Of a stretch of 64,000 nt of DNA, positions 1 to 64,000 are shown piece by piece (the first letter of the stretch is position 1; the number at the start of each line of letters is the position of its first letter). This stretch comes from a bacterium (lineage in GTDB: Bacteria; Armatimonadota; Zipacnadia; Zipacnadales; UBA11051). The stretch is taken from NCBI GenBank assembly GCA_030604405.1, contig JAUVVY010000002.1, positions 124,001 through 188,000 of the forward strand, written 5' to 3'. The notes beneath the pieces were generated by a model, which was not told the origin of the DNA, did no database searches, and was given only the letters and a program-made list of their open reading frames with translations. The translations under genes and the position numbers were made by a program.

Positions 1-590
1 GTTTCCGTATCGAATCCGGAGTTGTCCCAGCCTACCTCTACCGAGGGCGCAATGGCCAACTTTTGCTTATCGGCGTCCAGCAGCGTCAGAATCGTGCCAT
101 TTTGGCGATAACGTTCTATATACTCGCAGATATAGTCAAAGAGCATGTCCTGATAGGCCTTGTGCCACAATTTGCAGTTGCAAGGTTCGCCAAGCTGGTT
201 TGTGGACAATGGCACTGGATACCAGAAGCGGCTTTCCGCCTCCTTGTGGTGGGCCGCCAAGTCACTGCCGCACTTGAGTTCAAGCCAGGGGAGAATCTGC
301 ATGCCATACTTTTTTGCGAACTTGTGTTCTCTATCCAGGTACTCCCAGTTATGGTCCCAGGACTGGGAAGGTTCGTGATCGCAAAAAAGCGTGTTGACAC
401 CCATATCGCGAAGTGTGGCCAAGTCGCGGTCCATAGGGGCGTCGTTGGACCGCCAGGGATCCCACCAATGCCCGAAGAAGTAAGTCCCCACGAGTGGCCG
501 GCCATCCGCCAGGCGCACAGGCTGTGCGAGGGCAAGATTCCCCAGCACTCCAAAAAGAGATGCGACTATGAAAGCCAGTTTCCGATTCAT
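1..590 (-). CDS. Secreted TIM-barrel glycosidase-like protein, 3' end cut by window edge
   Basis: Read on the minus strand from the ATG at 590, an open frame with no stop runs to the left edge, so the C-terminus is missing. The N-terminus is a typical signal peptide (MNRKLAFIVASLFGVLG, cleavage near ALAQP). The mature part starts VRLADGRPLVGTYFFGHWWD, then has DLATLRDMGVNTLFCDHEPS and KKYGMQILPWLELK, a pattern of alternating strand and helix seen in glycoside hydrolase TIM barrels (GH99-like, GH42-like or GH71-like proteins; I cannot choose the family). An AGGTG ribosome site lies about 10 bases upstream. The product is probably exported and acts on polysaccharide. A second exported glycosidase-like gene is at 54970. 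The other two frames over this stretch give Cys/Trp/Arg-rich shadows and are not real. Confidence 0.75.
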   Translation of the reverse strand, partial: MNRKLAFIVASLFGVLGNLALAQPVRLADGRPLVGTYFFGHWWDPWRSNDAPMDRDLATLRDMGVNTLFCDHEPSQSWDHNWEYLDREHKFAKKYGMQILPWLELKCGSDLAAHHKEAESRFWYPVPLSTNQLGEPCNCKLWHKAYQDMLFDYICEYIERYRQNGTILTLLDADKQKLAIAPSVEVGWDNSGFDTE

Positions 591-766
591 TTGTCATTCA
601 CCTCGCCATATCACATCTCGGCTCGCGGAACTTGTGGGCCGACACTGTTGCAAGATTCCATTTTAGACTATCGATATGGGGGCTGAATGTCAAATCCGAG
701 ATGTACTAGCGTAGTGTTACTCTCACTTGAAAACATATGAAACAGGCGAGGCTCTTTATCTATAGA

Positions 767-3166
767 TTACTCGGAGTGCTCTGCGGACGCATCTCCAAAT
801 TCGTATGCCAGCCTCATCTGGCACGCCTTCAGGCAAGGCTCCAGGATGCAGGTGAAGTGCTTCTGAATCGGGTCTTTCTGCTGATACGCAGAGCTTAGCA
901 CATCGGGCGTGATCTCACCTTCAGGTGGCATCACATTCGTTGTCTGTCCGCCCCAGCGTGGGCCCTCGTCGGCGACCAGTGCATAACGCTTGGCCCACTC
1001 GCAGCGGAGCCGGTCCCAGACCGCCATCTTGGCACAGTAGTGGTCGCTGCAGACCTCGATAGTCTCGTCCGCCAGCGCCTGCACCGGGCACTCAAAGACG
1101 CACGGTCGCTCGCAGAAGGTGCAGGGGCCTTCCATGAGCAGTGGCGCGTCGGCGGGCAGGTCGGCGTCGGTCACCAGACTGATGAAGCGCTGTGCGATGC
1201 CGAACTCGGGCGTGATGACCGCGCCGTGAAGACCTATGTGGCCCAGGCCTGCGGCGACGGCAGCAAAACGGTTGCTCAGTGCATCAGGCTGCGGGCCGCG
1301 AGGGTTGGCCACCAGCGTCCCGCTGTCGCACAGGTCCTGGCTCACCACGGCCTTGTACCCGAGACGTTGCAGCACTCTTGCCAGTGAAACGCCCATGTAT
1401 CGCAGCCAGCGATTGGTCTGATATACCGCATAGCTGTAAGGCCCGACGGCCTCTGCAGGTGGCTCAGCAGCACGCAGGATATTGTTGAACGGGAAGTGGT
1501 AGCCGATTACGATAACCGACCGTACATCGGATAGCACCTCGTCAACCTCGCGTATATGGCGCTGCTCATCGCGCTCCACCGCAGGGATCACTGCCCCGTG
1601 GTAGCCGGCAGTGTCGCACACTGACCACTTCATCTCGGCCTCGTCAATCTCTTGGCGATAACTCCGAGCCAGTTCCGACACCACCTGCGGATCGGCCACG
1701 CCAAACAGGTCGCCGCCCCAGGCCGTCACATGCCCTTGCAACAGGGAGCGCAGTTCATCCGCATACAAGTCTTCTCTCAGGGCCGCGATCGGGTATGTGC
1801 GCATCCCCGGCTGCAGAGGCGCACTGGTAAGAATGCAGCCGAACGTCGCACGGGAGCCGAATTCTGGCGTGACGGGCCTTCCGACATCATTGAATTCACT
1901 GATGAGCCCCGAGGCGGCCGCCACCTTATCAATCGGTAGATGCAGCCCCGGCAGTGCCGAATAGCCCAGCCTCTCCAGATACTGGCACAGCTCCAACTGT
2001 GCAAATCCGGACCACTCAGCGAGAGTCGCACCAACCAGCGCGAGCGGCTGCGGACTCTCGTCAGTAGTAGCGGGATCCTGCAGCGTCTCGCCATACTGGA
2101 AGCCGAAGGCGATCAGATTCTCAGCGTCGGGCAGCTCGGCGCGGAGGTCTAAGCCGCGCTGCAGGCACACCGCGCGGTCAACGATGGCGAGCATATCGGC
2201 TTCGCGCTCCAGCAGCCGCGAGAGCACGTTCAGCGTCGCCGGCCGGTCAGTGACCTTTGGCGCGGTGTCCTGAAGCTGCTGCTCAATCGGCCGCTCGTCC
2301 ATGAAGCGCCTGCGCCGACGATAGGTCGTGGAATAATCGGGGTCCTCCAGGCGCAGATGCGGCGGCAGGCAGTATCTCAGGCACGAGCCCATGGCCCCGC
2401 CGCGGCGACCGATCGTGTCCAGGTTGTCGAGAATCGCTTGCTCATCAACCACATCGGGCAGTTCACCATCCAGGTCGAGGCCAAAATGCTCCGCCCACGC
2501 GCAGCGCCACTTGTTCTTGTTGCAATAGGTGAACTGCTTGCCGCCGATGTTGATTACATGCTTGCCCGAAGTCTCCTTCGTGAAAGCATCAGTGGGGCAG
2601 TGGCGCACGCACTCGCCGCACATGTCGCACAAGGGCGGCCCATCGTAAAGCGGGTCCGGGCCCAGCGGGGCGTCTGTAACGAGACAGCAGAAACGCTGGC
2701 GGGGACCGTACTCCGGCGTCAGCAGCAGACCGCTATAGCCGATTTCGCCGAGGCCGGCGGCTGCGGCCGCGTGAATATTCGAAAGGTCGGGCGTGAAACT
2801 CTCCGTGATATTCTTGTAGGGCCGGAAACGCCATACGTTCGTCGCCGGAATTGCGACGACGTTATAGCCCACATCCTCCAGCCGCCGTGCCAACTGAAAT
2901 GAGACGCATTCGAGCTTGGTATTCATAGCGCCCTGGATGGCGTATGGCCCCGTCTTCTGGGGATGCTCGTTGCCGCCAATCTCGATGGCCGCGTCAGGGT
3001 GATGTATCGCGATGACCACAACGCACGTGGCGCCGGGAAGATGGCCTTCGGGCGACATCTCAATCGGCGCCTCGGCATAATGCTCCGATGATGCGATGCC
3101 TACCAGGTCGGCGCCCAGATTGAGCGCCAGCGTCCTTATCTCGTCGCTTAGCAACTGGTCATACAT
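767..3166 (-). CDS. Three-copy QueG/reductive-dehalogenase-like Fe-S protein
   Basis: 799 residues from the ATG at 3166 (an upstream in-frame ATG at 3196 lacks a ribosome site). The protein is built from three tandem copies of an epoxyqueuosine-reductase-like unit. Copy 1 (about 1-285) has AAAAGLGEIGYSGLLLTPEYG and a ferredoxin motif CDMCGECVRHCP (about 180-191). Copy 2 (about 350-455) keeps the scaffold (PVTPEFGSRATFGCILTSAP) but has lost the cysteine cluster. Copy 3 (about 475-799) has AAVAAGLGHIGLHGAVITPEFG and CTFCERPCVFECP (about 682-694). The known family (QueG, RdhA) uses cobalamin plus two 4Fe-4S clusters in electron transfer; no Tat signal or membrane segment is seen, so it is cytoplasmic. 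It is divergent from a UroD/methyltransferase-like gene at 3361, so a role in corrinoid redox activation is possible but inferred. It is unlikely to be queG itself because of the triplication. Confidence 0.8.
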   Translation of the reverse strand: MYDQLLSDEIRTLALNLGADLVGIASSEHYAEAPIEMSPEGHLPGATCVVVIAIHHPDAAIEIGGNEHPQKTGPYAIQGAMNTKLECVSFQLARRLEDVGYNVVAIPATNVWRFRPYKNITESFTPDLSNIHAAAAAGLGEIGYSGLLLTPEYGPRQRFCCLVTDAPLGPDPLYDGPPLCDMCGECVRHCPTDAFTKETSGKHVINIGGKQFTYCNKNKWRCAWAEHFGLDLDGELPDVVDEQAILDNLDTIGRRGGAMGSCLRYCLPPHLRLEDPDYSTTYRRRRRFMDERPIEQQLQDTAPKVTDRPATLNVLSRLLEREADMLAIVDRAVCLQRGLDLRAELPDAENLIAFGFQYGETLQDPATTDESPQPLALVGATLAEWSGFAQLELCQYLERLGYSALPGLHLPIDKVAAASGLISEFNDVGRPVTPEFGSRATFGCILTSAPLQPGMRTYPIAALREDLYADELRSLLQGHVTAWGGDLFGVADPQVVSELARSYRQEIDEAEMKWSVCDTAGYHGAVIPAVERDEQRHIREVDEVLSDVRSVIVIGYHFPFNNILRAAEPPAEAVGPYSYAVYQTNRWLRYMGVSLARVLQRLGYKAVVSQDLCDSGTLVANPRGPQPDALSNRFAAVAAGLGHIGLHGAVITPEFGIAQRFISLVTDADLPADAPLLMEGPCTFCERPCVFECPVQALADETIEVCSDHYCAKMAVWDRLRCEWAKRYALVADEGPRWGGQTTNVMPPEGEITPDVLSSAYQQKDPIQKHFTCILEPCLKACQMRLAYEFGDASAEHSE

Positions 3167-3360
3167 ACTCCGTGAACCTTCCCTTGCCCCGGCCATCCAG
3201 GGCTGATGTCATATAGCCTGCCGTAACAGCAGGATATTCCGCTTGGTGAGTTTCCTTACCTCCCGCCCTCTTTGCAGGTCGCCTGTGGCCTTGTTGCGAA
3301 GTATAGGATTCGTCACAGGCCGGGAGTAGATCAGAAATATGTGAAAGGGACAACCACAAT

Positions 3361-4515
3361 ATGTTGCCGAAAGAGCGAGTAGCTGCAGCCTTCGAACACC
3401 AGCCGACCGACAGGATTCCAATATACCACGCCAGCTTGAGTTCTGATGTTGCATCGTACGTCCTGCGCCGGGAGGCGTACGTAGGCGGCGGGATTCAACA
3501 GTACCGGGAGGCGGTGGCTCTCTGGAAGGATGGAGATGCGCAGGCGGAGTTCGTGGAACGCAGCTTCACCGATGCCTGCGAATTGGGCGAGAAGCTGGAT
3601 CTGGATATGGTGCGGACTATCCACTGGCGCAAGCCGCAGAAGCCCACGCGCCGGATTGACCGGAATACGTTCATGTATGGCGACCCGGACAAAGAGGAGC
3701 ACTGGGAGGTCTGGCACTTCGATCCGCCGACGGAGACATACGGGAAGGTTGATGCGAAGCCGGAGCCTGAGCCGACCCCTGGACAACTCGCCGAGCAGGC
3801 TGAGGGCGCTGCTCAAGCCGCAGAAGAATACGAGCCGACACCGGATGACCTATCGCCCGATGTGCATCGGTCAATTGCGCGCTTCGGTGATACTCGCGCC
3901 ATGTACGCGCTCGTCGGCAGTGTAGGTATATGCATACCCAGGGAGCGGGTGTGGCTGGAGGCGACCGTGCTATATCCGGACATCGTTGGCAGATACCTCG
4001 ACGCTGCAGCCATCCGTGGGCCGAAGAACGCTAAACTGGCGGCCCAACTGGGTATCCCTTACTGCTTCGGCGGCGGCGATTTTGCCGGGACCGGAGGCCC
4101 ATTCTATTCGCCCAAGGTCTTTCACGAGCTGATGCTGCCGCGGCTGCAGATCATCTCCAGGGGCTGCGAGGAGGCGGGCACATATCACCTGTTCGCCAGC
4201 GACGGTGACCTGTGGCCGGTGGCCGAGGATCTTTTCGGCGCCTCGGGCGTCCATGGCTTCTATGAAGTAGATCGCATGTTCATGGACATGCGGGAACTTC
4301 GGGACAGATTCCCGCATTTGACCTTCTTAGGTGGCATCAGGAGCGAGGTCCTGCACATAGGCAGTGTAGAAGATGTTGTTGAGGAGACACGAACTGCCCT
4401 GGAGGCCGCACATGAGATAGGCGGCTGCATCATCGGCTGCAGCAACCAGATCGTCGCCGGAACCCCGCAAGAGAACTTCTGGGCGATGATGGACACGCTG
4501 GAGGACTACCGCTGA
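3361..4515 (+). CDS. Uroporphyrinogen decarboxylase (URO-D) family protein, methyltransferase-like
   Basis: 384 residues; ATG at 3361 with AAAGGGA about 9 bases upstream. The N-terminus PKERVAAAFEHQPTDRIPI is the standard opening of the URO-D superfamily, which holds both haem-pathway HemE and the methylcobamide:CoM methyltransferases (MtbA/MtaA/CmuA type). The C-terminal half has GAGxGGPFYSPK-like (GTGGPFYSPKVF), a His-x5-Asp segment HLFASDGD, and GGIRSEVLH, which fit the barrel. It is longer than HemE and carries an acidic/proline-rich insert around residues 120-165 (PEPEPTPGQLAEQAE), so a catabolic methyl- or decarboxylation role is more likely than haem synthesis. The divergent neighbour is the Fe-S protein. 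It converges with the CHAT gene, leaving only 28 bases between stops. The substrate is unknown. Confidence 0.8.
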   Translation: MLPKERVAAAFEHQPTDRIPIYHASLSSDVASYVLRREAYVGGGIQQYREAVALWKDGDAQAEFVERSFTDACELGEKLDLDMVRTIHWRKPQKPTRRIDRNTFMYGDPDKEEHWEVWHFDPPTETYGKVDAKPEPEPTPGQLAEQAEGAAQAAEEYEPTPDDLSPDVHRSIARFGDTRAMYALVGSVGICIPRERVWLEATVLYPDIVGRYLDAAAIRGPKNAKLAAQLGIPYCFGGGDFAGTGGPFYSPKVFHELMLPRLQIISRGCEEAGTYHLFASDGDLWPVAEDLFGASGVHGFYEVDRMFMDMRELRDRFPHLTFLGGIRSEVLHIGSVEDVVEETRTALEAAHEIGGCIIGCSNQIVAGTPQENFWAMMDTLEDYR

Positions 4516-4543
4516 GGCAAGTGGGGCAGAGGCGTAGTCAATC

Positions 4544-7500
4544 CTACTTCTCAGTGCCGCTGTCGTCTGGTTCATCCAATGCCGCGAGCCAGCCGCGTAC
4601 ATTTTGCTCCTCCGGCACGCCGAGGCCCACCAGCGCATCAAGGGCCTGCTGCCAGTATCCGCGCGCGGCTTCGAGGTCGCCGGTTTCTTTCGCAAGCAGG
4701 CCCATATTCATCAGGGCCTGGCCTTTCCCAAGCCGGTCGCCCAGCTCGCGGCATATCTTCAGGCTCTGCTCGTACAGCTCCATCGCCTCGTCGTAGCGGC
4801 CGTGGGCCTGGCAAGCGGCGGCCATGTTATTCAGCGTTCCACCTTCCTCCCTGCGGTCGTCCAGCTCGCGGAATATCTTCAGGCTTTCCTCGTACAGCTC
4901 CATGGCTTTGTCGTAGCGGCCTTGGTCAAAGTACGCATTGGCCATGTTGCCCAGCGTAGCGCCTTCGCCGCTGCGGTCGCGTAGCTCGCGGAACGTGCTC
5001 AGGCTCTGCTCGTACAACGCCATCGCCTGCTCGTAGCGGCCCCGGAGGCGGTGAACTTCGCCCATGTTGTTGAGCGTTTGGCTTTCGCCGCTGCGGTCGC
5101 CCAGCTCGCGCATTATCTTCAGACTCTGCTTGTACAGCGCCATGGCTTCTTCGTAGCGGCCCTGGCGCTGGTGTACGTTAGCGATGTTGTTTAGCGTGTT
5201 GCCTTCGCCGCTGCGGTCGCCCAGCTCGCGGTATATGTTCACGCTCTGCTCGTACAGCTCCATGGCTTTATCATGCCAGCCCTGGGCCTGCTGTAGATTG
5301 GCCACATTGCCCAAAGTGTCCGCTTCGCCGCTGCGGTTCCCCAGGTCGCGGAATATCTTCAGGCTCTGCTCGCACAGCTCCATCGCCTCGTCGTAGCGGC
5401 CCTGCGCCGAGTGTATGATAGCCATATTGCCCAGCGTCGTACCTTCCCCGCTTCTGTCGCCATCTTCTCGCGTTGCTCTGAGTGCCATCTTACACAAGGA
5501 TAGATGCTCGGCCAACATGCCGCGCATGTCCCGGAACTTTGCCATTGCCTGCTCAAACCGGGGCAACAGGCTCCACTGCCCGGCCTCGTTCGCGTCCTGT
5601 GCCAACTCAAGAGCATTGAGATACTCGGCCTCAAGTTCCCGCAGCCCATGTGTAAGGCAGAGGTGTGCAAGGAGGGGTTGCCCTCCTTCGACCTCAGCAA
5701 ATGCCGCCAATGGACCCCCTCCCGATAATAAGTCGGCAACTCTGTCGGGCCGGATAAGATCATCGGTGTGCCAAACGAATTCGGCACATTCCTCTGCCGC
5801 CTGTAGGCGTCGTTCGCTCAGATTGGGGATATCCGTGAGGCGCCGCGATGCAACCTCGCGTGCCAGCGGAAGCAGTTGATAGCGTTGAGTCTGTGTGAAA
5901 ACCTGGCCCTCTTCCGAGAGCGACTCGTCGCCAACTCCCTCCAAGAGATGCAACCGTAACGCCCCCTCTATCGCCTTTCCGAAACCGTCTTCGTCAAGGC
6001 CGGTGGCCGTGGCCAGAGCCTCACGGCGGGGCGGCTGTGGGAACATAGCAGCGCAGGCAAATACCAAGCGCTCGTTTTCCTTCGCTAACTCAAGTTGAGC
6101 CCCGAAGGCATATTCTGCGATCTCCTCGGCCGGGCCTGAGAACTCCTCGAAGGCCTTAATGGCCTGCTGTTCGGTCTGCCTGCCACTGGCAATCCCTGCA
6201 ACAGCTAACTCAATCGCCATCGGAGTGTAGCAGCAGACTTGAGCGATCTTCGCCGCTGCAATCGTGGGCAAGCCCGCCACCATTGCCAGTCTTGTCACCA
6301 TCTTCTCCGCTTCGTGGGGGTGCATCTGTTGCACCAGAACTGTGTGCAATCCAGTTTCAGGCAGGTCATGGCGACTGGTGGCAAGCACGCGACACCGCTC
6401 GCCCAGCGCGCTGAGTAGCGAGATTAGCAGATCTTCATGCTCCAGTGTTTCGAGATTGTCGAGCAAGAGCAAGCGGCGCGTGTCGTTGGCATAGCCCACT
6501 ATGGTATGCACCAGTGTGTTGTCATCTTCTTCGCCGGTCAGTTCGAGATTCAGGCTGCGGCCCAAGTTCAGGACAAACTCGCGGGCTGAACTTACGGTAG
6601 TGAGCGCGTCTGCACCGGCAGGGCGTACGGCGATGTCCGGCACATCCGGTCGCGCGCTAACGAACACGACCTCATCGGGAAACCTGTGGCGAAGCCGGTC
6701 GGCTGCCTGCAGAGCAAGCTTGGTCTTGCCGATACCGCCGTGGCCTGTGAGGAGGACTCTTTCTTGGCTGTGGGTAGCGGGGGCCTCGGGGTCGAGCTTT
6801 TGGGCCAAGTCAACAAGTTTGTCACGGCGACCGACGAAGGTCTTTGCGAGTCTGTGCTGGTGCAGAGGCCAGCGCGCGGTACCGCCACCTACGGCTATCT
6901 TGCCCTCGCCAGTGGCCTCCCAGAGCGCCGATTCAACATCAGACATCGCCGCGCGTGACAGGTATAGGACGGGATACTGCCAATGCCATCTGCACTTCGG
7001 ATTGCTCTCACAGGCCTGTTTCATCGCATGGCGAGCGAGGCGCACAGCCTCGATCAGCGAGATACCGTTGAGAAGATTCTTATAGAGGTGGTTGGTGAAT
7101 ACGTCGGCTCCATCGGCCCAAACACTGTCACTCATGCCTATGACCCGTGGCACGCCAGAGACAGCGACCTGCAGCGCCATGCTCACGTCACCTTGCGGCT
7201 CGGCGGCGGCACTTAGACAACTGTCAAGTATCGCCAATTGCACACCAGCGCGCGCAGCTTCATGGGCCAGCTCGACCGTCCCGAAAGGCGCTACGGTGAA
7301 GTCGCGGTTCTCAAGGGCGACTGCCTCACCGTTGCCGTGTGCACTGATATGTAGGGCATCGGCGCCTTTGGCAAGTTCGGTGCGCAGATCCACCGGGCTT
7401 ATGTGTCGGCAGACGCGGAAATCGGCCGGAAATTCTATCTCCTGCAAATCGAGCAAGAGGTCCACCCGGCCCTGCAGGTCGAGCGGCTGAGGCTGGTTCG

Positions 7501-7876
7501 CCTCATCCGACGCTTCATGCCTGGGATCCAGAACAGGACTGGCCAGTGCGACTAGCACCCTCAGAGCGCGGTCCTCGTCGCGCTTCTGGGAGGCATCAGC
7601 CACATCAACGACACGCGCCATGCCCTTGCCTAGGGCAACGTACTCAACGCCGTCGTGCATGCTCTCCCACGCCACGTGCTGCAGATCATGGGGTATTTCT
7701 AGAAGTAGGGGGCCGGTCAGTTGCTCGTACCATTCGCGCAGTTCGTCAGTCGCAAGGACTGCGGAGAATAGGTCCTGTCCTTTGAGTCCGGCAATTGTCG
7801 CTTGGTCAATTGGCACCGGACTTAAGCCAGGGGCCTCGATTGTCCCGTCGTGGATTTTGAGAATTGTCTCAGGCAT
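4544..7876 (-). CDS. CHAT protease - STAND NTPase - TPR protein (candidate conflict/defence effector)
   Basis: 1110 residues, ATG at 7876 with GAGAGGAT upstream. Order of parts: a CHAT (caspase-like) domain at about 100-310, with the His in LHISAHGNG (H180) and the Cys in LAILDSCLSA (C220); a STAND/NB-ARC-type NTPase at about 340-560 with P-loop GHGGIGKT (378-385), Walker B LLLLDN (D473) and TPMAIELA near 551; a helical segment; and seven 40-residue TPR units (806-1085) of the kinesin-light-chain/LGN type. In this family the TPR/NTPase part senses a trigger, and nucleotide-driven oligomerisation is thought to turn on the protease. It stands alone with its own promoter and has no obvious partner effector next door. 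Both catalytic residues and both Walker motifs are intact. The role (antiviral, programmed death or signalling) is inference. Confidence 0.9.
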   Translation of the reverse strand: MPETILKIHDGTIEAPGLSPVPIDQATIAGLKGQDLFSAVLATDELREWYEQLTGPLLLEIPHDLQHVAWESMHDGVEYVALGKGMARVVDVADASQKRDEDRALRVLVALASPVLDPRHEASDEANQPQPLDLQGRVDLLLDLQEIEFPADFRVCRHISPVDLRTELAKGADALHISAHGNGEAVALENRDFTVAPFGTVELAHEAARAGVQLAILDSCLSAAAEPQGDVSMALQVAVSGVPRVIGMSDSVWADGADVFTNHLYKNLLNGISLIEAVRLARHAMKQACESNPKCRWHWQYPVLYLSRAAMSDVESALWEATGEGKIAVGGGTARWPLHQHRLAKTFVGRRDKLVDLAQKLDPEAPATHSQERVLLTGHGGIGKTKLALQAADRLRHRFPDEVVFVSARPDVPDIAVRPAGADALTTVSSAREFVLNLGRSLNLELTGEEDDNTLVHTIVGYANDTRRLLLLDNLETLEHEDLLISLLSALGERCRVLATSRHDLPETGLHTVLVQQMHPHEAEKMVTRLAMVAGLPTIAAAKIAQVCCYTPMAIELAVAGIASGRQTEQQAIKAFEEFSGPAEEIAEYAFGAQLELAKENERLVFACAAMFPQPPRREALATATGLDEDGFGKAIEGALRLHLLEGVGDESLSEEGQVFTQTQRYQLLPLAREVASRRLTDIPNLSERRLQAAEECAEFVWHTDDLIRPDRVADLLSGGGPLAAFAEVEGGQPLLAHLCLTHGLRELEAEYLNALELAQDANEAGQWSLLPRFEQAMAKFRDMRGMLAEHLSLCKMALRATREDGDRSGEGTTLGNMAIIHSAQGRYDEAMELCEQSLKIFRDLGNRSGEADTLGNVANLQQAQGWHDKAMELYEQSVNIYRELGDRSGEGNTLNNIANVHQRQGRYEEAMALYKQSLKIMRELGDRSGESQTLNNMGEVHRLRGRYEQAMALYEQSLSTFRELRDRSGEGATLGNMANAYFDQGRYDKAMELYEESLKIFRELDDRREEGGTLNNMAAACQAHGRYDEAMELYEQSLKICRELGDRLGKGQALMNMGLLAKETGDLEAARGYWQQALDALVGLGVPEEQNVRGWLAALDEPDDSGTEK
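4622..5461 (-). repeat. 120-bp tandem coding repeats (seven TPR units)
   Basis: The 3' part of the CHAT-STAND gene is seven units of 120 bases, each encoding 40 residues of the form GDRSGEGxTLxNMAxxxxxxGRYDEAMELYEQSLKIxREL (shown as a pattern). The middle units are very alike at DNA level, for example the recurring blocks tcgtagcggcc and ctgcggtcgcccagctcgcg. The first and last units are more diverged. This points to recent duplication or gene conversion inside the gene. Confidence 0.9.
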
Positions 7877-7906
7877 GGAATATCCTCTCGGAATGCACTC
7901 CTGGTC

Positions 7907-7935
7907 ATTGTACTATACTGCTCGAGCCTGGTCAA
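7907..7935 (-). promoter_or_regulatory. Sigma-70-type promoter of the CHAT-STAND gene
   Basis: Read on the minus strand: TTGACC (7935-7930), a 17-base spacer, and TACAAT (7912-7907). A TATAGT overlaps the -10. The start codon is 30 bases downstream of the -10, so the leader is short. The same hexamer pair with the same spacer precedes tRNA-Ala at 58259. Confidence 0.7.
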
Positions 7936-8037
7936 CTTGCCAGATAGCGAAGTAGAATATTGACGCGGAGAAGGGTTTTGCGGTTCGCTGGCGAATATAG
8001 CAGGCAAAGCAATCTTACTTGGCAGAGAGGGAACGGC

Positions 8038-9432
8038 ATGGGAGACGGTATGAAGCTGGTGGCGCCGGCTGTGACGCCGCCGCTTGATCAGGGGTTTCGG
8101 CCGGCAGTGTTGGCTAATCGGGCATTTCTCGAAGATGTTGACAAGTCCGGCCAGGGCGCAGCCTTAGGCATCGCCCTGGAGCGCAATGATGCGGCAGTGA
8201 CCGTGTATGAGACCGAGGTATTCGCGCCCGACGCCCCCGCGGCACAGGCAAATCTCGAGTATGTCGAGCGGCTGGTGAAATTCCTGCTGTGGCAACGCGG
8301 CGGATGGAAGCTCACCGTTGCCGGCGATGCGCAGATCGCCGACCATATCAAGCAGGCCTATGCCGCCGACGGTATCCGGGCCTTCGATGCTGACCTGATG
8401 TTGAGCGTGTATGAGCAGCCCTTTGTCGTAGAAAACGTCGCGTACGAGGAGCTGCCAAGCGCCTCTGAGGGTACGGTGGCACTCGGAGGGCACCTTGAGG
8501 GCTGCCGCATCGGATTTGACCTGGGTGCCAGCGACCGCAAGACCAGCGCGGTGCTTGACGGTGCGACGGTCTTTTCCGAGGAGGTCATCTGGGATCCGAA
8601 GAATCAGGCCGACCCGCAATACCACTATGACGGTGTGATGGACTGTATCCAGCGCGCCGCCGAGTACCTGCCGTACGTTGATGCCATCGGCGGCAGCGCA
8701 GCCGGCATCTACATCAACAACCGCGCTCTGGTCGCCTCGCTCTTCCGAGGCATCCCCAAGGATCAATTCGATGCGAAGATCAAGGACATGTTCATCAATA
8801 TCGGCAAGGAATTTGGCGTGCCGCTGGTGGTGGTCAATGACGGCGAGGTCACTGCGCTGGCCGGTGCCATGGAGCTTGACGACACCGGCGTGCTGGGGAT
8901 TGCCATGGGTTCCAGCGAAGCCGGCGGCTATGTCACCCTCGACGGCAATATCACCGGCTGGCTCAATGAGCTGGCCTTCTGCCCGGTGGACTACAATCCG
9001 GATGGCCCTGTAGATGAATGGTCAGGGGATTACGGCGTCGGCTCGCAGTACTTCTCGCAGCAGTGCGTCGCGCGGCTCGTGCCTGTCGCCGGTATTGACC
9101 TGGATCGCGACATGGGCCAGCCCGAGCAGTTGCAGGCCGTGCAGGAGCTCATGGCGAAAGGGGACGAGCGGGCGCGGCAGATCATGGAGACCGTCGGCTG
9201 CTACCTCGGCTATGCCATCGCACACTACGCCGATTTCTACGATTTGAAGCACGTGCTGGTGCTGGGGCGAGTAACATCGGGCGAAGGCGGACATATCATC
9301 ATCGAGCAGGCACAAAGGGCCCTGGCGGAAGAATTCCCCGAACTGGGAGAGCAGGTGAGTCTGCAGACGCCTGATGAGGCCAGCCGCCGCGTTGGTCAAG
9401 CAATAGCGGCTGCGAGCCTGCCAGAAATATGA
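8038..9432 (+). CDS. ROK-family-like sugar kinase/ASKHA protein
   Basis: 464 residues from the ATG at 8038, which has AGAGGGA 7 bases upstream; an in-frame upstream start at 7960 is not supported. The C-terminal two thirds has an ASKHA fold: phosphate-1 loop IGFDLGASDRK, then VDAIGGSAAGIYINN, VPLVVVNDGEVTALAGAM and GIAMGSSEAGGY. The ROK family phosphorylates hexoses or acts as repressor. About 140 extra residues precede the ATP loop, and the usual ROK zinc motif (CxCGxxGCxE) is absent; its place reads DEWSGDYGVGSQYF. No helix-turn-helix is seen, so it is more likely an enzyme than a repressor. A PIG-L-like deacetylase follows 46 bases later, suggesting amino-sugar work, which is inference. 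Confidence 0.75.
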   Translation: MGDGMKLVAPAVTPPLDQGFRPAVLANRAFLEDVDKSGQGAALGIALERNDAAVTVYETEVFAPDAPAAQANLEYVERLVKFLLWQRGGWKLTVAGDAQIADHIKQAYAADGIRAFDADLMLSVYEQPFVVENVAYEELPSASEGTVALGGHLEGCRIGFDLGASDRKTSAVLDGATVFSEEVIWDPKNQADPQYHYDGVMDCIQRAAEYLPYVDAIGGSAAGIYINNRALVASLFRGIPKDQFDAKIKDMFINIGKEFGVPLVVVNDGEVTALAGAMELDDTGVLGIAMGSSEAGGYVTLDGNITGWLNELAFCPVDYNPDGPVDEWSGDYGVGSQYFSQQCVARLVPVAGIDLDRDMGQPEQLQAVQELMAKGDERARQIMETVGCYLGYAIAHYADFYDLKHVLVLGRVTSGEGGHIIIEQAQRALAEEFPELGEQVSLQTPDEASRRVGQAIAAASLPEI

Positions 9433-9462
9433 AGCAGCGCTGCAGATTTGCGAACGCTGCTT
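9432..9462 (+). other. Hairpin between ROK-like and PIG-L-like genes
   Basis: An 8-bp inverted repeat (AAGCAGCG ... CGCTGCTT) fills the short gap just before the ribosome site of the next gene. There is no U-tract, so it is not a terminator; it may shape mRNA stability or translation of the downstream gene. Confidence 0.4.
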
Positions 9463-9478
9463 GAAGGGAAGTGATAAG

Positions 9479-10327
9479 ATGGATTTCACCCAGGAAGGTG
9501 GGGAGCTGTTTGTTCCTGATGGCAGCGCGGAGGCCGAGGCCCTCGCGCGGACTACCTACATGGGCATCGGCGCGCATCAGGATGACCTGGAGATCATGGC
9601 CTATGACGGCATCCTGAGGTGCTTCGGGCAGCCCGAGCAATGGTTCTGCGGCCTCACGGTGACCAACGGCAGCGGCAGCCCGCGTGATGCCTTATATGCG
9701 GACTACAGCGACGACGAGATGCAGGTAGTGCGCCGCCAGGAGCAAAAGAAGGCCGCTTATATGGGCGAATACTGCGCACAAGTGCTGCTCGATTTCACCA
9801 GCAAGCAAGTGAAAGAGACCGACAAGCAGGCCGTCAGAGAGGACCTCAAGGCGATCATCACAGCGGCCAGGCCCCAGGTCATCTACACCCACAACTTCGC
9901 CGACAAGCACGATACCCACGTGGCGGTTGCGCTGCGCGTGCTTGAGGTGCTGAGGGAACTTCCGCCTGAGGCGCGGCCCGACAAGCTCTACGGCTGCGAG
10001 GTCTGGCGCGATCTCGACTGGATGACAGATGATGACAAGGTCGCATTTGATGTGGCTGGTCACGAGAATCTGGAGATGGCGATGCTGGGCATATTTGACT
10101 CCCAGGACTGCGGGGGCAAGCGCTATGATCTGGCGACAATGGGCCGCCGTGTCGCCAACGCCACCTACTACGCGACGCATGACGTTGACGTCACCCAGAG
10201 CATGATCTTCGCCATGGACCTGACGCCACTGATTGAGGATGACACTCTGGATGTTGACCCTTTCGTAGCCGAGCACATCAGCCGCTTTGCCGCCGATGTC
10301 AGTGACCGCATAGGCAGAATGACCTGA
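9479..10327 (+). CDS. PIG-L/LmbE-like N-acetylglucosaminyl deacetylase family protein
   Basis: 282 residues; ATG at 9479 after GAAGGGAAG. The family motif AHPDD appears as GAHQDDLE near residue 32 (proline replaced by glutamine), with the metal ligands His, Asp and Asp kept. The second site motif HxxxH-like is THNFADKHDTHVA. These zinc enzymes remove acetyl groups from GlcNAc in small molecules or lipids (MshB, BshB, LmbE). No signal peptide, so cytoplasmic. The context next to the ROK-like gene suggests handling of an N-acetylated sugar or glycoside. The precise substrate cannot be read from sequence. Confidence 0.85.
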   Translation: MDFTQEGGELFVPDGSAEAEALARTTYMGIGAHQDDLEIMAYDGILRCFGQPEQWFCGLTVTNGSGSPRDALYADYSDDEMQVVRRQEQKKAAYMGEYCAQVLLDFTSKQVKETDKQAVREDLKAIITAARPQVIYTHNFADKHDTHVAVALRVLEVLRELPPEARPDKLYGCEVWRDLDWMTDDDKVAFDVAGHENLEMAMLGIFDSQDCGGKRYDLATMGRRVANATYYATHDVDVTQSMIFAMDLTPLIEDDTLDVDPFVAEHISRFAADVSDRIGRMT

Positions 10328-10454
10328 ACGGACAGTGAGTGCGAGAGGGGCTATCCACGCCCAGAGGGCAGACGGCGGCTGTCAGGAAACGAGGCTGGCC
10401 GCAGGCCACGAACATTCGCATTTCGTAATAGTTGGCTCATTGGAGATGATGGCA

Positions 10455-12098
10455 ATGTTTAGGGCTTACGATATAGAGCCGAGTCTGGCCGTCCGCTTGG
10501 TTGCCCAGATGTCACGGGTGCGGATTCTGTTCACATTGGCCCTGATGGCGGGGATTTACACAGCGCCGCTAGGCGTGATTGTCAATCCCAATGCTGCGTA
10601 CGCCGGGGTATCGCTGGCAGCTCTACTGGCCATCTATAGCTACTTCGCTGCTAACTGGCAGCGGCACCACACGGCGGGGCGCCTCGATCTGTGTGTGGCG
10701 CTTACAGTCGTAGGCGATGTCGTCGCACTCAGCCTTTTCATCTACGGCACGGCTGGCGCCTACGCCCATTTCTTTATCCTGCTGCTATGTGACGTGGTTT
10801 TCGCCGCCATTTTCTTTCGCGGTCTGGAGCTAGTCTTCATCGTCGGCATCGTATGTGGCGCTTATGCGACAGTGGCCTTTCAAGCCAAACCTGTGGACGA
10901 GATGCTTTGGTTTGTACTAATAGGTTTGACGTCTGCGCTAGTACTCGCGTGGCTTGCCAATGGCTTGGGGCGAGTCCTGGAATTCGAGCGCGTCTCGAAA
11001 GAGCGCATCATCAGACATCTAGGCGCGGGCGTGTGCCTGGTGGACCGCCATGGTCAAGTGATCCTGGCCAACCCTGACTTAGAGCGCCTATCCGGAGTCC
11101 CCCTGAACGATGTCGTTGGGCAGAATCTTAAATCACTACTCAAGTACCATTCAGGGGGACAACTGGTTCCTCTATTCGAAGGCCTGGAAGCAACCTTCGC
11201 AAGCGACCAGGCAGACGAGGTGGAGATTGCACTTATCCACCCCGAACCTATGATCCTGCTTCGGAGTGCGGTGCCTTGCCCCACCAGTGGCGGAACGCTC
11301 TCGGCCTGGGTCATCGTGTGGCAGGATATAGCTGAGATTCCCGATCTGGTAAGGGCGAAAGAAGAAGGCCTGCAAGTTGTGTCCCACGAGATCCGCTCTG
11401 GCGTCAGCAACTTAAGCATGCTGGTGCAGGTGCTTCAGGGCGTGACGGGCGACCTGGATGAGCAGAAGCGACGGCAAGTCGTGGACCACCTGCGGGATCA
11501 CGCTGATTATCTGGCCAGTTTGGTCGCCTCTATGATGGACCTTGCCAGATTTGACGATCCCGAATTTAGGCTCGACCGCACGCCGCTGGATATCAGGCCG
11601 ATGCTTGAGACACTGACAGCGACGTTCGCGACTCGCTGCGAGCAGGCCGCGTTGGTTTTTCTGTCCGACTACCCGGATGAATTGCCTACCATCTGGGCCG
11701 ATGAGGGCCGCCTCCAGGAGGTCCTCGTGAATCTGTGCGAGAATGCGATGAGATATACGCCTCCTGCGGGCACTATTAGTCTCACGGTGAAGCAGTCGGA
11801 CAATACGCTGCAGTGTAGCGTCACTGACACGGGAGTGGGGATTGCTCCTGAGTTTCAGGATCGCATCTTTGAGAAGTTCGTAGCAGGGGCGAAGGCGCCA
11901 AAGGAAAGTGGCAGCAAGCTGACTGCAGGAGGCCTGGGTCTGGGTCTGGCCCTCGCCAAGAGGATAGTTGAGCTCCACGACGGCACCATCGAACTCGACA
12001 GTGCGCCCGGCCAAGGCACTACTTTCACCCTGACTCTGCCCCTGGAGCCGCCTGAAGAGCTTCAAGACGCGTCTGCCTCGCGCGCTGTTGATAGCTGA
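10455..12098 (+). CDS. Membrane sensor histidine kinase with PAS domain
   Basis: About 547 residues from the ATG at 10455 (GGAG 9 bases upstream); ATGs at 10446/10449 and a longer frame from 10335 are less likely. Five to six hydrophobic segments lie in residues about 20-170. They are followed by a PAS-like region (LGAGVCLVDRHGQVILANPDLERLSG, described as a pattern from about 189), the H-box VVSHEIRSGV (His about 311), the N-box NLCENAMRY, the G1 box DTGVGI and the G2 box GGLGLGLALAKRIV. It is a class I kinase that should autophosphorylate and pass phosphate to a response regulator; no regulator gene is adjacent, so it is an orphan. The signal is unknown; the multi-helix N-terminus suggests sensing within or near the membrane. 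Confidence 0.9.
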   Translation: MFRAYDIEPSLAVRLVAQMSRVRILFTLALMAGIYTAPLGVIVNPNAAYAGVSLAALLAIYSYFAANWQRHHTAGRLDLCVALTVVGDVVALSLFIYGTAGAYAHFFILLLCDVVFAAIFFRGLELVFIVGIVCGAYATVAFQAKPVDEMLWFVLIGLTSALVLAWLANGLGRVLEFERVSKERIIRHLGAGVCLVDRHGQVILANPDLERLSGVPLNDVVGQNLKSLLKYHSGGQLVPLFEGLEATFASDQADEVEIALIHPEPMILLRSAVPCPTSGGTLSAWVIVWQDIAEIPDLVRAKEEGLQVVSHEIRSGVSNLSMLVQVLQGVTGDLDEQKRRQVVDHLRDHADYLASLVASMMDLARFDDPEFRLDRTPLDIRPMLETLTATFATRCEQAALVFLSDYPDELPTIWADEGRLQEVLVNLCENAMRYTPPAGTISLTVKQSDNTLQCSVTDTGVGIAPEFQDRIFEKFVAGAKAPKESGSKLTAGGLGLGLALAKRIVELHDGTIELDSAPGQGTTFTLTLPLEPPEELQDASASRAVDS

Positions 12099-12182
12099 GA
12101 CGAAGGCTAGGGGAGATGAAAAACGCAGGCCGGTGATGAACCTCCGCGCTCTTATCTGTGGCTCTCAGAGAACCGCGCTCCC

Positions 12183-12977
12183 TCAGTCGCTCTCTGGGCC
12201 CCGATGAGTTGTGCACCGACGCATCAACTCGGGCACTACTTCATCGCTCTTAACCTTGCGAATAACCTCAACGGCTCCCTCTATCCACAGATCGAGAATC
12301 GCACGGCCTTTGCCGACGGTGGCCTTGTCCGGCCCGCCACAGACCATATCTCCCCATTCCGCAATCCAGTCGACAGGCGTTAGCACCGCCTTGGAATCAA
12401 GTTGGGACTTCCCCGACGGGCCCCAGTATTTGCCGCTCGTACGCTCCATCCTGATTAGCTCGGGCATGACGGCCAGAGCAACGCTCGTCTCCAGCTCACC
12501 GGCGTGACCGTAATGCTCGCTCTCCAGAAGCGGCGTGATCTCGTCCATCTTGCCGGCGAAGGGCGGAATCGAATAGACCGCATAGGCCCGCCCTGTCTCC
12601 AGCACGTGATACAGAATCCCATCACACATCGGCGCATTGCCGCCGTGGCCGTGCAGCATGACAATCTTGTTGAACCCGTTACGATGGATCTCATCGCAAA
12701 TGCAGGTCACGTGCTCTAACAGCACGTCGGATTGGATGTGCACCGCGCCGGGCTGGAAACGGCACTGAGCCACGAAGGTGTAGGGAATCGTCGGCATGAC
12801 GACAAGCGGCTCTTGTGCTGCGATCTGCTCGGCAACGTGGTCAATGATGATCGCGTCACAGCCCAGCGGCAGGTGTGGCCCGTGCCGTTCCAGGCTGCCC
12901 ACCGGTATCATCGCCACGCCCTCGGCCTGCTTGCAGGCCTTGCCCAGGTCGTCTGAGGTCAATTCCATCCATCTCAT
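12183..12977 (-). CDS. Creatininase-family amidohydrolase
   Basis: 264 residues; ATG at 12977 with GGAGGGGGA. Creatininase/MftE signature residues are present: GSLERHGPHLPLGCD (metal Glu, His, Asp), MLHGHGGN and GHAGELETS. Members are metal-dependent hydrolases of cyclic amides or formamides (creatininase, FAPy deformylase, MftE). It is the last gene of the minus-strand run of five amidohydrolases and lies 28 bases beyond the last of them, so co-transcription is likely. The pairing suggests a pathway that opens and cleaves a cyclic or amide substrate, but the substrate is not deducible. Confidence 0.88.
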   Translation of the reverse strand: MRWMELTSDDLGKACKQAEGVAMIPVGSLERHGPHLPLGCDAIIIDHVAEQIAAQEPLVVMPTIPYTFVAQCRFQPGAVHIQSDVLLEHVTCICDEIHRNGFNKIVMLHGHGGNAPMCDGILYHVLETGRAYAVYSIPPFAGKMDEITPLLESEHYGHAGELETSVALAVMPELIRMERTSGKYWGPSGKSQLDSKAVLTPVDWIAEWGDMVCGGPDKATVGKGRAILDLWIEGAVEVIRKVKSDEVVPELMRRCTTHRGPESD

Positions 12978-13005
12978 GCTGATCCCCCTCCTGTCGTGCA
13001 GACAT

Positions 13006-13896
13006 TTAGAATTTCAATATGCGCTCCGCGTTCTTGTGGCAAATCTTATCGTAAACTTCCTGCGATATCTTATCTTCTGCCAGTGCATCGCTCATGAAAT
13101 TGAGCAGGTTGACCAGCACGTTTTCCCGGTTAGGCGGTGCGCAGACATCGGTGCCGAAGCAAAGCTGGTCCTGAAGCTCGGCCATGAACCAGTAGCCGAA
13201 CTCGGGGTCGCGGCTGACAGCGTTGTAGCCGCTTCCTGCCGACAGATCGCCGATTACATTAGGATATTTGCGCATCAGCTCGACCACGCGTCCGCCCTCG
13301 ACCACCGGCTCGTTGGGGTAACCGGCCCAGTTGTCCTCATTAACGTCGCCGCTGATATGCGACCACCACGGCTGTGAGTGGCACAGCCACACCAGGTCCG
13401 GATGCTTTTGGATCTGCTGCTCGAACCGGGGAAGCCCCAGGTCGTCTATCAGGCCATAGGTTCCGCCATCTTGTGCTGCAATGTGAAATGTCAGCGGAAT
13501 GTCGGCCTTCTCGACGTGGTCGAAGAGGTTCTCGACGCGCGGATCATCGAAGTAGAGATTGCAGCACACCTCACCGATGCCCCGGCAGCCGATGTCCTTG
13601 TAGTATGACAGCATGTAGCCCAGGTCGGCGTCCGGTGTGTTATGACACTGGCGCGGATCAATGTTGCAAAATGGGATGAAGCGGTCCGGATACTTCTCCC
13701 ATACCGCGAATATCTCTTCATTGGACTGTATTACTGGCACGTTGTCGGGGTTCGTGCATGGCAGCAGCACGCCTTTGTCAATGCCGGCATGGTCGTACAT
13801 TTCGATGAGCTCCCAGGGCGTGGCGAAGCAATTGTCGCGCCCCGGCCAGGGCATTGTGCGCTTCGGCGTTGTGTGCACATGAATGTCAATAACCAT
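13006..13896 (-). CDS. Amidohydrolase-2 family protein, paralogue 5 of tandem array
   Basis: 296 residues from the ATG at 13896 (GGAGGTG upstream); a longer frame to 14037 is a readthrough of the spacer. Metal-binding HxH is in VIDIHVHTT, further likely ligands are in GIGEVCCN, LTFHIAAQ, WLCHSQPWW and LCFGTDVC. Known relatives (PF04909) are decarboxylases or hydrolases with a Zn or Mn site. It keeps the shared array blocks YPDRFIPFCNIDPR and GDLSAGSGYNAVSRDP. Together with its four siblings it forms a gene-duplication cluster followed by the creatininase-like gene. Confidence 0.87.
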   Translation of the reverse strand: MVIDIHVHTTPKRTMPWPGRDNCFATPWELIEMYDHAGIDKGVLLPCTNPDNVPVIQSNEEIFAVWEKYPDRFIPFCNIDPRQCHNTPDADLGYMLSYYKDIGCRGIGEVCCNLYFDDPRVENLFDHVEKADIPLTFHIAAQDGGTYGLIDDLGLPRFEQQIQKHPDLVWLCHSQPWWSHISGDVNEDNWAGYPNEPVVEGGRVVELMRKYPNVIGDLSAGSGYNAVSRDPEFGYWFMAELQDQLCFGTDVCAPPNRENVLVNLLNFMSDALAEDKISQEVYDKICHKNAERILKF

Positions 13897-13951
13897 CGTT
13901 GGCACCTCCGTGTGGCTCACTGATTTGGTGTGTGGATGCGGTGCGTACGGC

Positions 13952-14842
13952 TCAAATCCCCAGCACGCGCTGGGCGTTCTTGTAGGCAATCTTCTCGAAT
14001 ACTTCCTGCGAAATTCTGTCATTTCCAAGCGCGTCATTGAGGAAGTTCGCCAGGTTCACCAACACGCTGTCGCGGCCGCCGGGTGAGCAGATATCTGTGC
14101 CGAAACAGAGCTGATCCTGGAATTCATCAAAGAACCAGTAGCCGAATTCCGGGTCCCGGCTGACCGCGTTGTAGCCGCTTCCTGCGGACAGATCGCCATA
14201 TACGTTGGGGCACTTCTCCATCAACTCCACCACGCGCCCGCCTTCCACAACCGCGCCCTTTGGATAGCTGCCCCAATTGTCTTCATTGACATCACCGCTG
14301 ATGTGCGACCACCACGGCTGCGAATGGCACAGCCAGACGAGGTCCGGGAATTTCCGGATCGCCTTTTCGAACCGGGGCAGACCCAGCTCATCTATTAGCC
14401 CGTAGCTATTGCCCTCCCGGGTGGCGATATGGAAGCACAGCGGCATTGCGCATTGCTCGGCGTGGTAAAACAGGTTCTCGACTCGCGGGTCATCGTAGTA
14501 CAGGTTGCAGCAGACCTCGCCGATTCCACGGCAGCCGTGGTCCTGGTACCAGCCGATGTAATAAGAGAGGTCTTCCTCTGGGTTGTTGTTCCACAGGCGC
14601 GGGTCAATATTACAGAAGGGGATAAAGCGGTCCGGGTACTGCTCAACTATCGCCAGGATTTCCTCATTCGACTGCACGCAGTGGATGCCTTCCGGATTGG
14701 CATTGGGAAGCAGCACAGCCTGCGTTATGCCTGCGGTATCGTACATCTCGATAAGCTCTTGCGGCGTGGCCAGGGTTTGATCCCCGCCCTTCCAGAGAAT
14801 ACTTGGCATGGCGGTTGTATGCACGTGAATGTCTATGAACAT
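13952..14842 (-). CDS. Amidohydrolase-2 family protein, paralogue 4 of tandem array
   Basis: 296 residues, ATG at 14842 with GGAGGA 6 bases upstream. HxH in FIDIHVHTT, Glu in GIGEVCCN, His in LCFHIATR and WLCHSQPWW, Asp in LCFGTDIC. Its start overlaps the 3' end of paralogue 3 by 10 bases, so the two are probably translationally coupled. It appears closest to paralogue 5 by eye (long shared runs such as SHISGDVNEDNW). Cytoplasmic, no signal peptide. Confidence 0.87.
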   Translation of the reverse strand: MFIDIHVHTTAMPSILWKGGDQTLATPQELIEMYDTAGITQAVLLPNANPEGIHCVQSNEEILAIVEQYPDRFIPFCNIDPRLWNNNPEEDLSYYIGWYQDHGCRGIGEVCCNLYYDDPRVENLFYHAEQCAMPLCFHIATREGNSYGLIDELGLPRFEKAIRKFPDLVWLCHSQPWWSHISGDVNEDNWGSYPKGAVVEGGRVVELMEKCPNVYGDLSAGSGYNAVSRDPEFGYWFFDEFQDQLCFGTDICSPGGRDSVLVNLANFLNDALGNDRISQEVFEKIAYKNAQRVLGI

Positions 14843-15738
14843 GTCTTGTCCTCCATGCCTAGCAGCCTCTGTGCGTTTTCAAATGCGATTTTGTCAAACA
14901 CTTCCTGTGTGATCCTGCCTTTCTCGAGTGCGTCCTTGAGGAAGTTGGCGAGATCGATCAGAACATTGTCGCGGTTGCTGGGAGCGCAGACGTCTGTGCC
15001 GAAACAGAGCTTGTCCTGGAACTCGGTCAGGAACCGATAGCCGAATTCGGGGTCGCGGCTGACGGAATTGAAGCCACTACCTGCCGACAGATCGCCATAC
15101 ACATTGGGGTGATGCAGCAGCTCAGGCACCTTACCGCCTTCGGTCACCGGCCCTTTGGGATAGCCGCCGCGGGTGCCCTCGCTAACGTCACCGCTCATCT
15201 CCGACCAGAATGCCTGTGAGTGGCACAGGAACTTCAACTCGGGGAATCTCTCAACAGTCTTCTCAAAGCGCGGCAGATTCAGGTCGTCAATGATGCCGTA
15301 GGTGCCGCCCTGACGAGTAGCCACGTGGAAGGTCAACAACATCCCGGTCTTCTCAGCGTGGTAGAAGAGATTCTGCATCAGCGGGTCGTCAAAGTACAGA
15401 TTGGCGCACACTTCCCCGACCCCCGGACAGCCACGCTCTCTGTAATACTCCATCAGATACGCCAGGTCGGCGTCGGGCGAATTGTCAATCATCCTCGGGT
15501 CAATGTTGCAGAACGCAATGAAGCGGTCCGGGTACCGCTCCGCGATTTCGATAGCATCTTCGTTGGACTGCACGACATGGGCGCACTCGGGATTTATGCC
15601 TGGTAGAATCACCGCCTTTTCGATGCCTACCTCATCGTACATCTCGATTAGCTCCTCCGGCGTCGCGTATGTCTGGTCACTACCGTATCGGTTGGGGCTC
15701 GGTTTGTTTCTCGTATGCACGTGAATGTCTATAAACAT
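14833..15738 (-). CDS. Amidohydrolase-2 family protein, paralogue 3 of tandem array
   Basis: 301 residues, ATG at 15738 with GAGAGGA upstream. Same layout as its siblings: FIDIHVHTR, GVGEVCAN, LTFHVATR, FLCHSQAFW and LCFGTDVC. The C-terminus carries a short extra tail (MEDKTCS) that is read through the ribosome site and start of paralogue 4. The middle region differs most (TVERFPELKF and VSEGTRGGYP), so substrate contacts may differ. Confidence 0.87.
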   Translation of the reverse strand: MFIDIHVHTRNKPSPNRYGSDQTYATPEELIEMYDEVGIEKAVILPGINPECAHVVQSNEDAIEIAERYPDRFIAFCNIDPRMIDNSPDADLAYLMEYYRERGCPGVGEVCANLYFDDPLMQNLFYHAEKTGMLLTFHVATRQGGTYGIIDDLNLPRFEKTVERFPELKFLCHSQAFWSEMSGDVSEGTRGGYPKGPVTEGGKVPELLHHPNVYGDLSAGSGFNSVSRDPEFGYRFLTEFQDKLCFGTDVCAPSNRDNVLIDLANFLKDALEKGRITQEVFDKIAFENAQRLLGMEDKTCS

Positions 15739-15755
15739 CTTCGTCCTCTCTTCTT

Positions 15756-15840
15756 CGCGTAGGTCGGGCTTGCCCGCAGGCCCTGCCGTGTGCGCCCTGA
15801 GCTTGTCGAAGGGAGCGAAGTCGAAGGCCAGCCCGACGCC
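15756..15840. repeat. Composite dispersed repeat between amidohydrolase genes
   Basis: Starts with a variant of the palindromic family (cgcgtaggtcgggcttgccc) and continues with CCCTGAGCTTGTCGAAGGG and gcgaagtcgaaggccagcccgac. Parts match the repeats at 20361-20440 and 63316-63413. It sits inside the probable operon, so it should be transcribed. Confidence 0.7.
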
Positions 15841-15877
15841 ATATTGTTAGCGTCAGTTCCGTCCACTCACCGTACAG

Positions 15878-16768
15878 TTACAGTTTCAGCACTCGCTCGG
15901 CGTTCTTGTGCGAGATCTTGTCGAACACTTCCTGGCTGATCTTGCCCTTGGCCAGCGCGTCTTCCATGAAGTTCTTGAGGTTAATCAACGTGTTGTCGCG
16001 ATTACTCGGCTGGCACACGTCGGTCGCGAAGCAAAGCTGGTCCTGGAATTCATCAAAGAACCAGTAGCCCCAATCGGGATCGCGACTGACGGCATTGTAG
16101 CCGCTGCCGGCCGACAGGTCGCCATAGATGTTGGGGTACTTGCTCATCAGCTCGACCACGCGGCCGCCTTCGACTACCGGGCCCTTCGGATAGCCGCCCC
16201 AGGTCTCCTCGGTGACGTCGCCGCTGACGTATGACCACCAGGGGTTGCTGTGAGCGAGGAAGGTGAGGCCGGGATGGGTCTTGACCTGCTCTTCGAGGCG
16301 GGGGAGACCGAAGCTGTCAATCAGGCCATAGGTGTTGCCCTCCTGGGCGGCGACGTGGAAGAGCAGGGGCATGTCGCATTTTTCGGCGTGGTCGCAAAGG
16401 TTGGTGACGCGGGGGTCATCCCACCAGAGGTTGGCAGTCATCTCGCCGATGCCCTTGCAGCCCTTGTCCTTGTAATGGTTGATTGCGAAGGACAGGTCAA
16501 CATCGGGCGAGTTGCGCATCAGGCGGGGGTCTATGTTGCAGAACGGAATGAAGCGGTCGGGGTATTTTTCTGCGATCATCAGGATGTCTTCGTTGCTCTG
16601 GGTGAGGAAGTTGCACTCGGGGATGACCAGCGGGAGCATGACTCCCTTGTCAATGCCGACTTCGTCATACATCTCGATGAACTGCTCAGGCGTTGGCGGG
16701 CCTTGCATATCAGGTCCCCAGGTCAAGTCCGAAATCATCGCTATGTGGATGTGTATGTCAATAAACAT
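15878..16768 (-). CDS. Amidohydrolase-2 family protein, paralogue 2 of tandem array
   Basis: 296 residues, ATG at 16768 with GGAGGT. HxH reads FIDIHIHIA; further ligands in GIGEMTAN, LLFHVAAQ, FLAHSNPWW and LCFATDVC. It differs from paralogues 3-5 in the NLWWDDPRVTNL block and shares AxHYKDKGCKGIGE with paralogue 1. The C-terminus is the array standard ISQEVFDKISHKNAERVLKL. Confidence 0.87.
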   Translation of the reverse strand: MFIDIHIHIAMISDLTWGPDMQGPPTPEQFIEMYDEVGIDKGVMLPLVIPECNFLTQSNEDILMIAEKYPDRFIPFCNIDPRLMRNSPDVDLSFAINHYKDKGCKGIGEMTANLWWDDPRVTNLCDHAEKCDMPLLFHVAAQEGNTYGLIDSFGLPRLEEQVKTHPGLTFLAHSNPWWSYVSGDVTEETWGGYPKGPVVEGGRVVELMSKYPNIYGDLSAGSGYNAVSRDPDWGYWFFDEFQDQLCFATDVCQPSNRDNTLINLKNFMEDALAKGKISQEVFDKISHKNAERVLKL

Positions 16769-16852
16769 ATCAAACCTCCGGTACGCTTTCGCCCGTATCG
16801 GGCGTGATTGAGACGCTTTGCCTATGCTATCAGGACCAAGACATGCGGAAAT

Positions 16853-17743
16853 TCAGAGGCCGAGCACGCGCTCGGCGTTCTTATGGGTTACCTTGTCGAA
16901 TACCTCCTGAGAGAGCTTGCCTTTGGTCAGGCCGTCCTCAAGGAAGTCTTTTAGATAGATCAGTAGGTTATCCATTTGCTCCAACTGGTAGCAGTCAGTC
17001 CCGAAGAGCAACTGGTCCTGGAACTCGGTGAGGAACGCATAGCCGAAGTCGGGATCACGGCTGACGGCATTATAACCGCTGCCGGCCGAGAGATCTCCGT
17101 GCAGGCTCGGGTAGCGTTTTAGAAGCTCCGGGATGCGCCCACCTGCGACTACCGGCCCATCCGGGTAGCCGCCCCAGTTCTCATCATTGACATCTGCGCT
17201 GATATGCGACCAGAATGGCTGAGAGTGCGCCAGGAAGACCAGGTCCGGGAAATTCTGCAGCGTCTTTTCCAGGCGCGGAAGCCCCAGTTCGTCTATGAAC
17301 CCATAAATGCCGCCTTCTCTGGTGGCAACATGGAAGGTCAGGGGCATCCGGCAGGCTTCGGCGTGGTGAAACAGGTTCCAGCAGCGCGGATCGTCGAAGT
17401 GGAGGTTGGCTGTAATCTCGCCGATGCCTTTGCAGCCCTTGTCTTTGTAGTGGTTGATGACGAAGGCCAGGTCGGTGTCGGGGGAGTTGATGGACAGCCT
17501 CGGGTCAATGCAGCAGAAGGGAATCAGCCGATCGGGGTAAAGCGCCGCGCATTGCAGAATGTCCTCATTTGACTGCACGCAAGCGCGCGGCTCCGGCTGC
17601 GTCGCGGACAGGATCACCCCTTTGGATATGCCGACTTCATCGTACATCTGCACAAGCTCCTCGGGGTTGCCGATGCCCTTGTCTGCCAGCGGCCGCATTT
17701 CCCTCGGATAGATCGTGGTGTGGGCGTGAATGTCTATGAACAT
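16853..17743 (-). CDS. Amidohydrolase-2 family protein, paralogue 1 of tandem array
   Basis: 296 residues from the ATG at 17743 (GGAGG upstream; a further in-frame start at 17776 lacks support). Ligand motifs: FIDIHAHTT, GIGEITAN, LTFHVATR, FLAHSQPFW and LLFGTDCY. It is the promoter-proximal gene of the array. The 225-base gap upstream contains the terminator of the SDR gene, so the array is its own transcription unit; a weak TTGTTG/TATTAT pair near 17810 could be its promoter but I do not call it. Confidence 0.87.
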   Translation of the reverse strand: MFIDIHAHTTIYPREMRPLADKGIGNPEELVQMYDEVGISKGVILSATQPEPRACVQSNEDILQCAALYPDRLIPFCCIDPRLSINSPDTDLAFVINHYKDKGCKGIGEITANLHFDDPRCWNLFHHAEACRMPLTFHVATREGGIYGFIDELGLPRLEKTLQNFPDLVFLAHSQPFWSHISADVNDENWGGYPDGPVVAGGRIPELLKRYPSLHGDLSAGSGYNAVSRDPDFGYAFLTEFQDQLLFGTDCYQLEQMDNLLIYLKDFLEDGLTKGKLSQEVFDKVTHKNAERVLGL

Positions 17744-17890
17744 CTCTTTGCCTCCGTAGCGTGTCTGGGCACTCAATGGGGACTAATAATACAGCGCTTG
17801 ACTGGACAACAACCCAGTATTCGCAGCCGATGCAGAAATCCCTTCATGGCCGGGAGCGTCTCTCCTGACGGAGCCGTCGCTCATCGAGGG

Positions 17891-17925
17891 AAAAGAAAAG
17901 GCCCGCCCCATCATCGGGGCGAGCC
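17891..17925 (-). terminator. Intrinsic terminator downstream of the SDR gene
   Basis: On the minus strand, a hairpin with arms ggctcgcccc and ggggcgggcc around gatgat (17925-17900) is followed by CTTTTCTTTT (17899-17891). It separates the SDR gene from the amidohydrolase array. Confidence 0.75.
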
Positions 17926-17968
17926 GACAGCTATAGTCTTACCACACGACTTTACTTCCTCATATCGT

Positions 17969-19015
17969 CTAGTAGATGTGGTCTGCTTTGCCGAACATCG
18001 TCGGCAGGTCCCAGTCCTCGCCATCGTTGATGACCCATTTGGCCGCCGCCTCGATCATCTCGTCCACGCCGTCGCGGTACGGGCCAAAGCGCTCGACGCA
18101 GAAGTCATCATTGGCAATCAGCGCTGTGTCGGCCTTCTCGCCAACAAAGTTAGGCGCCTTGCCGATGTAGCTGCTGAGTTTGTTGCAGATCATCTCCACG
18201 TCGGTGACGGGGCCGGCCACGTTGAGGATGGTTGGCGGGTTGGCGGCGACCTCAAAGCCACGCAGCGCCCGGTCAATCGCATCGCGCTGCGACAGCAGGT
18301 TCACATGGGGCATTTCCAGCGAGATATTTTCGCCGGCATTGATCATTCTGGCCAGGTCCACAAGTACGCCGTAGCACAGGTGTTGGGAGTACATCAGGCG
18401 ATAGTGCGTGACCTTCTGGCTCTCGTGTCCGTGAGCGCTGGTGTTGAAGGCGGTCTCGCGGGCGAGGATCGAATAGCCGTAGATGCCCTGTGGGTCGAGC
18501 GTGGTCTGCTCGGTCGCGCCACCGAGAGCCGGATCGGTGTGCGGATAGGGGTTACCGGATGAGAAGTTAACGATACTGGAGCTGTTGTACTTGACGCCTA
18601 CGTTGGCCGGCAAAATCGCATTGAGCAGAATCGTCTTGCCCGGGTCGCCGGCAGAGCCGAACTTGAATCCGAGCATGAACACCATATTCTGCGCGCCGGG
18701 GAGATCAGCCAACTCCTGTTCATCGGTGAGATCGGCGGCAAAGCTTTCACATCCCCAGCTCTCGAACCGCTCGCGAGCTTGTTTGGCATAGTCGGTGATG
18801 AACAGGCCGGCGACCATGATCTTGCGGTTAGTGACGCCGGCTTTTCGGTCCGCTTTGACGAGCGTCTCGACCAGCTCGGGGCCAACCTTGCCCTCGCCAC
18901 CTATTATCATGATATCGCCGTCGAGGTCGGCCATCATTTCGACCAGCCCGTCGGTCGGGTCGCTCATGAATTCGCTCAACTGCTGGGGGTCTTTGACATC
19001 CAGAATGCCGTTCAT
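17969..19015 (-). CDS. NAD-dependent epimerase/dehydratase family (extended SDR), catalytic Lys absent
   Basis: 348 residues, ATG at 19015 with GGAAGGATCC. The N-terminal Rossmann motif is IMIIGGEGKVG (GxxGxxG variant), followed by ADLTDEQEL and SSSIVNFSSGNPYPH, as in nucleotide-sugar epimerases. The usual YxxxK is YGYSI in IYGYSILARET: the Tyr is kept, but Ile stands where Lys should be. It may therefore bind NAD without standard SDR chemistry, or catalyse a different reaction. An acidic N-terminal extension of about 30 residues precedes the Rossmann fold. It has its own promoter (19086-19114) and terminator, so it is monocistronic. Confidence 0.82.
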   Translation of the reverse strand: MNGILDVKDPQQLSEFMSDPTDGLVEMMADLDGDIMIIGGEGKVGPELVETLVKADRKAGVTNRKIMVAGLFITDYAKQARERFESWGCESFAADLTDEQELADLPGAQNMVFMLGFKFGSAGDPGKTILLNAILPANVGVKYNSSSIVNFSSGNPYPHTDPALGGATEQTTLDPQGIYGYSILARETAFNTSAHGHESQKVTHYRLMYSQHLCYGVLVDLARMINAGENISLEMPHVNLLSQRDAIDRALRGFEVAANPPTILNVAGPVTDVEMICNKLSSYIGKAPNFVGEKADTALIANDDFCVERFGPYRDGVDEMIEAAAKWVINDGEDWDLPTMFGKADHIY

Positions 19016-19036
19016 CTTTGGATCCTTCCATGCTGG

Positions 19037-19058
19037 CCCTGTATTTCAAACTACAGGG
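19037..19058 (-). promoter_or_regulatory. 5' leader hairpin of the SDR gene
   Basis: A 7-bp inverted repeat (CCCTGTA ... TACAGGG, loop of 8) lies between the promoter and the ribosome site. It could affect mRNA stability or bind a regulator; no known riboswitch pattern is seen. Confidence 0.4.
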
Positions 19059-19085
19059 GATGATACTGTGCTCGATTGAACGTAG

Positions 19086-19114
19086 AGTATAGCGCGTGTG
19101 TGCAGATATTTCAA
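19086..19114 (-). promoter_or_regulatory. Sigma-70-type promoter of the SDR gene
   Basis: Minus strand: TTGAAA (19114-19109), 17-base spacer, TATACT (19091-19086). The leader is about 64 bases. It is placed directly downstream of the secreted nuclease gene, which explains the separate transcription of the SDR. Confidence 0.7.
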
Positions 19115-19141
19115 GGGTCTGCAGCCCTCACGGCGGCGGCA

Positions 19142-20119
19142 CTACTGTGGCGGCTTGCACACGCGGCACGGGCGATAGCCGGCGGCTCGCGCCTGAACTG
19201 CGCTATCAAACCAGATGGCATTGTCGGTACTGATCTTCATCGCCCATTTGCAGGCCGGGTAGTGATAGACATCCGAATTCTTGCTGCCCAGATACTTGCC
19301 GCCTGCGTCTGCAGTGGTGTCATCGGCCGGATACGACCTGCTCCACAGGCCCTTGCCGGCCTCCCGCGCCTGCTTCTGCAGATAAAGCAAAAGCTCCTGG
19401 TAGCGCAGATTCGGCGCATAGGTTGCAGTCTGCGCATAGCCCTGGGCGACCAGCTCGGCGTTGACGAACATATCGCCCACATATACGTAGGCCAGCAGCC
19501 GATTGTATCTGTCGCGCCGGCCTGCATCGTATTCCAGGGTCACCCGCTCGCCCGCGACGAGGTTGCGATTGAACTGGCTTGCCTCATGGCCGAAGAACTG
19601 CACCGGCTTGTAGGGGTGCTTGGTTTCCGGCGTGTCAACTCCGATATAGCGCACCTTCTCGTCATTGCCCAGCTTGATGGTGTCGCCATCAACCACTCTG
19701 ACACATTTCGCCGTCGTCGTCTGCGCCCGAAAACCTGTAAGCTTAATGATGCTCGAATCTCGCCAGAAAGCGAGGTTGGGCAGAGCATGCAGTTCGATGT
19801 CGCGGCCTTGCCATCGGAAATTTATCGTACGCGTCTCGGAGTTCCACTTGAGCTGCGCGCCATTCGACACCGCAAGATGCCGCACAGGCACCACCTTTAG
19901 CCCTTCTATATTGATGGTCGGCGTCCGCTCAACGACTTTCGCCTGGAGGCCCTGGGGCAGCAAACTCACCGGCACGAAAGAGACGCCGCTCACCAGCAGG
20001 CATGGCGTCATTTCCGCCGCCGACACGGGTATCGCGAGCACCAGAGCCACGCAAACCAGCAGCGAAATCAGCGGCCTTCGTGTGACTATCATAGTCAGCA
20101 CAGACCTCACTTTCAGCAT
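19142..20119 (-). CDS. Secreted staphylococcal-nuclease-like protein with Ada-like zinc tail
   Basis: About 325 residues. The start is uncertain: ATG 20119 has GGGA at good spacing, ATG 20092 begins the signal peptide MIVTRRPLISLLVCVAL, and a GTG at 20143 is possible. After the signal peptide comes a domain resembling the copper-amine-oxidase N-terminal stalk (about 40-120), then an SNase domain: CVRVVDGDTIKL, RYIGVDTPETKHP (catalytic Arg and Glu) and DAGRRDRYNRLLAYVYV (second Arg). The C-terminus YLGSKNSDVYHYPACKWA and YRPCRVCKPP is the short Cys/His module seen after nucleases and in Ada-type metal-binding domains. It should be an exported Ca-dependent nuclease acting on environmental DNA/RNA. 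All key residues are present. Confidence 0.85.
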   Translation of the reverse strand: MLKVRSVLTMIVTRRPLISLLVCVALVLAIPVSAAEMTPCLLVSGVSFVPVSLLPQGLQAKVVERTPTINIEGLKVVPVRHLAVSNGAQLKWNSETRTINFRWQGRDIELHALPNLAFWRDSSIIKLTGFRAQTTTAKCVRVVDGDTIKLGNDEKVRYIGVDTPETKHPYKPVQFFGHEASQFNRNLVAGERVTLEYDAGRRDRYNRLLAYVYVGDMFVNAELVAQGYAQTATYAPNLRYQELLLYLQKQAREAGKGLWSRSYPADDTTADAGGKYLGSKNSDVYHYPACKWAMKISTDNAIWFDSAVQARAAGYRPCRVCKPPQ

Positions 20120-20237
20120 CTCCATTCCCGGCCATGTTATCACACTTGCCGTAGACCCACAACCGATGCCATCCGTCTGCCGGTGATGCGCGCGAAGGCC
20201 CGTGATTCACTGCGAACATCTGCGGTGCGGTTGGCAA

Positions 20238-20253
20238 TGTTTCACGTGAAACA
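20238..20253. other. parS: parS-like ParB-binding palindrome
   Basis: TGTTTCACGTGAAACA is a perfect 16-bp palindrome and matches the widely conserved chromosomal parS consensus TGTTNCACGTGAAACA. ParB (Spo0J) binds such sites, usually near the replication origin, to load SMC and move the origin. It is intergenic, in the largest non-coding stretch of the window. No parA or parB gene is nearby. This suggests, but does not prove, that the window lies in the origin-proximal part of the chromosome. Confidence 0.85.
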
Positions 20254-20360
20254 AACACACGTTCGACTATCTATATTACTGTGTATGCGGCAATGTCAAC
20301 CCCGGCAACTAGCGCGAATTATTCGCCAACGCGTGCCTCGGCAGGGTCACGGCCCTGCCT

Positions 20361-20440
20361 GCCCTGAGCGAAGTCGAAGGGAGCAACGTCGCAGGGCAGC
20401 CCGAGACTTATCCTCGCGTAGCTCGGGCTTCCAGCCCGAG
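20361..20440. repeat. Composite dispersed repeat
   Basis: Contains CCCTGAGCGAAGTCGAAGGG followed, after a spacer, by the palindromic unit CGCGTAGCTCGGGCTTCCAGCCCGAG in two pieces (20415-20440). The first half resembles the element at 15796-15830. Both halves can fold into short hairpins. Confidence 0.75.
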
Positions 20441-20782
20441 GTCGTTGGGGTGATTACAGTGTGTCGTTTTGCGCCGCTTCGCGGAGGCCTGCCGGACTGC
20501 GCGCAGGGCGTTCGGCACATTAGTCGGCGCGGCGCTGCATCTGCTTGCTCAGACAGGGCTGTAACGGGGTAGAGGTCGAAAGTCGCAGCTATGACGGGAT
20601 TGCCGGTTCTTGGGGCGCCAGCCGGCTATATTACTATAACGCCAATTATGTTAACTATGTCATCTCCAACTCTGGCACAGCCCTAACCCACAAAAAAAGT
20701 TGTGAAATCTTTGCGGACTACCTGGTAAAACGCCTCCGTCACAGAGACTCTTACTAGTGAGAGACAATGAAAATGCCAACCC

Positions 20783-21508
20783 TCAATAGCCCTCGGCTTC
20801 TAGCTCTTCTATCATCTCCGGCGCTTCTGCATTCGTTGGGTCGAGCCGCACTGTCGCCTCCGCTGCCTGCTTGGCCTCGGCATAGCGGTTCAGCTCCCAG
20901 TATGCGATTGCCAGGTTCCAGTGGGTCCCGTCGTCGTCGCGGTCGATGGCGATGGCCTTTTCGTACTCTGTGACGGCCTCATCTGGCTTTCCTTGCTTGT
21001 GCAGCGCGAGCCCCAGGCAAGCGTGGATCGGGCCGTCGTCTGGGTTGATGGCGATGCTTTTCTTGTACTCTGCGATGGCCTCATCTGACCTCCCTTGATC
21101 GTCGAGCGCAAGCGCCAGGGCAGTGTGGACATCCGCGTCGTCTGGGTTGATTGCGATGGCCTTTTGGTACTCCGCGATGGCCTCATCTGACCTCCCTTGA
21201 TCGTCCAGCGCCAGTCCCAGCCTGTAGTGGTACACGAGGGCGTAGTCTGGGCTGATGGCGACGGCCTTCTTGTACTCTGCGATGGCCTCATCTACCTTGC
21301 CTTGCTCATACAGCGCCGTCGCCAGCTCGATGTGGGCCTCGGCCTCGTCCCCTCCCCGCTCCTCCTGTTCGTGCCCGGCAGGCTGCACAGCTCGCGGTCG
21401 CGGCACTGGAATAAGCGCTCCGCATTTGCATTTGCCTTTGCTCCCCGCCTTATCGTCTGACACCTTATACACAGCTCCGCATTTCGCACACGTTATTCTA
21501 ATAGCCAT
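20783..21508 (-). CDS. Zinc-ribbon TPR protein
   Basis: 241 residues from the ATG at 21508 (GGGAGGC upstream). The first 30 residues form a small zinc ribbon (ITCAKCGAVYKV ... KGKCKCGALIPVP). Then come five 34-residue TPR units with the pattern YEQGKVDEAIAEYKKAVAISPDY; several units repeat the exact block DDQGRSDEAIAEY. It probably works as a scaffold or adaptor in the cytoplasm, since no signal or membrane segment is present. The repeat DNA is also highly similar between units. No operon partner is evident; a 100-base gap separates it from the next gene upstream. Confidence 0.82.
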   Translation of the reverse strand: MAIRITCAKCGAVYKVSDDKAGSKGKCKCGALIPVPRPRAVQPAGHEQEERGGDEAEAHIELATALYEQGKVDEAIAEYKKAVAISPDYALVYHYRLGLALDDQGRSDEAIAEYQKAIAINPDDADVHTALALALDDQGRSDEAIAEYKKSIAINPDDGPIHACLGLALHKQGKPDEAVTEYEKAIAIDRDDDGTHWNLAIAYWELNRYAEAKQAAEATVRLDPTNAEAPEMIEELEAEGY

Positions 21509-21609
21509 TGGTCGCTGCCTCCCTTGTCGGGTGCCTTGCATCGTACCCGAATAGCTCACAAATATGTAGAAAGACTTCCAGATTTCGTCTGCAGAGAGGG
21601 TTGTGGTTA

Positions 21610-22407
21610 CTAAGGTACGGCCCGCCGGCCTTCGAAGCCTAGCGTCTCGCGCAGGTAGCTGAGGTTGTGTCGCGAGCTTTCCCGGGGATCAAGTGAGGTA
21701 TAGTCCAGGTCCACGACAATCCATCCGTCGAAGCCCGCCTGCTTCAGCATTTCCGCCAGAGGTGGGAAGTCAACTATCCCGCGGCCCAGTTCGATAAAGC
21801 GCCGGTTCTCGTCGAGGTCCTTGAAGTGCACGTAGTGCATGCGCTCAATGTACTTCTCGAATGTGGCTGGAATATCGAAATCCCCGAGCGCCAACTGTGC
21901 GGTGTCCGGGGTGCATTTGACAATTTGTGGGTCCGTAGCCGCCATCAGTGCGTCGAATTCTGCGGTATATTCGAAGATGGAGCCCCAGTGCTGGTGCCAG
22001 GTGCAGATCAGGCCGGCATCTAGGATCCTCTTCCCTACCTCATTGGCCAGGCGCGCGATTCTATGAATAGTCTGACCGTTTCGCGGTAAGTGGGTGCTGC
22101 CGCCGTCCAACATAATGTATTCTGTCCCAATCGCCGTCGCAAATTCAATCGTCCGCCCTATGGTCTCCTGCCATGCCGCGATACTTTCATCATCCAGGAA
22201 GCTGCAAGGGCAGTAAAGGCCCGAAATCTCCAGGTCGAGCCCTTGCAGGTAGCGGCGGTACTCTTCGGGCTGCGCGTAAGCCTCGTCCAACCTCCCGGGC
22301 GACCACTCGAAGCCGTCCCAGCCGGTAGATGAAATGTCTTTCAGGGCTTCCTCCGCTTCGATGTCCTGTCGTACGTAGGTCGCTGGATGATATCCAAGTC
22401 TGACCAT
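21610..22407 (-). CDS. Sugar phosphate isomerase/epimerase-like TIM barrel (IolE-like)
   Basis: 265 residues, ATG at 22407 just 1 base after the stop of the upstream gene, with AGGAAATGG inside that gene's end. AP-endonuclease-2/xylose-isomerase-like fold: GWDGFEWSPG, YIMLDGGSTH, CTWHQHWGSIFE, KCTPDTAQLALG, YVHFKDLDE and FDGWIVVDLDY. The His/Asp/Glu ligands typical for a divalent metal are in place. Known relatives isomerise or dehydrate inositols and sugars. It is tightly coupled with the UPF0173-like hydrolase. Confidence 0.85.
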   Translation of the reverse strand: MVRLGYHPATYVRQDIEAEEALKDISSTGWDGFEWSPGRLDEAYAQPEEYRRYLQGLDLEISGLYCPCSFLDDESIAAWQETIGRTIEFATAIGTEYIMLDGGSTHLPRNGQTIHRIARLANEVGKRILDAGLICTWHQHWGSIFEYTAEFDALMAATDPQIVKCTPDTAQLALGDFDIPATFEKYIERMHYVHFKDLDENRRFIELGRGIVDFPPLAEMLKQAGFDGWIVVDLDYTSLDPRESSRHNLSYLRETLGFEGRRAVP

Positions 22408-22408
22408 G

Positions 22409-23095
22409 TTATATTTCCATTTCCTGGCCGGGTTTGAGTACTACACATTCAATGCCCATTTCGTCCAGACGCCTTGCGAACTCTTCGGGGTCTTGTTCGA
22501 TAACCTCAAAGGCGCTGTAGTGCATTGGCACGACTACATCGGCATCCAGCATACCGGCGGCGATCAGCGCGTCATCGGGCCCCATTGTGAAGTTGTCGCC
22601 TATCGGCAGAATCGCAGCGGCCAGGTCGTTGATTTCGCCGATGAGTTCCATGTCGGAGAAAAGGCCGGTGTCGGCGGCGTAATAGACCGTCGCCTCGTCC
22701 ATCGTCACCAGGAACCCGCAGGGCGGGCCGGTGTACTCGATCAGATCGTCGGTGACGACCGCCGAGCCGTGGAAGGCCTGGGTGAGCTTCACGTACCCGA
22801 AATCAAACATGGCTCCGCCACCGATGTGCATGGGAGCGGTCTGACATCCGAAGCGCTCGCAGTACATCGCCAGCTCATAGGGGCCGATGATCGGCACCTC
22901 GAGGCGTTGGGCGATAGCGATGGCGTCGCCGAGGTGGTCGGAGTGGCCGTGGCTGGCCAGGATTGCATCAACTGCCACTTCGTCGGGCGTCACAACGGCT
23001 TCGGGGTTTTCCGCCAGCCAGGGGTCGAAGATTATGCTGTGCTCCTGATCTGACAGGGTAAAACAGGCGTGTCCCAGTGCTTTGAGCGTCGGCAT
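22409..23095 (-). CDS. UPF0173-like metal-dependent hydrolase (metallo-beta-lactamase fold)
   Basis: 228 residues from the ATG at 23095 (AGGA upstream; a GTG 3 codons earlier is possible). The HxHxDH signature is ASHGHSDHLGD, with further ligands in QAFHGS, YAADTG and VPMHYSAFE. IIFDPWLAENP near the N-terminus is typical of UPF0173/UlaG-like proteins. The family contains lactonases and phosphodiesterases; a lactonase partner for the adjacent sugar isomerase-like enzyme is plausible but inferred. Confidence 0.88.
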   Translation of the reverse strand: MPTLKALGHACFTLSDQEHSIIFDPWLAENPEAVVTPDEVAVDAILASHGHSDHLGDAIAIAQRLEVPIIGPYELAMYCERFGCQTAPMHIGGGAMFDFGYVKLTQAFHGSAVVTDDLIEYTGPPCGFLVTMDEATVYYAADTGLFSDMELIGEINDLAAAILPIGDNFTMGPDDALIAAGMLDADVVVPMHYSAFEVIEQDPEEFARRLDEMGIECVVLKPGQEMEI

Positions 23096-23120
23096 GTGTT
23101 TCACATCCTTTTTCGATGGT

Positions 23121-23147
23121 GTCGGGCTGGAAAGCCCGACCTACGCG
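23121..23147. repeat. Palindromic repeat copy (inverted orientation)
   Basis: GTCGGGCTGGAAAGCCCGAC followed by ctacgcg is the reverse-complement form of the family CGCGTAGCTCGGGCTTCCAGCCCGAG. It lies between the lipoprotein gene and the UPF0173-like gene. Confidence 0.75.
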
Positions 23148-23160
23148 AACTGATGATATG

Positions 23161-24282
23161 CTATTCGCTCTCTGGATTGAACAGACTGCCATATTCAGCG
23201 CGCAGGGCGCTCTGTTTGCTGAGGTAGTCTTCCCAGCCGTCCTCGGCTTGCAGCAGATTCAATTCGTCGAGGGAGGCCCAGCCTTCTGGCGGGCTTACGT
23301 CCGGCCGGGTCGAATAGGAGCCGAGCAGGCTTGAGAGCGCTGCCTGCCCCTCGTGCGAGAGCATGTATTCTACAAACAGCTTGCTGGCGTTGGGGTGTGG
23401 GCTGGTGCGCAATATCGCCACCGGCCCGAGGCACACCGGCACCCCGTCCTCCGGCCACACGACTTGAATCGGCTCGTGCTTGAGCCGGGCGTGCTGGTAC
23501 ACCTTGTAGCCAAGCACTCCGCCGGCGATCTGTGCATCGCCGCGTACCAGCGCCTGAAGTATGCCATCACCAGACTTGTGGACGGTGGGGCTGTGCGCCG
23601 CCAATTGCTCCCAGTACGAAACCCCGTATTTTTCCCTCAGGAAGTAATATTGCGCATACGCCGATCCGCCGCTCTGGGCATCCTTCATGGCTATCTTATT
23701 GGCCCATTTTTTGTCCAGCAGGTCGCGCCAGGTTTTCGGGGCCTGCTCCTCGGGCACGGTATCGGTGCTGTAAGCCAGGCACACTGTCACCAGTCGCGCG
23801 CCGGTCCAGTAGCCCGGCGCTTTGTACTCGGGTGCGATCGCTTTACTCTCGGCCGGCTCGTAGCGGTATAGTTGGCCGCGTTTGCGCAGCGAGATGAAGA
23901 TCCCCGGGTCCAGTACGTGGATGACGTCGGCACGGGTGTGGCCGGACTTGAGTTCTTCCTCCACCCGGCTGACGATGTCGAAGGTGCTCTGGCGGGTGAT
24001 GCGGACTTTCAAGAAGTCATATTTCTCCTCAAACATCCGGGCGAACTGCGCCGCCTGCGTTTGCGGCACCGACGTGTACCAGTTCAGCTCAGCTTCGCTG
24101 CGCGCCGCCTGCATTATCTCCTCAGGCGTCTTGGGGCGCGGGCCCTCCGGGCCGTTTTCATTGGTGATGGTGATTACTATCTCCTCATTATCGCCGCCGG
24201 GCGGACACCCTGAAAGCAGCACCATTGACAGCGCTAAAACGCACACAATAATTGCTAGACTTTGATGTGAGTTGGTATCCAT
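23161..24282 (-). CDS. Extracellular solute-binding lipoprotein (ABC type 1, Fe/thiamine/polyamine-like)
   Basis: 373 residues from the ATG at 24282; an in-frame TTG at 24297 is the alternative. Lipobox VLLSGC gives a lipid-anchored protein. The mature part has ELNWYTSVPQTQAAQFARMFE, ADVIHVLDPG, WRDLLDKKWANKIAMKDA and GDAQIAGGVLGYKVYQ, the layout of periplasmic Fe(III)/spermidine-type binding proteins. No ABC permease or ATPase is adjacent. Instead it begins 21 bases after the EamA-HAMP-cyclase fusion gene and is probably co-transcribed with it, so it may deliver a ligand to that sensor rather than to a transporter (inference). Confidence 0.85.
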   Translation of the reverse strand: MDTNSHQSLAIIVCVLALSMVLLSGCPPGGDNEEIVITITNENGPEGPRPKTPEEIMQAARSEAELNWYTSVPQTQAAQFARMFEEKYDFLKVRITRQSTFDIVSRVEEELKSGHTRADVIHVLDPGIFISLRKRGQLYRYEPAESKAIAPEYKAPGYWTGARLVTVCLAYSTDTVPEEQAPKTWRDLLDKKWANKIAMKDAQSGGSAYAQYYFLREKYGVSYWEQLAAHSPTVHKSGDGILQALVRGDAQIAGGVLGYKVYQHARLKHEPIQVVWPEDGVPVCLGPVAILRTSPHPNASKLFVEYMLSHEGQAALSSLLGSYSTRPDVSPPEGWASLDELNLLQAEDGWEDYLSKQSALRAEYGSLFNPESE

Positions 24283-24303
24283 CGCAATCGCATTCAAGAG
24301 TAA

Positions 24304-26592
24304 CTATTCATCGGTAGATTCTGCGATCTGCCGCATCGCGTCATCCTCGCGCAGGCCAGTTACCTCATAGAAATCCCCGGCGCCGATAGGTTTCGCTTCA
24401 ATATGCGCCTCAACCTCCATGTAAGCGCGATTAGTGACATAGAGAGCACAAGCATGCCCGGTCTCAGCTACCTGGTCGCTCAACTCGGCAAGTATGCGGT
24501 CGGCAGAATCTTGTGGCAAGTAATCAATCACAAGGCGTGCGAAGATCGGCGTGGCCTGTTCACTTTGCCAACAGCCGTGCGCCACAATCTCTAACCCCGC
24601 CAGGACCGCTCGCAGCAGATCATCCTGCTCCGCGACGGTGCTGCCCCAGCCGACGATAATGCGCCCCTGCTCATAGTCGTGGATTTCGCCCTCATGTTGG
24701 AAAACGGCCCCGACAAAACCATTAAGCAGCTTGTCCACGCCCTCGCGAGCTTCCACAGGCACCTCAGCAGCGAGGCGCACGTCCAATATCAAGATTACCG
24801 GTGGCAGCGGCAGCTCTGCGCGGGTCCTCGCCGCGGTTTCATCAGTGGTGGCGCGGAAGATGCCGCGCCGCAGCATCGCAGCCATCTGCAGATCTCCGAC
24901 AATCCTGGCCATCGAGTCGCTTAGGCTATGAACTTCATCCTCACCGTGCATCAGCAGCGGGACGCTCAGGTCGCCGTCCGCAATGCGCCCGGCGGCTGCA
25001 CTCAGGCGCTCCAGCGGCCGCGTCAAGTGCCCTACCAGATACGTCGTCACCAAGATCCCGACGATGACTAGCAGCAGCGCCAGAGTAAAATAGCGCACAG
25101 TGATCTCCGTTGCTGTTCGCCGGGCGATACTCTTGCGACATCCCATTTTCAAGAGTTGCGGATAACCTTCCAGCTCGGCGGTCAGCGGGATGATGTCCTG
25201 GCCGGATTTGAAATCGCTGTCTGTTATCAGTTCCAGTAATTCGAAACCCAGCATGTCGTAGTCAGGGCTCTCGCGTTTACCCTCGGCGGTCAGCGTTCGG
25301 ATGGCCGGATCGGCTGCGTAGGCGATCATCCCGCCGTTCCCATCAAGCAGTGCTACATAGAGGATGTCCACCGAGTAAGCCCGACTTTGAATTTTATGAT
25401 GCACCAGCTTGCGCAGTAACTGCTGGTAGTTGTCACGCTCTGGAGGCCCGCCCAGCGTCTGGTACTGTAATATCATGTACGCCGTCTCCCCCATCGCCAG
25501 GCGCACCTGTTCGTTGATGACGCTTCTGGTGTGGCGTATTGCCAGATAGGTCCCGGACATGACTGTCACGATGATCGCCGCTGAGACCAGTAGCGCTATC
25601 TTGTTCTTCAGACTCGCAGCCCACGGCCTGGCGGCCCGTGCTGGCGGCTCCCTGACCGCTCCTTCGACCACATCCACGGCCTGCTGCCTGGCCGTACGCA
25701 TGACGATCAAATAAGCCCCGAACACCAGCACCGCGATCCCGGAGATGTGGTATGCGTTGAGCGCCTCCTTGAGCACGATCCAGGATACTACCGCGGTCAC
25801 AATCGCGCCCACCAGCTTGAGCGTTACTGCAACATGGACCGGGACTTCGGCCAGGCCTCGGTAGTAGAGGAACATTGACAGACTCGTGCTCACCCCGGCC
25901 AACACTAGCAGCAGAGCCCAGCCATTAGCGTCGAGTTGCATCAGGCCCACGTACTGCCCACCACCGAGTGAGATCAGGCCCGTAATGAAAAAGCCGACGC
26001 CAAAGCGCCACATCGCAACAGTAGAAGGCGTGAACTTGCGGAGTGCGCCCTTGCCCAGTATCTCCGCCGCAGCCCGCAGTACCCCTGCAGCCAGCGCCAG
26101 CGCGTCGCCTAGTAAATGCTGCCTGGCGGTCGCCATTCCAAAGGAAAGCTCACCAACGCCGATTAGCACCGCGGCGGCGACCATCATTAGTACCAGGGAA
26201 AAACGCGCCCAGGTGATCCGCTCACGCAGCGTAAAGTAGGCAAAGAAGGCAACAAAGATCGGAGCGGTCTTTGATATGGCGTTGGCGATGCCGGCGTGCG
26301 AGTAATCAATTGCCGCGGTGAACAGCAGCGCCGCGAAGCCTGAGCCCAGTGCACCGACCAGAAACAGGGCCGCCCAGTCGCGCCGTGTCGGTTTGCCGGC
26401 CTTGGGGTCCCTTATCTTGTGGTCAACGCCAAAGGGCAACAGGAAGCCCACTGCGAGCAGATAGCGAGCCGCCACTACCGTTGCATGCGACAGTTCAGAA
26501 AGCAGCAGCTTGGTGAACACCGGCGAGAGCCCCTGCAGCAGTACGCCCGCCACCAGGAAATAGTAGGGCGTAAAATGGCTCCGCCTGCTCAC
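24304..26592 (-). CDS. EamA transporter - sensor - HAMP - degenerate cyclase fusion protein
   Basis: 762 residues, GTG at 26592 with a G-rich ribosome site. Residues 10-150 and 160-298 are the two five-helix EamA halves of a DMT-type exporter/permease. A linker leads to a helix (332-352), an extracytoplasmic domain (353-499, dCache-like in size), a second helix (500-521), a HAMP domain (about 519-572, ending DGDLSVP ... EVHSLSDSM) and a C-terminal domain (596-745) resembling class III nucleotide cyclase: VILILDVR keeps the first metal Asp, but the usual GD of the second metal site is replaced (HDYEQGRIIVGWG). Activity is therefore doubtful; it may be a regulatory pseudo-cyclase. The frame is continuous with no sign of a misread junction. 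Confidence 0.82.
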   Translation of the reverse strand: MSRRSHFTPYYFLVAGVLLQGLSPVFTKLLLSELSHATVVAARYLLAVGFLLPFGVDHKIRDPKAGKPTRRDWAALFLVGALGSGFAALLFTAAIDYSHAGIANAISKTAPIFVAFFAYFTLRERITWARFSLVLMMVAAAVLIGVGELSFGMATARQHLLGDALALAAGVLRAAAEILGKGALRKFTPSTVAMWRFGVGFFITGLISLGGGQYVGLMQLDANGWALLLVLAGVSTSLSMFLYYRGLAEVPVHVAVTLKLVGAIVTAVVSWIVLKEALNAYHISGIAVLVFGAYLIVMRTARQQAVDVVEGAVREPPARAARPWAASLKNKIALLVSAAIIVTVMSGTYLAIRHTRSVINEQVRLAMGETAYMILQYQTLGGPPERDNYQQLLRKLVHHKIQSRAYSVDILYVALLDGNGGMIAYAADPAIRTLTAEGKRESPDYDMLGFELLELITDSDFKSGQDIIPLTAELEGYPQLLKMGCRKSIARRTATEITVRYFTLALLLVIVGILVTTYLVGHLTRPLERLSAAAGRIADGDLSVPLLMHGEDEVHSLSDSMARIVGDLQMAAMLRRGIFRATTDETAARTRAELPLPPVILILDVRLAAEVPVEAREGVDKLLNGFVGAVFQHEGEIHDYEQGRIIVGWGSTVAEQDDLLRAVLAGLEIVAHGCWQSEQATPIFARLVIDYLPQDSADRILAELSDQVAETGHACALYVTNRAYMEVEAHIEAKPIGAGDFYEVTGLREDDAMRQIAESTDE

Positions 26593-26613
26593 CTGATGCC
26601 CCCGCCTTCTTTG

Positions 26614-27405
26614 CTACTGATACGGAGATATGAACTCCAGATGCTGCTTGTCCAGCCAGCCGCGGCCGCCTGCCTCGGTGCGAATCTCGCGGTATTGGCC
26701 CTGAGTTTCCAGGACGCTCACCTCGGCTCCCGGCCTTAGCCTTGCCAGTAACTCAAAGCTCCGTCCCGGCCCGCTCATCATGTCCGCGTCGGACACCACA
26801 ATCGCACGGCCACTGGCGTAGTCGCCGTCCCATTTGGCGTAGGTCAGTCCACTGCTGATACATAGGGCAATCACCAGCGCCCACAGCGCCACTGTCGCTC
26901 TTCGCCTGGGGTTGTACATGCGCCAAATCCCGGCAGCGACCGCAAGCCAATACAGCAGCGCGCTCGAGCCGACCAGTTCGTTAATGCTCAGTCTTGACAA
27001 CAGCCATCTGAGCAGCAAATGCCCCCACGTCTCCACTATGGGCGACGCCTGGTAGGGCAATTGGCTCTCGGCGTAGCGCAGGTTGTGCAAGGTGTCACGA
27101 TGTCGTGGGGCAATCAGCAGCGCCCGGCGGTAGTAAAGCACCGCCCGGCCCGCGTCCTTCATCTGTAAGTAAGCGTTGCCCAGATTGTAGCAGACCGCCA
27201 GCGCATGATAGCCTTGCTCAAGCAGACTTTCATAAGCCGCCGCAGCAGCTTGATAGTTCCCGTCGGCATAGTGCTGATTGGCCTGGGCAAACCTGTGTGC
27301 CACGCCCTCGGAGTGTTGCTCGCGCTGGATTTCCTGCCCCCACGCAGCGCTCAGCACCACCAGCACGCCGCAAAGCATCGCAGCACTCGCCAGGCGGCTG
27401 CTCAT
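26614..27405 (-). CDS. batE: BatE-like TPR/SH3 membrane protein
   Basis: 263 residues, ATG at 27405. Signal peptide, TPR pair (RFAQANQHYADGNYQAAAAAYE and LGNAYLQMKDAGRAVLYYRRA, given as patterns), two transmembrane helices (SSALLYWLAVAAGIW and VALWALVIALCISSG) and a C-terminal bacterial SH3 domain (SGPGRSFELLARLRPGAEV). This is the standard BatE layout, the last gene of Bacteroides aerotolerance-type clusters. It starts immediately before the BatD stop on the same strand, which suggests translational coupling. Confidence 0.85.
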   Translation of the reverse strand: MSSRLASAAMLCGVLVVLSAAWGQEIQREQHSEGVAHRFAQANQHYADGNYQAAAAAYESLLEQGYHALAVCYNLGNAYLQMKDAGRAVLYYRRALLIAPRHRDTLHNLRYAESQLPYQASPIVETWGHLLLRWLLSRLSINELVGSSALLYWLAVAAGIWRMYNPRRRATVALWALVIALCISSGLTYAKWDGDYASGRAIVVSDADMMSGPGRSFELLARLRPGAEVSVLETQGQYREIRTEAGGRGWLDKQHLEFISPYQ

Positions 27406-27406
27406 A

Positions 27407-29263
27407 TCAACGACCCCCCAGGCTTTTGGCGCTCAGCTCGTCTATCAGCCTTCTGGCCGCCTGCAGCATTTCATCATACTCGGCCCGCCCGGCTCCGGCG
27501 AACCGGCCGTAGTCGCACCGCCGCAGCAACGCGTCGACACGGCCAACCAGATCTTCATCAATGCTTTCCTCACGTAGCGCGGCAATTGCCTCTTGGGTGG
27601 ATATGTCGGCTGCCTGCAGGCCTGTGCGGTGGGCGATGAAGTCGGTGAGGGCGTGCGACACCGCCGTGCAAAAGCGGTCGGAATCGTCGCATGTCAGGGC
27701 CTGGCGAGCCTCGTACAGGTGCGCCCGGGCGACCCGCGGCGCGTTCAGCGACCTCGCCAGTTCAGGATTGGCCAGCAATGCCCGGTTGCGGTGGGAGAGG
27801 TAGGCAAAGGTCGCCAGGGCCAGCAACGGCAGCCCCTGCAGAGCCCAAAACCACGGCTGCACCAGCAGCGGCCCGCCGGCTGGCTTACCGGGGCCGCGTG
27901 CCATTATGTGCCGCATCTGTTCGGTCTCTTCGCTCGGGCCATCTTCCATGGCAGCTCCCGGCGCGACCTGGATCGAAACACCCTCGGTCTTAGTGGTCTT
28001 GTATCGGCCCGCGTCGGGGTTGAAATAGACGAACTCGATGGGTGGCACCTTGACTGTGCCCGGCCGCTTGGCCAGTGCCAGAAATTCAAAACGTGCCTCG
28101 CCGCCGATGGTATCCGACTCCCCGCCGTAACCAGGGGCCGACGTGCGGTCTTCACGCGACCTGTAGATCCTTACCCATTCAGGTACCTGCGGAGTAGGCG
28201 TGCCAAGGCCATGGAGATTGCCGGCACCGCGGACGATGAGGGTGAGCGTAAAGGTCTCCCCCGCCTTGACCGATGTGCGGTCGGCGGTCAGTTTGGCAGT
28301 GAACTTGCCGACGGCGCCCTCGAATTGCTTGCCTGCCGGCGCTGGCGGCAGTTGCCGGACGTATAGTTCCAGCGTATTAGTGTAATAGTCCTGCGGTGGC
28401 GTCATCGGATGCATTGTGGCTATGACCTCGACCGGCTCGATCGTCGCCCGGCCGGCCGTTGTCGGAAACACAGCCCACCGCCGCTGCTGAACCAGGTATT
28501 CGCTGTCGCCCAGAAGCCGGGTTACGTTCTCCGGGTGCGAAAGTTCCTTCGTCACAAAGTTCTCGGCCTGCGGCGGCTCATAGCGAGTATCGCCATAGAG
28601 ACTCTGAGACTGATAGAAAGTGAAGGTGAGGATGACCTGCTGGCCGACGTAGGGGTTCTCAGGCTCCGCGGTCAGGCGCAAGTCAATGGTCTTTGTGGGG
28701 ATGTATTCGTCCTCCGTTGGGGATGGCGGCGGCGGTTCAGGTATCGGAGTCGCCGGCGGCATGGACGGTGGTTGAGTCGTAGTTGACTCCGAGGTGACAT
28801 TCACCTGCACGCTGCCGGTTTCATACGTTTGCCGGCCGACTCTGACCGAGGCCGGCTCCAGAGTGAAGCTGCCCGCCCGTTTTGCGCGGAGCACATAGAT
28901 ATGTGTCCGCGTGGACTCCATTCCGCCGTCGTCCATCGTCGTGCTCTGTCGCGTGCCTGTAGTGACAATCTCGAATCCGTCCAGGTCCGGTAGCGTTGGC
29001 TGCGGCCGCATGGTAAGTCCGGCCGGCCCGGTTATCGTTACCGAGATTTCATACCTCAGCGTCTCGCCGGCAGCCACGGTCTGCGGCTGTGCGGACGCGG
29101 CTACCTCCACATCCGCCGCAACCTCCCTCACAGTCGCCAGCGCACACGCTATCCCGAGAGCAACAAACAATGGGCAGGCGAGGACGCCTGCCCTACTAGA
29201 ACGTCGCGTGGCTCGGGCTTCCAGCCCGAGTCCGCCACTTATCGCAAAAAGCTCTCTGGGCAA
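27407..29263 (-). CDS. batD: BatD-like membrane protein
   Basis: 618 residues from a TTG at 29263 (AAGGA 10 bases upstream). BatD family: extracytoplasmic Ig-like repeats (VAAGETLRYEISVTITG, TVKVPPIEFVYFNPD) and one C-terminal helix (PWFWALQGLPLLALATFAYL) before a cytoplasmic helical tail. The first 26 or so residues (GGLGLEARATRR) are encoded by a dispersed palindromic repeat, placed before the natural-looking signal peptide (VLACPLFVALGIACALA). Either the repeat extends the N-terminus or the true start is an internal codon. It works with BatA/B/C in a membrane complex of uncertain function. Confidence 0.85.
   Translation of the reverse strand: MPRELFAISGGLGLEARATRRSSRAGVLACPLFVALGIACALATVREVAADVEVAASAQPQTVAAGETLRYEISVTITGPAGLTMRPQPTLPDLDGFEIVTTGTRQSTTMDDGGMESTRTHIYVLRAKRAGSFTLEPASVRVGRQTYETGSVQVNVTSESTTTQPPSMPPATPIPEPPPPSPTEDEYIPTKTIDLRLTAEPENPYVGQQVILTFTFYQSQSLYGDTRYEPPQAENFVTKELSHPENVTRLLGDSEYLVQQRRWAVFPTTAGRATIEPVEVIATMHPMTPPQDYYTNTLELYVRQLPPAPAGKQFEGAVGKFTAKLTADRTSVKAGETFTLTLIVRGAGNLHGLGTPTPQVPEWVRIYRSREDRTSAPGYGGESDTIGGEARFEFLALAKRPGTVKVPPIEFVYFNPDAGRYKTTKTEGVSIQVAPGAAMEDGPSEETEQMRHIMARGPGKPAGGPLLVQPWFWALQGLPLLALATFAYLSHRNRALLANPELARSLNAPRVARAHLYEARQALTCDDSDRFCTAVSHALTDFIAHRTGLQAADISTQEAIAALREESIDEDLVGRVDALLRRCDYGRFAGAGRAEYDEMLQAARRLIDELSAKSLGGR
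29172..29236. repeat. Palindromic repeat inside the 5' end of batD
   Basis: GGGCAGGCG agga CGCCTGCCC (29172-29193) is followed by the family unit CGCGTGGCTCGGGCTTCCAGCCCGAG and tccgcc (29205-29236). The second part is almost the same as 44519-44550. Here it is in frame with batD and encodes GGLGLEARATRR. Confidence 0.8.
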
Positions 29264-29265
29264 AT

Positions 29266-29955
29266 CTACCAGTCCTTGCCGCGCGGCGGCCTCGTGATCG
29301 GCTCTTTCGGTTTCCGCATCTCTTTCTGGAGTTCCTTGTCCTCCTCGGCAAGCGCCCTCAGCAGCCGTTCAGCCTCTTTCTTGGAAAGCTGGCCATCCTG
29401 CTTGGGTGCTGGCTGTCGCTCCAACTGCTGATCCTGTTGTTCTTGTTCAGCTTGCTGCTGTTTGTCCTCTTGGTCCTTGTCCTGTTGCTCCTGCTGCTGT
29501 TCGTCCTGTTTATCTTCTTGCTGCTCCTGCTGCTGTTGGCGCTGCGCCAGTTCCAGGTTCCATTTCGCGTTCACATCATCATGCTTCAGATAAAGTGCAC
29601 GCTTGTAATGCTCGATGGCTTTATCTTTATCATCCTTGCGCAGGTATCCGTTGCCGGTGTTGTACTCGCACTTCTCCTGGAGTTCGGACCCCGCCTCTTT
29701 CGCCAGTGCCTGGAATGCTTTAATGGCGCGGTCGTAGTCCTGAGCCATGTGCAGCGCCGCGCCACGGTTGAACACAGGCTCGCGGCGTTCCGCGTACCTT
29801 TCGGTCGCCTGGGCGTAAGCGTCCGCAGCCTCCCCGTACTTGTTCTCTTTGAACAGCTTATCCGCCTTTATCCACGGGTTGATGCTGCCGCATCCGCTGA
29901 GGACCAGCAGCAAAACCGTCGTCACGCTCCAGGCGATAGCCCTACAGTTGCGCAA
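29266..29955 (-). CDS. batC: BatC-like TPR lipoprotein with Gln/Asp-rich region
   Basis: About 229 residues from a TTG at 29955 with GGAGG about 10 bases upstream; a TTG at 30009 would add residues before the signal peptide. Lipobox VLSGC. Three TPR-like units (ADKLFKENKYGEAADAYAQA, YNTGNGYLRKDDKDKAIEHY) are followed by a long charged, Gln-rich coiled segment (about 125-185) and a Lys/Glu C-terminus. This is the usual BatC arrangement. Its start overlaps the end of batB by 14 bases. Confidence 0.82.
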   Translation of the reverse strand: MRNCRAIAWSVTTVLLLVLSGCGSINPWIKADKLFKENKYGEAADAYAQATERYAERREPVFNRGAALHMAQDYDRAIKAFQALAKEAGSELQEKCEYNTGNGYLRKDDKDKAIEHYKRALYLKHDDVNAKWNLELAQRQQQQEQQEDKQDEQQQEQQDKDQEDKQQQAEQEQQDQQLERQPAPKQDGQLSKKEAERLLRALAEEDKELQKEMRKPKEPITRPPRGKDW

Positions 29956-30985
29956 CTTCCCTGCGCCTCCCTGCACCGACTCTTTGCTCGACGATGAGTG
30001 CCTCGACAACGAAAAGCAGTATCGCCAGAGCCAGCGGCCACTGGAATCGCTGCCCGTAATCGGTATATACGTAAGTGCCTACCTGCACGCCTTCGAGGCT
30101 TTCCAAGCGGGCAGAAATCTGCGCGACGGCACCCGCCTCCGACAGCCGCTTATACAGGCCGTTACCGGCCTTGGCCAGCTTCTTCAGCTCTGCCTCATTC
30201 AGCTTCGTGATTATGACTTCACCGTTCTTGTCCCGTTTGAGGTCCCTGACGGTGCCGTCCTGACCTATCGCCGGTATCGGGTCGCCTTCCGGAGTTCCCA
30301 CTCCCAGTACCATGATCGCCGCGCCGGTCTCTCTGTTGACAGCGTTGGCAGCCTCCAACGCCCCGGAGCCGTGGTCCTCGCCATCGCTTAGCAGTACCAG
30401 CGCCCGGTGCTTGCCTTCCGCCTTTTCGAGAATCCCGCCGGAGATCATAATGGCCTTGGCGAGCGCCGTTCCCGGCTGCGGCGTCGAGTCCAGCCCTATC
30501 GAGTCCAGGAACATCAACGCGGCATCGTGGTCTATCGTCAGCGGGCAGTATTTGTAGGCATCGCCGGCAAAAACCACCAGAGCGATGCGGTCGTTGGTCA
30601 GCCGGCTGATCATGGTAGTGGCCGCGTCCTTGGCCGCCTGCAGGCGATCAGGCTTGACATCGCCGGCCGCCATGCTGAGGCTGGTATCTATGGCGATGAC
30701 GATTTCAGCCCCCTGTCGCCGCGCCTTCTGCTTCTTCATCCCTACCATCGGCTGAGCCAGAGCGATTATTGCGAACACCAGCACGCCGGCGAAGAGCATG
30801 AACTTGAAATTGCGCCGCCGCAGCACGGAAAGCAAGCCGGTGCGCTCTGCTGTGAAATCCGGGCAGAAGGCCTCGAGTGCCTGCCGCCGCCGGCCCATCG
30901 CCCACAGATGCACCAGCGCCAGTGCCGGCAGCAGCCACAGGTAGCTCAGCGCTTGCGGATTACCCCATCGGAAGAAATCCACCAT
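29942..30985 (-). CDS. batB: BatB-like von Willebrand factor A membrane protein
   Basis: 347 residues, ATG at 30985. Two N-terminal helices (LSYLWLLPALALVHLWAMG and FKFMLFAGVLVFAIIALAQP), a vWA domain with intact MIDAS (VIAIDTSLSMAAGD, then the later Thr and Asp in DSTPQPGTA and VLLSDGEDHG), and a C-terminal helix (WPLALAILLFVVEALIV). The vWA domain should bind a metal and protein partner. It follows batA by 6 bases. Confidence 0.9.
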   Translation of the reverse strand: MVDFFRWGNPQALSYLWLLPALALVHLWAMGRRRQALEAFCPDFTAERTGLLSVLRRRNFKFMLFAGVLVFAIIALAQPMVGMKKQKARRQGAEIVIAIDTSLSMAAGDVKPDRLQAAKDAATTMISRLTNDRIALVVFAGDAYKYCPLTIDHDAALMFLDSIGLDSTPQPGTALAKAIMISGGILEKAEGKHRALVLLSDGEDHGSGALEAANAVNRETGAAIMVLGVGTPEGDPIPAIGQDGTVRDLKRDKNGEVIITKLNEAELKKLAKAGNGLYKRLSEAGAVAQISARLESLEGVQVGTYVYTDYGQRFQWPLALAILLFVVEALIVEQRVGAGRRREVAQL

Positions 30986-30991
30986 CTGTTC

Positions 30992-31969
30992 CTACGGCGC
31001 CTTTCGTAGCCAGGTACAGCCGAGAATAAATTGCAGTGCCACGATCACAAAAGCCGGCCACACGAAGCGGCCATAAAGCTGCTTGTATTCGATCTGTTTG
31101 CCGCCCAGGTATTCCGATTTCTCCATCTGGTCAATCTGGGCGTATATTTCGCGCAAGGTGTCGGCGTCGGTGGCGCGGAAGTACTGTCCCGCCTCTCCGG
31201 CCACTTTTTCCAGCGTCTCCTCGTCCAACTCGGTACCAGCGGGTAGGCCGGTGCCGAAATCGAGCTTCGGCTGGGACGGATCGCGCTCCTTTCCCACACC
31301 GATGGCGTATATCTTCAGTCCCAGAGCCGCTGCTGCTCGTGCGGCGGTCGCCGGATCAATCTCTCCCGCGTTGTTAGCGCCATCGGTCAGCAGGATGATC
31401 ACTTTGCTCTTGGCCTCGGAGTTGCGCAGGCGACTCGCTGCCGTGGCGATGGCCATCCCGATGGCCGTGCCGTCCTGCAGCATCCCTATCTCCACTTCGT
31501 CGAGCAGCGCCCTGACCATCTTGTGATCTGCGGTCAGTGGCGCCTGCGTGAAGGCTTGCCTGGCGAACACCACCAGGCCGAGGCGGTTCTGACCGGCTCC
31601 GTCAATGAAATCGCTGAGCACTTCGCGCGCGACATCAAAGCGGCTTTGAGGCCCCAGGTCTCTGATCTCCATGCTTCCCGAGATGTCCAGCGTAAGGATG
31701 ATGTCTATGCCGGCGCCGGCCGTGCGCTTGATGCCCACAGGCACCTCCGGCCGCGCCAGGCCGACGACCAGTAGTGCCAGTGCAATTATCCGCAACGGGG
31801 GCAATAGTTTGCTCAAGCTTGCCCGAGGCGTGCCGCTTGCTCCCTGCAACAGCCGCAGGTCGGAATATATCACTCGTCCGCTGCCCGACTTGCCCACACG
31901 CACCTGTCGCACCGCCAGATAGGCGACACCTGCTAAACCGATTAGGGCCCAGGGAAACGCGAAGATCAC
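30992..31969 (-). CDS. batA: BatA-like von Willebrand factor A membrane protein
   Basis: 325 residues; GTG start that overlaps the TGA of the upstream gene (GTGA). N-terminal helices, then vWA with MIDAS ILTLDISGSMEIRD, KVIILLTDGANNAGEI, and a C-terminal helix WPAFVIVALQFILGCTWL. With BatB it forms the vWA pair characteristic of MoxR-associated clusters. Confidence 0.9.
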   Translation of the reverse strand: MIFAFPWALIGLAGVAYLAVRQVRVGKSGSGRVIYSDLRLLQGASGTPRASLSKLLPPLRIIALALLVVGLARPEVPVGIKRTAGAGIDIILTLDISGSMEIRDLGPQSRFDVAREVLSDFIDGAGQNRLGLVVFARQAFTQAPLTADHKMVRALLDEVEIGMLQDGTAIGMAIATAASRLRNSEAKSKVIILLTDGANNAGEIDPATAARAAAALGLKIYAIGVGKERDPSQPKLDFGTGLPAGTELDEETLEKVAGEAGQYFRATDADTLREIYAQIDQMEKSEYLGGKQIEYKQLYGRFVWPAFVIVALQFILGCTWLRKAP

Positions 31970-32955
31970 GCTGCCGCCCCCTCTCGGTCGCCGGCCTCAA
32001 CTTCAAGTTGCTCCTCAGGTTCCACAATGGCGCCGCGTTGCAGGAGTTCGAACGCCTCCTCTATGTCGGAGTAGGCGATACTGTCTTGTGGAATCCATTT
32101 GGCGAACTTGACCAGGTCGCCGCGGCTTAGCAGGGCGATGAACTCCTGCTGCCAGTCGTCCGGCAGTTCGCTACTGCGCAGGTCGTAACGGATTATCGGC
32201 GTAGTAGCTTCCATAGCTGGGATGTCGGCTCTGTGTTGCAGCCAGCGCCGCAGTATGTCGCCAAGCTCGGAGTAAAATGCCTTGAACTTGCCCGCTGCGA
32301 TCAACTTGCCGTCACGCAGTGTCTCCAGCGCAGAGTAAGCCTTTTCCTGAGGCGTCAGTTCCCGCTCCGGCTCTCCTGGCGTCCTTCTGGCCTGCCTTTG
32401 CCACAGCCACACCCCGACTACCAGCGCGGCTAGTATCGCCAGCGCAATCACAGTCGGCCAGATCCACGGATACCACCACGGCACCAGAAACATCGGCCCG
32501 TAGATGGGCTTAGGCTTCTGCTCGCCGCCTTGAGCCGGCAACACGCTCTCTATTGTCACCGTTACCGGAGGCGCCAGGTAGTTGTCAATATGCTCCTTGC
32601 CATCTATTGTACGCTTCGCTTCCACCTCGAAATCGGCTATTTGCCTCTCCCCCACAGTGAAGCCGACCAGTTGGTAGCGCAGCGTTATCTGTTGTCTGCC
32701 GTCAGGAAGTTCGGTAGTCTCCTCTTCGTAGTCGCGGATTTCGAAGTCGCCCAAATCCAACTCATTGCCGGGTAGCTGAGCTTGGCTTTCGCCGGGCAGA
32801 ATGAGCTTAACGGTGTACCAGAACGGGTCTCCGACAGTCAGCGCTGGTGCCTCCACCGAGGCGTCTATGCTTCCTGCCGTATCGGCAGATGCGCCCGGCG
32901 GGATGCACAGCGCGGCTACTAGCAGCACGCAGATTGTCACAAAGCGCCTGGTCAT
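31966..32955 (-). CDS. BatD-related/DUF4381-like membrane protein of the Bat cluster
   Basis: 329 residues, ATG at 32955 overlapping the DUF58 stop by 4 bases. Signal peptide, a beta-rich extracytoplasmic domain like the first half of BatD (VGDPFWYTVKLILPGE), a helix (PTVIALAILAALVVGVWLW) and a cytoplasmic helical domain (SALETLRDGKLIAAGKFKAFYSEL). Such proteins sit between DUF58 and the vWA genes in many Bat clusters. Role: part of the membrane complex, mechanism unknown. Confidence 0.78.
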   Translation of the reverse strand: MTRRFVTICVLLVAALCIPPGASADTAGSIDASVEAPALTVGDPFWYTVKLILPGESQAQLPGNELDLGDFEIRDYEEETTELPDGRQQITLRYQLVGFTVGERQIADFEVEAKRTIDGKEHIDNYLAPPVTVTIESVLPAQGGEQKPKPIYGPMFLVPWWYPWIWPTVIALAILAALVVGVWLWQRQARRTPGEPERELTPQEKAYSALETLRDGKLIAAGKFKAFYSELGDILRRWLQHRADIPAMEATTPIIRYDLRSSELPDDWQQEFIALLSRGDLVKFAKWIPQDSIAYSDIEEAFELLQRGAIVEPEEQLEVEAGDREGAAA

Positions 32956-33833
32956 CTTCTTTTCCGTGAGCGCCTGTCGAAGAATTCCATGAGGGGTTTA
33001 ATCGGCGAGGTGCCGGCACAAATCGAGATGTAGTCAGCGCCGGCGGCGTTCATTTCCGTCCGACGCTGCTCTGCGGCGGCCGTCTGTGTAGCCGCGAACT
33101 GGCGGCAGTAGCGGGCGCTGCCCAGGTCCACCAGACTGCGCCGCCCTGTCTCTGCGTCTTCCACCTCGATCAGGCCACTCACCGGCAGCATCCGCTCTCT
33201 GGCGTCATAGACTTCGATGGCCACTACATCGTGCCTGCGAGCGACAGTGCCCATCGGCGCGAGGTAGTCACTGTCCTGGAAGTCAGATATCACAAAGATG
33301 ATCGCCCTGCGGTTGAGGATCCGGGCTGTAAAGTCCAGCGCCTGACCGATATTGGTCTCGGCGGCCCGAGGCTGGAAATACAATATGTCCCGGATCAGCC
33401 GCAGGACCTGGCGACGGCCCTTCTTCGGCGGCAGATACAATTCGGTCTCATTGGTGAAGATCACTGCGCCGACTTTGTCGTTATTGCGGACCGCGGAGAA
33501 AGCCAGCGTAGCGGCCGTCTCCGCCATCGTCTCCGCCTTAGTCTGCACACCGGTGCCGAAATCAACGCTGGCTGAGGCGTCCACCACCACCATCACCGTC
33601 AGCTCGCGCTCCTCAACGTATTTCCTTACGTGCAAGCCGCCGGCCCGCGCCGACACGCGCCAGTCAATATTGCGAATATCGTCACCGTGATAGTACTCCC
33701 GCACCTCCGCAAACTCCACGCCCTGTCCGCGGAACGCACTCTCATACTGCCCGGCGAACATGTCGTCAGCCAGGTGGTCGGTGTATATCTCGATTTGACG
33801 GATCTTTTTGAGCAGTTGTTCGGTTGTCAGCAA
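32952..33833 (-). CDS. DUF58 domain protein
   Basis: 293 residues; TTG at 33833 with GAGGT 8 bases upstream. Family hallmark FAEVREYYHGDDIRNIDWRV near residue 40-60, then a vWA-like domain (VMVVVDASASVDFGTG; KGRRQVLRLIRDILYF; IIFVISDFQDSDYL). It is a soluble partner of the MoxR ATPase in these clusters. Confidence 0.9.
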   Translation of the reverse strand: MLTTEQLLKKIRQIEIYTDHLADDMFAGQYESAFRGQGVEFAEVREYYHGDDIRNIDWRVSARAGGLHVRKYVEERELTVMVVVDASASVDFGTGVQTKAETMAETAATLAFSAVRNNDKVGAVIFTNETELYLPPKKGRRQVLRLIRDILYFQPRAAETNIGQALDFTARILNRRAIIFVISDFQDSDYLAPMGTVARRHDVVAIEVYDARERMLPVSGLIEVEDAETGRRSLVDLGSARYCRQFAATQTAAAEQRRTEMNAAGADYISICAGTSPIKPLMEFFDRRSRKRR

Positions 33834-33889
33834 TGTTTGGACCTCGACGCGTACGTGCTTTCAAGCCCTGGGCGCGTCAGAGCTTACCC

Positions 33890-34888
33890 TCACGGAATCT
33901 CTATACTGCGGAAAATCTTTTCGACAATATCGTCGCTGATTGTCTCCTGGGCCTCCGCCTCGTACGAAACGATAATCCGGTGGCGCAGCACGTCCATACC
34001 TATGGCCAACACATCATCAGGCGTCACATAGCCACGGTGCTGGGTGAAGGCGTGGGCTTTGGCGCCGATCGTGAGATAGATGCTCGCACGTGGCGAGGCA
34101 CCGTATTCGATCAGCGGCCCCAGCGCGCCAAGGCCGTATTGTTCCGGCTCGCGCGTGGCGAAGACCAGGTCCACAATGTAGCGCTGTACCTTCTCGTCCA
34201 CGTAGATCGCATTGACCAGCTTGCGCGCCTGCATAATTCGCTCCAGGCTGGACACTGGCTCGGCGACGATTTCCTCGCCGGTCGTCCAGCGCTGTAGAAT
34301 GTTGAGCTCTTCTTCCTTGCTGGGGTAGGTGATCTTGACCTTGAGCATGAAGCGGTCCATCTGGGCCTCGGGCAGCGGGTAGGTGCCTTCCTGCTCTATG
34401 GGGTTCTGAGTTGCCAGTACCAGGAAGGGCTTTGGCAGCGGGAAGGTCTGGTCTCCTATCGTCACCTGGCGTTCCTGCATTGCTTCCAGCAGTGCGCTCT
34501 GCACCTTGGCCGGCGCGCGATTGATCTCGTCGGCCAAAATGAAGTTGGCAAAAATGGGACCGCGCTTGGCGAAAAATTCATGCTCCTTTTCGTTGTATAT
34601 GATGGTGCCGGTGATGTCGCCCGGCAGCAAGTCCGGGGTAAACTGGATGCGCTGAAAGTCACCGCTTATAGCTTGCGTCAGCGTCCGTGCAGTCATCGTC
34701 TTTGCCAGCCCGGGCACGCCCTCCAAAAGCACGTGCCCGTCTGCCAGCAGCGCAACCAGTAAGTGCTCGATCAGTTCGTGCTGGCCGACAATCAGCTTGC
34801 CGATCTCCCGCTTGATGTCGTCCAGAAATAATGCTTCCTGCGCTATCTGCTCAGTGAGTTGTGCGATTTTTTGCTCCAAGGTTATCAC
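33890..34888 (-). CDS. moxR: MoxR-family AAA+ ATPase
   Basis: 332 residues, GTG at 34888. Walker A LLEGVPGLAKT, Walker B FILADEINRAP, sensor region LATQNPIEQEGTYPLPEAQMDRF. MoxR AAA proteins are chaperone-like ATPases that act on vWA-domain partners, here BatA and BatB downstream. It is the first gene of the Bat run, 15 bases after the EamA transporter gene, so the unit may begin further upstream. Confidence 0.93.
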   Translation of the reverse strand: MITLEQKIAQLTEQIAQEALFLDDIKREIGKLIVGQHELIEHLLVALLADGHVLLEGVPGLAKTMTARTLTQAISGDFQRIQFTPDLLPGDITGTIIYNEKEHEFFAKRGPIFANFILADEINRAPAKVQSALLEAMQERQVTIGDQTFPLPKPFLVLATQNPIEQEGTYPLPEAQMDRFMLKVKITYPSKEEELNILQRWTTGEEIVAEPVSSLERIMQARKLVNAIYVDEKVQRYIVDLVFATREPEQYGLGALGPLIEYGASPRASIYLTIGAKAHAFTQHRGYVTPDDVLAIGMDVLRHRIIVSYEAEAQETISDDIVEKIFRSIEIP

Positions 34889-34903
34889 CTGTCTGAAATT
34901 GAT

Positions 34904-35809
34904 TCAGGCCGCTATGGCGTCCTCACTCAGCGGCTTGGTTGCCATGTACACGCCGAGCACGACAAGCAGCCCGCCTATTACAAATGTCGGCCCCATCGGC
35001 TCCTGTAACAGTACCCAGCCCAGCACAACGCTGACAAGCGGAGCGATGTACTGGGATGGGCCCAGCACCGAGCTTTCCACGTGTTCCAGGGCTTTGTACC
35101 AAAGACACATCGCGATGGTCGTAGGCGCTACGGCCATATAGGTTATAGCCAGCAACTCGAGGCCTGTCAAGGGGCGCACAGCGCCGCGCGCCACAGCCAC
35201 CACAGCCAACATCGCGCCCCCGCAGGCAATAGTCCAGGCTGCAGTCACCAGCCCACCCAACTTGCGCACAACAGCCTTGCCGAAGGCGGTGTAGGCGGCC
35301 CAGCACAGCGCCGCACCCAGCGCCGCCACTCCCCCCAACAGATTGTTGCTCGGTGGCAGCGGCTGCGGAGGTGCCGAGCCCAGCATCACGATACTGCAGC
35401 CCGCCAGCCCCACAAACAGACCCGCGAACCGCAGCCACGGAACGCGCTCCCCGATCATAACCGCAAATACCGCGATGAATATGGCGTTGGAGTTTATGAT
35501 CAGGGAGCTATTGATGGAGGTCGTGTACTGCACCGACACGAATACCAGCGCGCCGAGCCCAAAGGTGCCTGCCGCCGACAAAGCCAGTATCTGCCACGTG
35601 AACTCGCCCGCTGCCAGCACCTTCTTCGCACCGGCAGTAGCCAGCACATATCCCAGAGCGAATATGCCACCGAGGCCAAAACGCATCGCGGCGGTGTAAT
35701 AGGGGTCGAGGCCGCGCACCTCGATCAAATAGCGCGCGATCACATAAATCGTACCCCACAGGGCACTGGCTCCAAGCCCGTAAGCAAGGCCTTTGAAATG
35801 CGATGACAT
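34904..35809 (-). CDS. EamA/DMT-family transporter
   Basis: 301 residues from the ATG at 35809 (a TTG four codons earlier is possible). Ten hydrophobic helices in two EamA halves, with ALWGTIYVIARYLIE at the start and EHVESSVLGPSQYIAPLVSV in the second half, a typical EamA signature. It is an inner-membrane exporter or permease of small metabolites; substrate unknown. A separate EamA module is fused to the sensor at 24304. Confidence 0.88.
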   Translation of the reverse strand: MSSHFKGLAYGLGASALWGTIYVIARYLIEVRGLDPYYTAAMRFGLGGIFALGYVLATAGAKKVLAAGEFTWQILALSAAGTFGLGALVFVSVQYTTSINSSLIINSNAIFIAVFAVMIGERVPWLRFAGLFVGLAGCSIVMLGSAPPQPLPPSNNLLGGVAALGAALCWAAYTAFGKAVVRKLGGLVTAAWTIACGGAMLAVVAVARGAVRPLTGLELLAITYMAVAPTTIAMCLWYKALEHVESSVLGPSQYIAPLVSVVLGWVLLQEPMGPTFVIGGLLVVLGVYMATKPLSEDAIAA

Positions 35810-35843
35810 CGTACCCGCCAAACTCTGAATGGTGGTTTGTGTA

Positions 35844-36923
35844 CTACTGCGGCCTCAGTGAGGCGACGGTATCGGCATCAAGTTGGCAGACCAGTTCGAC
35901 GGTCAACTCCACTGTCTGGCGGTAGTCGTTGAGTTCGATAATGCCGGTGTGAGCGTGAATGTGTCGCGCTGGCACGGCCAGTACCAGGCTGGGTACGCCG
36001 CTGGCATGCACGTGTATCCTGCCGGCGTCGGTGCCACCCCGCTCGAGGGCCGAAACCTGGCACTCAAAGCCCAGTTGCTTGCATGTCTCCATAGCCATAT
36101 CGCGCAGCCGCAAGTTCGGAATCGCGCTGCCCTCGAATATATAGACGGTCGGCCCGCCGCCGAGTTTAACATCCGATTCGGAGTCCTTTGTGCCTGGTAC
36201 GTCGCCGCAGATTGCGACCTCCAGCACCAGCGCCACATCCGGCGTGATCGTCTGCACCGAGGTCTGTGCGCCCCGCAGGCCCACTTCCTCCTGCGCCGTG
36301 CCAACGCCGTAAACTGTATTAGCGTGTTTCTTTTCCGCCAGGGCGCGCAGCGTCTCAATCATCACGCCAACGCCTGCGCGGTCGTCCCATGCCTTGCCCA
36401 TGAGCATGTCGGGGTCGGCCATCTGCTGAAATCTGGTGGCCGGCACTACGGCATCTCCGGGCAGCACCCCGAACTTCTCGGTCGCCTGCTGCTTGTCGCG
36501 CGCGCCGATGTCCAGGAACATGTCCTGCCGCTTGACCACCTTATTGCGCTCCTCCTCGGTAAGCAGGTGCGGCGCTTTGGAGGCAATTACGCCCGGTATC
36601 CGGCCCTTGCCAGTCAGCACTGTCATCGCCTGGGCAAGCAGCACCTGGTCCCACCACCCGCCCAGGGGCGAAAGCAACAGGTACCCCTCCTCGGTCACGT
36701 GCTTGACCATGAACCCGATTTCATCAGTGTGGGCCGCAAGCATAACTCTTGGGCTGTCGGCGCTGCCCTCGACCTCACAAATCACGCTGCCGAGGTTGTC
36801 GTACGAGACCGCGCCGGTCTCACTCAACTGTTCGGCGACATACCTGGCAACATCGGCTTCGTAGCCGGGCGGGCCGTCCAGATTACTCAGGTCCCGCAGC
36901 AGCTCAACTGATGATTGTTTCAT
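35844..36923 (-). CDS. M42-family aminopeptidase (glutamyl aminopeptidase/endoglucanase-like)
   Basis: 359 residues, ATG at 36923 overlapping the flippase stop (ATGA). Two-metal site residues: AAHTDEIGF (His, Asp), KAWDDRAGVG (bridging Asp), GTAQEEVGLRGA (catalytic Glu and metal Glu), VSALERGGTDAGRIH (Asp) and ARHIHAHTG (His). M42 enzymes form dodecameric cytoplasmic tetrahedra that trim peptides. A second member begins at 63460. Confidence 0.92.
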   Translation of the reverse strand: MKQSSVELLRDLSNLDGPPGYEADVARYVAEQLSETGAVSYDNLGSVICEVEGSADSPRVMLAAHTDEIGFMVKHVTEEGYLLLSPLGGWWDQVLLAQAMTVLTGKGRIPGVIASKAPHLLTEEERNKVVKRQDMFLDIGARDKQQATEKFGVLPGDAVVPATRFQQMADPDMLMGKAWDDRAGVGVMIETLRALAEKKHANTVYGVGTAQEEVGLRGAQTSVQTITPDVALVLEVAICGDVPGTKDSESDVKLGGGPTVYIFEGSAIPNLRLRDMAMETCKQLGFECQVSALERGGTDAGRIHVHASGVPSLVLAVPARHIHAHTGIIELNDYRQTVELTVELVCQLDADTVASLRPQ

Positions 36924-38434
36924 TTTTCCTCATCCTCCGAAGGTAGATTATTCGGTGCCTCAGGGCCGCTCTTGCGGTCCCGCACCAGCAACTTAAATTC
37001 CTGCCACAGGTCCCTGTGGTAGTTGGCATAAATCATTCCGGGGCCGTACAGACAGATGAAGAACCCCAAGCAGACGATCACCCACAGAGCATTATCTTCG
37101 ATGGGCGCCATGAAAGCGGCCGCAATTTCTCTCGCCATCCGCAGTGACGCAATCGCCCACACGGTCGGCAGGTAGCACGCAGCCAACTCGCCGGCTAGTC
37201 GCCACCCCTTGTAATAGCTGGGCAGCACGACCAGCAGGCTGACTAGCGAGGCCAGGGCATACGCTCCTGCGGCGGCGTAAGCAATGTGGGCAATAGGCGC
37301 CTGCTGCTGCACCAGCCAGTACGTCGCCCCGCCAAGCAGCAAGCCTGAAGATGCGCGTATTGCCGTTACTGTTATCTCGCGGCTCCTTGCTACCAGGAGA
37401 CTGTTGGCCGCCAGCGGCAGCGCCAGGAATATTCCGCCCCAGGTTAGAATCCGCGCCGGCTCGATGGAAGCGGCAAATTCCGGAAGCAGCAGCATTATCA
37501 GCAGTGGCAATACAATGTGCGCCGCGCCGGCCAACAGCGGCATTACCCAGGCCGCCGCTATCGTCGGCACCTCCACATGCCGCCGCAACTTCTCCACATT
37601 GCCCGAGGCACCCCACGCCTCTATTATCTTCGGCCAGATCACGAAACCCGCTGCTTCGGGCAGGGCGAACATGTAGGCGGCCATCTGCATTCCGACGCTG
37701 TAGAGGCCGAACCGATAGGCTTCGTAGTAATGGATTATGACTGCGCCGTCAATAGTTCGCAGCACAGTGTCAGAAAAGGTGATCAGCAGAATAAGCAGGC
37801 CTGTCTTTAGCAACTCAAACGCCGCGCGCGTCTGCCACCAGAGACGGATGCGAATGCCCGAGTAGAAGTGCATTATCAGCAGGCTAATCAGCCACGCGGC
37901 AAGCGTCCCAAGCATAGCCCCGAGGAAACCCCAGCGATAGCCGCCGTACACAGCCAGGGCAAATGTCGCCAGGGCATCTATGATAGTGACATAGGCCAGT
38001 AATCGGAAGTTGCCCCATGACCTGAGCACGCACCGATAAAGCATGATGGTCTGGTTCGCCAGCAGCCAGCCGCCGCCAATCACGATCGCCATCCCCGTTG
38101 CCCGCTGGTCGGTAGGCTCGGACAGACCCCACACGCACATGCCAAGGGCCGCGACGGCGGTGAGTATTATGACCCAGGTCATCCCGACGCCTTCAACGAT
38201 CTCAGCCTGCTCTTCATCATTCTCGCCGAGCCTCAAAGGCAGCTCTTTGCTGAGACCGTGAAGAATTCCGAGGTGAGCGTTGCTGGCGTAGCGGTTTATC
38301 ACATAAATTGACTGCATTAGCCCGCGGCCGACAACACCAACCAGCCGCATCACCAATATGCCCCGGGCCAGCCCGAGAAAAAGCGCAACATAGCTACTGG
38401 CAGCTATAGCGAATACGGCGGCCGAGGCTCGCAT
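36920..38434 (-). CDS. Wzx/MATE-like polysaccharide flippase
   Basis: About 504 residues from the ATG at 38434 (a longer frame from 38500 adds a basic stretch). Twelve to fourteen hydrophobic helices, starting ASAAVFAIAASSYVALFLGL, with the basic C-terminus ending in SGPEAPNNLPSEDEEK. It fits the MOP exporter group (oligosaccharide flippases). No glycosyltransferases are adjacent, so the cargo is unknown. Overlap with the M42 gene by 4 bases indicates coupling. Confidence 0.75.
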   Translation of the reverse strand: MRASAAVFAIAASSYVALFLGLARGILVMRLVGVVGRGLMQSIYVINRYASNAHLGILHGLSKELPLRLGENDEEQAEIVEGVGMTWVIILTAVAALGMCVWGLSEPTDQRATGMAIVIGGGWLLANQTIMLYRCVLRSWGNFRLLAYVTIIDALATFALAVYGGYRWGFLGAMLGTLAAWLISLLIMHFYSGIRIRLWWQTRAAFELLKTGLLILLITFSDTVLRTIDGAVIIHYYEAYRFGLYSVGMQMAAYMFALPEAAGFVIWPKIIEAWGASGNVEKLRRHVEVPTIAAAWVMPLLAGAAHIVLPLLIMLLLPEFAASIEPARILTWGGIFLALPLAANSLLVARSREITVTAIRASSGLLLGGATYWLVQQQAPIAHIAYAAAGAYALASLVSLLVVLPSYYKGWRLAGELAACYLPTVWAIASLRMAREIAAAFMAPIEDNALWVIVCLGFFICLYGPGMIYANYHRDLWQEFKLLVRDRKSGPEAPNNLPSEDEEK

Positions 38435-38510
38435 ACTGCCCCGCCGCCGTCTGTGTGGAGCACTATCGCTTTGTGGCACTACTCCTTTACACCGCCTCAC
38501 ACACTAGCGC

Positions 38511-39878
38511 TTACGTCCCGCTCAACTGTCTGTACTGGTCCCTGGCGGCCCACCATCTCAGCATAAGAATCCGATACGCCGCATACGGGCCGCTGCGCAG
38601 GGGGTCCTCCTTTTGGTCAATAGCGGCTAGTTGCCCCGGGTCCTGGTCCCTGTATCCGGCAATGAAATCCTCAAGTGGGATCTCGGCTGCCTTGTCCGAG
38701 TCGCGGGCTGTTCCCTGCGCGATCGCCAGACATGCCTCCTGAACGTCCCGGCACGCAAGCAGGCCGCCACGATCTGCCGACAACACCGCGCGTAGCTGCC
38801 ACGCGTGGGCGATCTTCCTGGTCAGGTTCATCTCTTCTCGCGACACACCTACGTCCCATCCGACGGCCGTGCGCACCAGCAGATCACCCATTGCTTCCTC
38901 ACAGTCGGTTGTGCTGGTCGGCGAACGCTGCAGAATGGCGATGGCGAGGTGCTGGTACATGATGTCCTCAAGTACCAGATGGGCGATCAACCGGCCGATG
39001 GCGAATCGCAGCCCGGCCTCGCTCAGGGCGCTGAGCATGCCGGTGGTTATTGCGACCATCACGGGGTCCCCACTAATAATAGCGGGCGTCATACGCCGTT
39101 CTGGTGCGATGAACATCTCTGGCAACTCAACGCCAAAGAATTCCGCCAGCTCCTCAACCAGCTCGTGAACCTTGGCATGCCTCGCCTTATCGAGGTGGGC
39201 ACATCCTACAAGCGCCGTTTCCCACGCATCATAATCGGCTGCCATATCGGCGAAGCTCTCTACCATCCCAGAAATCCCGGGGCGCGCCATCAGACGCTGG
39301 CGGAACTCGTAGTCCTGCTCAGACGCCCACGGAACTTGCTCTGTAGGTGGCGCAGTTGCCGGCTCCGCTTCTGCCTCTATCTCTTCCGCCACCTCTTCGG
39401 CCTCGCGCTCCGCTGCCTCTGAGACGGCATCGGCTTCAGTTTCTTCGTATTCTTCCTCTTCTTCCTCTTCTTCCTCCTCGTCCTCGCCGATAGCGGCGAA
39501 CATGTCGTCGTCAACTGCACGCTGACGCTGGGCGACAAAGGGGTCAGGGGCAATATCGTGCAGCCTCTCGAGGCGTTCGGCGGCATCCTCGTCAACCCGG
39601 CGCAGACCTTCCCACGCCTCCTCGTCATCCGAATTAGTTTGTATCACCTCCTGATACTCGCGGGACGCGCGCGGTAATTCGTCCATTTCCTCATAAAGCT
39701 GCCCGAGCCAGCGGCGTACATCCAAATAGCTTGGATCCTCACGCAGGGCCTCACGAGCATGCTCGATCGCATCCTCATGACGGCCGCGCTTGAGCTGCTC
39801 CTTTGCCTTGTTGAACGACATCTCAGCGGCCTTGCGCTCAACTGACATCGCCTCGTCCAGACCATTGTCTTGTGGCAT
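38511..39878 (-). CDS. TPR protein with acidic linker and degenerate M48-peptidase-like domain
   Basis: 455 residues from the ATG at 39878 (GGAGG upstream; the longer frame to 40136 crosses the intergenic promoter region). TPR-like helices (FNKAKEQLKRGRHEDAIEHA), a very acidic stretch (GEDEEEEEEEEEEYEE), then a C-terminal domain of about 240 residues with the helix order of M48 proteases. The zinc motif HExxH is not present: the matching helix reads AIGRLIAHLVLED. The later block QLRAVLSADRGGLLACRD matches the M48 third-ligand region, but with Glu replaced. I take it as a metal-less pseudopeptidase; soluble, no signal. Confidence 0.65.
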   Translation of the reverse strand: MPQDNGLDEAMSVERKAAEMSFNKAKEQLKRGRHEDAIEHAREALREDPSYLDVRRWLGQLYEEMDELPRASREYQEVIQTNSDDEEAWEGLRRVDEDAAERLERLHDIAPDPFVAQRQRAVDDDMFAAIGEDEEEEEEEEEEYEETEADAVSEAAEREAEEVAEEIEAEAEPATAPPTEQVPWASEQDYEFRQRLMARPGISGMVESFADMAADYDAWETALVGCAHLDKARHAKVHELVEELAEFFGVELPEMFIAPERRMTPAIISGDPVMVAITTGMLSALSEAGLRFAIGRLIAHLVLEDIMYQHLAIAILQRSPTSTTDCEEAMGDLLVRTAVGWDVGVSREEMNLTRKIAHAWQLRAVLSADRGGLLACRDVQEACLAIAQGTARDSDKAAEIPLEDFIAGYRDQDPGQLAAIDQKEDPLRSGPYAAYRILMLRWWAARDQYRQLSGT

Positions 39879-40052
39879 CCTGTATTCCTCCAGTGGATTG
39901 ATGAAAGACCATCTGCCCCGACCGCAGTCTGCTGCGATCCTCCCAGTATAGATTAAGTTCGTGGCTTGCGCGATAGTTCCTGCATCTGAGCGCATTTTGT
40001 CGAACCTTTTGCCACCGCTCGGAAGAATTGCCAAATAGTGTGCGCAAAGCTC

Positions 40053-40081
40053 TTGCAATAATCCCACCGACCATATATAAT
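40053..40081 (+). promoter_or_regulatory. Promoter of the rimP-nusA-infB operon
   Basis: TTGCAA (40053-40058), 17-base spacer, TATAAT (40076-40081), giving a leader of about 115 bases before rimP. Confidence 0.75.
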
Positions 40082-40112
40082 TTATCCAGTTCGATCTCAG
40101 TCGACTTACACT

Positions 40113-40140
40113 GGGAGTGGGTGAGAAATTCCCCACTCCC
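40113..40140 (+). promoter_or_regulatory. rimP leader hairpin (possible attenuator)
   Basis: GGGAGTGGG, a 10-base loop, and CCCACTCCC form a perfect 9-bp stem in the leader, followed by the U-rich tattgtttgaatttt. rimP-nusA leaders are known to carry hairpins or attenuators that allow feedback by NusA; that reading is an inference here. Confidence 0.6.
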
Positions 40141-40202
40141 TATTGTTTGAATTTTAGTTATCGAGTTGCGACCTTAGCGACGGTTCCAGACAGCAAAAAG
40201 CT

Positions 40203-40685
40203 ATGAAGCGGCTGGAAGACAAACATCCTATAGTCCGCAAGATCGAGGCGGAAATCGAGCGCACCTTGGCAGACTACGGCTACGAATTGGTACACATCAC
40301 TTACGGCGGACACGCGCGCAACCGGCTGTTGGCCGTCTATATGGACAAGCCGGCAGGGGTCACGGCAGACGACTGCCAACACATGGCCGCGCACCTTTCC
40401 GTACTGCTGGACGTGCTCGACCCCATCCCTGACACCTACAACCTGATCGTCTCATCGCCCGGGGTCGAGCGGCCACTGATGCGCAAAAGCGATTTTGAGC
40501 GTTTTGCAGGCAAACCAGCCGCGGTCACCTTCTACTGCGAAGGTGTCAAACATACGCAACAAGGAGCCTTGCTCGGACTCGACGGAGAGCATGTTCTGCT
40601 GGAGACCGCCCAGGAACTATTGCATATACGGCTTGATGATATTGAAAACGCACATCTGCTCTATGACTTTGACGCCGATTGCTAG
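40203..40685 (+). CDS. rimP: Ribosome maturation factor RimP
   Basis: 160 residues, ATG at 40203, weak ribosome site. Motifs: HPIVRKIEAEIERTLADYGYELV, LLAVYMDKPAGVTADDCQHM and YNLIVSSPGVERPL, the last being the RimP hallmark. It helps mature the 30S subunit by loading S12 and nearby proteins. First gene of the rimP-nusA-infB operon. Confidence 0.95.
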   Translation: MKRLEDKHPIVRKIEAEIERTLADYGYELVHITYGGHARNRLLAVYMDKPAGVTADDCQHMAAHLSVLLDVLDPIPDTYNLIVSSPGVERPLMRKSDFERFAGKPAAVTFYCEGVKHTQQGALLGLDGEHVLLETAQELLHIRLDDIENAHLLYDFDADC

Positions 40686-40723
40686 AGGCACTGATATGTG
40701 ATCTTCCAGGAGTTGACACTGCG

Positions 40724-42031
40724 ATGAACGGCGAATTCATAGACGCCCTGGAGCAGTTGCAAAAAGAGAAGGACATCCCGATGGAGGCCTTGGTCATTAC
40801 CGTCGAAGCGGCGATGGCATCGGCCTACCGCAAACATTTCGGCGTGGAAGAGGACATCCGCGTCGAGATTGATACGGTGGCCCGCACCGTACGCATGTTT
40901 GCCCGCCGGCCCATCCCTCCCGAGACCTCCGAGGACGACGAACCCATCTCGCTTGAAGAACTCAAGGCCAGCGGCACTGTTGAATACGAAGAACACGAAG
41001 TGGACACCGAGGACTTCGGCCGCATAGCCGCTCAGACCGCCAAGCAGGTGGTCATGCAGCGCATCCGCGAGGCCGAGCGCGAGATCGTCTATACCGAGTT
41101 CAGCCACCGCGTCGGCGAAGTTGTCACTGGCGAGGTCCAGCGCCGCGACGCTCGTAGCGTCTTTATTACCCTCGGCAAGACCGAAACCTTGCTGCCTTCT
41201 TACGAGCAAATCCCTGGCGAGCCCTACCGCTTTGGCGACCGCCTCAAGCTCTACATACTCGATGTTCGCAGGACCACCAAGAATCCGCAGATAATCGTAT
41301 CACGCACGCACCCGGCGCTGGTCACCAAGTTGTTCGAACTCGAGGTGCCGGAAGTATATGACGGAATTGTTGAAATCAAGGCCGTCGCACGTGAGCCCGG
41401 CGCGCGATCCAAGGTGGCAGTCTTGTCACATGACCCGCAGGTGGATCCGGTTGGCGCTTGTGTCGGCCATCGCGGCACTCGCGTCCAGGCCATCGTTGAC
41501 GAACTGCGCGGCGAGAAAGTTGATATCGTTCGTTACAGCGATGATACGGCCGAATATCTCAAGAGCGGCCTCTCACCGGCCCGGGTCAGCAAGGTCGTGT
41601 TGGACGAAGCCAACATGGCCGCCATGGTCATCGCTCCTGACGACCAGCTCTCTCTGGCCATCGGCCGCAGGGGCCAGAATGTACGCCTCGCCGCCCAACT
41701 TAGCGGCTGGCGCGTAGATATTCGCAGTGAGACCGACTGGGCCGAGGCCGCCGGTGTCGCTGTCACTGAGGCAGTACCGGCTGAAGAAGACAAAGAACGA
41801 CGCATCAGAATCTACGAACTGGCCAAGACGCTCGGAGTCGAGAACAAAGATCTCATCGAGATTCTCCAGGAAGAAGGCGTTGAGGTTACCAGTCACGCCA
41901 GCACCATCTCCGGCGAGCAGGCCGACATGGTTGAGGAGATGCTCACCGGGGGCGAAGGCACCCTTGACGAACTCGAAGAGGGCACCCTCGAACTCGATGC
42001 TGAAGACCTTGAGGGTCTCGAGCTGGACTAA
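40724..42031 (+). CDS. nusA: Transcription factor NusA with C-terminal IF2_N domain
   Basis: 435 residues from the ATG at 40724 (AGGAG about 12 bases upstream). NusA N-terminal domain, S1 domain ([19 protein letters not shown]), then KH1/KH2 ([42 protein letters not shown] given as patterns). After KH2, instead of ending or carrying acidic repeats, it has an IF2_N-type helical domain at about 352-400 ([21 protein letters not shown]) and a short acidic tail. The same domain opens InfB downstream ([19 protein letters not shown]). NusA controls pausing, termination and antitermination on RNA polymerase. Confidence 0.93.
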
Positions 42032-42136
42032 CCTGGCTGTCGGAGTGCCACTCACCACGCAGCCTGTGTGGTGCGGCTTGCGAATCTGAAAAACTGTGAA
42101 AGCGGGCGTTGACAACGGCCGCGGAGGTGTTCGGTT

Positions 42137-44200
42137 TTGGCCAAAGTCCGGGTCTTTTCTCTGGCAAAGGAACTGGGGCTGAAGAGCAGCGCGCTGATCA
42201 AAGCGCTGGCTCACATGGGCGTGCCTAATCTCACACCCGCCTCGGCAATTGACGAGGACACGGCCACGACGGTGCGCGAACTGCTCGCCGAACAGCTCAC
42301 CAAGGTGCGTGAGCGTACCAAGGAAGCCGAGGACGCCGCCCGTCAGGAAGCGCAGGCCGCTCAGAAAGCAGGCGTTGATGCCGTAAGGGCGGCCGCAGAC
42401 GCTGAGGCTGACGCCACCGTAGAAGAAGAGATCAAACAGCGCGAGGAAGAGCTGGCACTCCTCGAGAGAGAAATGGCCGGCCACGGCTTTGGGCCAAGTC
42501 ATCCCGGAGCTTACACCAGTATCGAGGAGATCGAAAGACGCATGGCCGAGGTCGAGGCCAGCGCTGAGCCGAAGCAACAACCCGACGCCGTCACACCTCT
42601 CCCCGAACTCGCAAAGCGTCTGACCGGAACACGTCCCGACAGCGCTGTCGAGGTACCACCGGTCATTACTGTGCTGGGCCATGTTGACCACGGAAAGACC
42701 ACCCTGCTTGACGCCCTGCGCTCGACCGACGTTGTCACCGGCGAGAGCGGCGGCATCACCCAGCATATCGGCGCCTCGGAGTTGGAAGTCGGCGACAAGC
42801 GCGTCGTATTCATAGACACCCCCGGCCACGAGGCCTTTACAGCCATCCGCGCCCGTGGCGCACAGGTCAATGACATCGCCGTGCTCATCGTCGCGGCTGA
42901 TGATGGCATCATGCCTCAAACAGTTGAAGCCATCGGCCACGCCAAGGCGGCAGATGTCCCGATCATCGTCGCCGTCAACAAATGCGACCTGCCCGCTGCT
43001 GATCCCGAGCGCGTCAAGCAGCAACTGCTCGAACACGAACTCGTGCCCGAAGAATGGGGCGGCGACACCATCGTCGTCGAAATATCGGCCATCACCAAAC
43101 AAGGCCTCGACGAACTGGTGGATATGCTGTTATTAGTCGCCGAGGTCCAGGAACTGTGGGCCGACCCAGAGGCCGATTTCGTCGGCGTCGTCATCGAGGC
43201 CGGTATTGCTACCAGCGAAGGCTCTGTCGCCACTGTGCTCATCCGCAACGGTACGCTTCACGTGGGTGATTCGATAGTCGCTGGCTCCAATCACGGCCGT
43301 GTCCGACGCCTGCGCGATTGGCGTGGCAACTCGGCGAAGGAAATGGGGCCCGGACGACCCGTCGAGATCGTCGGTCTGTCGGGCACACCCGACGCCGGCG
43401 AAATAGCCACACTGACAGACAGCCCGAGGGCGGCCCGCGAAGCCGCCACTGCGCACGAAGAACGAGCCTGGCAACGCGACATCGAGACATCTCACGCTGC
43501 GGTCTTACGCGAACTGTTTGCCGGCATGATCAGCGGCGAGGTGGAGCAGCTCAATGTCATCGTCAAAGCGGACGTTTACGGCTCTGCCCAGGCGCTTGAA
43601 GCCAAGCTACTGGAACTCGACGACCAGATTGAAGAAGTTGACATCGAGGTTATCCATGCCGGTGTCGGCCCTGTCAATGAGTCCGATGTGATGCTCGCCC
43701 GTGCCTCCGAGGCGATCATCATCAGCTTCCACGTCCAAGCCCCCCAGAGCGTGCGCCAGACAGCCGAAGCCGCAGGCATTGAGATCCGTGTTTATGATGT
43801 CATCTACGAGATCATTGATGACATCATCGCGGCCGCTTCGGGCCTGCTCAAGCCGGTCATCGAGCAGCGCGCTATCGGCAAGGCCGAGGTGCTTCAGACC
43901 TTCCGCAGTTCTCGTGCCGGCGTCGTGGCCGGCTGCCGCGTCACCGAGGGCAGCCTGCAGCCTGGCGCAAAGATGACCGTCATCCGCGACGGCGAAGTCA
44001 TCTATGATGGCATACTCGATTCGCTGCGCCATTTCGATCAGGACGTATCGCAGATCGAGGCACCCGGCGAGTGCGGCGTAGCCTGCGCAGGCTTCCGCCA
44101 GTGGCAAATAGGCGACATCATCGAGGCCAGCGTGGAAGTAGAGGTCGAGCGCCGCCTGTCAATCACTTCAGATGATGCAAGGCCACACGAGCAAGGGTAG
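42137..44200 (+). CDS. infB: Translation initiation factor IF-2
   Basis: 687 residues; TTG at 42137 with GGAGGTG 6 bases upstream. IF2_N domain (1-50), a helical acidic linker (55-165), and a G domain with GHVDHGKTT (181-189), DTPGHEAFT and NKCD, then domain II and the C-terminal fMet-tRNA-binding region ([19 protein letters not shown]). The linker is short compared with long-form IF-2. No ylxR gene lies between nusA and infB, unlike in Bacillus. Confidence 0.97.
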
Positions 44201-44205
44201 GGCCA

Positions 44206-44493
44206 ATGGCGTCCATAATCGGCCTGTTGACTCTCGACATTTACATTCCTGACGCCGTCACACTCAAGGACAAAAGACGCGTTGTCAAAAGCCTGATCGA
44301 GCGCCTCTCCAACCGCTATAATATCTCCGTGGCCGAGATCGAGCAGCTTGACAAGCCCTCACGCGCGACACTGGCTATTGCCTATGTTGCCAACGAACGT
44401 GCTCAGGTGGAGCGCGTGCTCAGCCATATTGAAGCTACGGCCTCTCGCGAGCGGCAAGCAGTTGTCGAGGGCAGCTTTTCAGAATTCTTCTAG
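44206..44493 (+). CDS. ylxP: DUF503 protein YlxP
   Basis: 95 residues, ATG at 44206, 5 bases after infB. DUF503 pattern: IGLLTLDIYIPDAVTLKDKRR at the start (LKxKRxxxxS) and RYNISVAEIEQLDKPSRATLA. Small alpha/beta protein of the infB-rbfA neighbourhood, thought to act in ribosome assembly or RNA handling. Confidence 0.92.
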   Translation: MASIIGLLTLDIYIPDAVTLKDKRRVVKSLIERLSNRYNISVAEIEQLDKPSRATLAIAYVANERAQVERVLSHIEATASRERQAVVEGSFSEFF

Positions 44494-44518
44494 CCAGGAT
44501 CCCAAGCTCTGGCCCCGC

Positions 44519-44550
44519 CGCGTAGCTCGGGCTTCCAGCCCGAGTCCGCC
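44519..44550. repeat. Palindromic repeat between ylxP and rbfA
   Basis: CGCGTAGCTCGGGCTTCCAG and then cccgagtccgcc is a full copy of the dispersed family, nearly the same as 29205-29236. It sits 33 bases before the best rbfA start and supplies the last stop codon-bearing frame upstream (TGA at 44575). Confidence 0.85.
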
Positions 44551-44583
44551 AGGCGACGAGCAAGGCCATTCGGGTGAATCAGC

Positions 44584-44979
44584 ATCAGACAGCAAACGCA
44601 AAGACAGCGCCGTGTTGCAAAGCTCATCCAGGAAATCGTCGCTGACGTCATTCGCGACGAAGTTGACGACCCCGCCATCGGTTTCCTGACTATCACCGAT
44701 GTAGAAGTCTCGGTGGACATGCGCAATGCCACTCTGTATTACTCGGTGCTGGGGTCGGCCGAGCAGCTTGAGGAAACCACCAAGGGCCTGTTGCGTGCCC
44801 GCAAGTTCATAAATCGCCAGCTTGGCGAGCGCCTCGCAATGAAATACACACCGACGTTGCGCTTTGTTCTCGACGAGACTGCCGAGCGCGCCCAGCGCAT
44901 TGAGAGGGTACTCCGGGATATTGATGGGCAACAACGACAAGAGCCAGACTCCGAAGACCCCGACAGCGAAGTCCGGTAG
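44584..44979 (+). CDS. rbfA: Ribosome-binding factor A with apparent ATC start
   Basis: About 131 residues. The frame clearly encodes RbfA: RQRRVAKLIQEIVADVIRDE, then DPAIGFLTITDVEVS and DMRNATLYYSVLG. In this frame a TGA at 44575-44577 closes the upstream side, and no ATG, GTG or TTG occurs before the conserved core; the first is GTG at about 44707 inside it. The best start is the ATC at 44584 with GGGTGA at 44572-44577, a 6-base spacing; ATC at 44578 is an alternative. A start-codon change, or a sequencing error, would explain this. RbfA binds the 30S helix 1 region in late assembly and cold adaptation. It overlaps nrnA by 56 bases. Confidence 0.82.
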   Translation: MRQQTQRQRRVAKLIQEIVADVIRDEVDDPAIGFLTITDVEVSVDMRNATLYYSVLGSAEQLEETTKGLLRARKFINRQLGERLAMKYTPTLRFVLDETAERAQRIERVLRDIDGQQRQEPDSEDPDSEVR

Positions 44980-45976
44980 TGGCGATCCGCCCGCCGAACA
45001 CTATATGTCTCCGCCTGCCCCCTTGCTGGCCCTCTTTCAAACACACGCCAGTTTTCTATTGCTCGGCCATGAGAATCCCGACGGCGATGCAGTCGGCAGT
45101 GCATTGGCACTGGGGCACATGCTCAGGGGCATGGGCAAACAGGTCAGCGTCGCCTTCCCCACGCCACCACCCGACTGGTGGGCCCACATGCCTGGCGCTG
45201 AGATGGTCACTGAACAACCCTTGCAAGCCCCCGACGTAGCGATCTCCCTGGATTGTGACGACATCAGCCGGCTCGATCACTTGACAGACGCTTACCTGCA
45301 GGCTCCCTATCGTACCGAAATTGATCATCACACCAGCGCCAGGTGCTCCTGCGAAGTCTGCTATATTGACCCCGAGGCCAGTGCCGTCGGAGTGTTGATC
45401 CACCGCATCCTGACGGCCATGCACCGGCCTCTCACGCCGGAAATCGCCACTTGCATCTACTGGGCGATCGCTACCGACACGGGCTTTTTCCGTTTCGCCA
45501 ACACCAACGCCGAAGCGTTGCGAGTTTCTGCGCAGTGCGTCGCTGCCGGCGCTCACGCGCACGGGATAGCGCGGGCCACGGTGGGCAGCCGGCCCCTGGC
45601 CCACCTCATACTCAAGGGCCGTGCTCTGGCCGATCTGAAGCAATATCTCGACGGCCGTGTGCTGCTCACCGTCGTTTCTATGCAGGATTTCGCCGCTGCC
45701 GGCGCTAATCGTACCCACGCAGAGGGAATTATTGACGATATCCGCCTTGCACCCGACGTGGACGTATATGTACTGTTTAAGGCCGCCGGCGCCAACGACT
45801 GCTGGCAAGTAAGTCTCCGCTCCGGCGTCATTGACTGCGCCGAGCTAGCGCGCCGCTTTGGTGGCGGAGGCCACGCGCAGGCTGCCGGCTTTTCGCTCGA
45901 CGGCACGCTCGCAGATGGCCGCCGCCATCTACTCGACGCTCTGGCCGACGTGTTGCCCAAACAGACCGATGAATGA
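44924..45976 (+). CDS. nrnA: DHH-DHHA1 phosphoesterase, NrnA-type oligoribonuclease/pAp phosphatase
   Basis: 350 residues from the ATG at 44924 (an ATG at 45005 is the alternative, and would avoid the overlap with rbfA). DHH motifs: LLLGHENPDGDAVGS, SLDCDDISR, EIDHHTSARCS; DHHA1 motif RRFGGGGHAQAAGF. The enzyme degrades short RNA oligos and 3'-phosphoadenosine-5'-phosphate with Mn. The placement between rbfA and truB is standard. Confidence 0.93.
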   Translation: MGNNDKSQTPKTPTAKSGSGDPPAEHYMSPPAPLLALFQTHASFLLLGHENPDGDAVGSALALGHMLRGMGKQVSVAFPTPPPDWWAHMPGAEMVTEQPLQAPDVAISLDCDDISRLDHLTDAYLQAPYRTEIDHHTSARCSCEVCYIDPEASAVGVLIHRILTAMHRPLTPEIATCIYWAIATDTGFFRFANTNAEALRVSAQCVAAGAHAHGIARATVGSRPLAHLILKGRALADLKQYLDGRVLLTVVSMQDFAAAGANRTHAEGIIDDIRLAPDVDVYVLFKAAGANDCWQVSLRSGVIDCAELARRFGGGGHAQAAGFSLDGTLADGRRHLLDALADVLPKQTDE

Positions 45977-46856
45977 TGGCTTCTTGAATGTAGTCAAGCC
46001 GCCGGCGCTGACCTCGCACGATGTGGTGCAGAAGGTGCGCGAGATGGCCGGCACCAGAGTCGGCCACACCGGCACTCTCGATCCCGCTGCAGCCGGCGTG
46101 CTGGTGCTTGCTGTCGGCGCTGCCACCAGGTTATCTCAGTACGTGCTCGATCTGCACAAGTCCTATCGGGCGGAGTTCACCCTCGGCATAACAACTGACA
46201 CTCATGATGCCGAGGGCACAGTTACCCACAGTGGTCCGGTGCGCGGCCTTGCCGTGCCAAGCGTTCGCGATGCTCTGGTCGGACTGACTGGTGAGGTGGA
46301 GATGATACCGCCGGCTTACTCAGCGGCACATGTCGGCGGCAGGCGCGCCTATGAGCTGGCTCGCGAGGGCAAGGCCATCGCCCTGCAGCCACGCAAAGTC
46401 TCGATTTACCAGATGCGCATTGTCGAGTTTCATGATGGCGATTTCCCGCAAGTTGTGGTTGACATAGATTGCTCGAAGGGCACCTATGTCCGCTCTCTGG
46501 CGGCAATGCTGGGCGAAGAACTCGGCTGTGGGGCGTATCTGTCCGCGCTGGTGCGCACGGCTGTAGGCCACCACCGCATCGAAGCCGCCGTGACACTGCC
46601 AGAACTGGACAGCGACGGCATCGAAGCCCACATCATCAGTCCGGCTGACGCGCTGGCTCATTTGCCTGCCGTTACGCTCGATGACCGGGCAATTGCAGTG
46701 GCGCGCCATGGCAACCGCGTATCCGACTGCGTCGAACGTGAGCCCGGGGCGATGGTACGGCTATTGGCCCCGTCCGGTGCGCTGATCGCGCTGGCCGAGT
46801 GCGTGCGTGATGATCGTGGCAGCTACTTGCAGCCGCGCACGGTACTGCCTGCTTGA
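45969..46856 (+). CDS. truB: tRNA pseudouridine55 synthase
   Basis: 295 residues, ATG at 45969 overlapping the nrnA stop by 8 bases. Catalytic motif GHTGTLDPAAAGVLVLAVG (Asp in TLDP), then YRAEFTLGITTDTHDAEG and VDIDCSKGTYVRSLA. It makes pseudouridine 55 in the T loop of tRNAs. Confidence 0.96.
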   Translation: MNDGFLNVVKPPALTSHDVVQKVREMAGTRVGHTGTLDPAAAGVLVLAVGAATRLSQYVLDLHKSYRAEFTLGITTDTHDAEGTVTHSGPVRGLAVPSVRDALVGLTGEVEMIPPAYSAAHVGGRRAYELAREGKAIALQPRKVSIYQMRIVEFHDGDFPQVVVDIDCSKGTYVRSLAAMLGEELGCGAYLSALVRTAVGHHRIEAAVTLPELDSDGIEAHIISPADALAHLPAVTLDDRAIAVARHGNRVSDCVEREPGAMVRLLAPSGALIALAECVRDDRGSYLQPRTVLPA

Positions 46857-46875
46857 TTGATGCGGGTGAAATGTC

Positions 46876-47877
46876 ATGCTTCTGACCACAGAGCTGGATG
46901 AAAAGTTGCCGCAGGCCGACCGCGCGGTCGTTGTTGGAGCATTCGACGGCCTCCACATCGGCCACCAATATCTCATCCGGCGAACGTGCGCCGAGGCTGC
47001 GGCCAGGGACCTCGAATCAACCGTGTTGACCTTTGAGCCGATCCCGGAAGAGGTGCTTGCGCCTCTCGAAGACCCGGGTATGCGCCTGACCGTGGAAGCC
47101 GAGCGCCTTGACATGCTGCGAGAACTCTGTGTTGACCGCGTACTCCTGGTCGAATTTGACGACCAATTCAGCGCTCTCAGTGCGGAGCAGTTCACCCGCG
47201 ATATACTGGCCGGCCACCTTAACACGAAGGTGCTCCTTGCCGCCGAGAATCATACCTTCGGCTCCGCTGCCGAAGCCGACATCAATGCCATCGCCCGCCT
47301 TGCTGAAAAGTACGGCTTTGAGCTCGTCATCGTGCCACTGTTGAAACTCGACGGTTTCCGCGTCAGCAGCACGCAGGTGCGTAAGTACCTCCGCGAGGCG
47401 CATGCTGAGGAAGCGGCGGCGCTACTTGCCCGCCACTACAGCCTCCGTGGCAAGGTCGTGCCCGGCGCTGGTACGGGCCGCAAGCTTGGTCTTCCTACCG
47501 TAAACCTCGAAGTCCCACCCAACAAACTGATACCAGCTTCTGCGGTTTATGCCGGCTTGGCCGACGGCCCTGCCTTACGCCGCCAGATCGGCCCGGACGC
47601 TGTCCCTTGCCCCGCTGCCATCAACATCGGCCCGCAGCCGACCTTTGGCAGATGCCACAGCACCATCGAGGCCCACATCATCACTGACCACGACCTCGAC
47701 TTGCTCGGCTCACAGCTCGATCTCAGCTTCGTCCGGCGTTTGCGCTTTGTCGAGAAGTTCCCTGATGCCCGGACGCTCAAGGCCCAGATCGCGCGTGATG
47801 TCCGGATGACGCGCAGATTCGTCGGCCATGGCGAGGCAGAAGCAGCACAAGACGGCTGTGGCATGACGTCTCTCTAA
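46876..47877 (+). CDS. ribF: Bifunctional riboflavin kinase/FAD synthetase
   Basis: 333 residues, ATG at 46876. FAD-synthetase half: VVGAFDGLHIGHQYLI and ISSTQVRKYL-like (VSSTQVRKYLREA). Riboflavin-kinase half: GKVVPGAGTGRKLGLPTVNL, INIGPQPTFG and EAHIITDHDLDLLG. It makes FMN and FAD. Last gene of the first translation operon; rpsO, which often follows, is not here. Confidence 0.96.
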   Translation: MLLTTELDEKLPQADRAVVVGAFDGLHIGHQYLIRRTCAEAAARDLESTVLTFEPIPEEVLAPLEDPGMRLTVEAERLDMLRELCVDRVLLVEFDDQFSALSAEQFTRDILAGHLNTKVLLAAENHTFGSAAEADINAIARLAEKYGFELVIVPLLKLDGFRVSSTQVRKYLREAHAEEAAALLARHYSLRGKVVPGAGTGRKLGLPTVNLEVPPNKLIPASAVYAGLADGPALRRQIGPDAVPCPAAINIGPQPTFGRCHSTIEAHIITDHDLDLLGSQLDLSFVRRLRFVEKFPDARTLKAQIARDVRMTRRFVGHGEAEAAQDGCGMTSL

Positions 47878-47914
47878 TCGCCGCTATATGCGTGCTCGTA
47901 CGCCCTGGCATTTA

Positions 47915-47943
47915 TTGACAACAGGCCATCTTGCGACTATACT
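47915..47943 (+). promoter_or_regulatory. Promoter of the ffh-rpsP operon
   Basis: TTGACA (47915-47920), 17-base spacer, TATACT (47938-47943): an almost perfect sigma-70 site. It gives a leader of about 105 bases before ffh; no SRP RNA gene or riboswitch is seen in it. Confidence 0.85.
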
Positions 47944-48055
47944 GTTTGCACTCGGAAGTCTGCGCAAAATCCATGCCCACAAGCGGGGCCGGCGGCATTC
48001 CGGCTCTAACTTTTTGTGCCAGACTATTTGCGTTCCCTGAGGTGTCAAAGCCACA

Positions 48056-49381
48056 GTGTTTGAGACACTCACAGAAAAGCTCCAGAAGGTCTTCAAGCGC
48101 ATGAGCGGCAGCGGTAAGCTGCGCCCCAAGGACGTGCGTGAGGGCCTCAAGGAAGTCCGCCTGGCCCTGCTTGAAGCTGATGTCAGCTATCAGGTCGTCA
48201 AGGACTTTGTCCAGGAGATCCAGCAGGAGGCTCTGGGTGAGGAGATCCTATCCGGCCTGAATCCGACCCAGCAGATTATTGACATCGTCCACCGCAAGCT
48301 GATTGAGCTGCTGGGCGAAGAGCCGGTTGCGTTGCGTCTCGAGGGCGCCGGCCCGCACGCCATCCTACTGGCCGGCCTGCATGGCAGCGGCAAGACGACC
48401 ACTGCCGCAAAGCTCGCCGTCCGCCTGCGACGGGAAGGCCGCAGGCCAATGCTCTGTGCTGCCGACGTCTATCGCCCGGCCGCCATCCAGCAGTTGCAGC
48501 AGATAGGCCAGCAAGCTGCCGTGGAGGTCTATGCCGACGACAGCACAGACCCGGTGGCTATTGTGTCGGATGCTATGGACTACGCCCGCGCCAAGGGCTA
48601 TGACGTTGTCATCGTGGACACCGCCGGCCGCTTGCAGATTGACCAGGAGATGATGGACGAGATCGCGGCCATGGAGCAGGAGCTTAACCAGCCCGCGACC
48701 CTGCTGGTCATAGACGCCATGACCGGCCAGGAGGCCGTTAATGTCGCCAAGGAGTTCGGCGAGCGACTCAAGCTTGACGGGTTGATTCTTACCAAGCTCG
48801 ACGGCGATGCCCGCGGCGGAGCGGCGCTTTCGGCCCGGGCGGTCACCGGCAAGCCGATAATGTTTGTCGGCATCGGTGAAAAGATCGAGGCACTCGATGT
48901 CTTTCATCCTGACCGCATGGCACAACGCATACTTGGCATGGGCGATGTGCTGACTTTGGTTGAGAAGGCACATGAGGCGGTTGACGAAGAAAGAGCCATG
49001 GAGATGCAGAAGCGGCTGCTCTCCTCGCAGTTTGACATGAACGATTTTCTTGAGCAGTTGCGCAGTGTCCGGAAGATGGGGCCGCTGCAGCAGATCCTCA
49101 AGATGATCCCGGGCGCCGATAGGCTCGGGCCCATCGCCCCGGACGAGCTTGATGACAGGGAACTTGACCGCCTCGAGGCCATCATCTTCTCCATGACCGA
49201 GGCGGAGCGGACTGATCCTTCAGTACTCAACGGCAGCCGCCGCCGCCGCATCGCTGCCGGTAGCGGCACAACTGTGCAAGACGTAAACATTGTTATCAAG
49301 CAGTACAAGCAGCTATCGAAAATGATGAAGACCATTGCCAAGGGCGGGCCGCTGAACATCGGCGGCCTACGCCTCGGATAG
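48056..49381 (+). CDS. ffh: Signal recognition particle protein Ffh
   Basis: 441 residues, GTG at 48056 with TGAGGTG 10 bases upstream. N-terminal four-helix domain, G domain (GLHGSGKTTTAAKLA, DVYRPAAIQQL, VDTAGRLQID, TKLDGDARGGAAL) and methionine-rich M domain (LRSVRKMGPLQQILKMIPG). It binds 4.5S RNA and signal peptides. ylxM and ftsY, often adjacent in Firmicutes, are not present. Confidence 0.97.
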   Translation: MFETLTEKLQKVFKRMSGSGKLRPKDVREGLKEVRLALLEADVSYQVVKDFVQEIQQEALGEEILSGLNPTQQIIDIVHRKLIELLGEEPVALRLEGAGPHAILLAGLHGSGKTTTAAKLAVRLRREGRRPMLCAADVYRPAAIQQLQQIGQQAAVEVYADDSTDPVAIVSDAMDYARAKGYDVVIVDTAGRLQIDQEMMDEIAAMEQELNQPATLLVIDAMTGQEAVNVAKEFGERLKLDGLILTKLDGDARGGAALSARAVTGKPIMFVGIGEKIEALDVFHPDRMAQRILGMGDVLTLVEKAHEAVDEERAMEMQKRLLSSQFDMNDFLEQLRSVRKMGPLQQILKMIPGADRLGPIAPDELDDRELDRLEAIIFSMTEAERTDPSVLNGSRRRRIAAGSGTTVQDVNIVIKQYKQLSKMMKTIAKGGPLNIGGLRLG

Positions 49382-49434
49382 CGCGCTAAAAGCCGCCTCC
49401 GAAGCATTATGCAGGTCCGAAGGGAGCACATAGA

Positions 49435-49875
49435 TTGGCAACGAAGATCCGATTGAAGCGAACGGGCGCGAGGAGCAAGCCGCACTATCGCCTCGTGGTC
49501 ATGGATTCGAAGAAGCCTCGGGATAGCCACACGCTCGAGGAGCTGGGACACTATTGCCCCACTACCAACCCTCCGACCATCAATATAGACGTCAACCGGG
49601 CGCTGTACTGGCTTCATGTCGGTGCCCAGCCCACGGACACTGCCCGCTCGCTGCTTGCAAAGCAGGGCGTTATGCAGGCATTCCGCAGTGGCGTAAAGCC
49701 CGGGGAGATGGAGCAGCAAGCTCCCATTGTTGCTGAAGCCGAAGCCCAAGCTGAAGCCGAAGCCCAAGCCGAAGCTGAAGCCGAAGCCCAAGCTGAAGCC
49801 GAAGCTGAAGCCGTGTCGCAACCCGAGGAGGAATTCGAAGAGCCACCACTCCCACTGCAGGCCGCAGACGAATAG
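49435..49875 (+). CDS. rpsP: 30S ribosomal protein S16 with Ala/Glu-rich tail
   Basis: 146 residues, TTG at 49435 with AGGGAG 9 bases upstream. The S16 core is residues 1-85 (TKIRLKRTGARSKPHYRLVV, NPPTINIDVNRALYWLHVGA). A 60-residue extension follows, made of AEAEAQ-type repeats and an acidic end. The DNA here is a 6/12-base tandem repeat (gaagcccaagct), likely to vary in length by slippage. S16 binds 16S rRNA early in 30S assembly; the tail is not part of the usual protein. Confidence 0.95.
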   Translation: MATKIRLKRTGARSKPHYRLVVMDSKKPRDSHTLEELGHYCPTTNPPTINIDVNRALYWLHVGAQPTDTARSLLAKQGVMQAFRSGVKPGEMEQQAPIVAEAEAQAEAEAQAEAEAEAQAEAEAEAVSQPEEEFEEPPLPLQAADE

Positions 49876-49972
49876 CTGATCGCCGGCTGGCCGACATGCA
49901 CACAACCTAAAGTACCTCTGGGTGCGCCGGAAAGCCCAGTTTACGAACCCAGACACATACAGGAGGCCCACG

Positions 49973-50203
49973 ATGCTGGAACTGGTAGAGTACATGGTAC
50001 GTGCGCTTGTTGACGATCCGGACCAGGTACGTGTGAACGAGATCGAAGGCGAAACGGTAGCGATCTATGAAGTATCCGTGGCCGAAGAAGACCTCGGCAA
50101 GGTAATCGGCAAGGGTGGCCGCATCGCCAATGCCATCCGTACCATCGTCACGGCTGCGGCCATGAAGCGCGACAAAAAGGCCAGGGTCGAGATACTTTCC
50201 TGA
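49973..50203 (+). CDS. khpA: KH-domain RNA-binding protein KhpA
   Basis: 76 residues from the ATG at 49973 (AGGAGG upstream); the longer frame from 49922 covers the leader. The KH loop is KVIGKGGRIANAIRTI (GKGG). KhpA, with KhpB/Jag, binds mRNA and small RNAs in Gram-positives; the position after rpsP is the conserved one. Confidence 0.95.
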   Translation: MLELVEYMVRALVDDPDQVRVNEIEGETVAIYEVSVAEEDLGKVIGKGGRIANAIRTIVTAAAMKRDKKARVEILS

Positions 50204-50287
50204 CTTTTCGGTAATTTCAACGCCAGACCGCCGCTGCCATCACAGCCCACGCCAATCGTGTGGGCTGTCAGAGGAGGCACATTCTTC

Positions 50288-50770
50288 ATGACGGTTACTA
50301 TTAAACGGGAAGTCGTCTTGCGCTCTATTGTCACCGATCAGCTCAAGCAGGAGCTCGCACAGGAGTTGCAGCAAGGTGCCGATGAGCTTGAGCAGCGCAT
50401 CCAGCAACTGGATTTCAGCGCCCGCGGATACATAGCCGAGTTACAACGCGCCGACCTGCAACAAGCGGTAAACTTCCGCAAACGCGTCGAGGCTGAGAAG
50501 ACGCGTCAGCAGGAACTCCGGGACAGCATCCTGGAGCGCAAGAAGCAGGTCGAAGTGCTGGACAACGACACCGAAATCATCCGCGGGACCTTAGAAAGCT
50601 TTGTCGAGGTCAACGTCGGTGATGATCTGACGGTCCTGCTCGCCGGCACCGAAATCGTCACCAAAGACGGCGTCGTGATCGAGATCCGTGAGCGCATGCC
50701 CTTGCCGGAAGACGAAACCCCCGTTCTGACTATCGAGACAGACCTTGACACAGACACTGACAATGCCTGA
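50288..50770 (+). CDS. ylqD: YlqD-family protein
   Basis: 160 residues, ATG at 50288 with GGAGG. MTVTIKREVVLRSIVTDQLKQ at the start, a long charged coiled coil (about 25-85), and a C-terminal beta part (VNVGDDLTVLLAGTEIVTKDG). This matches YlqD, found between khpA (ylqC) and rimM in Bacillus relatives. Function unknown. Confidence 0.85.
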   Translation: MTVTIKREVVLRSIVTDQLKQELAQELQQGADELEQRIQQLDFSARGYIAELQRADLQQAVNFRKRVEAEKTRQQELRDSILERKKQVEVLDNDTEIIRGTLESFVEVNVGDDLTVLLAGTEIVTKDGVVIEIRERMPLPEDETPVLTIETDLDTDTDNA

Positions 50771-51281
50771 ATTGCCCGATTTCTCAGTACACGTCGCGCG
50801 AGTTAACGCCGCCCACGGCGTGAAGGGTGAGGTCAAGGCGCTCTGCTACAGCGATCTGCCCGGCAGCATGGAGCTGCTGGACGAAGTCTGTGTCCGACCG
50901 AAGCAGGCAGAGCCGTTTGTGACGCGAGTCCTGCAAACGCGTCAGATCCCGCACAAGAGCATCTACATCGTGCGCCTTGAGGCTATTGCGGATCGCAACC
51001 AGGCCGAGGCTATCGTTGGCGCCGAAATCACTGTACGAGCCTCTGACGCACCGCAATTGCCGGATCGCACCTACTACATTGACGATATCATCGGCTTACA
51101 GGCGGTCACTGCTGAGGGCGAGGCCCTGGGCCTCATTGTTGACGTGCTTAAGACAGGCGCTAATGATGTGTACGTGCTTGACGGCGGCCTGCTTGTGCCG
51201 GCTATTGCCGAAGTCGTCATCAACATAGACCTCGCTGAGGGCGTCGTAGTCATAAAGCCCCTGCCGGGCATGATGGAATAG
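50763..51281 (+). CDS. rimM: 16S rRNA processing protein RimM
   Basis: 172 residues, ATG at 50763 overlapping ylqD by 8 bases. RimM motif VARVNAAHGVKGEVKA and the PRC-barrel part (YYIDDIIGLQAV; DVYVLDGGLLVPAIAEVV). It binds S19 and helps mature the 30S head. Confidence 0.95.
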   Translation: MPELPDFSVHVARVNAAHGVKGEVKALCYSDLPGSMELLDEVCVRPKQAEPFVTRVLQTRQIPHKSIYIVRLEAIADRNQAEAIVGAEITVRASDAPQLPDRTYYIDDIIGLQAVTAEGEALGLIVDVLKTGANDVYVLDGGLLVPAIAEVVINIDLAEGVVVIKPLPGMME

Positions 51282-51311
51282 CTCGGAATCTCTCTGACGG
51301 GTCGGGTACTG

Positions 51312-52034
51312 ATGCGGATTGACGTCGTAAGCATATTTCCTGACCTGATTGCTGATGCGGTCCGGTACGGTATTGTGCACCGTGCCGTCGAAAACGACCT
51401 TGTCAATATCGCCGTCCACAATCTCCGCGATTATTGCCATGACCGCCACTGCCAGGTTGATGACACGCCCTATGGCGGTGGGCCCGGCATGGTCATGAAG
51501 CCCGAGCCGTTTTTCGAGGCGGTGAGAAGCTTACGCGCCGAATCCAGCGATCCCGGCCACGTGATATTACTCAGCCCGCAGGGCCAGGTCCTCAATCAAG
51601 AGCGGGCGCGAGAGTTGACGCAGCACGGCCGGCTGATCCTGTTGTGCTCCCGTTATGAGGGCATAGATGAACGGGTGCGCGAGGCGCTCGCTGACCAGGA
51701 GCTCTCGATCGGCGACTACGTTCTCAGCGGCGCCGAGTTCGCCGCCCTGGTCGTCATGGACGCCGTCATCAGGCTACTTGCCGGCGCATTGGGCAACGAG
51801 GACTCGACAGCCCAGGAGTCGCATGCCGAGGGCCTTCTGGAGTATCCGCAGTACACCCGGCCTGCCGTCTATGAGGGCATGGCGGTCCCGGAGTTGCTGG
51901 TCCGCGGCCACCATGAAGAGATCCGCCGCTGGCGGCGTCACCAAGCGTTGAAACGCACACTGCAGCGCAGGCCTGACTTGCTCAGCAGCGCCGAGCTTAC
52001 AGACGAAGACTGGGAAATATTGGGAGAACTCTGA
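51312..52034 (+). CDS. trmD: tRNA (guanine-N1-)-methyltransferase
   Basis: 240 residues, ATG at 51312. Trefoil-knot SPOUT enzyme: [58 protein letters not shown] and [14 protein letters not shown]. It methylates G37 of tRNAs. TGG of the usual VLTGGE loop reads LSGAE here, a small change. Confidence 0.96.
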
Positions 52035-52168
52035 GCCCTATCTCGAAATCACGCGCTGAGAATGCTGCTGAGGTATGGCTGGCGATTGGTGTCAGGCCAT
52101 ATTCTGCTGCCGCAATGCTAAACACATACCGGACTTCCCAGCGGAACACCGAACAGGAGCAAACTGAG

Positions 52169-52654
52169 ATGAAGCAGCCACTTATTGCACAATTCGAAGC
52201 CAAGCACATGAAATCGGACATTCCCGACTTCCGCCCCGGCGACACCATCAGGGTCTATGTCAAGATTACTGAAAAGTCCCGGGACGAAGAGCGCACTCGC
52301 GTACAGCCATTTGAAGGCGTTGTCCTCAGGCGCTCTGGCGGTGGGCTTAACGAGATCGTCACTGTCCGCCGCGTAACGTACAGTGTCGGTGTCGAACGCA
52401 CCTTCCCCCTCCACGCCCCGGTCGTTGACCGCATCGAGGTCCTGCGTCGCGGACGAGTGCGGCGGGCACGGCTCTACTATCTCCGCGGCCGCAGCGGCCG
52501 GGCCAGTCGCATTAAAGAGCTGCGCGAGGGCGCCTCCAAGCCGCCCGAGGCCGAGACCGACACCGATCGACCCGCTGCTGAAGCAGAGCCGGAAGCTGCC
52601 GCTGAGCCGGCCGGGGCTACTGAGGAACAAGCCGAAGCCACAAAGGACGACTAA
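52169..52654 (+). CDS. rplS: 50S ribosomal protein L19 with acidic tail
   Basis: 161 residues from the ATG at 52169 (AGGAG upstream). L19 core: [32 protein letters not shown] and [19 protein letters not shown]. The final 45 residues are a Glu/Ala/Pro-rich extension beyond the normal 115-residue protein, similar in style to the S16 tail. Confidence 0.96.
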
Positions 52655-52660
52655 GCAGCC

Positions 52661-53371
52661 ATGAACGATGTAGGTGCCACAACCGTCCTGGCATTTGACA
52701 ACCCTTGGCACGTTGCCGCTCTAATTGCTTTAGCGGTGGGGCTGCGACTATGGGCTGCCTATACGCGCCTTTTTGACATCGCACCGGTGCTGTACAGGTC
52801 TCGTGCCGCGGTTCTTGAGTTTATCGATTCGGCCTTGATCGCGGTGCTGTTGGTATTTTGCATTCTCCGCCCGTTTGTGGTTCAGGCTTTTTTTATCCCC
52901 TCCAGCTCGATGGAACCGACGCTGCAGGTAGGTGACCGCATACTTGTCAACAAGTTCATCTACCACTTTCGCAAGCCCAAGTTCGGTGATATTGCTGTGT
53001 TTGAGGCCCCGCCGGCGGCCAATCACTACGGGCTCGATTTCATCAAGCGCGTTGTCGGAACACCGGGTGACCGGCTTACCGTGGTACGCTACGAGGGCCT
53101 CTACGCCAACGGCGAACTCCGCAATGAGCCGTATATCAAAGAGACGCCGACCTACGACTGGCCTGATCTGAGGGGCGCCCAGGTAGTGGTTCCTGAGCAC
53201 CAACTGGTCGTCTTTGGCGACAACCGCAATTACTCCAATGACAGCCACCGCTGGCGGGCGCTGACTACTGATAGCCACTGGGAGCCGCGACCCTTCTTGC
53301 CTGAGGAGAATGTCCTGGGCAAGGCGATGTTTATATTCTGGCCTATCAATCGCATGCGCATAGTGCGCTAG
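52661..53371 (+). CDS. lepB: Signal peptidase I
   Basis: 236 residues, ATG at 52661. Two N-terminal hydrophobic segments, the Ser box SSSMEPTLQVGDRILVNKF, the Lys box FIKRVVGTPGDRL and box E (VFGDNRNYSNDSHRW). It cleaves signal peptides at the membrane. Last gene of the operon; an intrinsic terminator follows 8 bases later. Confidence 0.96.
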   Translation: MNDVGATTVLAFDNPWHVAALIALAVGLRLWAAYTRLFDIAPVLYRSRAAVLEFIDSALIAVLLVFCILRPFVVQAFFIPSSSMEPTLQVGDRILVNKFIYHFRKPKFGDIAVFEAPPAANHYGLDFIKRVVGTPGDRLTVVRYEGLYANGELRNEPYIKETPTYDWPDLRGAQVVVPEHQLVVFGDNRNYSNDSHRWRALTTDSHWEPRPFLPEENVLGKAMFIFWPINRMRIVR

Positions 53372-53379
53372 CTGTAACA

Positions 53380-53404
53380 AGCCACCCACGCAGGGTGGCT
53401 TTTT
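53380..53404 (+). terminator. Intrinsic terminator after lepB
   Basis: AGCCACCC, 5-base loop, GGGTGGCT, then TTTT. It closes the ffh-lepB transcription unit. Confidence 0.85.
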
Positions 53405-53416
53405 CATCTTCGGCCC

Positions 53417-54085
53417 ATGAAAGCGCAATCAAGCCGCACGAGAAAGCTCCCGAGAGCTGCCTCCCGCGCGCGCGAGTGTCAACTTGCCAACGACGGCTAT
53501 GAGTTGGTAGCGGGCGTTGACGAGGCCGGCTGTGGTGCCCTGGCCGGGCCTGTTGCTGCTGCAGCGGTGATCATCCGCCCGTCGTTGCGCATCCCGCACC
53601 TGACCGATTCCAAGCTCTTACTCCCTGCTGACCGCGAGGTGCTCTGCGAGGCGGTTCAGGACCAGGCCACGGTCTGGGCGACTGCCCTCTGCTCTCCCCA
53701 ACTGATTGACGGCATCAACATTCGCCGGGCGCGGCTTCGGGCCATGCGACTGGCAGTAGAGGCGCTGTCGCCGCCCGCTGATTTCGCCCTCATTGACGGG
53801 GATGTGTTCCCGGACCTGCAAATTCCGTGCGAGGCTGTCGTTGACGGTGACAGGAAGTGCCGAATCATTGCCGCCGGCTCCATCATTGCCAAGGTCATGC
53901 GGGATGCCATCATGGCCGAGTTGGACGCCACCTATCCCGAATACGGCTTTGCCAGTCACAAGGGCTACGCAACGCCGCAGCACCTGGCAGCTATTGCACA
54001 GCACGGCCCCTGTCCAGCGCATCGCACGACCTTCGCACCGATTCTCGCCTGTCTCCAACAAAGTCTTGATTTCGAAGACAAATAG
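53417..54085 (+). CDS. rnhB: Ribonuclease HII
   Basis: 222 residues, ATG at 53417; no clear ribosome site. Catalytic motifs VAGVDEAGCGALAGPVAAA (Asp-Glu), ALIDGDVFP (Asp) and GSIIAKVMRDAIMAELD, then SHKGYATPQH. It removes RNA primers and single ribonucleotides from DNA. It lies after the terminator, so its promoter is probably within the lepB end, or readthrough serves it. Confidence 0.95.
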   Translation: MKAQSSRTRKLPRAASRARECQLANDGYELVAGVDEAGCGALAGPVAAAAVIIRPSLRIPHLTDSKLLLPADREVLCEAVQDQATVWATALCSPQLIDGINIRRARLRAMRLAVEALSPPADFALIDGDVFPDLQIPCEAVVDGDRKCRIIAAGSIIAKVMRDAIMAELDATYPEYGFASHKGYATPQHLAAIAQHGPCPAHRTTFAPILACLQQSLDFEDK

Positions 54086-54134
54086 TGGGTATATATTGAT
54101 AAATGCCGTTTGCTGAGCCATACCATTTACAGAC

Positions 54135-54152
54135 GCGTAGCTCGGGCTTCCC
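54135..54152. repeat. Truncated copy of the palindromic repeat
   Basis: gcgtagctcgggcttccc keeps only the left half of the family unit, and is interrupted next to a 55-bp MITE-like element, as if one repeat had inserted into the other. Confidence 0.65.
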
Positions 54153-54155
54153 AAT

Positions 54156-54210
54156 CCTATCCCCCTTTGATTCCCCCTTCCCTGGTAGGGAAGGGGGGTA
54201 GGGGGTTAGG
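54156..54210. repeat. 55-bp MITE-like palindromic element, copy 1
   Basis: Ends CCTATCCCCC and GGGGGTTAGG (near-perfect terminal inverted repeats); centre CCCCCTTCCCT ggt AGGGAAGGGGG. It can fold into one long hairpin. Nearly identical copies are at 56959 and 60791. Confidence 0.85.
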
Positions 54211-54247
54211 AGATCCCGATCTCCGCAGTTATCCGGGTGTGAGCAAG

Positions 54248-54904
54248 ATGAGCTTTTCAACAAAGCAGCCTCGCCGCCTGACCGCTGGCTTCACGCTTAT
54301 CGAGATGCTTGTGGTCATCGCCATCATTGCGGTTCTGGCTGCCATCTTATTTCCGGTATTCGCCAAGGCACGTGCGCAGGCCCGCTCTACCCGCTGCATA
54401 TCCAACCTCAAGCAGATCGGCAACGCGCTGATGATGTATGTTGACGATTATGACGGCCTTTTCCCCTGGGCCATTGATTGCGCCGACCAGAATGCGCCTG
54501 TGATTTGGTCAGGCCTTCCGGAGTATCAGGCCTGGATCCCGTACATGCCGCGCCAGAAGGATGTTCTTGACCCCTACATCAAGAATCGCGAAATCTGGCA
54601 TTGCCCGGGGGACACTGGCTACGATGTCCTGGAAGATTCGGGCGTGGCCCTCGACGGCCGCCCCACCTCCTTCGAGGCGTTTGGCAACAGCTACATGTAC
54701 CAGACGATAATCACGTTCCGCCAGGGGCTTATGTCGGCGCTCAAGGACCCGGTCAATACGAATATCTTCTTTGACGGCCATGGCAGTTGGCATGGCGGCA
54801 AGGGCTTCAATGCCAAACGCTGGAACGTTTTGTATGGCGACGGGCATGTCAAGTCGGTTGCCCGTCAGCAGTACCAGACCGGCTGGACCGATGACCCGTT
54901 CTGA
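54248..54904 (+). CDS. Type IV pilin-like/pseudopilin protein with GDGHVK motif
   Basis: 218 residues from the ATG at 54248; the longer frame from 54110 crosses the repeats. Prepilin cleavage site [14 protein letters not shown], then a helix ending [12 protein letters not shown] and [19 protein letters not shown]-terminal [12 protein letters not shown] is the H-X9-DG/DUF1559-like ending common in Planctomycetes and Armatimonadota. It is exported, cleaved by prepilin peptidase, and probably a surface or secretion-system minor pseudopilin. The FPVFAKAR form is characteristic of Armatimonadota in my knowledge. Confidence 0.88.
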
Positions 54905-54969
54905 CGTCTGCTTGCCATCGTGCAGCAAATCACTGTGAAGTCGCCCACTCACGGACGGAGGGTTTCATC

Positions 54970-56838
54970 ATGCATCGCACTTACTTCCTCGGCGTTCTCA
55001 TCGTAGCGGCCCTGCTAACTGCGGGCTCATGCAGTACGGCTGCCCCCGCTAGCGCGATCTATGCCGCCTACTACGTTCCTGATGCCATCGAATATACCGG
55101 CACCATCTTCGTATATGTCAGCAACCCCACCGCAGCGCCCTTGACGATAACTGACATCACGATGGATGGCGCATCTATCGGAAAAATCTGGCTAACAGAC
55201 GAAGCCTTCCTCGGCCCTGAGGTCAGAGACGAGTACGTCAAGATTGAAAACGACCAGTTGGCCTGGTATCGCGTCTATCCGAACCCGGTGCCTCCAGGTG
55301 CTGTGACCGAGGTGATCCTCAGGCTTGCCAGTGCCCCTGAAGCTGAGCAGGCCGAGATTGGCGTCACTTTGGCCGGGCAAGAGCCGGTTACCGTCACTGT
55401 ACCTCTGCAACAGCCGCCCTTCACACTGGAGTATGTTGGCATCGAGCCGGGGCTTGACGAACTCCACATCTATACCCGCACGCAGCCCGGGGCCAGAGCA
55501 GACATCTCCCGTGTCGAGATTGATGCCCGCGCCGTGGATGCAGAGCTTCACAGCGTTTTTTCAGGCTACACTTACGCGCATGTGAAACTGGCTGCGCCCT
55601 GGGAACACGGCTCTTACCATACGGTCGCCATCGGGACTGCTGACGATTTGCGGGCAGTACTGATAAGAGCCCTCCCCACACCTCCGCCTCTGGCCATTAT
55701 GGGCAATGTGCACGAATCAGAGGTGCAGCAGTACGCCAACCATCTTTTTGACGTCAACATCGCCTTCGGTTCTGGTCCTAATGTTGACATCTTTGAACGG
55801 CTCGAAAGGTACGGCATGGGCGGCGCGTATCCTTATTGTCACTACCTCAAGCCGGACGAAAAGAAGAAGGAACCCGTGTATTATTCTCACGATGAGCTCG
55901 AGCGATTAGAGCCGATTAAGGATCACAAAGCCCTGTGGGGATACTTCCTCGAGGACGAGCCGGACGGCCGCTATCACAGAACCGTCCTGCCCCGCGGCTC
56001 TATCTCTCGTGACGTTGAGCGCGCCAATCAGTTCTGCCGCATATTCGACGCAGACACCCCTACCTATTTGCAGATGAATCACGGCGGCTACCCGCGCAAC
56101 ATGTACATCTACAGCCAGATACCCGACTACGTCTGCACCCATGCCTATCCCTTCGGTCGCGACATCATCGGCTACACCGAGGACCACGTGCTTCATACCC
56201 AGGCCGCCTCGCGTCCCAGACCCTTCTACTACCTCAATTGCGGCTATTGTCGAAACGAGGCGCGGGAATATCAACCCGACGAGATGCGCATGGAGGTCTA
56301 TACGGCGCTGGCATCTGGGGCCAAGTCGCTGCAGTGGTATCCGGCCCACGGCGCTCGCGGCCTGCTCAAACATCCCAGGATGTGGAACGCCGTCGGCGAG
56401 GTCAACGGCATCCTGCAGCAGGTTCTCCCACTCATCTCGATCGGCATTCCGGTCGGCAAACCGTTAGTGGACGAAGGCAACTATCTGAGCAGTTCGATCC
56501 TGTGCGCCGACAAGGCCATGATCGTTATCCTCGTCAACAAGGACTACGTATCCACTCCTGAAGAATTCATCCGTGCCGAGACGCCCGCCAGCGTGGTCCG
56601 CGTGCGGCTGCCGTCGTACATGCAGGCGGCTGGAGTGGTGAGGATGCGCTTCCCGGGTGGCCTTCCTGACATACCGGCTGAAATCAAGGACTCCAGCGTC
56701 AAATTCATGGCCGCCGCCAACCCGGTTGAGATGCTGCTCATATATTCAACCGAGTCCGTCTTCGAGGCACTCCGCCAGAAGCACGACGAATGTCTGGAGC
56801 GTTTCGTCCCGATGCCCGAGCCGGAAGAGGCCGGGTAG
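54970..56838 (+). CDS. Secreted glycosidase-like protein
   Basis: 622 residues, ATG at 54970 with GGAGGG. Lipoprotein-like or ordinary signal peptide (LLTAGSCS), two beta-rich domains (about 30-235), then a likely TIM barrel: GNVHESEVQQYANHLFDVN, LWGYFLEDEPDGR (Glu-Asp-Glu-Pro, a plausible catalytic region), YLQMNHGGYPRN, VCTHAYPFGRD and ASGAKSLQWYPAHG. The last 90 residues are a beta domain. Family not recognised with certainty; resembles GH-like proteins of unknown substrate. It comes just after a pseudopilin-like gene and before three secreted proteins, so the block is for extracellular polymers. Confidence 0.7.
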   Translation: MHRTYFLGVLIVAALLTAGSCSTAAPASAIYAAYYVPDAIEYTGTIFVYVSNPTAAPLTITDITMDGASIGKIWLTDEAFLGPEVRDEYVKIENDQLAWYRVYPNPVPPGAVTEVILRLASAPEAEQAEIGVTLAGQEPVTVTVPLQQPPFTLEYVGIEPGLDELHIYTRTQPGARADISRVEIDARAVDAELHSVFSGYTYAHVKLAAPWEHGSYHTVAIGTADDLRAVLIRALPTPPPLAIMGNVHESEVQQYANHLFDVNIAFGSGPNVDIFERLERYGMGGAYPYCHYLKPDEKKKEPVYYSHDELERLEPIKDHKALWGYFLEDEPDGRYHRTVLPRGSISRDVERANQFCRIFDADTPTYLQMNHGGYPRNMYIYSQIPDYVCTHAYPFGRDIIGYTEDHVLHTQAASRPRPFYYLNCGYCRNEAREYQPDEMRMEVYTALASGAKSLQWYPAHGARGLLKHPRMWNAVGEVNGILQQVLPLISIGIPVGKPLVDEGNYLSSSILCADKAMIVILVNKDYVSTPEEFIRAETPASVVRVRLPSYMQAAGVVRMRFPGGLPDIPAEIKDSSVKFMAAANPVEMLLIYSTESVFEALRQKHDECLERFVPMPEPEEAG

Positions 56839-56906
56839 CGCTGGCAGGACTCATTCCGCGTTATTTGATTTGTTGCTGTTTGCCTCACTCACTCTCGCGT
56901 GGGGTA

Positions 56907-56925
56907 CCCACTCCCAAGGAGTGGG
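56907..56925. other. Intergenic hairpin
   Basis: CCCACTCC caa GGAGTGGG, perfect 8-bp stem, in the gap after the glycosidase-like gene. No U-tract on either side. The same stem sequence, inverted, makes up the rimP leader hairpin. Confidence 0.5.
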
Positions 56926-56958
56926 CCAGGCTTTCCGCAGGGGTGGCCTGACATCATA

Positions 56959-57013
56959 CCTATCCCCCTTCAATTCCCCCTTCCCTACCAGGGAAGGGGG
57001 CTAGGGGGTTAGG
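56959..57013. repeat. 55-bp MITE-like palindromic element, copy 2
   Basis: Same ends and length as copy 1, with a few changes in the centre (ttcaattccccc and CCCTACCAGGG). Located 42 bases before the next gene. Confidence 0.85.
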
Positions 57014-57054
57014 GACGTGAGTAGTTACAAACATCCCAAAAGCGGGTGTTTTAC

Positions 57055-58155
57055 ATGTCGCGCATCCACGTAGTGGTCTTGATCTGTGCAGCAGTGTTGT
57101 TCGGTCGGCCCGGCATGGCCGCCGACTACGAACTCCGTCTGTTGACGATAACCGCCCGAGTGCCGGCGAAAATCCAAATGATTCCCAAGCAACCCGTCAA
57201 CCAGCCGGCGTATCTCAATAGCGAAGGCACCTGGAAAGACCTGCCGATCCAGAAAACTGGCACGGGTGTCGAATTCTCCCTCCCTCGCGACGCTCTTGGC
57301 CGTTGCGTTGTTCTGCTGGTGCGGCCGGAGTGGCTCGTGCTGCCGGACACCGATCCGCCAGTCGCCAGAGCTATCAGGCTGGACACAACACCAGTCAAGC
57401 CCGGTGCGGAGGTGATGGACGTCGGCCATCTGGCTGGGACGCCGACGGATATTACTATTACGGTCGCTGATAAACTGAACCCGATTGCTGCCGATCATAT
57501 TCGGATATTGATTGATGACAAGGGTCTGGCTGCATACGGCGGCTCGGTGCGAGTTAACGAGAGCGAGAACGGTCGCTATGCCGATATCGTCATCGCACCC
57601 GGCAATCTCCAACGAGCCAAGCACGCCCTGGTGGTAAGGGTTCCCGATGCCACACCGACCCGCAATACACTGACGCTGCAGTTGTCTTTCGACACCATCC
57701 CTCTCGTCAAGAACGGGGACTTTGAGGAGGTGGCCGGCGACGGCACCGCCAAGCACTGGTATTCGGATGCCTGGTCCCTGTCGCAGGACACCAAGTACGA
57801 ATTCTCCGCAGCCAGGGGCGCCGGACGCAGCGGCAATGCCCTCAAGATCACCGGCATTGCCGGGAGTTGTAGTCTGCTTGCCCGCCAGCAGCCACCTCTG
57901 GTTCCCGGCAAGACATACGTGTTCTCGGGCTACTACAAGAGCGACGCCACCAATGCCGGCGTGCTCTTGTACGCGCTCGCCGACGGAAAAAACATCCAGC
58001 ATGAGGGAGAGCAGTTTCCCCCGGTTGAGGAGTGGACGGCTTTCGAATGGGAATTCACGATGAAGGGCGGCGCGAATCGCATCTACATCTATCTCCGCAG
58101 CAGCGGACACGGAACGACATACTACGACGACGTAGAGCTAGAGCTCAAAGAGTAG
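57055..58155 (+). CDS. Secreted protein with CBM-like C-terminus, paralogue A
   Basis: 366 residues from the ATG at 57055 with GGGTG upstream. Signal peptide (IHVVVLICAAVLFG), an N-terminal beta domain shared with paralogues B and C (VNQPAYLNSEGTWKDL; FSLPRDALGRCVVLL; VVRVPDATPTRNTLTLQL), then a family CBM_4_9-like jelly roll (VKNGDFEEVAGDGTAKHWY ... YVFSGYYKSD ... IYIYLRSSGHGTTYYDDVEL). No catalytic residues seen. Probably binds a carbohydrate outside the cell. The gene is close to a glycosidase-like gene. Confidence 0.78.
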   Translation: MSRIHVVVLICAAVLFGRPGMAADYELRLLTITARVPAKIQMIPKQPVNQPAYLNSEGTWKDLPIQKTGTGVEFSLPRDALGRCVVLLVRPEWLVLPDTDPPVARAIRLDTTPVKPGAEVMDVGHLAGTPTDITITVADKLNPIAADHIRILIDDKGLAAYGGSVRVNESENGRYADIVIAPGNLQRAKHALVVRVPDATPTRNTLTLQLSFDTIPLVKNGDFEEVAGDGTAKHWYSDAWSLSQDTKYEFSAARGAGRSGNALKITGIAGSCSLLARQQPPLVPGKTYVFSGYYKSDATNAGVLLYALADGKNIQHEGEQFPPVEEWTAFEWEFTMKGGANRIYIYLRSSGHGTTYYDDVELELKE

Positions 58156-58258
58156 CTGGATCGTGTCTCAAGCAACACTCATCCTGACGCCGCGTTGTAT
58201 TGGTGTCACGGGCGCAGATCTCAGCCTTCCCCGGCGCGCTGCGAAATCTCGCTCCGGC

Positions 58259-58287
58259 TTGACCGAACGCCAGTTTGCCATTACAAT
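58259..58287 (+). promoter_or_regulatory. Promoter of tRNA-Ala
   Basis: TTGACC (58259-58264), 17 bases, TACAAT (58282-58287), ending 11 bases before the mature tRNA. Same hexamers and spacing as the CHAT-STAND promoter. Confidence 0.75.
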
Positions 58288-58298
58288 TGCAGTACCAT

Positions 58299-58374
58299 GG
58301 GCGGATAGCTCAGTTGGGAGAGCGCATCCCTCGCACGGATGAGGTCGAGGGTTCGAACCCCTTTCCGTCCACCA
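58299..58374 (+). tRNA. tRNA-Ala (anticodon CGC)
   Basis: 76 bases including encoded CCA. Acceptor GGGCGGA pairs with TCCGTCC, with a G3-U70 wobble, the alanine identity element. D arm GCTC...GAGC, anticodon arm CATCC-CTCGCAC-GGATG (anticodon CGC), variable AGGTC, T arm GAGGG-TTCGAAC-CCCTT. Downstream bases show no terminator. Confidence 0.97.
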
Positions 58375-58429
58375 GACATCAGCAGGGCCGCGCACGACCC
58401 GTCAATATTGATGTACAATACCCTCGCAC

Positions 58430-60772
58430 ATGACCCAAACAGCGTCACCAATCAGTGATTCGCAACCCGTCTGGCCTGTAGCCTGCAACATTTTCGCTAT
58501 CGGCGTGTGCTGTGGCATCATCCAGGTGGTGCTCATCCGCCAGTTGTTGGCGGTCTGTTCCGGCAGCGAATTGACGGTCGGTATCATCCTCGGTGTATGG
58601 CTGTTCAGCGGGGCGCTGGGTTGCTGGTGGGCCGGCCGCCAGGCCAAGGCCGACGCTGACATCACCCGCACCGGCGCGCGCGTAGCTCTGCTGGCGTGCT
58701 TTGGCTTGCTGGCATCGCTCTCGGCCATCGCTCTGATCCGCGTCAGCCCCGAGCTTTTCCTGCGTCTGCCTGGCATCTTTGCAACCCAGCGCGGCGAGAT
58801 GTTCGGCCTGGTGCAGATTCTGTCCCTCACGCTCCTGGCGACTTTCCCGGCAGCTTTCATCGTCGAGGCGCAGTTCGGAGCCGCCATTTCGCTGTACGCA
58901 GCGCTGCGCCGCGACAGTTCCGCTATCGCACGTTCGTACGCCGTTGACGCAGCCGGCCATCTCGTCGGCGGCTCGGCGGCCGCCTATTTCCTCACCACCC
59001 GCCTCGACCCATACACTGCTGTAGCTGCCGCCGGTCTCCTGGCGCTGTTTTCGGCGCTGGTGCTCTGGACACTGCTGTTGCCGACCCGCCGCGCTGCGGT
59101 CGCGCGGCTGTGCACGATCGCCGTGATCCTGCTCGTTGCACCGGCAGTACTGGCTGCTGGTGCACTTGATGACTACACTCTGAACGTCCGCTGGCGCGGC
59201 TACGAGCTACTGGCGAATGTTGACACCTTGCAGAGCAATATCGTGGTAGCCCGTCACGGCAAAGCCGGCAAGGTCTTCTTCATCAACGGCCAGCCGGCCG
59301 CTTATACCGAGACCATGCCCGACATCCAGTTACTGGTCCACTTCACGATGCTGCAGCATCCCAATCCGCGCCGCGTGATGCTTGTGGGCGGCCTGGGCAT
59401 CGGAGCGATCGAGGAGGTCACCAAGTACGACATTGAGCGGCTTGACTATTTTGAGCTGGACCCGGGGCTGTTGCGTATCTACGCCGACTATCGTGGCGCT
59501 CTCCCTGCCGGCAAAGTCCACATCTGGCGTCAGGACCTCCGAACGTACCTGCGCAGCACCAGCCGCGACGCGGCCGCTTCAGGCTGGGACGTGGCCATCA
59601 TTGCTCTGCCGCCTCCCCTGACTGCGCTGGTCAACCGCTACTATACCCGCGAGTGCTTCGAGCAGATAGTTGCTCGCTCACCCGATACCGTCATCGGCCT
59701 GCAGCTTCCCGGAACCCAGACATATTACAGTGCCGACCTCCTGCGGCTCAACACCACGCTTCTGGCCGCTCCGACAATTGGCCCTGACCGACGTGTCGTC
59801 CTGATGCCCGGCTACAGCCTTTACGCGGCGATCGGCCCTGACAGTGACTATATGACCGAGGCTCCTGATGAGATACTGCGGCGCTTGGCCGAGCGCAATG
59901 TCAGCGCGCCATTCTGGGAGTCGGTGATATACGACCGCCTCGAGCCGATGAACATCGAATTCGTCCGCGAGCAACTTGACAAATTCCCCCCGTCGCCGCT
60001 CAACACCGACCTGCGTCCCATCGCCTATTTCTACAACCAGATCTATGCCATGCGCCAGTTTCATCCCTTCGGCGCAAAGCTTCTGCAGGAAGCAGCGGGC
60101 CTCCCCTGGGCCCTGGTACTTGCCGTCACAGTCGCCGCCGCTCTACTCCTGGTCAGTCTGTTCTGGGTATTTAGGTCGCTGCGGCGCTTCGCCGTACCTG
60201 TCGCCATAGCCGGCACCGGATTCATTGGCATGGTCTTGCAGTTGGCGGTGCTTTATGGATTTCAGATTTATGTCGGCCACATCTACAGCCTCATCGGCGT
60301 ACTCAGCGGCGCTTTCATGGTCGGCCTTGCGGCTGGCGGGTTGTTTGCGGGCCGGCTCGTAGCCCGCAATGCCGCGCCGCAGGCGGCCTTGCGCAATCTA
60401 TGCCTGGCCCTGGTCATCCTGGCTGCCACCGGCTTTGCCTTCACTCTCATTATCCGCGTCATCACCGCCATCGCGCCTGCAGGTTCCACCTGGTCGCTGG
60501 CCGCCGGCTTCTTTGCCATATCGCTTTTCCTGGGCGCGTTGGTGGGAGTTCAGTTCCCGTTGGCTACGGAGGCCGCGGGCGAGCCGCAGGAGCGCGGGCC
60601 GGTGGCTGCGGCGATGTATGCGGCTGATCTGCTCGGCGCCAGCTCCGGCGCTGTGATCGCCGGCGCTCTACTCGTGCCCCTTTTCGGAATCGTCGGAGCC
60701 TCGGTCCTCTGCGGCATCCTCGCCTGCGGCTTGCTTGCCGTCTGCATGGTTCACATGTTCGGCACATCGTAG
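58430..60772 (+). CDS. Polytopic membrane protein with spermidine-synthase-like domain, probably inactive
   Basis: 780 residues, ATG at 58430. About 7 N-terminal helices (to residue 245), a SpeE-like soluble domain (about 255-505) and 6-7 C-terminal helices. In the SpeE part, FFINGQPAAYTETMPDIQLL and RRVMLVGGLGIGAIEEV follow the family scheme (NGxxQ, GGGDGG), but the aminopropyl-transfer Asp of the usual DxxDP is missing (WDVAIIALPPP at 386-396) and the GGxG loop has Leu-Gly-Ile. Similar fused SpeE-membrane proteins are widespread and mostly uncharacterised. Membrane location is certain from hydrophobicity; function unknown. Confidence 0.8.
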   Translation: MTQTASPISDSQPVWPVACNIFAIGVCCGIIQVVLIRQLLAVCSGSELTVGIILGVWLFSGALGCWWAGRQAKADADITRTGARVALLACFGLLASLSAIALIRVSPELFLRLPGIFATQRGEMFGLVQILSLTLLATFPAAFIVEAQFGAAISLYAALRRDSSAIARSYAVDAAGHLVGGSAAAYFLTTRLDPYTAVAAAGLLALFSALVLWTLLLPTRRAAVARLCTIAVILLVAPAVLAAGALDDYTLNVRWRGYELLANVDTLQSNIVVARHGKAGKVFFINGQPAAYTETMPDIQLLVHFTMLQHPNPRRVMLVGGLGIGAIEEVTKYDIERLDYFELDPGLLRIYADYRGALPAGKVHIWRQDLRTYLRSTSRDAAASGWDVAIIALPPPLTALVNRYYTRECFEQIVARSPDTVIGLQLPGTQTYYSADLLRLNTTLLAAPTIGPDRRVVLMPGYSLYAAIGPDSDYMTEAPDEILRRLAERNVSAPFWESVIYDRLEPMNIEFVREQLDKFPPSPLNTDLRPIAYFYNQIYAMRQFHPFGAKLLQEAAGLPWALVLAVTVAAALLLVSLFWVFRSLRRFAVPVAIAGTGFIGMVLQLAVLYGFQIYVGHIYSLIGVLSGAFMVGLAAGGLFAGRLVARNAAPQAALRNLCLALVILAATGFAFTLIIRVITAIAPAGSTWSLAAGFFAISLFLGALVGVQFPLATEAAGEPQERGPVAAAMYAADLLGASSGAVIAGALLVPLFGIVGASVLCGILACGLLAVCMVHMFGTS

Positions 60773-60790
60773 GATAAAGACAACCACTCA

Positions 60791-60845
60791 CCTATCCCCC
60801 TTTGATTCCCCCTTCCCTGGTAGGGAAGGGGGGTAGGGGGTTAGG
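60791..60845. repeat. 55-bp MITE-like palindromic element, copy 3
   Basis: Identical by eye to copy 1 over the full 55 bases. It lies 19 bases downstream of the membrane protein gene. Confidence 0.87.
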
Positions 60846-60985
60846 AACGTGACTGATTACCCTTTTTTCTCTACGCCAATCGCCCACACAAGCAGGTCTT
60901 ACTCCCTCGAATATCGAAATGTCGCATACAAGTTGCTGAGACAGCGTATCAGCAGTGGCGCGGCAAACCCAAGGAGGCTATTGCC

Positions 60986-62101
60986 ATGAGAATAGCGACC
61001 GATATCACCGTGTCTCTTATTGTCATTGCTGTGTTGGCGGCTGGCACCGCCTGTGCAGCCGGAGAATTCAGCTTGCAGGCCTTCAAGATAACTGCCAACG
61101 CGCCGGTCCAGATAACACTCCCGCCAAATCAACAAGTCAAGCAGCCGACGTACGTCACTGCTGCCGGCGAGTGGAAACAGCTTGAAGTTGATAAATCTGA
61201 AGCCGGCCTGTCATTCTCGCTGCCGGCTGATGCCATCGGCTCCACGTTGATTCTGCTCGACAAACCCGACTGGCTGACCCTACCCGACACCGCTGCTCCG
61301 ATCCTAGAGGCTGCCAGTGTCGCGGGCGCCGCCGTGACCGCCATCGAGCAGGCAATGAACGTGGGGCATTTGAGTGAAACTCCGGCAAATGTCACGTTCA
61401 CTGTTGCCGATGCGACCAATCCGATCAGCGCACACCACATCAGGGCGCTTCTCAACGGTCAGCCCCTCAGCGCCTCTGGCGGCTCGCTGAAGATAGACCA
61501 GAGCGCCGACGGTAAGCACGCAGACATCGTCATCACACCTGGCGACCTGCCCGAGGATAAGCACAATATCATGCTCATCATTCCGGACGCCACACCGGCG
61601 CGCAACACACTCATCGCCCAGTTGACCTTCACCACCGCCCCACTGCTGCGCGATGGCGGCTTCGAAGAACTCGACGATGAGGGCAAGCTAAAGCACTGGT
61701 CATTCGGGTCCTGGCACTCGGGGGAGGCAAGCGATTACGAGATCTCGATTGCCAGGGGCGAGGGCCGCAGCGGCAATGCTTTGAAGTTCGTCGGCATCAG
61801 TGGCCGTCTCAACATGGTTGTCGGCCAGTCCGTGGACCTTGTGACCGGCAGAACCTACATCCTCTCAGGTTACTCCAAGGGCGACTGCAATGGCGGTTAT
61901 GTCTCACTCATCGGCAAGGCCACAGGTGATGCCAAGGCCCAGTACGACAATACCTCAGCATGCAAGCAAGCCGACGACTGGACGCCCTTCTCGTGGGAGA
62001 TCACCCCTGCGGAGAACAACAAGAACTACATCATCTACCTCCGCAGCACATCGAAGGGCACGGTCTATATGGACGACATCGAACTCGAGGCCAAGCAATA
62101 A
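60986..62101 (+). CDS. Secreted protein with CBM-like C-terminus, paralogue B
   Basis: 371 residues, ATG at 60986 with GGAGG. Signal peptide (VSLIVIAVLAAGTACA), N-terminal beta domain (VKQPTYVTAAGEWKQL, FSLPADAIGSTLILLDKP, NPISAHHIRALLNG) and CBM_4_9-like C-terminus (RDGGFEELDDEGKLKHW, GRSGNALKFVGISG, GRTYILSGYSKGD, IYLRSTSKGTVYMDDIEL). Paralogue C follows 54 bases later, so they may be one transcript, though a hairpin lies between. Confidence 0.82.
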   Translation: MRIATDITVSLIVIAVLAAGTACAAGEFSLQAFKITANAPVQITLPPNQQVKQPTYVTAAGEWKQLEVDKSEAGLSFSLPADAIGSTLILLDKPDWLTLPDTAAPILEAASVAGAAVTAIEQAMNVGHLSETPANVTFTVADATNPISAHHIRALLNGQPLSASGGSLKIDQSADGKHADIVITPGDLPEDKHNIMLIIPDATPARNTLIAQLTFTTAPLLRDGGFEELDDEGKLKHWSFGSWHSGEASDYEISIARGEGRSGNALKFVGISGRLNMVVGQSVDLVTGRTYILSGYSKGDCNGGYVSLIGKATGDAKAQYDNTSACKQADDWTPFSWEITPAENNKNYIIYLRSTSKGTVYMDDIELEAKQ

Positions 62102-62103
62102 GA

Positions 62104-62127
62104 GAAAAAGGGTCTGTCCCCTTTTTC
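62104..62127. terminator. Bidirectional hairpin between paralogues B and C
   Basis: GAAAAAGGG, a 6-base loop (tctgtc), CCCTTTTTC: perfect 9-bp stem with A and T tracts inside, so it may act as a weak intrinsic terminator on either strand. Confidence 0.5.
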
Positions 62128-62155
62128 CCATAAAAGAATCGAGGGATGAACACTG

Positions 62156-63268
62156 ATGAAAAGGTCACTATTGCTGCTCTCGTGTCTCATTCTGGCGGCT
62201 GCGATCGTCGCGACGATGACGCTGGGGGCTGATGAATTTGCTCTGCAGCCAATCAGAATCACCTCAAATGTGCCCGTCAAGATAACGATAAGCAGCGGGC
62301 CGACCGTCAACCAGCCGATCTACCGCACTGCGCAGGGCGAGTGGAAGGCTCTGGAAGTCGAACAGGCCGGCAAGCTGGTATCATTCTCCCCGCCGGCAGA
62401 TGCGCTGGCCTCCACCGTCATACTCCTCAACAAGCCCAAGTGGCTTACGTTGCCTGACGATGAAGCGCCGGTGCTGGAAGCTATCAGCGTAGGCGGCGCT
62501 GCTGTCGAAGTCTCCGAGACGGTGAAGCTGGGGCATCTGCCGCAGACTCCCGAAAGTATCCTCGTGACGCTCGCCGATGCCAAGAACCCCATTGCTGCCG
62601 CCAGAATAGCGGTGTCAATTGACGGGCGCGAGCCTTCGGTCTTCGGCGGCAAGCTTGAATTCGACCAGAGCCGGGACGCCAAGCGTGCCGATGTCACGAT
62701 AACTCCAGGCGATCTGGCGGAGGCAGTCCATACCATCTTCATCTCCGTCCCCGACGCCTCCCCGGGCCTCAACACTTGCACCGTGCAGATAACGTTCACA
62801 ACCGCTCCGCTGCTGGCCAATGGCGACTTCGAGCAGGCCGACCCGAAGGGCGGCCCGCTGCACTGGGTTACCAGTACGTGGAGCGCCACTGCCGAGACTA
62901 AGGCGGAGTTCAAAGTGGTGGATGGTGGCCGCTCCGGCAAGTGCCTGATGATCCACGGCATCGCCGGTGGCCTCAATCTCGTTTGCGGCCAGGCGCTTGA
63001 CATCATTCCCGGCGCTACCTATGTCCTGTCCGGCTATTACAAGAATGATGCGAATCTCGGCCACGCTTCGCTCATCGGCAAGAACAAAGAGACCGGCAAG
63101 CAAGACCAGTACGACGGTATGCCGGGCCTCCAGCAAGCCGAGGACTGGACGCCATTTTCGTGGGAGTTCACCGCCAGGGAAGATAACACTGACTTCAACC
63201 TTTATCTGCGCTCCGGCGGTGTTGGCAAGGTCTATTTTGATGATCTCAAGCTCGAACGCAAGCAGTAG
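62156..63268 (+). CDS. Secreted protein with CBM-like C-terminus, paralogue C
   Basis: 370 residues, ATG at 62156 with GAGGGA. Signal peptide (LLLLSCLILAAAIVATM), the shared N-terminal domain (VNQPIYRTAQGEWKAL, FSPPADALASTVILLNKPK) and CBM_4_9-like C-terminus (LANGDFEQADPKGGPLHWV, GRSGKCLMIHGIAGG, GATYVLSGYYKNDA, LYLRSGGVGKVYFDDLKL). More similar to B than to A by eye. Likely a secreted carbohydrate binder. Confidence 0.82.
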   Translation: MKRSLLLLSCLILAAAIVATMTLGADEFALQPIRITSNVPVKITISSGPTVNQPIYRTAQGEWKALEVEQAGKLVSFSPPADALASTVILLNKPKWLTLPDDEAPVLEAISVGGAAVEVSETVKLGHLPQTPESILVTLADAKNPIAAARIAVSIDGREPSVFGGKLEFDQSRDAKRADVTITPGDLAEAVHTIFISVPDASPGLNTCTVQITFTTAPLLANGDFEQADPKGGPLHWVTSTWSATAETKAEFKVVDGGRSGKCLMIHGIAGGLNLVCGQALDIIPGATYVLSGYYKNDANLGHASLIGKNKETGKQDQYDGMPGLQQAEDWTPFSWEFTAREDNTDFNLYLRSGGVGKVYFDDLKLERKQ

Positions 63269-63315
63269 CGGCCTCTCGGTCGCGCCGTGCACCATTTGCT
63301 ATCGCGTGGCACAAG

Positions 63316-63413
63316 CTTGCCCCTTCGACGTTGCTCAGGGCGGTGAGCTTGTCGAACCGCAGCCTGACAATGCCTTCTACCTCTCCCGTGGGTCGGGCTT
63401 CCAGCCCGACTCC
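63316..63413. repeat. Composite dispersed repeat before the second M42 gene
   Basis: cccttcgacgttgctcaggg and gtgagcttgtcgaaccgcag are relatives of the CCCTGAGC...GAAGGG family; the palindromic unit cgtgggtcgggcttccagcc and cgactcc is at 63387-63413. It lies within the spacer upstream of the peptidase gene. Confidence 0.75.
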
Positions 63414-63459
63414 ATAAGGTGAGTACTGACCAATAACGCAATCCACTCGGAGGATCAAA

Positions 63460-64000
63460 ATGCGTGACAAATCGCTGGAGTTCTTCAAAGCCCTCATCCA
63501 TGCTGCCTCGCCATCGGGCTACGAGCAGCCGGCGCAAAACGTCGTGCGGGACTACGCCGCGGAATTCGCCGACGAGGTGCGTACCGACGTGCATGGCAAC
63601 GTCATCGCCGTGCGCAACGCCGACGCCCCGGTCCGCGTGATGTTAGCCGGCCATGTTGACCAGATCGGCCTCATGGTGCAGTATATTGACGATTCCGGAA
63701 TGCTCAACATCGCCGGCATCGGCGGGCATGACCCGAAGGTGCTCGTCGCCCAGCGTGTCGTCGTCCACGCTGCCAAGAAGCCCATCGCGGGCGTTATCGG
63801 CCGCAAGCCGATCCATCTGCTGCCAGCCGAGCAGCGCGCCAAGGAGAAGCTTGAGGTGGCAGACCTGTGGGTGGACATCGGCGCGAAGAACAAAGCCGCC
63901 GCCGAAAAGCTCGTGGCAATCGGCGATCCCATCACCTTCGACCTGCAATACACTCCGCTCTTGCAGGACCTCATTGCCGCGCCGGGCTGCGACGACAAGG
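63460..64000 (+). CDS. M42-family peptidase, 3' end cut by window edge
   Basis: ATG at 63460 with GGAGGA 6 bases upstream; 180 residues visible. LEFFKALIHAASPSGYEQPA, LAGHVDQIGLMVQYI (first-metal His and Asp, with Gln where M42 usually has Glu), VAQRVVVHAAKKPIAGVIG and VADLWVDIGAKNKAAAEKL. The catalytic Glu lies beyond the edge. It is a distant paralogue of the 35844 gene. Confidence 0.88.
   Translation, partial: MRDKSLEFFKALIHAASPSGYEQPAQNVVRDYAAEFADEVRTDVHGNVIAVRNADAPVRVMLAGHVDQIGLMVQYIDDSGMLNIAGIGGHDPKVLVAQRVVVHAAKKPIAGVIGRKPIHLLPAEQRAKEKLEVADLWVDIGAKNKAAAEKLVAIGDPITFDLQYTPLLQDLIAAPGCDDK

Follow-up and report, generated by a model that had tools for sequence, protein, structure and literature searches.

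The window (the whole stretch of 64,000 nucleotides that was analysed) contains an array of six genes at 12183-17743, all on the minus strand. In coding order, 5' to 3', these are five Amidohydro_2 paralogues, here named copies E, D, C, B, and A, and a creatininase-like gene. Copy E (16853-17743, 296 aa) opens the array and is followed by copy D (15878-16768, 296 aa), copy C (14833-15738, 301 aa), copy B (13952-14842, 296 aa), and copy A (13006-13896, 296 aa); the creatininase-family (PF02633) hydrolase gene (12183-12977, 264 aa) closes it. These coordinates confirm what an earlier note on this DNA had described, i.e. five genes of about 296 residues lying head to tail and ending with a creatininase-like gene. 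For copy A, the true start is at 13896, where the family start MxIDIHVH is found, and the 343-aa ORF call begins too early. From copy E to the creatininase-like gene, the intergenic gaps are 84, 139, -10, 55, and 28 bp, the negative value being an overlap between the start of copy B and the end of copy C, and the spacing is operon-like. Pairwise identity among the five copies is ~56-70%, and each of them scores 570-603 bits against a profile built from the five; on a single strand within 5.6 kb, such an array is far beyond chance.

The longest gap, between copies D and C (15739-15877, minus strand, 139 bp), holds at 15794-15811 one copy of the 18-base sequence CTTCGACAAGCTCAGGGC, a dispersed intergenic repeat with 41 exact copies in the genome and 0 for the reversed control. 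Genes for a ROK-like kinase and a PIG-L deacetylase (7960-10327) are convergent with the array and also lie beside it in G003 and G004, two relatives from the same genus. It is true of the block, as the earlier note had it, that no transporter gene is attached; the nearest candidate, a gene for a solute-binding protein (23161-24297), lies ~5.4 kb upstream and is separated from the array by other genes.

A terminator-like hairpin of 11 pairs, followed by TTTTCTTTT, lies on the minus strand at 17900-17925, between copy E and an NAD-dependent epimerase-like gene upstream of the array (17969-19015, minus strand), which is kept as a neighbour in G001 and G003. The hairpin suggests a transcript of its own for the array, and it makes the epimerase-like gene less likely as the first gene of that transcript, although the scan as a whole found six terminator-like sites against 5.3 expected from shuffles, i.e. 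no enrichment. The epimerase-like gene is therefore probably transcribed separately. A promoter scan of the region before copy E gave no convincing promoter. The five copies and the creatininase-family gene are predicted to form one transcript.

All five copies belong to PF04909 (Amidohydro_2), with scores of 35.9-51.1 bits against a gathering cut-off of 26.4, and the features that define its fold (TIM barrel, HxH, two more His, and Asp) are present, the motifs occurring in every copy. AlphaFold2 models of copies C and D (pLDDT 95.6 and 95.0, respectively) match solved PF04909 members at Z >20. In the numbering of copy C, the putative metal ligands Glu109, His173, and Asp249 are found in 120/120 homologues, His6 and His8 in all homologues of this set with data, and His138 in 111/120. 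The catalytic motifs that the earlier note had read as intact are indeed so in 5/5 copies: HxH, Glu109, His138, His173, and F-[G/A]-T-D249. The copies fall in a subfamily whose members are 45-95% identical to one another and are spread over Armatimonadota, Lentisphaerota, Planctomycetota, Omnitrophota, Bacillota, and Bathyarchaeota MAGs; for this subfamily, neither an NCBIfam model nor a solved structure close to it was found. Members with ~45-52% identity occur in three Bathyarchaeota MAGs (L071, L072, and L116) and in L070, which is labelled Paceibacterota, through either transfer or mis-binning.

The best structural matches of the two models are 3irs (BB4693) and 3cjp (CAC3332), with Z of 22.6-23.5 over 231-246 residues. 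The next matches, at Z 19-21, are COG3618 amidohydrolases, 2-pyrone-dicarboxylate lactonase, and ACMSD-type decarboxylases, among which 4dlf/4do7 (COG3618) are best or tied-best at Z 20.6-21.3. The nearest solved structures share <22% identity with the copies and are uncharacterised, and there is no close relative with a known reaction. ACMSD and iso-orotate decarboxylases are not far behind, at Z ~20, and so the fold cannot tell hydrolysis from decarboxylation. The copies could be non-hydrolytic PF04909 enzymes in the manner of ACMSD, dihydroxybenzoate decarboxylase, or LigJ, which decarboxylate or hydrate carboxylated rings, each copy having a different acid substrate; many such decarboxylases are among the 50 best structural matches, at Z 19-20. 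By sequence, characterised decarboxylases with Z ~20 by fold are weak matches (4inf, E 0.08), and the invariant Glu109 aligns with a Glu of 3cjp and not with the decarboxylase 4inf, in a profile alignment that is itself weak.

The last gene matches PF02633 at 168.4 bits against a cut-off of 31.3, and in its first metal motif, the E, H, and D line up with those of creatininase. Four members of the family were considered as names for it: creatininase proper (TIGR04448, 91 vs 235 bits), MftE (TIGR03964, 85.9 vs 172 bits), IolN (NF041098, 68.9 vs 245 bits), and ArfB. The gene resembles them in its clear family match, but it differs in lying under every NCBIfam equivalog cut-off; therefore, none of those names fits. 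Its close orthologues, with 55-88% identity in G001-G003, place the gene in G000-G003 only, always directly after copy A, and the next-best protein within the order is 37% identical. No orthologue of it was found in the G004 genome.

At the DNA level, the best relatives are MAGs of Candidatus Zipacnadia / candidate division WS1 (Armatimonadota), to which the genome of the window, itself a MAG, also belongs; the class has been described from sediment that is anoxic or hypoxic (PMC10290634). Across the five genomes of the genus, parts of the E-D-C-B-A-creatininase series are kept in one constant order. G000, the genome of the window, has the whole series; G003 has E-D-C-A-creatininase, without B; G001, in whose assembly E and D are interrupted, has E-D-B-A-creatininase, without C; G002 has B-A-creatininase and G004 has D-C-A, both beginning at a contig start. 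Copy A is thus found in 5/5 genomes, copy B has an orthologue in G001 and a partial one in G002, and copy E has orthologues in L049 (6241-7131) and, disrupted, in L047. In G001, copies E (L047:1920-2730) and D (L047:2818-3704) carry a frame change, and E also lacks ~23 residues, which is either decay or assembly error. In the sister family, C and D are adjacent, C then D, in L053, L056, L057, and L060, and unlinked in L050/L055 and L051/L052. Since the copies are adjacent in one constant order within the genus, the array is old and inherited, with copy loss. The earlier note had also called such a run rare, and in the sample examined, the matches listed contain runs of at least three in this genus alone; these matches were taken down to an E-value limit, and one comparison scored at most eight candidates per genome.

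Adjacent, co-directional genes in a conserved order are also what would be expected if the five products formed hetero-oligomers, with active sites shared across unlike subunits, and acted as one enzyme. Precedents exist within PF04909, as AibH1H2 is a heterodimer (PMC12141560) and ACMSD uses an arginine of the neighbouring subunit (title of PDB 4ifk). However, copies are lost singly in relatives, B in G003 and C in G001, where E and D are moreover broken, and D occurs in other genera without an adjacent C (L051, L054). In addition, the full set of metal ligands is present in all five copies, and therefore none of them looks like a dead structural subunit. On balance, a single enzyme made of five unlike subunits is improbable.

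A tree of 57 homologues was used to place the copies. Copy A groups with L047, L048, L049, and L029, copy B with L047, and copy E with L049. Copy D groups with L049 and with copies from a second family within the order, and in a looser way with two Lentisphaerota MAGs, so that the D type extends beyond its own family. Copy C groups with L048, L049, and the copies of the other family, the branches around C being not strongly supported. In the AU test, a single clade is rejected for the five copies (p 0.003) and also for the full set of copies from the genus. At the same time, all five lie inside one 30-row clade (support 94/98), and the copies are most naturally read as products of old duplication inside a single subfamily. 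Between paralogues, dS is 1.5-2.7, which is near saturation, and dN/dS is 0.09-0.20; between orthologues, where dS is computable, dN/dS is ~0.08-0.17. The near-saturated dS, together with the low dN/dS, indicates that the copies are old and that each is under purifying selection. A recent tandem burst is ruled out by dS, tree, and AU test alike. The orthologous groups predate the species, and the split between C and A/B/D/E predates the order, as judged from the sequence phylogeny. The proposal in the earlier note, that the genes were duplicated for a range of related substrates, is therefore retained in part: duplication and a split in specificity find support in the sequences, whereas a recent local expansion is refuted, since the copies do not branch together, the outcome that the note itself had named as contrary evidence.

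The sequence support for a split in specificity is a residue switch. In the wider, multi-phylum family, the usual residues at positions 10, 17, 180, and 190 are Arg, Arg, Glu, and Arg, respectively, and copy C has all four. Copies A, B, D, and E belong to a 21-member clade (support 99/99) in which Trp190 is found in 21/21 members, and Glu180 and Arg10 in none; outside this clade, Arg190 is found in 90/99 members, and Trp190 in four more distant ones. In the models of C and D, residues 10, 180, and 190 lie on the loops after strands 1 and 6, the latter strand and a short helix carrying His173. Loops after the strands of a TIM barrel form the active-site face. From the secondary structure of the models, these residues may therefore contact the substrate pocket. 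The switch points to one old specificity change, followed by further duplication, and copy C would keep the ancestral type of pocket.

The copies might be largely redundant, with one activity kept for dosage; in keeping with this, the core and the putative metal ligands are highly conserved in 5/5 copies. The old divergence, the purifying selection on each lineage, and the change at 10, 180, and 190 argue against it, so that mere dosage is quite unlikely. For the decarboxylases and hydratases of carboxylated rings, in turn, the ancestral-type Arg10 and Arg190 are favourable, as they could bind carboxylates. However, the genes neighbouring the wider family are carbohydrate genes and not those of aromatic or kynurenine pathways; a non-hydrolytic reaction is thus unlikely, although it deserves more weight than redundancy.

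The neighbours in the wider family are mostly of carbohydrate type: Gfo/Idh/MocA oxidoreductases, xylose-isomerase-like proteins, LacI, GH4 glycosidase, and apiosidase-like proteins, with DegT aminotransferases, M55 peptidases, and sugar-type solute-binding proteins as well. These carbohydrate-type genes adjoin other family members and not the window array, and M55 peptidase and DegT aminotransferase genes are absent beside it; therefore, for the function of the array they give only a general pointer to carbohydrate metabolism. As a separate observation, a cassette of amidohydrolase, DegT aminotransferase, amidohydrolase, M55 D-aminopeptidase-like protein, and DegT aminotransferase occurs in Lentisphaerota (L106:6870-12104 and L113:5001-12106), with a similar arrangement in L085 (3771-9879) and L100. 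Its hosts include the isolate Oligosphaera ethanolica, a similar cassette is present in a Clostridia MAG, and no known pathway was recognised in it.

The best reading, quite plausible if still tentative, is that the array is an old, vertically inherited operon of five TIM-barrel hydrolases and a creatininase-family hydrolase that open rings in related sugar-derived substrates. Its architecture and history are held with high confidence. The sugar-derived substrate class, for which the evidence is the neighbouring genes of other family members, is held with moderate to low confidence, and ring-opening hydrolysis and differing specificities among the copies are both inferred, the latter from their sequences. 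Since the set is inherited in the genus and includes one pocket of the older type, it is probably a small enzyme set for related sugar-like compounds. Each cytosolic enzyme would open a ring, such as a sugar lactone or a cyclic ester or amide derived from a cyclitol or an amino sugar, and a metal centre of His6, His8, Glu109, His138, His173, and Asp249 would activate the water. Copy C would retain the ancestral binding pattern; in the ancestor of A, B, D, and E, the charged Arg10, Glu180, and Arg190 may have been replaced by small or aromatic residues (T/A, H/Y, and W, respectively), and this derived ancestor would then have duplicated again to give the four copies. In a bolder version, the genus-specific set of one ancestral-type and four derived-type amidohydrolases with the creatininase-family enzyme would jointly process related cyclic compounds that occur as a mixture, possibly in the form of mixed oligomers that share active sites. 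This is improbable; if true, the set would represent a pathway in anoxic-sediment Armatimonadota that has so far gone unrecognised.

The array is ordinary enzyme diversification, by old paralogues, in an uncharacterised subfamily and not a new kind of system, and it leaves general views unchanged. Nevertheless, it is a convenient system for the study of how substrate range changes in such a subfamily, since its paralogues stand in a natural order, their relative ages are known, their catalytic residues are intact, and three positions on the pocket face change cleanly across a whole clade. No literature was found on tandem amidohydrolases in Armatimonadota, creatininase-family lactonases, or Amidohydro_2 in Lentisphaerae, and the paper naming Zipacnadia does not mention amidohydrolases.

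Compared with known PF04909 enzymes of the COG2159/COG3618-like type, the array copies have the same single TIM-barrel domain of ~300 residues, with HxH after strand 1, His after strands 5 and 6, and Asp at strand 8, but they belong to an uncharacterised subfamily. The GIGE segment is common to the copies and 3cjp; however, 3irs and 3cjp are only 19-21% identical to them, and both lack a known reaction. COG3618 4dlf/4do7 and the 2-pyrone-4,6-dicarboxylate lactonase LigI (4d8l) share the fold (Z ~19-21), and the ring-opening proposed here resembles their reactions, but at 12-15% identity a likeness of fold does not by itself make the copies sugar lactonases. AibH1H2, a heterodimeric PF04909 oxygenase, consists of two paralogues of the family acting together. 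It differs in that the ligand set of AibH2 begins D25/H27 (PMC12141560), whereas HxH is present in all five array copies, and in that it is an oxygenase, whereas the lineages with the array are described as anoxic (PMC10290634).

Follow-up and report, generated by a model that had tools for sequence, protein, structure and literature searches.

The locus lies in a window of 64,000 nucleotides (positions 124,001 to 188,000 of contig JAUVVY010000002.1), the whole stretch of DNA that was analysed, from a bacterium of the class Zipacnadia in the phylum Armatimonadota (genome G000). It contains a minus-strand gene of 762 codons that starts with GTG at 26592, stops at 24304, and has no internal stops. 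The encoded protein carries, in order, two EamA repeats, a sensor in which an extracytoplasmic domain is held between two transmembrane helices, a HAMP domain, and a class III cyclase fold. A preliminary description had placed transporter, sensor, HAMP, and pseudo-cyclase in a single protein, and the intact reading frame, Pfam, and AlphaFold2 with Foldseek agree with this. The features are as follows.

26614..34888, minus strand: MoxR/DUF58/Bat-type operon, upstream, 21-bp gap to the fusion gene (linkage conserved in three sampled families)
24304..26592, minus strand: EamA-sensor-HAMP-pseudocyclase fusion gene, 762 aa (intact ORF; 30 of the 46 genomes of the class have EamA fused to the sensor)
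25693..26592, minus strand: EamA/DMT permease half, residues 1-300, two EamA repeats, the most conserved module (Pfam, fold match, identity, dN/dS)
25618..25692, minus strand: cytoplasmic linker, residues 301-325, poorly conserved (mean pairwise identity 0.23; pLDDT < 50 at 309-325)
25537..25593, minus strand: sensor transmembrane helix 1, residues 334-352 (hydropathy, model)
25090..25536, minus strand: extracytoplasmic alpha/beta sensor domain, residues 353-501, lineage-specific (profile A3: 31 of 291 phylum genomes, one each)
25033..25089, minus strand: sensor transmembrane helix 2, residues 502-520 (hydropathy)
24904..25038, minus strand: HAMP domain, residues 519-563 (Pfam, E 1.2e-9)
24307..24804, minus strand: class III pseudo-cyclase domain, residues 597-762 (model with Foldseek; profile A4; hhalign)
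24664..24675, minus strand: YEQG at residues 640-643, where intact relatives have KYMGD; second metal site lost (alignment)
23161..24297, minus strand: orphan lipoprotein solute-binding protein (SBP) of the SBP_bac_6/8 type, next gene downstream (Pfam; lipobox LSGC read from the sequence)

The order of Bat-type operon and fusion gene is kept in three families and not in others, where the SBP gene stays. A second, unfused EamA gene (approximately 34937-35611; G000:C63:158937-159611) is located beyond the operon, which thus has EamA genes on both flanks, and a relative of the same genus (G001) shows a similar match on the same contig. Downstream (21610-23104) are genes for a hydrolase of the metal-dependent PRK00685 family and for a TIM-barrel protein resembling IolE, a gene order common to two same-genus relatives. 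Eight regions have a conserved gene after the SBP gene (L049 7481-8485, L045, L048, L050, L065-L067, and L069), with no Pfam match in the two scanned examples (L049 and L050).

The fusion is not an artifact. The EamA-sensor junction runs in one frame through 29 relatives from separate assemblies, and among three same-genus relatives that have the same junction, one is 94% identical across the full length. A stop or frameshift near codon 300-330, which the preliminary description had named as a possible refutation, was found in no fused relative. Because the same junction is conserved in 30 species-level genomes assembled separately, an assembly joint or a frameshift joining two genes is ruled out with near certainty.

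Its class (Armatimonadota, "Ca. Zipacnadia"/WS1) is represented by 46 genomes, of which 31 match the fusion protein, 30 with EamA and sensor and one with the sensor only; none of the 15 genomes compared from other classes matches it. A sensor-only profile recovered the same 31 among 291 genomes of the phylum, once per genome (one split over two contigs), with none in the 245 phylum genomes outside the class. Hits from a GTDB scan with two peptide patterns fell in Armatimonadota, Zipacnadia or WS1, bar one unclassified MAG, and named records with the fusion are from Armatimonadota, mostly "Ca. Zipacnadia"/WS1. This single two-pattern scan provides weak evidence that the fusion is absent outside Armatimonadota. 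Marine sediments are among the hypoxic and anoxic environments from which Zipacnadia are known (PMC10290634). In the sensor-only genome (G024; L081 2770-4119, G024:C34) the EamA half has been lost, and sensor, HAMP, eroded C-terminus, and SBP lie side by side.

The whole protein was modelled with AlphaFold2 from an alignment of 28 sequences that included four intact cyclases (mean pLDDT 80, pTM 0.48). The individual modules of the model are credible, but their mutual packing is not, because the pTM of 0.48 does not allow domain packing to be read. Pfam assigned two stretches to EamA (PF00892; E 1.1e-35, 123 bits versus a cut-off of 28), and Foldseek matched the EamA half of the model to the DMT permeases YddG (5i20) and the choline importer LicB (7paf), with target TM-scores of 0.79 and 0.86, respectively. 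LicB was the sole meaningful match in a PDB profile search (E 0.004). The ten helices of the preliminary description are predicted by the model and the YddG/LicB fold, whereas plain hydropathy gives only eight clear peaks in this half, plus two for the sensor. LicB and YddG share the fold, but they are stand-alone permeases, and at only 15-17% identity to the fused EamA half their substrates cannot be transferred to it. Mean pairwise identity of the EamA half is approximately 0.59 among eroded members, dN/dS against the nearest relative is 0.07, and the charged residues K28, R43, K108, E124, R173, E177, K181, R196, H253, and H282 are strongly conserved.

The two-helix sensor with an extracytoplasmic domain and HAMP was likewise recovered, by hydropathy, the model, and a Pfam HAMP match (PF00672) after the transmembrane helix at 38.8 bits, above the cut-off of 25. 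A fold search with the extracytoplasmic domain gave no significant match. The Cache signals are weak, as sCache_3_2 matched two of 28 members (best E 5e-4) and not the window protein; the domain is possibly Cache-like. Its dN/dS against the nearest relative is 0.11.

Pfam gave no cyclase match in the window protein itself. Foldseek matched the C-terminus of the model to the class III cyclases Cya2, CyaB, and Rv1625c. Since the structural alignment contained the four intact cyclases, a separate profile (A4) was built from the 24 eroded C-termini alone, and in a search of the PDB it matched Cya2 (E 1.9e-7). The absence of a cyclase match, which the preliminary description had considered a possible refutation, was thus not what was found. 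The eroded C-termini also aligned with their intact relatives in hhalign (probability 98, E 1.6e-13). Class III catalysis uses two metal-binding aspartates, a base-selecting lysine, and a transition-state Asn/Arg pair; the window protein has only D604. In the alignment, KYMGD has become DYEQG, placing Gly643 at the second metal aspartate, as expected from the earlier reading of YEQG as a changed metal site, and Asp639 at the adenine-selecting lysine; the Asn/Arg pair is gone, and the first metal aspartate, Asp604, is retained. A heterodimer of the window module with another cyclase is unlikely because residues are missing from both of its half-sites.

Four relatives (L018, L021, L029, and L032) have the same fusion with the motifs FADI, KYMGD, and GD.VN.AQR, and all six catalytic positions checked (D, K, D, D, N, and R) are present in each. 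Because of these relatives, the C-terminus in the window is, judged by its residues, a true pseudo-cyclase, apparently catalytically dead and kept under weakened purifying selection. Compared with the nearest relative, its dN/dS of 0.25 indicates a weaker constraint, yet by that measure it is not a pseudogene. The four intact cyclases form one clade (branch support 97/99), and their genes span three families, two outside the order of the window genome. An intact cyclase ancestor with later loss would fit this spread in a tree rooted by midpoint only.

One idea is that the cyclase died since cAMP signalling had been lost from the cell. As this idea would expect, cNMP_binding matches number two to five in each of the four intact genomes and are lacking in most eroded ones (P 0.01, ignoring phylogeny), but elsewhere in the window genome there are 11 PF00211 cyclase matches, several with KFIGD-type sites, which keeps the idea tentative. 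Several of these sites look intact, and there is no cNMP_binding (PF00027) match in this genome at E 1e-5, so that cyclic nucleotides would be made here with no recognised receptor for them.

The SBP gene adjoins the fusion gene in 17 of the 20 relatives' regions examined, and in G005, G006, and G016 it is present, unlinked to the fusion. At E 1e-40 the SBP was found in 30 of the 31 sensor genomes; in the remaining one, G034, a contig end truncates it. None of the 30 compared genomes that lack the sensor has it, and these include G004 of the same genus. This co-occurrence has P ~1e-16 when phylogeny is ignored, of which the counts are not independent. The scanned neighbours of the window SBP and of the relatives' SBPs included neither an ABC permease nor an ABC ATPase. 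The genome that lacks EamA and keeps sensor and SBP indicates that the SBP belongs with the sensor half. In a mirror-tree analysis the SBP distances correlated best with those of the sensor (0.815), a result that is not specific, as other modules correlate too. The best PDB match of the SBP is the ferric-binding protein HitA; iron is not assumed as the ligand because the Tyr-Tyr pair of HitA has no counterpart in the SBP alignment. Phosphonate-binding profiles were the top NCBIfam matches, far below cut-off.

Similar pairing is known from sensor kinases. Those activated by an SBP usually adjoin its gene (10 of 11 characterised pairs), although neighbouring SBP and sensor genes need not interact, as two neighbouring SBP-kinase sets showed no activation, being negative or giving no binding (PMC11113362). 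Those pairs resemble the present one in having an adjacent, co-inherited SBP and an extracytoplasmic sensor (PMC11113362); here, however, the receptor is a permease-cyclase fusion and the interaction is a proposed one. The SBP is a probable ligand-presenting partner of the sensor and would be the most likely source of the signal to the fusion protein. The presence of the SBP with every sensor genome suggests an undescribed combined transport-and-sensing system. The coupling of transport to cytoplasmic signalling proposed earlier is plausible but was incomplete, in that the enzyme appears dead in the window and the linked SBP had been missed.

We put at about an even chance the reading that the fusion is a conserved transporter-receptor, an SBP-fed "transceptor" that was ancestrally a cAMP maker and is non-enzymatic in the window. 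Its starting points are the computed architecture, homology, loss of catalytic residues, and co-inheritance with an orphan SBP, from which we infer that the SBP docks on the sensor, that HAMP relays the signal, that the intact clade makes cAMP, and that the window protein acts non-enzymatically. Outside the membrane, the SBP would capture a small solute that may be phosphorylated; the loaded SBP would dock on the sensor, and HAMP would pass the change to a cytoplasmic dimer. In the intact clade this change would alter cAMP synthesis. In the window lineage the dead module may serve as a dimer or regulatory element that most likely sets the activity of the attached EamA or recruits a partner. 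The G024 protein, which lacks EamA, counts against a purely EamA-gating role. A more far-reaching version can be offered only tentatively, and we consider it rather doubtful: a new class of SBP-fed secondary transporter/receptors, in which a lipoprotein SBP dedicated to the DMT permease supplies it with its signal or its substrate via a built-in sensor. One clade would have cAMP as its output, and in the others the pseudo-cyclase would regulate the permease to which it is fused.

Three other explanations compete with the transceptor reading. The system might be an SBP-dependent secondary transporter, TRAP-like in function on a DMT permease, in which the SBP delivers substrate, sensor, HAMP, and dead cyclase only dock and gate, and no cytoplasmic signal arises in the window lineage. 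The SBP without an ABC partner among the scanned neighbours is consistent with this, as is EamA being the most conserved module while HAMP and cyclase erode. We nevertheless think it unlikely, because G024 has sensor and SBP without EamA, the intact clade carries the residues of an enzymatic output, and EamA proteins are often exporters (YddG) with no need for an SBP. That same genome, where the sensor persists without EamA, weakens a quite improbable proposal, that EamA is itself a sensing module which, like the Amt domain of Ks-Amt5, binds but barely transports, with the extracytoplasmic domain as a second input; the strong conservation of its charged residues and the Ks-Amt5 precedent are in its favor.

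It could also be that the C-terminus is a decaying, functionless remnant and that only EamA, perhaps with the sensor, matters in the window lineage. C-terminal identity among eroded members is only approximately 0.25, dN/dS is 3-4 times that of EamA, and in one relative (L011) the C-terminus is shortened. Yet no premature stops occur within the matches of the eroded members; the C-terminal frame is open in all sampled, and W649, E655, D658, L660, and A662 are invariant or near-invariant among the 24. With the predicted fold still whole and dN/dS well below 1, this explanation appears quite improbable.

An order of transmembrane helix, sensor, transmembrane helix, HAMP, and cyclase is the ordinary layout of bacterial HAMP-linked class III receptor adenylate cyclases. 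The protein described here differs from these in its added N-terminal ten-helix EamA module, as predicted, and in the loss of the catalytic site in most members. No described protein of this layout had been known to the preliminary description, and in the body of literature searched no paper names EamA, HAMP, and adenylate cyclase together. CbrA, described as a rare transceptor (PMC13022988; PMC7096432), belongs to SLC5-STAC sensor kinases that also combine a secondary transporter with cytoplasmic signalling output in one polypeptide. However, CbrA consists of an SLC5 permease, STAC, and a histidine kinase, in contrast to EamA/DMT, extracytoplasmic sensor, HAMP, class III (pseudo)cyclase, and SBP here. 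Pfam and NCBIfam found none of the CbrA-type domains (SLC5, STAC, histidine kinase) in the fusion protein, which kinases match in the transmembrane-HAMP part only. In the ammonium sensor kinase Ks-Amt5 a transporter fold has likewise been recruited into a receptor (PMC5764959), with an Amt fold and a histidine kinase rather than EamA, and with no SBP described in the part of that source consulted. According to the portion consulted of a report on Toxoplasma, the apicomplexan P4-ATPase-guanylate cyclase also joins a membrane transporter to class III cyclase domains, but it is eukaryotic and a guanylate cyclase, and its transporter has a P-type ATPase fold unrelated to EamA (PMC6592433). The novelty lies in the combination, as the parts themselves are known; CbrA and Ks-Amt5 are earlier examples of a transporter fused to a sensor, and the apicomplexan protein, as far as that portion goes, of a transporter fused to a cyclase.

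Fusions of a transporter with a receptor are rare, and the way in which a permease can steer a signalling enzyme is an open question. The intact and eroded fusions, the variant without EamA, and the strictly co-inherited SBP provide a ready comparative set for the roles of the modules. The same set lets the transition from a cyclase to a regulatory pseudoenzyme be studied.

Follow-up and report, generated by a model that had tools for sequence, protein, structure and literature searches.

The window, that is, the whole 64,000-nucleotide stretch of DNA that was analysed, contains a gene for ribosome-binding factor A (rbfA) whose frame, counted from the codon proposed here as its start, comprises 131 codons followed by TAG. 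The predicted product matches the Pfam family RBFA (PF02033) over the full length of the model (112 bits, cut-off 34.7, positions 1–105 of 105) and also matches solved RbfA chains with E values down to 2.5e-21, which together place it in the RbfA family; no other rbfA is present in the genome. Directly upstream, in the same frame, lies a DUF503 gene, and the spacer between the two genes holds a copy of a dispersed repeat. For comparison with the window's genome (G000), we used a second species of the same uncultured genus (G001; contig JALGTY010000121.1, equivalent to locus L039 and labelled Candidatus Zipacnadia), a third (G002), a fourth (G003), and a fifth genome (G004). The features discussed below are as follows.

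44206 to 44493, forward strand: DUF503 gene, directly 5′ of the rbfA spacer (PF04456, 94 bits), with ATG at 44206 and stop codon TAG at 44491–44493
44517 to 44548, forward strand: copy of a dispersed palindromic repeat (core GCTCGGGCTTCCAGCCCGAG) that occurs about 40 times in the genome; G001 has this copy, G002 and G003 do not
44572 to 44577, forward strand: Shine-Dalgarno-like GGGTGA that can base-pair with the 16S 3′ end GGATCACCTCCTTTCT (about −9.5 kcal/mol for the duplex)
44575 to 44577, forward strand: in-frame TGA, read from the sequence, that shuts the rbfA frame on its 5′ side and overlaps the Shine-Dalgarno sequence
44584 to 44586, forward strand: ATC proposed as the start of rbfA, 6 nucleotides past GGTGA, at the same place in G001 and G002 and replaced by GTG in G003
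44584 to 44979, forward strand: rbfA (PF02033, model 1–105; best E value against solved RbfA chains 2.5e-21)

The region where translation of rbfA should begin is devoid of the usual start codons. Specifically, positions 44570–44602 read TCGGGTGA ATC AGC ATC AGA CAG CAA ACG CAA A, and the reading continues beyond 44602 (ACG CAA AGA CAG CGC CGT GTT); between the TGA at 44575 and the conserved core, the rbfA frame contains no ATG, GTG, TTG or CTG, and the next in-frame GTG, at 44713, lies deep within the rbfA domain. Because position 1 of the PF02033 model falls on codon 44602 and the ATC at 44584 lies opposite residue 1 of the solved Haemophilus influenzae and Escherichia coli RbfA chains, the start must be located at about 44584–44596. 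The N-terminus that would result from initiation at this ATC, predicted to be Met-RQQTQRQRRVAKLIQE, is equal in length to those of the two solved proteins. Furthermore, the codon lies 6 nucleotides after GGGTGA, a functional spacing, and this hexamer is complementary to the 16S tail of the same organism (GGATCACCTCCTTTCT, taken from locus L086). By itself, GGTGA-N6-ATH is no rarer in the window than expected by chance (five occurrences found, 3.8 expected); the case for the ATC start rests on exclusion and conservation rather than on the motif.

It is also worth considering whether the lack of a usual start is a peculiarity of this gene or of the genome. A scan of the window based on codon usage yielded 54 coding regions besides rbfA, and the calls flagged as lacking a start, together with several more, were inspected. 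All of the calls inspected have a plausible ATG, GTG or TTG, except one that is cut by the end of the window (63643–63996). Hence, rbfA is the sole clear start-less gene among the genes called in the 64 kb, and a genome-wide lack of starts was rejected. Likewise, the anticodon of the initiator tRNA is CAU, as is normal, which rules out an altered anticodon. In the gene for this tRNA (L082, 1498–1574, minus strand), the anticodon stem has A29-U41 where the first of its three G-C pairs would be, and C1 stands opposite U72; both features recur in the other members of the family with a complete copy and could bear on the fidelity of initiation.

It is informative to examine the site across the genus. 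In G001, positions 44547 to 44597 are letter-identical to the window, including the TGA and both ATC codons, and again no usual start is present, although the surrounding 3.4 kb is only about 86% identical at the DNA level (about 14% different). In G002, whose RbfA is 62% identical at the protein level, the corresponding stretch reads GCGGGTGA GCA GAG ATC AGA GAA CCC AGC CAG AGA CAG CGC, so that GGGTGA-N6-ATC recurs at the same codon, once more without a usual start. Thus, no usual start compatible with the conserved N-terminus exists in any of these three genomes, and all three have ATC at the aligned codon with an identical GGTGA-N6 spacing. The first-pass annotation had claimed that rbfA lacks an ATG, GTG or TTG start and that the ATC at 44584, with its well-placed GGGTGA, is used instead; both claims stand, and the alignment with relatives that it had called for supplies the conservation. 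Two other candidate codons were rejected as starts since they are not conserved among the three genomes: the ATC at 44578 is GCA in G002 and leaves no spacer after the Shine-Dalgarno sequence, and the ACG at 44596 is replaced by ACC in G001 and by AGC in G002. Among the candidates, only the ATC at 44584 is common to all three.

The genus is not uniform in this respect. G003 reads GGAGGTGA GCA GTG GTG AAG ATG CAC, with GTG at the aligned start codon, so AUC is not universal in the genus. A three-protein tree leaves the direction of the change between GTG and ATC undecided (support 53–65). The G004 assembly contains neither rbfA nor the DUF503 gene, presumably owing to an assembly gap. Beyond the genus, 54 other rbfA genes were read, from the other members of the class that possess the gene and from outgroups, and none of them lacks a usual start, which is ATG in nearly all and lies where it would be expected. 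Within the first 12 rbfA codons counted from the ATC, the changes at first, second and third codon positions number 2, 3 and 7 between the window and G002, and 3, 3 and 9 between the window and G003; that is, an excess of third-position changes in the rbfA frame is found directly after the ATC in both comparisons. As a separate observation, the interval 44430–44630, which covers the end of the DUF503 gene, the repeat-bearing spacer and the beginning of rbfA, is 97–98% identical to G001, as compared with about 86% over the surrounding 3.4 kb, a pattern that may reflect either selection on the leader or local exchange.

The closest parallel to this arrangement is found in infC, the gene for initiation factor IF3, which is present in the same genome. 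There (G000:C57 at about 9520; locus L051 at about 1246), the start region reads TTGAGGTGA TGT GAG ATA GCG and has no ATG, GTG or TTG at the start. The infC start is ATA in seven of seven genomes of the family (our own and six relatives), six bases past GGTGA, as in the layout GAGGTGA TGT GAG ATA. Across the order, ATA predominates, several genomes (G011, G012, G034 and G036 among them) have ATC, and G024 has ATT. In most of these infC genes, ATH follows GGTGA or GAGTGA after six bases, and the TGA contained in either motif is as a rule a stop in the infC frame. The exceptions are G009 and G014, with TTG or CTG, and one genus (G008, G018, G021, G026 and G032) in which the start is ambiguous because an additional ATG or GTG lies two codons 5′ of the ATA, directly on the Shine-Dalgarno sequence. 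Given that the ATA start of infC in the family is laid out in the same way, rbfA of the window carries an infC-type initiation site, consisting of GGTGA, an in-frame TGA, six bases and the start, and the likeness to infC suggested by the first-pass annotation is borne out. The pairing with the 16S tail differs in strength, with a predicted duplex of about −9.5 kcal/mol for rbfA of the window and −10.9 for that of G002, versus −11.8 to −14.5 kcal/mol for infC of the family. A practical corollary for the order is that, with infC starting at ATA, ATC or ATT almost throughout, automatic annotation will misplace the infC start.

These comparisons suggest that the AUC at 44584 is very probably a real, inherited, weak start codon of rbfA. 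Translation would begin six bases after GGGUGA, with the usual initiator tRNA (anticodon CAU) decoding the AUC. IF3 makes complexes on non-canonical codons less stable and keeps down translation from the non-canonical starts of infC and sigR (PMC5472188), so it should also repress this rbfA. By this analogy, IF3 control of rbfA is plausible and rbfA is probably an IF3-sensitive gene with a non-canonical start; on balance we expect its start to respond to IF3 repression, as do those of infC and Streptomyces sigR. IF3 would then destabilise initiation complexes on the rbfA AUC as it does on infC, such that the output of RbfA would drop when free IF3 is plentiful and climb when IF3 is short or its proofreading relaxed. 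Mature but not immature 30S subunits are reported to release RbfA through IF3 (Sharma and Woodson 2020, via PMC9032327; also PMC13246957), and since in E. coli IF3 thus drives RbfA off mature 30S subunits, we propose that the supply of this assembly factor may be tied to the supply of the factor that removes it. We hesitate to go much further. A physiological feedback loop between IF3 and RbfA strikes us as less likely than not, and only tentatively do we suggest that IF3 proofreading might have a second, trans-acting target in ribosome biogenesis, with RbfA supply reading out the level of IF3 or the quality of proofreading by the 30S subunit. If assembly defects subvert the scrutiny of the start signal by IF3, as the title of Sharma and Anand 2019 states (cited in PMC13246957), and if this is valid here, one could speculate about homeostatic feedback, whereby 30S subunits that are badly matured and proofread poorly would cause more RbfA to be translated.

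Alternative accounts of how rbfA could be expressed are harder to reconcile with the comparisons. Ribosomes might initiate at the GTG at 44574, within GGGTGA, and then shift by +1 into the rbfA frame. This GTG is indeed found one base out of frame in all four species; however, it is there because GGTGA contains GTG, and the Shine-Dalgarno sequence of infC holds the same triplet. The frame of this GTG stops after 23 codons in the window, the peptides that it would encode are not conserved (VNQHQTANAK, VSRDQRTQPE and VSSGEDAQPA), the species share no recognised shift motif, and the codon-position bias right after the ATC favours the rbfA frame. We regard the frameshift as very unlikely, and the suggestion in the first-pass annotation that it might refute the ATC start fails with it. 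Very unlikely, too, is the idea, also raised there, that insertion of the dispersed repeat removed a normal start. A copy of the repeat ends about 30 nucleotides upstream of rbfA in both G000 and G001, but G002 has the ATC in the same layout without the repeat, so the repeat did not cause the loss. Read-through or extension from the DUF503 gene, which lies upstream in the same frame, would dispense with new initiation altogether but would have to pass three in-frame stops (TAG at 44491, TAG at 44524 and TGA at 44575), and stops separate the two genes in G002 as well, which makes this extremely unlikely. Finally, every assembly used is a draft, and an error of sequencing or assembly, or decay of the gene, could in principle explain the missing start. 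The probability of this is close to nil: three separate assemblies agree, and the gene is otherwise intact, conserved and the only rbfA in the genome. A base-call error that restores ATG is excluded because G001 is identical at the site and G002 independently lacks a usual start.

The main rival to an IF3 loop accepts the ATC as the start and regards it merely as a weak codon that is tolerated, through drift or a low need for RbfA, with passive repression by IF3 and no regulatory role. The moderate Shine-Dalgarno sequence, the GTG used by G003 and the limitation of the trait to one genus are consistent with this. Against it, ATC has been kept across 62% protein identity although ATG is one base change away, and 44430–44630 is the best conserved part of the locus. 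We consider such passive tolerance a real possibility, if somewhat short of an even chance. What may also count against initiation at AUC under IF3 control is that the rbfA site is predicted to bind the 16S tail less tightly than the infC sites do, while genes with proven non-canonical starts tend to have extended Shine-Dalgarno sequences.

It is useful to set the proposed AUC start of rbfA beside the non-canonical starts already described. The infC start is ATT in E. coli and ATC in Streptomyces (PMC5472188), and AUA in Staphylococcus aureus (PMC13009471). The autoregulated infC genes (AUU, AUC or AUA) resemble rbfA in their ATH start and, within the family, in the layout of GGTGA with its in-frame TGA and six bases. 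In contrast, the rbfA product is an assembly factor rather than IF3, meaning that any control would act in trans, and rbfA has the weaker Shine-Dalgarno sequence and a trait confined to one genus. In E. coli, a weak ATH start (AUU) is likewise reported to limit a second gene on the chromosome, pcnB (Binns and Masters 2002, as cited in PMC13009471), although pcnB is unrelated to rbfA and its codon is different. Streptomyces sigR is likewise a gene other than infC with a non-canonical start conserved in a genus (PMC5472188); it differs in using GTC, in having an extensive AGGAGGTG site and in that its repression by IF3 has been proven experimentally. S. aureus ccpN (AUA) and cvfC1 (AUU) are further examples of conserved, Shine-Dalgarno-directed non-canonical starts beyond infC (PMC13009471), but they are other genes, with extended Shine-Dalgarno sequences and proof from ribosome profiling. 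A search of the open-access literature, judged in part by titles and abstracts, turned up no description of a non-canonical start for rbfA. Few bacterial genes are known to start outside AUG, GUG and UUG, and gene finders are blind to such starts; a conserved AUC on rbfA would put a ribosome-assembly gene on this short list. Furthermore, a direct link between IF3 and RbfA, two factors that already compete on the E. coli 30S subunit, becomes testable by a simple reporter.

The leader of rbfA was also considered as a possible structured regulatory RNA. This was rejected, as an Rfam search of the leader gave no match and its predicted fold is no more stable than those of shuffled sequences (z −0.94). 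Copies of the dispersed repeat occur in the window at 20421, 29211, 44525 and 63391, with a consensus of about TCGCGTGGCTCGGGCTTCCAGCCCGAGTCC, and at 44537–44577 in this non-significant predicted fold the 3′ arm of the copy upstream of rbfA (GCCCGAGU) is able to base-pair with AUUCGGGU, a stretch that takes in some of the rbfA Shine-Dalgarno sequence.
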